Shown here one piece after another: positions 1 through 23,414 of a stretch of 23,414 bases of DNA; positions within the stretch are counted from its first letter, which is position 1, and each line of letters begins with the position of its first letter. The translations under genes were made by a program, and so were the position numbers. The DNA is from a virus. The notes beneath the pieces are model-generated. The model was not told the DNA's origin and made no database searches. It saw only the letters and a program-made list of their open reading frames with translations. The stretch covers positions 1 to 23,414 of IMG/VR virus record IMGVR_UViG_3300021961_000647. The stretch is one strand, 5' to 3'.

Positions 1-1
1 C

Positions 2-181
2 CTTCATAGACTCTCGCATTCCCTATCACAACTCCAAAGCCTCCGCAACCATGCCCCCTTAATAGTTGACCCCGGGGGAGGGTTATGCAGCACCGATGTA
101 TGCCGTACCCGCCTAGATACAAAAAAAGCTAAAAAGTCAATCCTAAATGAGAATTATTCCTATATAGACTATAACACCTAA
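2..181 (+). CDS. Possible 3' end of an upstream gene (partial, weak)
   Basis: The reading frame starting at base 2 stays open for 59 codons to a TAA at 179-181. It reads through a stretch with DPGGGLCSTDVCRTRLDT and ends in ENYSYIDYNT. No start codon lies inside the window, so it could only be the tail of a gene beginning further left. I recognise no family. An open frame of this length is not rare by chance, and a 15-codon ATG frame (MQHRCMPY...) with a GGAGGG just upstream overlaps it in another frame. Treat this as a hint that the left edge may still be coding. Confidence 0.2.
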   Translation, partial: LHRLSHSLSQLQSLRNHAPLIVDPGGGLCSTDVCRTRLDTKKAKKSILNENYSYIDYNT

Positions 182-344
182 CCCATTGAAATATAACCCA
201 AAACATCTTTCAAAGAATTAACCAGAAACGGAACTGGAGGCAGTCGAGGTCAGCAGTCAATATAGCCGATCGCGACTGAACAGTAATGAAGCCCTCTAGC
301 CCCCTCTAGCGACCCCTAAAAATAAATGTTAAAAAAGTGAAAAA
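182..344. other. Non-coding leader upstream of P1
   Basis: No credible gene on either strand. The stretch is AT-rich and contains stop codons in all frames. A short inverted repeat (CAGTCG at 241-246 and CGACTG at 273-278) and the CCCTCTAGC repeats near 292-317 are the only structures seen. Its place just before the small terminase gene makes it a candidate for packaging or genome-end signals, but nothing in the bases proves this. Confidence 0.5.
292..317 (+). repeat. CCCTCTAGC repeats, copies 1 and 2
   Basis: CCCTCTAGC occurs at 292-300 and again at 302-310. The second copy extends to the 16-mer CCCTCTAGCGACCCCT (302-317), which recurs exactly at 534-549 inside the first codons of the small terminase gene. 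The reverse motif CTAGAGG is at 421-427. The copies flank promoter P1 and its leader on both sides, so they could be protein-binding sites or the trace of a duplication. Confidence 0.7.
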
Positions 345-349
345 AACAC

Positions 350-378
350 TTGACAAAATTGAAAAAGTATGCTATAAT
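350..378 (+). promoter_or_regulatory. Promoter P1, sigma70 type with extended -10
   Basis: A perfect TTGACA at 350-355 and a perfect TATAAT at 373-378 are separated by 17 bases. TGC directly before the -10 box gives an extended -10. Transcription should start near 385 and run into the small terminase gene. The 21 bases AACACTTGACAAAATTG-AAAA (345-365) are identical to those of P3 at 15047-15067. A palindromic CTATATAG (384-391) lies across the expected start point, where a repressor could block the promoter. Confidence 0.88.
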
Positions 379-383
379 ACGCA

Positions 384-512
384 CTATATAGGGTATGACG
401 TTAAGGGGGTTTAAAATTCCCTAGAGGTTCATAATTTATATAGTTATATAGAAATGCTAGAGTAAATAGCTATATACCCTATATAGATAAATACTCTAGT
501 GTTTCTATATAG
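384..512. promoter_or_regulatory. Cluster of CTATATAG palindromes (operator-like)
   Basis: The self-complementary octamer CTATATAG is found at 384-391, 479-486 and 505-512, with one more at 160-167. Near copies TTATATAG lie at 436-443 and 444-451. The first copy spans the expected start of transcription of P1 and the last two lie within the hairpin arms and loop before the small terminase gene. The sequence shows the repeated palindrome directly. A role as binding site for a phage or host regulator is inference. The alternative is that they are only parts of the RNA hairpin. Confidence 0.45.
444..512 (+). promoter_or_regulatory. Long leader-RNA hairpin upstream of the small terminase gene
   Basis: Bases 445-464 pair with 492-511 as a continuous 20-bp stem in RNA. 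Eighteen are Watson-Crick pairs. The other two (U455-G501 and G456-U500) are adjacent G-U pairs, and U444-G512 can add one more. The loop holds a second hairpin, CUAUAUA (470-476) with UAUAUAG (480-486) around CCC. The stem ends one base before the AAGGA ribosome binding site (514-518). There is no U-tract after it, so it is not a simple terminator. An RNase processing site or a translation control element would fit. Confidence 0.7.
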
Positions 513-525
513 TAAGGAACCAGTT

Positions 526-918
526 ATGGAAAACCCTCTAGCGACCCCTGTTAAAAAAACAGGAAGACCTTCTAAAGCAGCATTGGCTGAAGCAAGAAAA
601 AGACCTGTTGGTCGCCCCAAAGGTGACAACTATGCCATCGAGGAGTTTAAGGCTAGGATAATGAATAGCCCTAAAAGCCGTAAGGTGTTAGATGCAATTC
701 TGGATGCAGCACTCGATGATGAACACAAGAATCAGGCGGCAGCGTGGAAGCTGTTGGTCGATAGGATGCTTCCGATGTCCTACTTCGACAAAGATAAAGC
801 AGGGGGTTCTCGCCCTTCTGTTAACATTACAATTACCGGCGTTGGCGAGTCAGTGTCCATTGCCGGAAGTGACGACAACGTTGTCGATGTTGAGGATTAC
901 AAATATGGCAATGAATGA
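526..918 (+). CDS. terS: Small terminase subunit-like protein with AT-hook motifs
   Basis: A 130-residue protein, probably the DNA-recognition subunit that marks phage DNA for packaging. Its basic N-terminus carries two GRP cores flanked by lysine and arginine (KKTGRPSK near residue 12 and PVGRPKGD near 29), which resemble AT-hooks that bind the minor groove of AT-rich DNA. The middle (about 43-85) is predicted helical, and the C-terminal tail is acidic. I chose ATG 526 because AAGGA at 514-518 stands 7 bases before it; an upstream GTG at 499 lies inside the hairpin. The last bases overlap the next gene. Its place before the large terminase and the AT-hooks support the call; no decisive family motif is visible. 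Confidence 0.62.
   Translation: MENPLATPVKKTGRPSKAALAEARKRPVGRPKGDNYAIEEFKARIMNSPKSRKVLDAILDAALDDEHKNQAAAWKLLVDRMLPMSYFDKDKAGGSRPSVNITITGVGESVSIAGSDDNVVDVEDYKYGNE
534..549 (+). repeat. CCCTCTAGCGACCCCT repeat, copy 3
   Basis: Exact 16-bp copy of 302-317, here within codons 3-9 of the small terminase gene. The same sequence serves both as non-coding DNA upstream of P1 and as coding DNA downstream of it. A small terminase often binds DNA near its own gene, so this could be its recognition site, but that is inference. Confidence 0.65.
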
Positions 919-2269
919 AGAACAAAAACTTATTCTTGAAAAAGTAAAAGCAGATTTCCCCTCGTTAACAGGAGAGCAGGCTTTAAAACTTACTGCTATT
1001 ATGAGCCACGAAGGTGGGTTAAAAGGCAAGCCAGAGTATTTTCAATATCGCAGTCCCAAAGCGTTAAAAAATTTAACAGCAAGTTTTTCTGGGAAAGCAT
1101 CTGTTAAACGCCGTTTTGAAAAAGCTAAAGCAGATGCAATTGCTCAAAATAAAATCATTCGTGCTCAGAATGAAAAAATTGAACGAAAGTCAGATAAGTT
1201 AAAAGAAGTTCCTGTTCCATCTTCTTCTAAACAGTGGTTATTGGACTGGAATGCTGATTTGCAAAAAAGATATAAAGATAAAACAATAACAGCAGATCAG
1301 TATAGAAAAGAATTTTTTGATACAGTTTACGAAGATATTGGCGGTGCTGATTATGCTGGTATTGGTTCAATTCAAGTTACAGGTAAACAAAACTTATTTG
1401 ATGCATTAAAAACTCAAGGTGAAGTTGGTGCTCAGTATTTAAAAATTCTTAACGATGACCCATCAGCAATCAATAGTTTAAAACAAAATAAAGATTTTTT
1501 AGATGTTGTCACTAAGGGTTGGATTCAAAAAGATTTAATCAATACTAAAAAAATTGACAAACCCATTGAGACTGTTATTGATACAGTTAATGCTGGTGAA
1601 GTAAAAGCTAACAAAATTAAAAAAGCTGAAACTTATAATAGTATTTTAAAAGATTATAATACACCAGCTCCTAAAACATCAGATCAACAAATCCCATATC
1701 CTGTTACACCTAAAGCAGGAAAGTTTGATTCGATGCAAGACTTACTCCGTAGTATCGGAGAAAAGGTCACCTCCGTTATCCCTTCAGCTCAAGCAGCAGA
1801 GTATGAGTTTAATCCGGAGAGAGACCCTAACAGTCAGATGTACAGTTTGAATCCTGAAGCAGACCCACTGTATAAGTACAGTAGACCTTCTTCAGCATCA
1901 GCAATTGGGATGCTTGGAAATCTGTATACCGATAAAGTTAGGTCTGATAGATTAGACGCTATGGGTGAGGTTGTCAGTCCACCTTTGGCTGAAATCCCAC
2001 AACGTTACTCATTTGAAGAGCAGCAGGCAATGTCAGATTTGATGTCTGGTGTTGGCGCTGATTATACTCCTACTCCTATTCGTGGAAACATTCCTCAGAT
2101 AGCTTATAATACCTCATCAAATAATAGTCCTCCAAAAGTCAACTATCAGGTAACTCCATCTAAAGAAAACTACATGACAATGGAAGAGTTGTTAATGGAT
2201 AAAGGGTTAATGAAAAACCCCTTGTTATTTGACGATGCAACGGCTGAACTTATGTGGAGGCAGTTCTGA
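905..2269 (+). CDS. Probable GH19-like lysin (endolysin) with a long C-terminal extension
   Basis: A 454-residue protein. The first 215 residues have the layout of glycoside hydrolase family 19 phage lysins: a helix with a HE pair (H35-E36, candidate catalytic Glu) in IMSHEGGLK, a second acidic residue (E44) followed by a YRSPKAL segment, and then VYEDIGGADYAGIGSIQVTG (about 141-160), which resembles the YRGRGLIQLTG signature. These enzymes cut the peptidoglycan sugar backbone. Residues 70-125 are lysine-rich and coil-like. Residues 260-454 are of unknown family; PVTPK...MQDLL (about 266-281) and QVTPS...MEELL near the C-terminus look like a diverged repeat. The gene is richer in A+T than its neighbours. 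GAGGA at 892-896 favours ATG 905 over ATG 911. A virion-carried lysin is the main alternative. Confidence 0.52.
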   Translation: MAMNEEQKLILEKVKADFPSLTGEQALKLTAIMSHEGGLKGKPEYFQYRSPKALKNLTASFSGKASVKRRFEKAKADAIAQNKIIRAQNEKIERKSDKLKEVPVPSSSKQWLLDWNADLQKRYKDKTITADQYRKEFFDTVYEDIGGADYAGIGSIQVTGKQNLFDALKTQGEVGAQYLKILNDDPSAINSLKQNKDFLDVVTKGWIQKDLINTKKIDKPIETVIDTVNAGEVKANKIKKAETYNSILKDYNTPAPKTSDQQIPYPVTPKAGKFDSMQDLLRSIGEKVTSVIPSAQAAEYEFNPERDPNSQMYSLNPEADPLYKYSRPSSASAIGMLGNLYTDKVRSDRLDAMGEVVSPPLAEIPQRYSFEEQQAMSDLMSGVGADYTPTPIRGNIPQIAYNTSSNNSPPKVNYQVTPSKENYMTMEELLMDKGLMKNPLLFDDATAELMWRQF

Positions 2270-2634
2270 TGAAAGCCGCCACAATCCTAGTAGCTCTTTC
2301 TATTAGTATTTTGGCGGGATGTTCAATGCTAGGTGCTATGATTCCCGGCATAGGTGGTGGAACAAACGTAGCTGCCAATACTCAGGTAGGTAAAGAGAAT
2401 AACCAAACGGGTGTCGTCGTAGGCGATGCCATTAAAAATGACCTAAGTGCTGTCACTGAGTTGGGAAAGCTAAACCAAGCTGAAACAACCATTGAGGCGC
2501 ATGGGGAAACCACAATACAGAACATCCCTCCGTGGGTGTTGTTATTGCTAATCCTCGGATGGCTGTTGCCCTCACCAAAGGAAATTTGGGATGGTTTATG
2601 GAACATTCCGAAAAAGGTAAGAGGCAAAAAATGA
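2269..2634 (+). CDS. Lipoprotein with C-terminal membrane segment, candidate unimolecular spanin
   Basis: A 121-residue protein. The N-terminus is a lipoprotein signal with lipobox LAGC, so C18 should be lipidated. A hydrophilic stretch of about 65 residues follows, and then one strongly hydrophobic segment (PWVLLLLILGWLLP, about 88-101) and a short basic tail (KKVRGKK). A lipid anchor at one end and a membrane segment at the other is the layout of u-spanins such as T1 gp11, which join outer and inner membranes and disrupt the outer membrane at the end of lysis. The neighbour upstream is a probable lysin. GGAGG at 2256-2260 is 8 bases before ATG 2269, which overlaps the preceding stop. A plain phage membrane lipoprotein is the alternative. 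Confidence 0.5.
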   Translation: MKAATILVALSISILAGCSMLGAMIPGIGGGTNVAANTQVGKENNQTGVVVGDAIKNDLSAVTELGKLNQAETTIEAHGETTIQNIPPWVLLLLILGWLLPSPKEIWDGLWNIPKKVRGKK

Positions 2635-2810
2635 TAAAGTATTTCCTGATCGTGTTCACTATCCAAGCTGGTGGTGCTGCTCAAGTGATGGGTGACCTAG
2701 AGGTTAAGACGATGGCTGAGTGTGAAGCTCGTGCAGTCTACATCAACGACAGTGAGGAAAAGCTCAACGCTGCTTGTTACCCAGTGACAAGGCAGGATGC
2801 GTATGAGTGA
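2631..2810 (+). CDS. Small exported or membrane-anchored protein, unknown function
   Basis: A 59-residue protein starting at an ATG that overlaps the stop of the previous gene, with GAGG (2621-2624) six bases before it. The first 18 residues (MIKYFLIVFTIQAGGAAQ) are mildly hydrophobic, like a signal peptide or weak anchor. The rest is hydrophilic and holds two cysteines, in MAECEAR and NAACYPV, that could form a disulfide in the periplasm. It ends within the start of the large terminase gene. Placed after lysin and spanin candidates, it could belong to lysis, but no family is recognised. Confidence 0.6.
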   Translation: MIKYFLIVFTIQAGGAAQVMGDLEVKTMAECEARAVYINDSEEKLNAACYPVTRQDAYE

Positions 2811-4056
2811 TTTAAAGATTGAGCTACTACCGTGGCAAAAGAAAGTTTGGGCTGACACCACTCGCTTTCACGTTGTAGCTGCTGGACGACGAACAGGAAA
2901 AAGTAGGCTTGCCGCATATCGACTAATAGTGGAAGCGTTGCAAAGCCAGAGAGGTCATGTATTTTATGTCGCTCCTACACAAGGTCAAGCTCGTGACATC
3001 ATGTGGCAAACTATTCTGGAGGTTGGGCATTCTGTCATTACAGGTAGCCATATTAACAACTTGCAGATTAAGTTGGTCAATGGGGCGACAATTAGCCTCA
3101 AGGGGGCTGACAGACCCGAGACTATGCGTGGTGTTAGTCTTAAGTTTCTTGTTCTGGATGAGTATGCAGACATGAAACCAGAGGTGTGGGAGCAAATCTT
3201 ACGCCCTGCACTAGCTGACTTAAAAGGTCGGGCAATGTTTATTGGTACGCCAATGGGTCGTAACCACTTCTATGAGTTATTTCAATATGGCAACAAAGGT
3301 GAAGATGACACTTTCAAGTCTTTTCACTTCACTTCATTTGACAATCCGCTACTTGACCCTAAAGAAATTGAGGCAGCTAAGAAGAGTATGTCCTCATTCG
3401 CTTTCCGGCAGGAATTTATGGCTTCATTCGAAGCTGGAGGCGGTGCATTATTCAAAGAAGAGTGGATAAAATTTGATGAGGATGAGCCTGATGATGGAGA
3501 CTTTTATATCGCAGTTGACCTTGCTGGTTTTGAAGCTGAAGGATCAATTGGTGTTAAGAATAAAAGATTGGATAGCACTGCGATTTCCATAGTTAAAGCC
3601 AACGACAAGGGTTGGTGGGTCGCAGAAATCATCTACGGTAGGTGGGATGTCAAGGAAACAGCAAAGAAAATCTTCGATGCTGTTAAAAAGTATGAGCCTG
3701 TGGCAGTCGGTATCGAGAAAGGTATCGCTAGACAAGCTGTTATGCCCTACCTAAGCGACATTATGAAGAGAACTCAGACATTCTTCAGGGTGGATGAGCT
3801 TTCTCACGGTAATAAAAAGAAAACAGATCGTATCGTATGGGCGCTGCAAGGGCGTTTTGAGAATGGATACGTAAAACTTAACAAAGGCGACTGGAACGCA
3901 GAGTTCCTAGACCAGCTTTTTCAATTTCCAAACAGTTTAGTACACGACGACTTACCTGACTCGCTCTCCTACATTGAGCAACTTGCAAAAGTTTCTTATG
4001 TTTTGGACTACGAGGAAGAAGAGTACGAGTATTTAGACACAGTATCAGGATATTAA
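2803..4056 (+). CDS. terL: Large terminase subunit (packaging ATPase and nuclease)
   Basis: A 417-residue motor protein that drives DNA into the prohead and cuts the concatemer. The ATPase part has Walker A GRRTGKS (28-34), Walker B FLVLDE (115-120) with the catalytic Glu, and the coupling motif FIGTP (146-150). The RNase H-like nuclease part shows AVDLA (D239), D257, GIEKG (E305) and, near the C-terminus, HDDLPDSL, matching the acidic metal-binding set of terminase nucleases. The length fits the shorter T7- and P22-type family members. ATG 2803 is preferred because AAGGCAGG (2789-2796) is correctly spaced; ATG 2797 in the same frame is possible. The portal follows after one base. Confidence 0.95.
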   Translation: MSDLKIELLPWQKKVWADTTRFHVVAAGRRTGKSRLAAYRLIVEALQSQRGHVFYVAPTQGQARDIMWQTILEVGHSVITGSHINNLQIKLVNGATISLKGADRPETMRGVSLKFLVLDEYADMKPEVWEQILRPALADLKGRAMFIGTPMGRNHFYELFQYGNKGEDDTFKSFHFTSFDNPLLDPKEIEAAKKSMSSFAFRQEFMASFEAGGGALFKEEWIKFDEDEPDDGDFYIAVDLAGFEAEGSIGVKNKRLDSTAISIVKANDKGWWVAEIIYGRWDVKETAKKIFDAVKKYEPVAVGIEKGIARQAVMPYLSDIMKRTQTFFRVDELSHGNKKKTDRIVWALQGRFENGYVKLNKGDWNAEFLDQLFQFPNSLVHDDLPDSLSYIEQLAKVSYVLDYEEEEYEYLDTVSGY

Positions 4057-4057
4057 C

Positions 4058-6025
4058 ATGGACGATTACGATAAATTTACAGACCAAAAGGTCGAGTCGT
4101 GGGTTATGGACAAGGTGGAGCAATGGCGCGACCACTACAGTGCAAACTACGAAGAAAAGTTTGACGAGTACTACCGTCTATGGCGTGGTATTTGGTCAGC
4201 GGAGGACAAGACTCGTGAAAGTGAGCGTTCTCGACTGATTTCTCCTGCCCTCCAACAAGCCGTTGAGAGTTCAGTGGCTGAGGTTGAGGAAGCTACCTTC
4301 GGTCGTGGTAAGTGGTTTGACATTCGTGACGACCGCAAAGACCAAGACAAGCAGGACATCGCCTTCTTGCGCGAACAACTGACTGAAGACTTCCAATTCA
4401 CCAAGACACGTAAGGCTGTTGCTGAGTGTATCTTGAATGCTTCTGTGTTTGGTACTGGTATTGGCGAACTTGTCCTTGAAGAGATCAAGGAAATGAAGCC
4501 TGCTACTCAGCCAATCATGGATGGAGCGATGCAAGCGGTTGGTGTTAACATCGAAGACCGTGTGGTTGTCAAGCTACGACCTATCCTGCCTCAGAACTTT
4601 CTAATTGACCCTGTTGCTTCCTCTATCGAAGAAGCGCTAGGCGTTGCAATTGACGAGTTTGTTCCTAAACACCAAGTTGAAATGGGGATTGAAAGTGGTA
4701 TCTATCGTGATGTTGATATTGAGTCTGCCTCTACTGACACAGACATTGAAGCTGACAAAGAGCTATCAACGTTTGATGAGGATAAAGTCCGACTAACCAA
4801 ATACTACGGTCTAGTTCCTCGTCACCTCTACGTCGATGCAATGATGGAGACTGAAGAGGACGAGCTTGCTGAAGAGATTGGCTCAGAAGAAGACAAGAGT
4901 GACGAAGAAGGGTACGTCGAAGTCATCATGGTTATTGCCAATGGCGAAACCCTGTTGAAAATCGAAGAAAACCCCTACATGATGCAAGACCGTCCAGTAG
5001 TCGCGTTCCCTTGGGATGTGGTTCCGGGTCGCTTCTGGGGTCGTGGTATCTGCGAGAAGGGTTATAACAGCCAGAAAGCGCTAGATGCTGAGCTACGTGC
5101 TCGTATTGATGCTCTAGCACTCACCGTACACCCCATGATGGCTATGGATGCTTCTCGTATGCCTAGGGGAGCAAAACTAGAGGTACGTCCGGGTAAGACA
5201 ATCCTTACCAATGGCAACCCTTCTGAAATTTTACAACCGTTTAAGTTCGGCAACTTAGACCAAGTTACCTTTGCTCAAGCTGGTGAACTACAAAAGATGG
5301 TTCAGATGGCGACAGGTGCTATTGACGCTGCTGGTATCCCCGGCTCAATCAATGGCGAGGCTGCTGCTGGTGCTGTAAGTATGTCAATGGGAGCAATCAT
5401 CAAACGCCACAAGCGTACATTGATTAACTTCCAAGAGAGTTTTCTCATTCCTATGATTGAGAAGACTGCGTGGCGTTATATGCAGTTTGACCCAGACAAC
5501 TATCCTGTCTCAGATTACAAGTTTGTGCCTTCTTCCTCTTTGGGTGTTATTGCCCGTGAGTATGAGGTAACACAATTGGTTCAGTTGCTACAAACCCTTG
5601 GTCAGAATAGCCCCATGTACCCAATGTTGGTATCTGCGGTTATTGACAACATGGGTCTGGCTAATCGTGAAGAGCTTATGGCTCAGTTGGCTCAGGTTTC
5701 TCAGCCTGACCCCGCAGCACAACAAGCCGCTCAGCAGCAACAACAGTTACAACTTGCCCTTGCTCAGGCGCAGTTGCAATTGGTTCAGGCGCAGACGATG
5801 GAAGCACAGGCTCGTGCTCAGAAGTATTCAATCGAAGCTCAGTTGGAGCCAGAAGTGGTTAAGGCTAAGATGGCAGCAGCTATCTCTACCAACCTACAAG
5901 CTGGAAATGCTGATGATGCAGAGTTTGAGAAGCGTGCAAAGATTGCCGATCTCATGCTGAAGGAAGCAGACATCAAGAGTAACGAGCGCATTGCAGTGAT
6001 GCAGATGCAAAATAGGAAGCAATAA
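4058..6025 (+). CDS. Portal (head-tail connector) protein
   Basis: A 655-residue protein directly after the large terminase, where the portal usually lies. Portals form a ring of 12 at one capsid corner through which DNA is packaged and ejected. The N-terminal helices (about 10-75, many Trp, Tyr and Arg) and the core with VVKLRPILPQNFLIDPVA (near 168) and PYMMQDRPVVAFPWDVVPGRFWGRG fit podovirus portals. GAAAGAVSMSMGAIIKRH near residue 440 is probably the wing/stem helix region. The C-terminus from about 550 is a glutamine- and alanine-rich coiled coil, which could form the barrel reaching into the head. The acidic insert EEDELAEEIGSEEDKSDEE (near 266) is probably surface-exposed. Promoter P2 begins in its stop codon. 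Confidence 0.88.
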   Translation: MDDYDKFTDQKVESWVMDKVEQWRDHYSANYEEKFDEYYRLWRGIWSAEDKTRESERSRLISPALQQAVESSVAEVEEATFGRGKWFDIRDDRKDQDKQDIAFLREQLTEDFQFTKTRKAVAECILNASVFGTGIGELVLEEIKEMKPATQPIMDGAMQAVGVNIEDRVVVKLRPILPQNFLIDPVASSIEEALGVAIDEFVPKHQVEMGIESGIYRDVDIESASTDTDIEADKELSTFDEDKVRLTKYYGLVPRHLYVDAMMETEEDELAEEIGSEEDKSDEEGYVEVIMVIANGETLLKIEENPYMMQDRPVVAFPWDVVPGRFWGRGICEKGYNSQKALDAELRARIDALALTVHPMMAMDASRMPRGAKLEVRPGKTILTNGNPSEILQPFKFGNLDQVTFAQAGELQKMVQMATGAIDAAGIPGSINGEAAAGAVSMSMGAIIKRHKRTLINFQESFLIPMIEKTAWRYMQFDPDNYPVSDYKFVPSSSLGVIAREYEVTQLVQLLQTLGQNSPMYPMLVSAVIDNMGLANREELMAQLAQVSQPDPAAQQAAQQQQQLQLALAQAQLQLVQAQTMEAQARAQKYSIEAQLEPEVVKAKMAAAISTNLQAGNADDAEFEKRAKIADLMLKEADIKSNERIAVMQMQNRKQ

Positions 6026-6064
6026 CACTTGACAAAATTGTAAAAGTGTGGTATAATAGCAACA
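6021..6064 (+). promoter_or_regulatory. Promoter P2, copy of the duplicated 44-bp promoter element
   Basis: TTGACA (6029-6034) and TATAAT (6052-6057) are both perfect, 17 bases apart, with TGG giving an extended -10. The 44 bases 6021-6064 match P3 (15044-15087) at 41 positions. The match includes the last two bases and the TAA stop of the preceding gene, here the portal. Expected transcription starts near 6064 and covers the two small genes, scaffold and capsid, up to the terminator at 8352. Confidence 0.9.
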
Positions 6065-6092
6065 TCTCTCCACGATATGAAAGGATAAAGAG

Positions 6093-6335
6093 ATGGACAA
6101 AGAGTTACAAGATTATTACGAAACATTACTAGATTTGTTTTCCTCAAAAGGGTGGAAGCAATATATCGAAGACATCTCCGACAATATGGAAATTCTTCAG
6201 GATATTACTACCATCCCAGATGAAAAGCAATTCTGGTTCCGTAGAGGACAAATAGAAGCGGTACAGCGAGTTCTCTCTTACGAGTCAGCGATCAAAAACA
6301 GCTACGAGGACTTTGAGAGGGAAGTGAATGCCTAA
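6093..6335 (+). CDS. Small acidic helical phage protein, unknown function
   Basis: An 80-residue protein, first gene after promoter P2, with AAGGA (6081-6085) seven bases before its ATG. It is almost wholly helical in character: MDKELQDYYETLLDLFSSKGW, then ISDNMEIL, then DEKQFWFRRGQIEAVQRVL. Proteins of this size and position, with a KGW...DEKQFWFRRGQ pattern, recur between portal and scaffold in environmental podoviruses, to my recollection without a known role. Co-expression with scaffold and capsid suggests a part in head assembly; that is inference. It overlaps the next gene by eight bases. Confidence 0.75.
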   Translation: MDKELQDYYETLLDLFSSKGWKQYIEDISDNMEILQDITTIPDEKQFWFRRGQIEAVQRVLSYESAIKNSYEDFEREVNA

Positions 6336-6564
6336 GCGTATCTATGAGTTTATCTGCGGAGATGACCACCTCACAGATGCTTACATTGATTCTGAATTAA
6401 GAACAACCAATTGTAAGGTGTGTGGTCAACCTGCTATTCGTATTGTTAGCAAGCCGATGGTCAAACTTGAGGGCGTGACCGGAGACTTTCCCGGAGCAGC
6501 GATGCAATGGGAACGCAAGCGAAACGAGAAGATGGCGCAGGAAAGAAAGAGTGCCGCCGAATAG
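6328..6564 (+). CDS. Zinc-ribbon-like small protein (FmdB-like N-terminus)
   Basis: A 78-residue protein. IYEFICGDDH (C10, H14) and NCKVCGQPA (C29, C32) give a Cys-His plus Cys-x2-Cys metal-site pattern like the FmdB-type zinc ribbon, in which a short YEF...C stretch starts the fold. The phage versions usually continue with a RIVS...VKLEG segment, seen here at about 37-50, and end in a charged helix. Function in phages is unknown; a small DNA-, RNA- or protein-binding role would fit. It is translated with the preceding gene, whose stop it overlaps. Confidence 0.72.
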   Translation: MPKRIYEFICGDDHLTDAYIDSELRTTNCKVCGQPAIRIVSKPMVKLEGVTGDFPGAAMQWERKRNEKMAQERKSAAE

Positions 6565-6566
6565 GC

Positions 6567-6598
6567 ATAAGCACATAATTATATTCCACAATGCTTAT
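6567..6598 (+). repeat. Short inverted repeat before the scaffold gene
   Basis: ATAAGCA (6567-6573) and TGCTTAT (6592-6598) are perfect complements with an 18-base loop that includes the palindrome ATAATTAT. The arm ends 6 bases before the GGAG ribosome binding site of the scaffold gene. There is no U-tract, so it is not a standard terminator. It may shape the mRNA between two genes, or be chance. Confidence 0.4.
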
Positions 6599-6614
6599 TA
6601 GCACGGAGAGTTTA

Positions 6615-7412
6615 ATGGCAACATTCATTGACGAAGGCTACGAAGAGCCACAAGACGAAGAAGAGTTTTCATCTATCGAGGATGAACAAGAACAGGATAA
6701 CCCCACAGAGGAGCCTGAGCAACAAGACAACGAAGATGACATTCCTGATAAGTATAAAGGCAAGTCTGTTAAAGACATTGTTCGTATGCATCAAGAAGCC
6801 GAACGCGCAATCGGCAAGCAAGGGAGTGAAGTCGGGGAACTTCGACGAATTGTAGATGACTTTGTAAAAGCCCAAACCGTCACAAAACAACAACAAGCCC
6901 CAGAAGTCGAGGAAGAGGTAGATTTCTTTACCGACCCCGACAAAGCTATTGCAAGAGCTATCGAAAAGCATCCGAAGGTGCGACAAGCGGAAGAGCTGTC
7001 GGCACAAATGAGGAAGGCTGAAGCGTTAGCCAACCTGAAATCTGCTCACCCTGATTTTACTGAAGTCGTCAATGACGGTAGCTTCGCTGAATGGGTTAAC
7101 AAAAGTAAGGTACGTCAAGAGCTATTTAGTCGAGCTGACCGCAACTACGACTTTGACGCAGCGCATGAGTTGCTCACCACTTGGAAAGAACGAACTCAAG
7201 TGGTCAACCAGACAAAGGCAGTCGAACAAGTACAGCGTAAGCAAGCAGTTAAAAACGCATCCACTGGGTCATCCAAGGGTAGCGGTGAAACTGCAAGTAA
7301 GAAAACCTATCGCAGAGCCGACATCATCGAACTCATGCGTAAAAACCCTGACCGCTACGAACAGCTTGCTCCAGAAATTATGCAGGCATATGCGGAGGGT
7401 CGTGTTAAATAA
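6615..7412 (+). CDS. Capsid scaffold / assembly protein
   Basis: A 265-residue protein just before the major capsid gene, the usual scaffold position. The first 45 residues are extremely acidic (runs of E, D and Q), followed by IPDKYKGKSVKDIVRMHQEAERAIGKQGSEVGELR (split here as residues about 44-78), a pattern common to podovirus scaffolds. The middle is helical and charged. A Ser/Gly linker (STGSSKGSGE) leads to a basic C-terminal helix (RRADIIELMRKNPDRYEQLAPEI), where scaffolds typically bind the coat protein. ATG 6615 is chosen because GGAG (6605-6608) is 6 bases upstream; ATG 6591 is in frame but lies in the inverted repeat and lacks a clear ribosome binding site. Confidence 0.82.
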   Translation: MATFIDEGYEEPQDEEEFSSIEDEQEQDNPTEEPEQQDNEDDIPDKYKGKSVKDIVRMHQEAERAIGKQGSEVGELRRIVDDFVKAQTVTKQQQAPEVEEEVDFFTDPDKAIARAIEKHPKVRQAEELSAQMRKAEALANLKSAHPDFTEVVNDGSFAEWVNKSKVRQELFSRADRNYDFDAAHELLTTWKERTQVVNQTKAVEQVQRKQAVKNASTGSSKGSGETASKKTYRRADIIELMRKNPDRYEQLAPEIMQAYAEGRVK

Positions 7413-7434
7413 TCATTCTGAAAGGTAATTTATA

Positions 7435-8343
7435 ATGGCACTCGGAACTAATCACGTCACCAATACAACTGGTGCAACGTTTATCCCTGAATTGTGGTCT
7501 GACGAAATCATCGCAGCCTACAAACAAAACCTCGTTATGGCAAACCTCGTCTCTAAGATGTCCTTCAAGGGCAAAAAGGGCGACACATTGCACATCCCTA
7601 AGCCCACTCGTGGCGCTGCCTCTTTGAAAGCTGCTTCTAACCAAGTTACGTTGCAAGCTGCCACTGAGTCAGAAGTCCAAGTGTTGGTTAACAAGCACTA
7701 TGAATATAGCCGCTTGATCGAAGACATCACCGAAGTTCAGGCTTTGGCATCACTGCGTAAATTCTACACTGGTGACGCTGGCTACGCTTTGGCTAAGCAA
7801 GTTGACACCGACCTGTTGCAATTGGGTCGTGGCGCTCAAGGTGGTGACGGTACTATCGCTTATGATAAGGCTGTTATCGCTTCTGATGGCTCTACCCTGT
7901 ACACTGGTAGCAACGAAGCCGCTATCACTGACGCTGGTATCCGCAAAATCATCCAAACTTTGGACGATGCCGATGTACCTATGGACGGTCGCGTGTTGGT
8001 GTTGCCTCCTGTCGCTCGTAACGTGATGATGGGCTTGGCTCGTTTCACTGAGCAGGCTTTCGTTGGTGACGTTGGCGGTAGCAACACTATCCGCAACGGC
8101 GAAATCGGTAACGTCTATGGCGTGAAGGTTTATGTCTCTACCAACTGCGAGACTGCCACTGGTGACGCTCGTATCGGTATGATGTTCCACAAGGACGCTT
8201 TCGTGTTGGCTGAGCAAATGGGCGTTCGCTCACAGACTCAGTACAAGCAAGAGTACTTGGGTACATTGTTCACCTCTGATATGCTGTATGGCGTAAAAGA
8301 GTTGCGTGATGAAGCTGCTGTTGCAATTGCAATGACAGCCTAA
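7435..8343 (+). CDS. Major capsid protein
   Basis: A 302-residue protein following the scaffold and followed by a strong terminator, as is usual for the most abundant virion protein. The N-terminus ATFIPELWSDEIIAAYKQNL and the stretch KGKKGDTLHIPKPTRGAA (about 45-62) resemble coat proteins of environmental podoviruses, and VNKHYEYSRLIEDITEVQAL (about 85-104) fits the long spine helix region. An HK97-type fold is assumed from the family, not seen directly. Codon choice is strongly restricted (cgt, ggt, ttg, aac favoured), suggesting high expression. AAAGG (7421-7425) precedes ATG 7435. Confidence 0.88.
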   Translation: MALGTNHVTNTTGATFIPELWSDEIIAAYKQNLVMANLVSKMSFKGKKGDTLHIPKPTRGAASLKAASNQVTLQAATESEVQVLVNKHYEYSRLIEDITEVQALASLRKFYTGDAGYALAKQVDTDLLQLGRGAQGGDGTIAYDKAVIASDGSTLYTGSNEAAITDAGIRKIIQTLDDADVPMDGRVLVLPPVARNVMMGLARFTEQAFVGDVGGSNTIRNGEIGNVYGVKVYVSTNCETATGDARIGMMFHKDAFVLAEQMGVRSQTQYKQEYLGTLFTSDMLYGVKELRDEAAVAIAMTA

Positions 8344-8351
8344 TTAGGCTA

Positions 8352-8382
8352 GGGAGGCTCTCTTCGGAGGGCTTCCCCTTTT
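8352..8382 (+). terminator. Rho-independent terminator after the capsid gene
   Basis: GGGAGGCTCTC (8352-8362) pairs with GAGGGCTTCCC (8367-8377) as an 11-bp stem with two G-U pairs, closed by a UUCG tetraloop in its most stable setting (C-UUCG-G). CTTTTG follows at once. It lies nine bases after the capsid stop. Reading into the fibre genes must come from read-through or an unseen promoter. Confidence 0.9.
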
Positions 8383-8429
8383 GTTAAAGGGCTTTAGTTA
8401 GAGCCTTTCACCAAGAGTTTAACAAGGAG
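8381..8429 (+). promoter_or_regulatory. Structured leader overlapping the tail-fibre ribosome binding site
   Basis: TTGTTAAA (8381-8388) and TTTAACAA (8418-8425) are perfect 8-base complements. The second arm covers the first two bases of the AAGGAG ribosome binding site (8424-8429) for the fibre at 8435. Inside, AAAGGGCTTT (8386-8395) can pair with AGAGCCTTT (8400-8408) with one bulged G. The two structures compete for 8386-8388, so they could switch fibre translation. Pairing is visible in the bases; regulation is inference. Confidence 0.45.
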
Positions 8430-8434
8430 AAAAT

Positions 8435-10840
8435 ATGGCTATCTATCGTGGTCTAGGCGGTGCTGGCTCTAACGAGCAAGACGCTTCCATATCAGTTATT
8501 ACAACAAAGGCGTTGGAAGCCGCTACAAGTGCAACCAATGCCGCGACATCTGCTACTTCTGCTGCTACATCAGCAACCAACGCCGCTACGTCTGAAACTA
8601 ACGCGGCTACAAGTGCTTCTGCCGCTGGCACCTCTGCTACTAACGCAGCCACTAGCGCAAGTAACGCTAACTTTTCAGCCGCTTCCGCATTGGCTTCATC
8701 TGATAGTGCTACTTTAAGTGCAACCGCTGCCGCAGCCTCAGCCACTGGTGCCGCTACAAGTGCTAACGAAGCCGCTACAAGTGCTACTTCTGCTTCTACA
8801 AGTGCTGCTTCTACTTTGGCTATTTATGGTAGTACAGCCGCTGTAGACGCTGCTGTAGCTGCTGCCGCTGCTAGTGAAAGTGCTGCCGCTACGTCAGAAA
8901 CTAACGCTGCTGCTAGTGCTTCTGCTGCTTCTACTTCAGAAACTAACGCAGCAACTTCAGCTTCTAATGCTTCTTCTTCTGCTTCAAGTGCATCTACAAG
9001 TGCAGGCACAGCTACGACCAAAGCTAGCGAAGCATCAACTTCTGCCTCTAACGCTGCTACAAGTGCTTCTGCCGCCGCAGCTTCGGAGACAGCTTCAGCC
9101 GCCTCAGAAACAGCCGCCGCAGCTTCCGAAAGTGCTGCTGCTACCTCTGCCTCTAATGCAGCTTCTAGCGCCTCTAACGCCTCTTCTAGCGCGTCTACGG
9201 CTACAACTAAAGCAAGTGAAGCAGCCGCTAGTGAGTCAGCCGCAGCAACTTCAGCTAGCAATGCCGCTACAAGTGCTACAAACGCTTCTAACAGCGCCTC
9301 AGCAGCCGCAACAAGCGAGACTAATGCCGCAGCCTCAGCAAGCGCAGCAAGCGCCTCAGAAGCCGCCGCAGCCGCCTCATTTGACGCTTTCGATGACCGT
9401 TACCTTGGCTCAAAGACATCTGACCCATCAGTAGATAATGATGGTAATGCGTTGTTGACTGGCGCATTGTACTTTGACTCAGTAACTGGTGTTATGAAAG
9501 TCTGGAGTGGTACAAACTGGATTGCTGCTTACGCTTCGTTGTCAGGTGCTATGTTTGCATCTAACAACTTATCTGATGTCTCCTCTATTCCTACTGCTCG
9601 TAGTAACCTTGGTTTGGGTACAGCGGCTGTCGAAGATGTTTCAGCTTTTATTGCCCCTAATAGTACAGCTACTTTGTATAGCTTGACCACAACCGATGGT
9701 TTAGAAGTTGGTGGGGCTTTGGTTGTAACTGGTGACCTAACTGTTAACGGCACAACAACAACCATTGACACCGCAAACTTGGCGGTTGAGGATAACATGA
9801 TTTACCTCAACTCAGGTAGTTCTGTTACTAACCCTGATTTGGGTTTTGCGGGTAACTACAACGATGGGTCTTATGCTCATGCTGGTTTCTTCCGTGATGC
9901 TACCGATGGTCGTTGGAAGGCTTTTGATGGGTACACACCAGAGCCTGATGCTTCCCCTGAAATTAACACATCTCATGCGTCTTTCAGTTTAGGTGACATT
10001 CAAGCTGCTACTTTCTACGGTGCTTTGGTAGGTAATGCAGCTACGGCTACATTAGCAGCTACGGCTACCAACGTTGCATACTCTGGTTTGACGGGAACAG
10101 TCCCTACATGGAACCAAAACACCACAGGCAATGCAGCTACGGCTGATTATGCTACTTCTGCTGGTACGGCTGCTGCTGTTCCTTATGCTAACCTGACAGG
10201 CACAGTTCCTACGTGGAACCAGAACACTACTGGTAACGCAGCTACGGCAACAAAACTAGCTACTGCACGTACTATTGGTTTAAGTGGTGATGTTTCTGGT
10301 AGTGTTAGTTTTGATGGTAGCGCTAACGCAACAATTACTGCTGTAGTTGCCGATGATAGCCATAACCACATTATTAGTAACGTGGATGGGTTGCAAGCGG
10401 CTTTGGATAGCAAACAACCAACAGGTTCTTATTTAACTGGTAACCAAACAATTACACTGTCTGGTGATGTTTCTGGTTCAGGCACAACAGCAATTACTGT
10501 TACTGTTGCCGATGATAGCCATAACCACATTATTAGTAACGTGGATGGGTTGCAGACTGCTTTAGACGGTAAAGCTCCTTTAACAGGCACTGGAGCAAGC
10601 GGTACTTGGGGTATTAACATCACGGGTAACGCTGCCACAGCTACCTCAGCTACTTCTGCTGGTTCAGCTACTTCAGCAACCTCAGCTACGACAGCAACTA
10701 ACCTTTCTACTGGTACATGGACTGTAACTGAAAGTGCTGGTGTTTTGTACTTTGCAGTCTCAGGTACTAATAAAGCTAAATTGGATTCAAGTGGCAACCT
10801 TACGGTTGTCGGTAACGTAACTGCTTACGGGAGTGTATAA
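8435..10840 (+). CDS. Long tail fibre with Ala/Ser/Thr-rich shaft and HxH motifs
   Basis: An 801-residue fibre protein. Residues 1-25 are a short head (MAIYRGLGGAGSNEQDAS). From about 26 to 315 the chain is almost only Ala, Ser, Thr and Asn in quasi-heptad units such as AATSATN and AATSETN, expected to make a long trimeric stalk. DAFDDRYLGSKTSDPS then starts a globular and beta-rich part, with SDVSSIPTARSNLGLGTAA and GDLTVNGTTTTIDTANLAVEDN, patterns common in phage fibres. Two copies of DDSHNHIISNVDGLQ bring HxH motifs (H643/H645 and H696/H698), which in T4 gp37 bind iron along the trimer axis. The last residues, NVTAYGSV, resemble the end of the short fibre at 17298. No self-cleaving chaperone domain is seen. 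AAGGAG (8424-8429) precedes it. Confidence 0.87.
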   Translation: MAIYRGLGGAGSNEQDASISVITTKALEAATSATNAATSATSAATSATNAATSETNAATSASAAGTSATNAATSASNANFSAASALASSDSATLSATAAAASATGAATSANEAATSATSASTSAASTLAIYGSTAAVDAAVAAAAASESAAATSETNAAASASAASTSETNAATSASNASSSASSASTSAGTATTKASEASTSASNAATSASAAAASETASAASETAAAASESAAATSASNAASSASNASSSASTATTKASEAAASESAAATSASNAATSATNASNSASAAATSETNAAASASAASASEAAAAASFDAFDDRYLGSKTSDPSVDNDGNALLTGALYFDSVTGVMKVWSGTNWIAAYASLSGAMFASNNLSDVSSIPTARSNLGLGTAAVEDVSAFIAPNSTATLYSLTTTDGLEVGGALVVTGDLTVNGTTTTIDTANLAVEDNMIYLNSGSSVTNPDLGFAGNYNDGSYAHAGFFRDATDGRWKAFDGYTPEPDASPEINTSHASFSLGDIQAATFYGALVGNAATATLAATATNVAYSGLTGTVPTWNQNTTGNAATADYATSAGTAAAVPYANLTGTVPTWNQNTTGNAATATKLATARTIGLSGDVSGSVSFDGSANATITAVVADDSHNHIISNVDGLQAALDSKQPTGSYLTGNQTITLSGDVSGSGTTAITVTVADDSHNHIISNVDGLQTALDGKAPLTGTGASGTWGINITGNAATATSATSAGSATSATSATTATNLSTGTWTVTESAGVLYFAVSGTNKAKLDSSGNLTVVGNVTAYGSV
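8507..9380 (+). repeat. Coding repeat region of the fibre stalk (Ala/Ser/Thr-rich)
   Basis: About 290 codons of imperfect units built from Ala, Ser, Thr, Asn and Glu. The protein repeats strongly, but at the DNA level codons are mixed (gct, gcc, gca and gcg for Ala; agt, agc, tct, tca and tcc for Ser), so few exact DNA repeats exceed a dozen bases. A segment without the pattern (LAIYGSTAAVDAAV, near residue 128) interrupts it. The opposite strand shows long Ala/Val/Glu-rich frames that are only shadows of this composition. Confidence 0.8.
10346..10395 (+). repeat. 50-bp exact direct repeat in the fibre gene (copy 1; copy 2 at 10505-10554)
   Basis: Bases 10346-10395 and 10505-10554 are identical over 50 positions, offset by 159 bases (53 codons), so recombination between them would delete or add 53 residues in frame. 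They encode the VADDSHNHIISNVDGLQ motif twice. Nearby, the unit LTGTVPTWNQNTTGNAATA also occurs twice, around 10087-10150 and 10195-10250, but with synonymous changes in its DNA. Confidence 0.9.
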
Positions 10841-11751
10841 TGGCATTACCTAGTTCTGGGAGTATTTCCCTTAGTCAAGTAAACACTGAATTAGGTGTTT
10901 CAGCGACAGCAACACGTAGTTTGAATGACGCTACTACACGTTCTTTGTTTGGAGTTAGTAGTGGAGCTATTTCTTTATCGAATGGCTATGGTAAAGCTAA
11001 TGAGTTTGCTTTCACAATTTCATCTACTCAAACTAACGCTAATTTGTCGTCACTAGCAACTACCGCTGGATGGAATGGGTCATCAAAAGTAGTTGTTACA
11101 ATTAACTCAGGATTGTATATTACATCTAATTCAACAAGTACTCCTGCTTTAACTGTTAGTGGCTTCCCTAACGGAGTAAAGATAATCAACAACGGTATTA
11201 TTGTTGGTGATGGTGGTAACGGGGGTAACGGGGGTAACGGGGGTACACCACTAAACGGAAGTCCGGGAGGTAACGCAGGAGGCGCTATCCTTGTTTCCAG
11301 CCCTACTGAAATTCAAAATAATAATACAATTGCTGGCGGTGGTGGCGGTGGCGGTGGCGGCGGTGCTGCTTATTATTATGCTTCTGGCTACGGCTCATAT
11401 CAAAGATACGCTGGCGGTGGCGGTGGTGGCGGTCGTACTGGTTTAACAAATACATCAGGAGGTTCGCCGGGAAATTACAACGTTGCTGTTGGTGGCGCTA
11501 GTGGCGGTAGTGGTACTGTGTCATCGGCTGGAAGTGGTGGTGCTGGTTCTGGTTATAGTTATTATAACAGGGCGCGTGGAGGTGATGGCGGTGGTTGGGG
11601 TTCTAATGGGAACGCTGGTCAAACTGGAATTAGCCAAGATATGACTTCAACTGGAAGTGGCGGCGCGGGTGGTTCAGGCGGTTATGTTGTTTCAGGAAAC
11701 AGTTATGTAACTTGGTTAGCCACAGGAACTAGAAACGGGAGTTTGATCTAA
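10840..11751 (+). CDS. Glycine-rich tail-tip adhesin (gp38-like candidate)
   Basis: A 303-residue protein that starts on the stop of the long fibre (TAATG). The first 52 residues, MALPSSGSISLSQVNTELG to LSNGYGK, form a conserved-looking base seen in phage tail proteins. Residues 53-120 are beta-like. From about 122 the chain is dominated by glycine runs (GGNGGNGGNGG, a run of ten Gly near 166, GGGGGGGR, GSGGAGG) separated by aromatic, variable loops such as AAYYYASGYGSYQRY. This design matches gp38 adhesins of T2/S16-type phages, in which polyglycine helices hold loops that recognise the host surface. Being next to the fibre supports docking on its tip. No sequence identity to gp38 is claimed. 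Confidence 0.65.
   Translation: MALPSSGSISLSQVNTELGVSATATRSLNDATTRSLFGVSSGAISLSNGYGKANEFAFTISSTQTNANLSSLATTAGWNGSSKVVVTINSGLYITSNSTSTPALTVSGFPNGVKIINNGIIVGDGGNGGNGGNGGTPLNGSPGGNAGGAILVSSPTEIQNNNTIAGGGGGGGGGGAAYYYASGYGSYQRYAGGGGGGGRTGLTNTSGGSPGNYNVAVGGASGGSGTVSSAGSGGAGSGYSYYNRARGGDGGGWGSNGNAGQTGISQDMTSTGSGGAGGSGGYVVSGNSYVTWLATGTRNGSLI
11215..11241 (+). repeat. Three tandem 9-bp units in the adhesin gene
   Basis: GGTAACGGG is repeated three times without change (11215-11241) and followed by a partial fourth unit. It encodes Gly-Asn-Gly three times. Gain or loss of units keeps the frame, so slippage can vary the adhesin length. GGT/GGC runs at about 11335-11364 and 11413-11433 have similar potential. 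Confidence 0.85.
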
Positions 11752-12104
11752 TGCAAGAAATAAACTATATCTATAATATAAAAAGTGTTAGTGAAGAGAA
11801 TAGATGTATGGAGATAGTTTATTCTGCTACCGGGCATGAAACCATAACCGTGGGAGTTCGACTACCCTATGTAGGTGAAGATTTAGAAGATGTCATACAT
11901 TCTTTTTCTCCTGTACCTATCTGGTTAGAAAGAATGCAAACAACTTATACACCAAAAGCAGGAACAATTGGCGTTTTATCTAGTTTGAGAAATCATAATA
12001 AAGAAGAGCCTAAACTGATGGAACAAGAATTTTTATTTTTCACACCTACTACTGGTTCTATTCCAACTTTAATAGTAGAAGGAAATAAAAATGAGTCAAC
12101 CTAA
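11751..12104 (+). CDS. Small tail-associated protein, unknown function
   Basis: A 117-residue protein starting on the stop codon of the adhesin (TAATG). The N-terminal half looks beta-rich (INYIYNIKSVSEENRCMEIVYSA), followed by the conserved-looking VRLPYVGEDLEDVIHSFSPVPIWLE (about 38-62). The R-L-P-W/Y-x-G-E pattern recurs in small proteins beside fibre genes of other phages, to my recollection of unknown role; a fibre-assembly or adhesin-capping protein would fit. The gene and the two after it are more AT-rich than the rest of the window, a hint of separate origin. It overlaps the next gene by 14 bases. Confidence 0.65.
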   Translation: MQEINYIYNIKSVSEENRCMEIVYSATGHETITVGVRLPYVGEDLEDVIHSFSPVPIWLERMQTTYTPKAGTIGVLSSLRNHNKEEPKLMEQEFLFFTPTTGSIPTLIVEGNKNEST

Positions 12105-12447
12105 TGTAAATATTGGTTTAGTGTCTAATTTGTTTGTTAGACAAATGTGTTTTGACAAAACAGGTGATGCAGAAATACCTCATGCACATACTTTTGACCA
12201 TTTAACATTACTAGCAAAAGGTCGTTTGAAGGTAACAATTGATGGTGAAGAAACTGTATTTACAGCACCTCAAATGATATTTATCAAAGCTGACGTCCTC
12301 CATTCTTTAAAAGCAGATTCAGACCAAGCTATTGCTTATTGTATCCATGCTTTGAGAGATGAGGAAGGTGATATTATTTCACCAGATATGGTGCCAAAGG
12401 CAGAGGCTTTAACAAAAGTTCTTAATGGACTTGTGAAAAAAGAATAA
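12091..12447 (+). CDS. Cupin-domain protein
   Basis: A 118-residue single-domain protein with cupin features. Motif one is G25...P30-H31-x-H33 with H37 where the usual Glu stands, then G44. Motif two is PQMIFIKADVLHSL with H71. The histidines H31, H33 and H71 would hold one metal ion in the small beta-barrel. Cupins range from dioxygenases and sugar isomerases to pure binding proteins, so the reaction cannot be read from this. AAGGA before ATG 12091 supports the start, inside the end of the preceding gene. Its place among adhesin genes suggests work on the tail tip or on a surface sugar; this is inference. Confidence 0.75.
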   Translation: MSQPNVNIGLVSNLFVRQMCFDKTGDAEIPHAHTFDHLTLLAKGRLKVTIDGEETVFTAPQMIFIKADVLHSLKADSDQAIAYCIHALRDEEGDIISPDMVPKAEALTKVLNGLVKKE

Positions 12448-12448
12448 C

Positions 12449-12973
12449 ATGAAATCCATTGCGTTACCAAATTTTGATAAGTTAGCAGATTTTGTTGAAT
12501 GGTATTTCAAAAATGGTAAACCAATGTTGGTTCCTGATGATTTTGAAGTGTTCTTAACAGATGATGCAACGTCTAGTTGTCTGTTCAGAAGTGGTAGGTA
12601 TCAAGTAGAATTGTATTTAATACACCCTAACCCTTTGGTTCCACCTCACGAGCACCCCGGAGTTGAGAATATAGAAATACCATCAAACTGTTGGTCAACG
12701 TTAACACCATTAGAAATACCAGCTTTTCTACAAGTGGAAGGTCAAGTACACGGTGATTCTTTTAAAGAAAGAGGAGCTAAAACAGGATTTGTGATTATGT
12801 CTTTTCAACGTTGGGACGATAATCTAAAAATGAGTACAATAGGTTCTCGATGGAAAGGACATACCGCTGGTGAGAAACATGAGGCTTTAATTAGGCGTTT
12901 TAATCCTAATGCGCTTATCTACCCCGGATATGCTGATGTTACTAAAACAAATAAAGTGGTAGACGTATTATGA
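12449..12973 (+). CDS. Second cupin-like protein
   Basis: A 174-residue protein one base after the stop of the first cupin. PPHEHPGVENIEI holds H67-x-H69-x3-E73, the classic first cupin motif with its Glu. The second motif is not clear; H101 in GQVHGDSF is the best candidate for the remaining metal ligand. The regions around it (FRSGRYQVELYLIHP before, GFVIMSFQRW after) alternate like beta strands. The C-terminal 50 residues (RFNPNALIYPGYADV) lie outside the barrel. The two cupins share little sequence beyond the HxH core, so they are not a recent duplication. It overlaps the next gene by four bases (ATGA). Confidence 0.65.
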   Translation: MKSIALPNFDKLADFVEWYFKNGKPMLVPDDFEVFLTDDATSSCLFRSGRYQVELYLIHPNPLVPPHEHPGVENIEIPSNCWSTLTPLEIPAFLQVEGQVHGDSFKERGAKTGFVIMSFQRWDDNLKMSTIGSRWKGHTAGEKHEALIRRFNPNALIYPGYADVTKTNKVVDVL

Positions 12974-13191
12974 CAGAAGTAACTCACAAAGAAATATATG
13001 ATAGGCTCGTAGCTGTTGAATCCAAGGTAGATAAGTTAGGAGCGGAAACAGAGCAGGTTGTTAAAGCCTTCTCTGCCGCTCAAGGCGCTTTTACCGTGTT
13101 AGAGTGGTTAGCTAAAGCGGCTAAACCACTTCTCTGGATTGCTGGTGTCATCACTGCTTTTTCTTTTATAATTTCAGAATATAGGAAGTAA
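12970..13191 (+). CDS. Holin-like small membrane protein (XhlA-like layout)
   Basis: A 73-residue protein: a charged N-terminal coiled coil (EIYDRLVAVESKVDKLGAETEQVVKAF, about 8-34), then EWLAKAAKPLLWIAGVITAFSFII (about 45-68) as one membrane segment, and a short charged tail (SEYRK). One membrane helix after an amphipathic coil is the layout of XhlA-type proteins and of several single-helix holins, which make holes in the inner membrane to time lysis. It is about 10 kb from the lysin and spanin candidates. A structural membrane protein remains possible. Confidence 0.55.
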   Translation: MTEVTHKEIYDRLVAVESKVDKLGAETEQVVKAFSAAQGAFTVLEWLAKAAKPLLWIAGVITAFSFIISEYRK

Positions 13192-13192
13192 C

Positions 13193-13672
13193 ATGATAGA
13201 CCCTGTTAGCGCGTTTGCCTTAGCAACTAGCGCATTCAACATGATTAAAAAGGCTGTTGAGGCTGGAAGAGAAATTGAAGATTGCGTTGGCTACTTCGGC
13301 AAGTTCTTTCAGGGTGTCAGCGACATCAACAAAGCAGAGGAAGAGGCTAAGAATCCACCTCTGTTTCGTAAGTTGCTCAGTGGAGGTTCTGTAGAGGAAG
13401 AGGCTTTTCAGGCTGTAGTCCATAAGCAGAAGGTGCAGCAAATGGAGAATGAGCTGCGAGAGCTTATAACCTATCGCTACGGTGTGGAGACATACAGAGA
13501 GATGCTCCAGATGCGTAGGCAGATACGGGAACAACGAGAGAAGACAATTTATAAACAGGCTGAAAGGCGTAAAGCCCTCCTGTGGAACTCACTTGCCATT
13601 GGTATTGTATCAGCCGGGATAGGCGCTATCTGGTGGCTCATTGTGTTAATGATTGATATGAAGGGTGGTTAA
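13193..13672 (+). CDS. Coiled-coil protein with C-terminal membrane segment
   Basis: A 159-residue protein one base after the holin-like gene. The N-terminus ([25 protein letters not shown]) is amphipathic. Residues about 75-125 are a long charged coiled coil ([15 protein letters not shown] to [15 protein letters not shown]). A hydrophobic segment [26 protein letters not shown] (about 129-154) ends the chain with DMKGG. The MIDPVSAF start recurs in environmental phages, to my recollection without known function. The order of membrane and coil is opposite to Rz, so a spanin role is unlikely; partnership with the holin-like neighbour is possible. Confidence 0.65.
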
Positions 13673-13673
13673 T

Positions 13674-13841
13674 ATGCCATTGAAGAAAGGTAAGAGCGAC
13701 AAAGCTGTCAGCTCAAATATCAGTATGCTGGTTAAAGAGGGTCGCCCACAGAAACAAGCAGTCGCTATCGCTATGAGCAAGGCTGGTCGTAAGCTGCCTG
13801 AGCGTAACCAACGGGCTAAGACTAACAAGGGGAAGAAGTAA
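13674..13841 (+). CDS. Small basic phage protein (DUF6496-like)
   Basis: A 55-residue protein, starting one base after the preceding stop and ending on the start of the next gene (TAATG). It begins [20 protein letters not shown] and continues [20 protein letters not shown], a pattern shared with a widespread family of tiny phage and bacterial proteins that I recall as DUF6496. About a quarter of residues are Lys or Arg, so binding to nucleic acid is plausible. Function is unknown. It is easily missed because of its length, but the tight stop/start fit on both sides supports it. Confidence 0.8.
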
Positions 13842-14701
13842 TGGCTGATAAATCTTTTGCAGATTACGTCAAGGATTTGATGGGGGTGTTGCCTACTGTT
13901 AATGGTAACCCTATGCTCTCTGTTACCTCTATGACTGATGAGAATGCTCGTTACCGTGAAGACCCCTTCTATAAATCTAGAGACGCTCAAGAACGTAAGC
14001 GCTTAGCTGAAGAAGAAGCCAAAAAAGCTGCTCAGTCGGGTTCAGGGTTATTCGGAGCGATGCCTTCTGGTGGTGGTGATGGTGTTGGAGGTCGTAATTA
14101 CTATGTAGAGCGAGAGGCTCAGTTACGTGCGGCTAATTTACCAGAAGATAAGGTTCAATCAATCTTACGAGCAGAACAGGAAGCAAATAATGCACGTATT
14201 AACTCTGCTTTAACTTTATTTGGTAATGCTGTTATGCCGGGAGCAACTATTCTAGGTTTATCTAAATATGGTCCAGAAGGCTATATGGATTATCTGCAAG
14301 GTAATACTCGTGTGATGATGGGAGATACTTCTGGTTATCAAAGTCCATTTACACCTAAAGCTGCTGGAATAGCTGCTCCTGTTGTTAGTGGAAGGGGTGG
14401 AACTACACGTTCAGCCGATGCAATTCAAGAAGCTATCGCTAGAGCACAGGCTATGGCAAATCCAGCCCCTGTCGTAAATATGAATACACGTTCGGCTGAT
14501 GCAATTCAAGAAGCTATCGCTAGAGCACAAGCCATGTCATCTATTGAAAATGGGATGGAGGCTGCTCGTATAGCCGCTGAACAATCTTATGGTGTAACAC
14601 CCACCTTCAGCAACTCTTCTGATGGTTATTCAGCTCAAGGAAATGGTAGTGGTGGTTACTCGGCTCCTACTATGTCTGACCCTTATGGTGGTTATATCTA
14701 A
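13841..14701 (+). CDS. Unknown, possible minor virion protein with internal repeat
   Basis: A 286-residue protein. The N-terminal part is mixed, with a charged helix (DAQERKRLAEEEAKKAAQ, about 47-64) and a Gly-rich linker. NYYVEREAQLRAANLPEDKVQSILRAEQEANNARI (about 86-120) is helical. The segment TRSADAIQEAIARAQAM occurs twice (189-205 and 216-232), and the C-terminus is Gly/Ser/Tyr-rich (DGYSAQGNGSGGYSAP). I recognise no family. The composition resembles internal or tail virion proteins. The start and stop both overlap neighbours by TAATG. Confidence 0.65.
   Translation: MADKSFADYVKDLMGVLPTVNGNPMLSVTSMTDENARYREDPFYKSRDAQERKRLAEEEAKKAAQSGSGLFGAMPSGGGDGVGGRNYYVEREAQLRAANLPEDKVQSILRAEQEANNARINSALTLFGNAVMPGATILGLSKYGPEGYMDYLQGNTRVMMGDTSGYQSPFTPKAAGIAAPVVSGRGGTTRSADAIQEAIARAQAMANPAPVVNMNTRSADAIQEAIARAQAMSSIENGMEAARIAAEQSYGVTPTFSNSSDGYSAQGNGSGGYSAPTMSDPYGGYI
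14405..14536 (+). repeat. Two 51-bp direct repeats within a virion gene
   Basis: 14405-14455 and 14486-14536 both encode TRSADAIQEAIARAQAM, 27 codons apart. Within them 32 bases (14417-14448 and 14498-14529) are identical; the edges differ by synonymous changes only. This implies a fairly recent duplication under selection for the protein sequence. Confidence 0.88.
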
Positions 14702-15048
14702 TGAAACACTCTATCGGTAAATCACTAGCAGCAGGGACAGCGCAGGAAATCCTCACTGTTCCTAATGGTTACCACGCTGTTGTCACTATGGTTTATGTAA
14801 CCAATACCTCTGGCAGTACTGGTTCCTACAACATGAGCTGGAGACACGCTCATAACAACTATGCTGATGTTATTCGTTTTGCTTATGGTAAGTCATTAGG
14901 TAGCGGTTCCTCTGACCAGTTTGCTAATGGCGAATTGGTTATGAAGGCAGGGGATAAGATGACACTTACAAATACAGTGGCTGTGGATGTTATTGTTACA
15001 TTCGACCTCATTCAAGCAATGCCATTATATGCTTTTGCTGGTGAATAA
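14701..15048 (+). CDS. Small beta-rich probable virion protein
   Basis: A 115-residue protein starting on the preceding stop (TAATG). The sequence alternates like a beta sandwich: AQEILTVPNGYHAVVTMVYVTNTSGSTGSYNMSW is a two- or three-strand segment (about 14-47), and GELVMKAGDKMTLTNTVAVDVIVTFDLI another. IGKSLAAGTAQEILTVPNGYHA recalls a class of small proteins near tail genes of environmental phages that look like capsid- or tail-decorating proteins. No function can be named. Its last codons and stop are part of the duplicated promoter element P3. Confidence 0.68.
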   Translation: MKHSIGKSLAAGTAQEILTVPNGYHAVVTMVYVTNTSGSTGSYNMSWRHAHNNYADVIRFAYGKSLGSGSSDQFANGELVMKAGDKMTLTNTVAVDVIVTFDLIQAMPLYAFAGE

Positions 15049-15087
15049 CACTTGACAAAATTGAAAATATGTGGTATAATAGCAACA
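15044..15087 (+). promoter_or_regulatory. Promoter P3, second copy of the 44-bp promoter element
   Basis: TTGACA (15052-15057) and TATAAT (15075-15080) are perfect and 17 bases apart with an extended -10 (TGG). 41 of 44 bases equal P2 at 6021-6064, including AA plus the TAA stop of the gene before. Expected transcription starts near 15087, only about 14 bases before the ATG of the tail tube gene, leaving room for little more than the AAGGA ribosome binding site (15088-15092). Confidence 0.9.
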
Positions 15088-15100
15088 AAGGAATAAATAA

Positions 15101-15748
15101 ATGACATACTTAGAACTTGTCAATGCGGTGCTTCGACGTCTACGTGAAAAAGAAGTAGGAACTGTTCAACAAACTGCCTATTCTAAACTCATTGGTGACT
15201 TTGTGAACGAAGCCAAAGCACAGATTGAAAATGCTTGGGATTGGAGCAGTCTGCGTACCACATTAGCTTTGAATACTACCTCTGGTGTATTTAACTATGA
15301 ATTGAATGGAACTCAGAACAACTTTGAAATTCTTGATGTATGGAATGATACCAGCAACGTTGAAATGCAACCTAAGACAGCTAGTTGGTTTAACGCTGAG
15401 TTTTTAACAGCAGCACCTCAATCTGGGCAGCCAATGTTCTATAACTTTAACGGTGTTAGCTCAGATGGAGACGCTCAGGTAGATGTCTACCCTATCCCAG
15501 ACGCTACATATAGTTTGTTATTCAACGTAAGTCTTCGTAACACTGTATTGAATGACGATAATGATGTTATCTACATTCCGCATCGACCAATTATTCTAAC
15601 AGCATTAGCAATGGCTATTGAAGAGCGTGGTGAAGATGGCGGTCAGCAAAGTGTTAATGCTTATATGATGGCTCAGAATGCTATTTCGGATGAGATTGCT
15701 TACGATGCAGCTCGTCATCCAGAAGATACAGTGTGGTATAGTGTATGA
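15101..15748 (+). CDS. Tail tube protein A, T7 gp11-like head-tail adaptor
   Basis: A 215-residue protein, first gene under P3. MTYLELVNAVLRRLREKEVG at the start, then AKAQIENAWDWSSLRTTLAL (about 38-57), and IYIPHRPIILTALAMAIEERGEDGG (about 152-176) form the usual pattern of T7-like gatekeeper proteins that sit below the portal as a 12-mer ring. The length is near T7 gp11 (about 196). It is followed directly by the tail nozzle gene, as gp11 is by gp12, with an ATGA overlap. The fold is inferred from pattern and order. Confidence 0.82.
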   Translation: MTYLELVNAVLRRLREKEVGTVQQTAYSKLIGDFVNEAKAQIENAWDWSSLRTTLALNTTSGVFNYELNGTQNNFEILDVWNDTSNVEMQPKTASWFNAEFLTAAPQSGQPMFYNFNGVSSDGDAQVDVYPIPDATYSLLFNVSLRNTVLNDDNDVIYIPHRPIILTALAMAIEERGEDGGQQSVNAYMMAQNAISDEIAYDAARHPEDTVWYSV

Positions 15749-17298
15749 AGCAAATCCAATCACTATCTGTCGTTGCTCCCGGATTCTTTGGTATTAACAG
15801 CCAAGATAGTGGTATTACCCTCAGCAGTAATTTTGCTCTAGTAGCAGACAATTGCATCATTGATAAGTTTGGACGTATTGGTGCTAGAAAAGGGTGGGTA
15901 ACTCAAACTGTTGATGGTGTTGACCAACTATCCGGACTGCCTATCAAGTTTATGATGGAGCACGTTAATGCTGATAACACAGTTGTGACTATCTCAGGCG
16001 GGAATAATAAGCTACTAAAAAATGGGGATGCTGGTAATATCTTTACAGACATAACCCCTGCGCTCTACACAATAACAAATGATTATTGGAAGGGAGCTTC
16101 TTTGTATGACCATGCTTTGATTGTCCAAGATGGGCATGAGCCTGTAGTATATACTGAGAGCGCTTCTCCTGCTTACCAGACAATGACTGATTACACGGGT
16201 GTTACTCAGAGTTATGGCTCTAGCTACCCTCGTGATGTTATAGCTGCTTATGGACGCTTCTGGACACATGATGGGTCTACAGTATATTGGAGTACAGACA
16301 TTGCAGATGTAACGTTCCCTGCCTTTAATGGAGGCACTAGCGGTACATTGAACATATCCTCTGTCCTGCCTAACAACGTAGACACAATTGTAGCACTAGC
16401 GGTTCATAACGGGTTCCTAATCATCTTCTGTGAGAAAAACATTGTTGTTTATGGCGGCGCTGAAAACCCTATTGGAAATTTTGCTTTGTCAGATATTATT
16501 GCTGGTGTTGGGTGTGTCGCTCGTGATAGTGTTCAGAATACTGGTAATGATTTAATCTTCTTATCAGATACTGGTATCCGCAGTCTTGGTCGTTTGTTAC
16601 AAGAAAAATCCTTACCAATGAGGGATTTAACCAAAAACATACGAGATGATTTATCAGAACTTCTGCAAATTGCTTTTGCTGCTGACCCTGCATTGAAACA
16701 AGTTAAAAGCCTTTATAGTGAAGTAAACGCATTTTATCTGTTATCCTTTCCAACTTCAAACATTGTTTATTGCTTAGATATGCGACAGGCTTTAGAGGAT
16801 GGCTCTGCTCGTGCTACTCGATGGGTGGACTATCATGCTACTAGCTTTTTACGTAAACGAAACCGTGATGTTCTCATTGGTTATCCTAATGGCATCAATA
16901 AATACTCAGGTTATTTAGACGGCTCAGACACCTATCAGATGCGCTTCTTATCCCCTTACATGGATATGCAAGATAGTACAATGGTTAAGATTTTGAAGAA
17001 GGTAACAGCAACAGTTATAGGTGGCAATAATCAGGCTTTCATTATTAAATGTGGTTTTGATTATATAGATGCCTACGATTCTTATCCTTTTATTATTGAA
17101 GCTGGTAGTGCTGCTCAGTATAACATCGATGAGTATAACATTGCAGAATACTCTAAGGGTAGTTTGATTGATAAAGTAGACGCTTCTGTTGGTGGGTCTG
17201 GTAACGTCATTCAACTAGGTTTTGAAACAGAAGTTAATAACACAAGTTTTAGTGTTCAAAAACTGGACATCTTTATGAAGACAGGAAGGAAAATCTAA
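15745..17298 (+). CDS. Tail nozzle protein B, T7 gp12-like
   Basis: A 517-residue protein immediately after tail tube A. It starts PGFFGINSQDSGITLSSNFALVADNCIIDKFGRIGARKGW (about 12-51), the classic opening of podovirus nozzle proteins, whose beta-propeller subunits form a six-fold tube through which DNA leaves. Repeated blades such as AYGRFWTHDGSTVYWSTDIAD and VHNGFLIIFCEKNIVVYGG follow, and LIFLSDTGIRSLGRLLQEKSL is the typical later segment. It is shorter than T7 gp12 (about 794). It ends on the start of the short fibre gene (TAATG). Confidence 0.85.
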   Translation: MKQIQSLSVVAPGFFGINSQDSGITLSSNFALVADNCIIDKFGRIGARKGWVTQTVDGVDQLSGLPIKFMMEHVNADNTVVTISGGNNKLLKNGDAGNIFTDITPALYTITNDYWKGASLYDHALIVQDGHEPVVYTESASPAYQTMTDYTGVTQSYGSSYPRDVIAAYGRFWTHDGSTVYWSTDIADVTFPAFNGGTSGTLNISSVLPNNVDTIVALAVHNGFLIIFCEKNIVVYGGAENPIGNFALSDIIAGVGCVARDSVQNTGNDLIFLSDTGIRSLGRLLQEKSLPMRDLTKNIRDDLSELLQIAFAADPALKQVKSLYSEVNAFYLLSFPTSNIVYCLDMRQALEDGSARATRWVDYHATSFLRKRNRDVLIGYPNGINKYSGYLDGSDTYQMRFLSPYMDMQDSTMVKILKKVTATVIGGNNQAFIIKCGFDYIDAYDSYPFIIEAGSAAQYNIDEYNIAEYSKGSLIDKVDASVGGSGNVIQLGFETEVNNTSFSVQKLDIFMKTGRKI

Positions 17299-17684
17299 TG
17301 TCAAATTATTCTAAGCTAACTAACTTCACAGCGAAGGATAGTTTGCCAACTGGGGATGCTAATAAGATTATCAAAGGTACAGAGATTGATGCTGAATTGG
17401 TAGCAATAGCGTCTGCTGTTACGTCTAAAGCGAACAGTGCCTCTCCCGTCTTAACTGGCACCCCAACAGCCCCGACAGCAACGGCGGGTAATAACACTAC
17501 TCAGATTGCTACTACGGCTTTTGTAACTTCTGCGGTGAATAACATTAACACCTTATCCGCTTTCACTATTGAAGAAGTAGGTACAGACTTGTTGTTTAAG
17601 TATAACGGCACTGCGGTAGCTAAACTATCTAGTGCTGGTGCTTTTAGTGCTATTGACAACGTAACCGCTTACGACACGCTATAA
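17298..17684 (+). CDS. Short tail-fibre protein
   Basis: A 128-residue protein. MSNYSKLTNFTAKDSLPTGDANKIIKGTEIDAELVAI (about 1-37) is a frequent N-terminal attachment segment of phage fibres. SPVLTGTPTAPTATAGNNTTQIATTAFVTSAV (about 49-80) is the usual trimeric repeat. The last 41 residues share 16 identities without gaps with the end of the long fibre at 10718-10837, including GT..AKL and NVTAY. The protein is far shorter than most fibres with these elements, so it may be a reduced fibre or a bushing between nozzle and long fibre. Confidence 0.78.
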   Translation: MSNYSKLTNFTAKDSLPTGDANKIIKGTEIDAELVAIASAVTSKANSASPVLTGTPTAPTATAGNNTTQIATTAFVTSAVNNINTLSAFTIEEVGTDLLFKYNGTAVAKLSSAGAFSAIDNVTAYDTL

Positions 17685-17693
17685 GGAAATAAT

Positions 17694-18536
17694 ATGTGGG
17701 AAACACTTCTTCCAATTGGGTTAAGTCTCTTAGGAGCTAACCAAGCTCAGTCAGCAGCCCGTGAGTCGGCTCAGTCTAGCATTGAGTCAGCTAAGATTGC
17801 GGCTGAGGCAGCTAAGTTTAAGCCGTATTCAATCTCGACTGGCTTTGGTACTAGCTTCTTTGACGAGGATAAACAAGAGGCTGGTTATACTCTTGACCCA
17901 ACCCTTCAGGCATTTCGTAATGCTATGTATGGTGGGGCTGGTGAGTTTATGGGGCAAATTCAGTCTGACCCTACCAAAGCAGCTCAAAACTATTATAACC
18001 AACAGATGGCTCTACAACAAGGCAGTCGAGGTGCAGAAGACATTGCCCTTCGTCAGCAACAGTTGCAGAGTGGTCGTATTGGTTTAGGGCTGTCAGGGGC
18101 TGCAATGGGCGCAGGAGCTGGTACAGGGTATATTAACCCAGAACAGTATCAGCGTGACCTAGCTCGTTCTATGGCAGATCAACAGCTTGCTGCATCATCA
18201 ACACAGATGGCTCAAGCAGACATTGACCGCGCTATTTCTCGTGGTACTGGTTTGTTACAGACTGGTTTAGGTATCGAAGAGTATGGGTTAAAGCCATTGC
18301 AGATTGGTGCTGACATTGGTAACCGTGCTTCTACCGCTGGAGCTAACCAAGCACAAGCTCTGTTGGCTGGTGGTCAGGCTGCTGCTCAGGCTAACCTTGC
18401 TGGTGGCTTGGCTGGTGCTGGTATGTTTGGTAACCTAGGCACAGCTTTGATGAAACAACGTTTTGGGACTCCAGCAGCGGCTAGTGCTGGTGGCGGTGGT
18501 TATATGTATGGTAGTAACCCAATGGGAACAGCATAA
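17694..18536 (+). CDS. Internal virion / DNA-ejection protein (T7 gp14-like position)
   Basis: A 280-residue protein with AAGGA (17683-17687) before its ATG. The N-terminus has a hydrophobic stretch (LLPIGLSLLGA) and then an Ala-rich helix (AQSAARESAQSSIESAKIAAEAAKF). Gln-rich helices fill the middle, and Ala/Gly repeats (AQALLAGGQAAAQANLAGGLAGAGMFG) the C-terminus, ending in a Gly-rich tail. Order and composition fit gp14-type proteins, which leave the head first and enter the outer membrane during infection. There is no sequence proof of homology. Confidence 0.65.
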   Translation: MWETLLPIGLSLLGANQAQSAARESAQSSIESAKIAAEAAKFKPYSISTGFGTSFFDEDKQEAGYTLDPTLQAFRNAMYGGAGEFMGQIQSDPTKAAQNYYNQQMALQQGSRGAEDIALRQQQLQSGRIGLGLSGAAMGAGAGTGYINPEQYQRDLARSMADQQLAASSTQMAQADIDRAISRGTGLLQTGLGIEEYGLKPLQIGADIGNRASTAGANQAQALLAGGQAAAQANLAGGLAGAGMFGNLGTALMKQRFGTPAAASAGGGGYMYGSNPMGTA

Positions 18537-18545
18537 GGAGCTAAC

Positions 18546-19502
18546 ATGGCTAGTGAAATTTTAGGGTTATTTGGTACTCAAAGCCCACAACAACTCCGCA
18601 ATACAGCGTTAGACTCCATGATGATTTCCCCTGCTCAGATGGGTAGTCAGGGGCTGTTACAGCAAGTTGTCTCTATGGGTCAGAATGCTGGTACTATGAT
18701 TGGCATGGGTGCTGGTAGCTTGCTTGGTGGTAAGGTTGCTGGTGAGGTTGAGGCTTCATACCTAGATGAGGCTATAAAAGCTGGTAACGCTGTAAAAGGC
18801 ACACCAGCACAAAAGATGAAAGCCGTTGCTGGCGCTTTAGCTGATAAGCCGGGTATGGGTAAACAGTATCTGATGGCTTTGAATGAAGCCCGTAAGCTGG
18901 AAGCTGAAGATTTAGCTTTGGAAGATGCTAAGTTTAAAGCTGCAAACCGTACACGAGATCGTAAAGAAACTCGTATGGTGAAGAACGAAGAGGGTGTGCT
19001 AGAGCCTAGACAGTTCTATTGGACTGAAGACCTTATTAACGGTGTGTGGGTTAAAGCCACGATGCCATCGGATACACCTCCTCCTAAAGGCGATGGTGCT
19101 GGCGGTGGTGGAGACGGAGAGAAAGCAGCGAAACTGGCAGCATTAGCTAAGAAACGAGCTGCTATCGGTGAAGGTGATAACCAATCCCAAGCCGAGTCAG
19201 AGCGACTTCTAAATTCAGGCGGTCTTGTAGGTGCAGGTCCAGAGGTTATTCCTGCTCCACCGAATGAGAAGCCAATGACATTCCCTTCTGCTGACCAACA
19301 ACCAGCTAGTCCAGATCAGATGTCACCAGATCAAATGCAACAGGCAGGTGTACCAGCCGCTATGGTTAAACAATTGGTGGACTATCGGAAATTAGTGGAT
19401 ACGGTTAAAAGGATGAAGGAAGCAGGGGTTGATACAACTGCAATTGAGAGAGAATTAGGTCTTCGGTACAAACGGTTGAAGGACTTAGGACTCGTAAAAT
19501 AA
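18546..19502 (+). CDS. Probable internal virion protein
   Basis: A 318-residue protein with AAGGAG (18535-18540) before the start. Residues 30-70 (PAQMGSQGLLQQVVSMGQNAGTMIGMGAGSLLGGKVAG) are Gly/Met-rich and semi-hydrophobic. 75-140 is a charged helix (AQKMKAVAGALADKPGMGKQ, ARKLEAEDLALEDAKFKAAN). A proline/glycine linker (about 175-190) and a disordered stretch with SPDQMSPDQM (about 254-264) lead to a C-terminal helical bundle (QLVDYRKLVDTVKRMKEAG). I know no named family; position between two ejection-like genes suggests the same role. Confidence 0.65.
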   Translation: MASEILGLFGTQSPQQLRNTALDSMMISPAQMGSQGLLQQVVSMGQNAGTMIGMGAGSLLGGKVAGEVEASYLDEAIKAGNAVKGTPAQKMKAVAGALADKPGMGKQYLMALNEARKLEAEDLALEDAKFKAANRTRDRKETRMVKNEEGVLEPRQFYWTEDLINGVWVKATMPSDTPPPKGDGAGGGGDGEKAAKLAALAKKRAAIGEGDNQSQAESERLLNSGGLVGAGPEVIPAPPNEKPMTFPSADQQPASPDQMSPDQMQQAGVPAAMVKQLVDYRKLVDTVKRMKEAGVDTTAIERELGLRYKRLKDLGLVK

Positions 19503-19514
19503 AAGGATTAGAAC

Positions 19515-21548
19515 ATGGCTAAAGTAAATTGGGACTTACTCTCATACGAAGACCTAAAGGCTGACATGGAGGGTCGTTATGATGACATGAGTGAGGACGC
19601 TTTACGGTATGTAACAGGAGAGGGTTGGGGTACTGGAGAAGCCTTGTTATCTAATATGTCTCAAGGTATCACTTCATCTCTCAGGGGGCTTGCTGGTATG
19701 CTTCCTGAGAATGATTTTATAACCATTGACGAAAAAGCTGATTTGGAGAATGAGCGTCGAGCACGTATGATGCTAGAGACTAACCCCATTGCAGGGTGGG
19801 TTGGTCTTCTCTCTGGCTCTGGACTTGACCCTGTAACACTCCCTGCTACCGTGTTAAAGCCTTTAAGTTGGATGCTGAAGGGGGCGCTAGGTGGCGCTAC
19901 TGGTGGTGTTCTAGACCCTACCTATTCAGAGTTTGGTGACAGTAAGGTTATGAACATCCTAGCAGGGGCTGGTTTAGGTGCTGGTCTTGGTTATGGACTT
20001 GGTAAGCTGTTCGGTCGGTTTGGTAAGGCTGGTGAAGCAGAGAAGGATGCAGCTAAAATCCTGAAATCTGAAGACCCATTGAAGGCGGTGGATGAAACTG
20101 TCGGCGCAGATGGTGTTGCAGCTAAGCTGGATAAAGAGACACCAGCATCTCCTAAAATCCCTGAGAACGCTACGTTTAACCCACAGACAAAGCAGTTTGA
20201 GGTTGAGGAAGAAGTTCTACCCACAGTTAACTTTAACCTCCCTCGTACCCTATCAGGCGCTAAGCCTCGCTTCAATCAGTTTACTCCTGTCTTTGCTAAC
20301 GATCTAGACAAAGCATTATACATCATTGGTAAGGGTGCTACTAAGAGTGCTAGCCATGCAGCCTATGTGGATTGGGTTAAAGGCGTAACAGGTTTGTCGG
20401 ATGCTGAGGTTTCTGCCCTAGCCCGTACAACCCGTGATGAGTTGGTTAAGAAGATAGGTGCTGGTGAGGTTAGCGGTGACAAGATAGCAGTGGATGCCTC
20501 TAGCACTTCTGCAAGAATAATTGAAACTGCCTCTGCACCTAAGAAGGTGGCTAAGGCTATCAAGCCAGAAGTAACCATTAAAGATGGGCTGGATGAAGAG
20601 GACTTAAACCTACTCGCACGCGCTGGTGTTAAGGTTGTTACTAACAGAGATGGTACTATTAACTTCCGCGACACAAGCAAACCGAACCAACCATTCATTA
20701 GTAATGGTGAGTTCATGGACCGTATGGAAGCTGCTGGTATTGCCATCGATCTTCCAGCCTATCGTGCTCGTACCAAAGCAGAAGTTACGGCAGCACAAGA
20801 ATCTGAGGCTGCTGCTATGGGTCGAGGTGTTGGTGATCAACCAGAGATAACCCCTCAGTCACAGCAGTTTTGGTCAGGCATTCCTCCTGTTAACAAAGAA
20901 CAGTGGACAGCCCCTAAAGCCCCTGAGACGGACCGAGCAGCACTAGAGGCTATCGGTGCTCCAGTAGAACCTAAGTCTGTTGGTGCTCGTGGTGTGTCTC
21001 CTGCTCGTCAATATGCTAGCGACTTGATGCCCGGTATTGATGCGCTGCCGCCTACTGAGATGATGAACCGCCTAACCTCTATGAGTGTTCAGGATGTGAT
21101 TAAGATGCTTCCTCCCAAAGTACAAGCGGAGATGGCTTCAAAACATAAGAGAGGTCTTGTAGGTTATATGGAAGATGGGTTACAATACCTAAAGGTAATT
21201 CAGAAACGACATGGCAACATCGTAGAGTGGATGGTTAAACGGTCAAAGAATGACAAGGCACTAGAACCTAAAGAGGTCGGTGCTTTTGCTCCTTTCTATT
21301 GGCACGCCTTTAACTCTCGTATTGCTGCCCTTGACAAAGCCTTAGACCATCGCGCTGCTGGTGGCTCATGGGTTGATAGTGAAGGTGCTAAGTTGGCGCG
21401 TGACTTGCAGTATTATACTGGAGTTATGCTTTTCAAACAAGAACAAGGCAGTAAAGCTGGTCGGTCGCTGAACGCTTATAACCTGTTGAGCGAGAAGATT
21501 CGTAACAACAAAACTGTACAAAATATGTTTCCCGGAGTGCTTTGCTAA
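19515..21548 (+). CDS. Large internal/ejection protein, N-terminal half of a possible split protein
   Basis: A 677-residue protein. It starts MAKVNWDLLSYEDLKADMEGRYDDMSEDALRYV. A Gly/Ala-rich hydrophobic region (about 107-168: LPATVLKPLSWMLKGALGGATGG and ILAGAGLGAGLGYGLGKLFG) looks able to enter a membrane. Long disordered Pro/Glu-rich stretches follow, and the end (about 515-670) is helical (MMNRLTSMSVQDVIKMLPPKVQAEM, RALEPKEVG, YTGVMLFKQEQGSKAGRSLNAYN). In other phages a similar AGRxLNA segment runs on into the kind of sequence that here starts the next gene. No lytic transglycosylase motif was seen. Its TAA overlaps the next ATG. Confidence 0.7.
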   Translation: MAKVNWDLLSYEDLKADMEGRYDDMSEDALRYVTGEGWGTGEALLSNMSQGITSSLRGLAGMLPENDFITIDEKADLENERRARMMLETNPIAGWVGLLSGSGLDPVTLPATVLKPLSWMLKGALGGATGGVLDPTYSEFGDSKVMNILAGAGLGAGLGYGLGKLFGRFGKAGEAEKDAAKILKSEDPLKAVDETVGADGVAAKLDKETPASPKIPENATFNPQTKQFEVEEEVLPTVNFNLPRTLSGAKPRFNQFTPVFANDLDKALYIIGKGATKSASHAAYVDWVKGVTGLSDAEVSALARTTRDELVKKIGAGEVSGDKIAVDASSTSARIIETASAPKKVAKAIKPEVTIKDGLDEEDLNLLARAGVKVVTNRDGTINFRDTSKPNQPFISNGEFMDRMEAAGIAIDLPAYRARTKAEVTAAQESEAAAMGRGVGDQPEITPQSQQFWSGIPPVNKEQWTAPKAPETDRAALEAIGAPVEPKSVGARGVSPARQYASDLMPGIDALPPTEMMNRLTSMSVQDVIKMLPPKVQAEMASKHKRGLVGYMEDGLQYLKVIQKRHGNIVEWMVKRSKNDKALEPKEVGAFAPFYWHAFNSRIAALDKALDHRAAGGSWVDSEGAKLARDLQYYTGVMLFKQEQGSKAGRSLNAYNLLSEKIRNNKTVQNMFPGVLC

Positions 21549-23414
21549 TGTCACAAATAAACCCAGTATGCTCTGTTAATGTTATCGACCCAATGCTAGA
21601 TGCTTATGCAAAGAGTAAAAGCATTGACCCAGAGAAAGCTGCTGAGGTTGTTAGCTCAGCCTTTGAGGGCGCTCTAGCAGGTAAGAAACCTAACTTTGGA
21701 CAGAAGCTAAATGAGTTGTTAATTAACTCAATGCTATCAGGTCTGGGTACACCAGTGGTTAACACGATTGGTAACGGTATTCAGACTCTGATTAAACCTA
21801 TCCTCGCTGTACTTCAGTCCCTACCTAAAGGGAAAGAGGAACAAAGGGCTGCTAGAGCGATGTTGTCTGCTGCCTTTGATGGATGGAAAAATGACTCTAT
21901 CTTCTTTAGTTCTGCTTGGAAGAGTGGGTTGCCTGTAGACTTCTCAATAACCCCTAAGTCATTGGGGTTATCTCCTAAGAAGTTCGACGAGTTGATGCAA
22001 GATTTAGGTGTAACCCCTGACCCTACGACTGGAGAGATTAACCCAGAGGTAGCCCGTCAGTTGTTAGGTGACAGCTATGACTACATGACCCAAGCGATTG
22101 GTGGTAGGACTGGTAAAATTGTTCGACTACCCACCAAGTTGACAGTCGCAATCGACGAGTATTTTAAAGCTCGTATGCGTAGCCAACGTATGATGAACTA
22201 CCTAAGTCGTAAAGCCTCTAAGGATGAGGCTGATGGGCTAGGTTCGTATGATGACTTGTACAAGAAATATAAGGACGAGGTGTTCCTAACTGGTAAAGCT
22301 GAAGACTTGTATGGGAACATGGAGCGATTCGAGCAGTCAGTAGGTAAAGACTTCGACACTGCAATCTTTGATGTTCGCAACTATGCTAAGGATGGTACGT
22401 TCCAATCTGAGTTGATTGGTAGTATGAAAAAGATACAAGAATTGAAGGGGGAGGGAAGGAATGCTTTCCAAGTTACTTTCACCCAGATAGTACCATTCTT
22501 ACGTACACCTTGGAACATCTTCCTAGAGAGTGGTGGTTATATCCCCGGAGTTGGTTACCTTATCAGACCAACCAAGACTATCACTACAAAGAAGGTTACC
22601 ACAAATGCTGCTGGTGAAGAGATTGTAAACTTCGTAACAGCGGCTGAGCGTATGAGTATGGCTGATATGCACGCTCGTCAGCTTGTTGGTCTTGGTATGA
22701 CACTAGGTATGTATGGGTTACATAAGGAAGGGAGACTTACTGGTTCTGAACCTAGTGACCCTGCTGAAAGAGCAACATGGCAAGCAGAGGGTAAGCAACC
22801 ATTGTCAATTAAGGTGGGTGATACTTGGATTTCATACGCTAGAGTTGAACCATTTGCCACGGTGATGGGGTTATCCGCTGATGCTTTTGCTGAGACTGAC
22901 CGCATTTTGGCTGGTAAGGTACAAGAGGATAAAGAGTGGGAAGAGGCTAGGAATGTAGCTTGGTCATCCATCAAAGCTAATATGTTACAGAAGACTTTCA
23001 TGCAAGGTTTTCACGACATCTTAGTTCCTATCTTTGATAAGGATGCTAGTGGTGCTAAGGACATTATTGACAACTTTGCTAAGCGTTTTGTCCCTGCTAT
23101 CTCTAACACATTCGCTCGTGCTATCGACCCCTCTGAGCGTGAGGCTGTCTCAACAATAGAGAAGATGCAACAGCGTATTCCCTACTTCCGAGAGATGCTG
23201 CCAGAGAAGTATGCACCCTTTAGTGCTGACCCTAATGTGTTAGCTCCAATGCAAACTAACACAATGCAGGCTCTGACTGGTGTTGCAGTAGCCCCTGAGC
23301 AGACAGAGTTCCAGAAGCGCATTGCTGCTATGGGTGTTTCTATAGCTCCAGTGTCTAGGAAGATGGGTGGTCAGGACTTAACTGCCGAAGAGCTGGGTGA
23401 GTATAAGAAGTTGA
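21548..23414 (+). CDS. Large internal/ejection protein, continues beyond the window
   Basis: At least 622 codons from ATG 21548 (in a TAATG junction) to the window end with no stop. A GGAG at 21534-21537 may serve as ribosome binding site, 10 bases away. It begins MSQINPVCSVNVIDPMLDAY; NELLINSMLSGLGTPVVNTIGNGI (about 56-79) resembles the NxxLSGxxTxxxN segment in very large phage internal proteins. Helical charged regions, AFQVTFTQIVPFLRTPWNIFLESG (about 309-332) and FAKRFVPAISNTFARAIDPSER follow. Order after three other internal proteins fits the T7 gp16 position. No catalytic motif is visible in the part present. Confidence 0.78.
   Translation, partial: MSQINPVCSVNVIDPMLDAYAKSKSIDPEKAAEVVSSAFEGALAGKKPNFGQKLNELLINSMLSGLGTPVVNTIGNGIQTLIKPILAVLQSLPKGKEEQRAARAMLSAAFDGWKNDSIFFSSAWKSGLPVDFSITPKSLGLSPKKFDELMQDLGVTPDPTTGEINPEVARQLLGDSYDYMTQAIGGRTGKIVRLPTKLTVAIDEYFKARMRSQRMMNYLSRKASKDEADGLGSYDDLYKKYKDEVFLTGKAEDLYGNMERFEQSVGKDFDTAIFDVRNYAKDGTFQSELIGSMKKIQELKGEGRNAFQVTFTQIVPFLRTPWNIFLESGGYIPGVGYLIRPTKTITTKKVTTNAAGEEIVNFVTAAERMSMADMHARQLVGLGMTLGMYGLHKEGRLTGSEPSDPAERATWQAEGKQPLSIKVGDTWISYARVEPFATVMGLSADAFAETDRILAGKVQEDKEWEEARNVAWSSIKANMLQKTFMQGFHDILVPIFDKDASGAKDIIDNFAKRFVPAISNTFARAIDPSEREAVSTIEKMQQRIPYFREMLPEKYAPFSADPNVLAPMQTNTMQALTGVAVAPEQTEFQKRIAAMGVSIAPVSRKMGGQDLTAEELGEYKKL

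Follow-up and report, generated by a model that had tools for sequence, protein, structure and literature searches.

The hairpin at positions 444–512 does not stand on its own but forms the second half of a two-hairpin leader, which lies between a consensus sigma70 promoter and a candidate small terminase gene, terS, in a virus record of 23,414 bases (hereafter the window, meaning the whole stretch analyzed). Our preferred reading, held tentatively and at somewhat less than an even chance, is that this hairpin, named hairpin II, is the second of two abutting hairpins in a cis-acting, structured 5′ leader of the late mRNA and would serve its stability or processing. The features on which the analysis rests are collected in the table below.

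Table. Features at the head of the late operon, with positions in the window (a dot marks features without strand)
Feature	Position	Strand	Basis
Probable left genome end (cosN-like), inferred	1	.	Common contig ends
Box 0, CTATATAG, upstream of the promoter	160–167	.	Exact palindrome
CCCTCTAG copies (292, 302) upstream of the promoter	292–317	+	Repeat search, motif counts
Sigma70 promoter, TTGACA-17-TATAAT with TG extension (extended −10)	350–378	+	Consensus match 12/12
Hairpin I, 5′ end of the leader, arms CTATATAGGGTATGAC / GTTCATAATTTATATAG	384–443	+	Fold; pairing in 10 relatives
Hairpin II, with inner hairpin 470–486	444–512	+	Minimum-energy fold; pairing in relatives
Shine–Dalgarno sequence AAGGA	514–518	+	Outside the stem; GGAACC kept in most relatives
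terS, small terminase candidate, 130 aa	526–918	+	Two N-terminal GRP (AT-hook-like) motifs; homologous family keeps GRP motifs

The window carries tailed-phage late genes: the terS candidate, a large terminase (Terminase_6N) encoded a few genes downstream of it, an SU10-like portal and adaptor, and a P22-type capsid. The terS product gave no Pfam match and no PHROG match. From the promoter, a transcript would be predicted to start at about position 385, and transcription of the leader is likely because so strong a promoter lies just upstream. In one relative (L044), the two long upstream ORFs are oppositely oriented, so that the late operon appears to begin here. Near-identical copies of the promoter at 6029 and 15052, both with short leaders, represent two further consensus promoters within this operon (6021–6064 and 15044–15087). 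A resemblance to a T7-like promoter of a phage-type RNA polymerase (TAATACGCACTATATAGGG) was dismissed, as it is gone in other groups; a search for RNA_pol gave no match in seven relatives, which is no proof since the control genomes gave no match either. A strong terminator-like hairpin with a T-rich tail is located at 8352–8377, directly 3′ of the major capsid gene, and terminator-like sites in the operon show no excess overall (15 versus 16.4 in shuffles).

In the minimum-energy fold, the stem of hairpin II joins 444–464 to 492–512 through 21 pairs, of which 18 are Watson–Crick and three are G-U: the tandem U455-G501/G456-U500 and the closing U444-G512. Its loop contains a perfect 7-bp inner hairpin (470–476/480–486). 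The preliminary description, which had placed the stem at 445–464 with 492–511, was thus right to within a base, and the two adjacent G-U pairs and the perfect 7-bp hairpin in the loop that it reported are present in the fold. The predicted energy of −30.1 kcal/mol compares with a mean of −12.9 for shuffled sequences (z −6.4), and none of 200 shuffles was as stable. The same region also folds well as single-stranded DNA despite the mismatches (z −6.7), as does the antisense RNA (−26.6 versus −30.1 kcal/mol; z −5.5), in which a 2x2 gap replaces the tandem G-U pairs. The original statement that the stem is kept in RNA only was therefore too strong, and the hairpin in one sequence alone is no proof of selection as RNA.

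The terS start codon (ATG at 526) and AAGGA both lie outside the stems of hairpins I and II, and hairpin II ends one base 5′ of AAGGA, as originally described; in the predicted structure, the Shine–Dalgarno sequence is left unhidden by hairpin II. The stem is followed by TAAGGAACC, and an intrinsic attenuator or terminator was rejected because this stretch contains no U-tract; the site is also absent from the listing of the terminator scan.

Hairpin I directly abuts hairpin II, and very little of the leader lies outside the two; the leader measures about 128 nt up to the end of hairpin II and folds as a whole with −51.6 kcal/mol (z −5.7). A search of Rfam returned nothing at the gathering cut-off; the weak matches, far below it, are mostly to generic long-hairpin miRNA models, which any long hairpin gives. 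Base pairing between GGTTC and the ribosome site GAACC was also considered and dropped, being weakened or lost in three relatives (L005, L038, and L040).

Relatives were collected by TerS searches of IMG/VR (80 loci each) and, for further ones, by pattern scans. No cultured relative was found in the phage collection, by DNA or by TerS, and genome contigs yielded one weak TerS match, in a Gammaproteobacteria MAG. About 30 distinct IMG/VR leaders share the layout of the window, with exceptions at single elements: the promoter, CTATATAG at the start, RTATGA, GTTCATAG-TATATAG, further boxes, and AGGAACC. On the sequences compared, hairpin I is the more conserved element and hairpin II the more variable half. 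All cells of hairpin I are paired (100%, 10 relatives), including a compensatory double change from G-C to A-U, with TATGAC/GTTCATA in most relatives and TATAAC/GTTTATA in the near relatives L008 and L020.

The arms of hairpin II vary between CTAGAG/CTCTAG, CTTGAG/CTCAAG, and CTTATG/CATAAG with pairing kept, and within the window-type group 97% of cells are paired, versus 16–60% when the partner is slid. Covariation in related phages, which the preliminary description had proposed as a check, gave a mostly favorable picture, in that arms change while pairs are kept. The counts are small: four pairs vary on a single side, and there is one double change. They are not clearly above those of the letter shuffles, of which 44 of 500 attain the covariation score and 386 of 500 match the number of double changes; this control is weak because few sequences are aligned. 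Non-Watson–Crick pairs carry further information, since a DNA palindrome would tolerate G-U and A-C equally. Hand alignment of the hairpin II cores of 11 leaders, which we chose ourselves and which leave out a stem-base A-C pair of L019 and L047, showed 10 G-U cells (about eight distinct events) and no A-C; another A-C occurs in L071. When all leaders were searched symmetrically, a cruder approach, G-U outnumbered A-C by 49 to 26 (34 versus 22 distinct contexts). This excess leans toward the sense RNA without settling the matter.

More distant relatives (L070, L083, and L162) have an unrelated leader sequence, yet place a strong hairpin after the promoter. With these three included, 18 of 27 lineage leaders (67%) fold with z < −2 and 13 (48%) with z < −3, compared with 9% and 1.4% of random windows; the nine leaders not below −2 are L031, L037, L038, L039, L063, L065, L132, L145, and L147. 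In L145 (positions 1–266), as in L146, each leader hairpin contains one copy of a duplication of about 29 nt. Taken together, the kept pairing with changing letters points, with moderate support, to a working RNA element.

If so, the consensus promoter at 350–378 would produce a late mRNA for packaging and head genes that begins with terS, and its leader would be a cis-acting RNA. With a paired 5′ end and a long duplex before terS, the leader would most likely shield this mRNA from 5′-end-dependent decay, and/or the duplex would provide a double-strand cleavage site of the RNase III type, cleavage at which would leave terS a defined, open ribosome site.

The interval upstream of terS also contains features that point to DNA. 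The palindrome CTATATAG occurs four times in the 23.4-kb window, always within 160–512 (0.29 expected), and is largely confined to the region before terS in 37-kb relatives as well. Where the sequence reaches far enough upstream of a leader, Box 0 is nearly always present, 193–259 nt before Box 1 and outside the transcript; DNA looping between the two was rejected, as these spacings show no helical phase. In L022 and L031, Box 1 begins 2 nt after the −10 element and overlaps the expected start site, so that hairpin I may have a partly untranscribed 5′ arm there. Four independent contigs (the window, L006, L015, and L047) share a homologous starting base. Where other contigs span base 1, they have a G/C-rich dyad at this place, GGGT-GCTTCATT-GCCCC or GGGGTC-CTTCATA-GACCC. 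Base 1 is probably a cohesive genome end, and 1–525 would then be the stretch from cos to terS; alternatively, assembly may break recurrently at this base. Two side observations concern the same interval: a conserved G-rich run at 72–84, which reads CCGGGGGAGGG here and GGGGCGGGGGAGGGG in many relatives, separates the probable cos end from Box 0, and an inverted repeat, CAGTCG..CGACTG in the window and CTGTCG..CGACAG in relatives, is present upstream of the promoter (243–276).

From the boxes and the probable cos end, one can argue that the dyads are DNA sites, with the boxes binding either TerS in a cosB-like manner or a phage protein that regulates the late promoter; the hairpins would then be mostly by-products of clustered palindromes. 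We regard this as the main rival, less likely than the RNA leader but a serious possibility. The clustering of the boxes, the position of Box 0 outside the transcript, the probable cos end, and the AT-hook-like motifs on TerS all speak for it, though the same GRP motifs occur in relatives without boxes and the spacing of Box 0 and Box 1 is out of helical phase. Moreover, stem parts beyond the boxes pair and co-vary too, and the listed cores contain G-U rather than A-C. The RNA-element reading of the preliminary description is thus upheld in part: pairs are indeed kept while arms change, but it had left the evidence for DNA boxes out of account, and the functions it proposed (processing, ribosome access, or protein binding) are putative. 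The RNA leader and the DNA sites may also be superimposed.

Two further explanations keep the hairpins as RNA and assign them another task. A put-like antiterminator, in which the two stem-loops at the transcript start would bind the elongating host polymerase and cause read-through of late terminators, is suggested by an anatomy like that of HK022 putL (PMC9378689) and by the strong terminator-like site after the capsid gene (8352–8377). This is improbable, given that the sequence of hairpin II is unconserved, whereas put has conserved polymerase contacts, that the leader is about twice as long as put, that terminator-like sites are not in excess, and that two further promoters serve the same operon. 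Still less probable is a translational switch, in which the 5′ arm of hairpin II (GCUAGAG) would alternate between two partners, the 3′ arm of that hairpin and the first terS codons (CUCUAGC); the 3′ segment of hairpin I contains the same 6-mer. In the window, the 5′ arm and the terS codons are perfectly complementary over 7 nt, and the motif changes jointly at the arm, hairpin I, and terS places in relatives; however, it is also found upstream of the promoter, outside the transcript, it is absent from the L032–L044 type, where the leader is kept, and the existing 21-bp stem is far more stable.

The motif itself, CTCTAG, occurs in the window at 294 and 304 upstream of the promoter, at 421 (reverse) in hairpin I, at 457 (reverse) and 494 in the arms of hairpin II, and at 536 in the terS codons. 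The second CCCTCTAG copy is part of a 16-nt repeat, CCCTCTAGCGACCCCT, that is common to the terS codons. Most near relatives have CTCAAG at the corresponding places, with copies missing from some contigs, and L030 has CATAAG in the upstream and hairpin copies and retains CTCAAG in terS. Genome-wide enrichment of CTCTAG/CTCAAG is weak. Gene conversion among the repeats or a shared recognition factor would suffice for such concerted change. That a single phage factor might read the motif both as DNA and as structured RNA, and so tie recognition of the packaging site to control of the packaging-operon mRNA, seems to us a long shot.

The late operons studied here have consensus host promoters, and therefore something besides promoter strength must set late output. 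A conserved double-hairpin leader next to terS and a probable cos end is a concrete candidate for this role. It would constitute a new structured RNA family, hosted by an uncultivated aquatic phage group that has no close cultured relative in the collections searched. A narrow literature search found no earlier description of such a double-hairpin leader.

Several known systems resemble parts of this arrangement. The putL element of HK022 consists of two stem-loops that start at nucleotide 3 of a sigma70 transcript, and put elements are cis-acting RNAs of about 70 nt that serve early genes and have conserved polymerase contacts (PMC9378689). The leader of the window likewise places two adjacent stem-loops near the start of a sigma70 phage transcript, a likeness of anatomy; it differs in its length of about 130 nt, in serving late genes, and in having no conserved hairpin II sequence. 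In the HK022 record, put is without annotation. Lambda-type cos regions have cosN–cosB before the small terminase gene. The window similarly shows a non-coding interval with repeated short sites between the probable cohesive end and terS. A cos region of this kind, that of N15, is the subject of a dedicated paper (PMC4669245). Unlike in the lambda type, the putative sites of the window are 8-bp palindromes scattered across about 350 bp, with a strong promoter in between.

RNase III sites of the T7 type are long, near-perfect RNA duplexes before a phage gene, in which structure is kept over sequence. To our knowledge, the T7 sites have no counterpart of hairpin I, which lies at the very 5′ end of the leader in the window. 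Their duplex length of about 20 bp or more compares with 21 bp in the window, and the contiguous cores are shorter in several relatives. Hairpin II is also a long, near-perfect duplex ahead of a gene whose structure is kept, and it can be considered a candidate site of this type.
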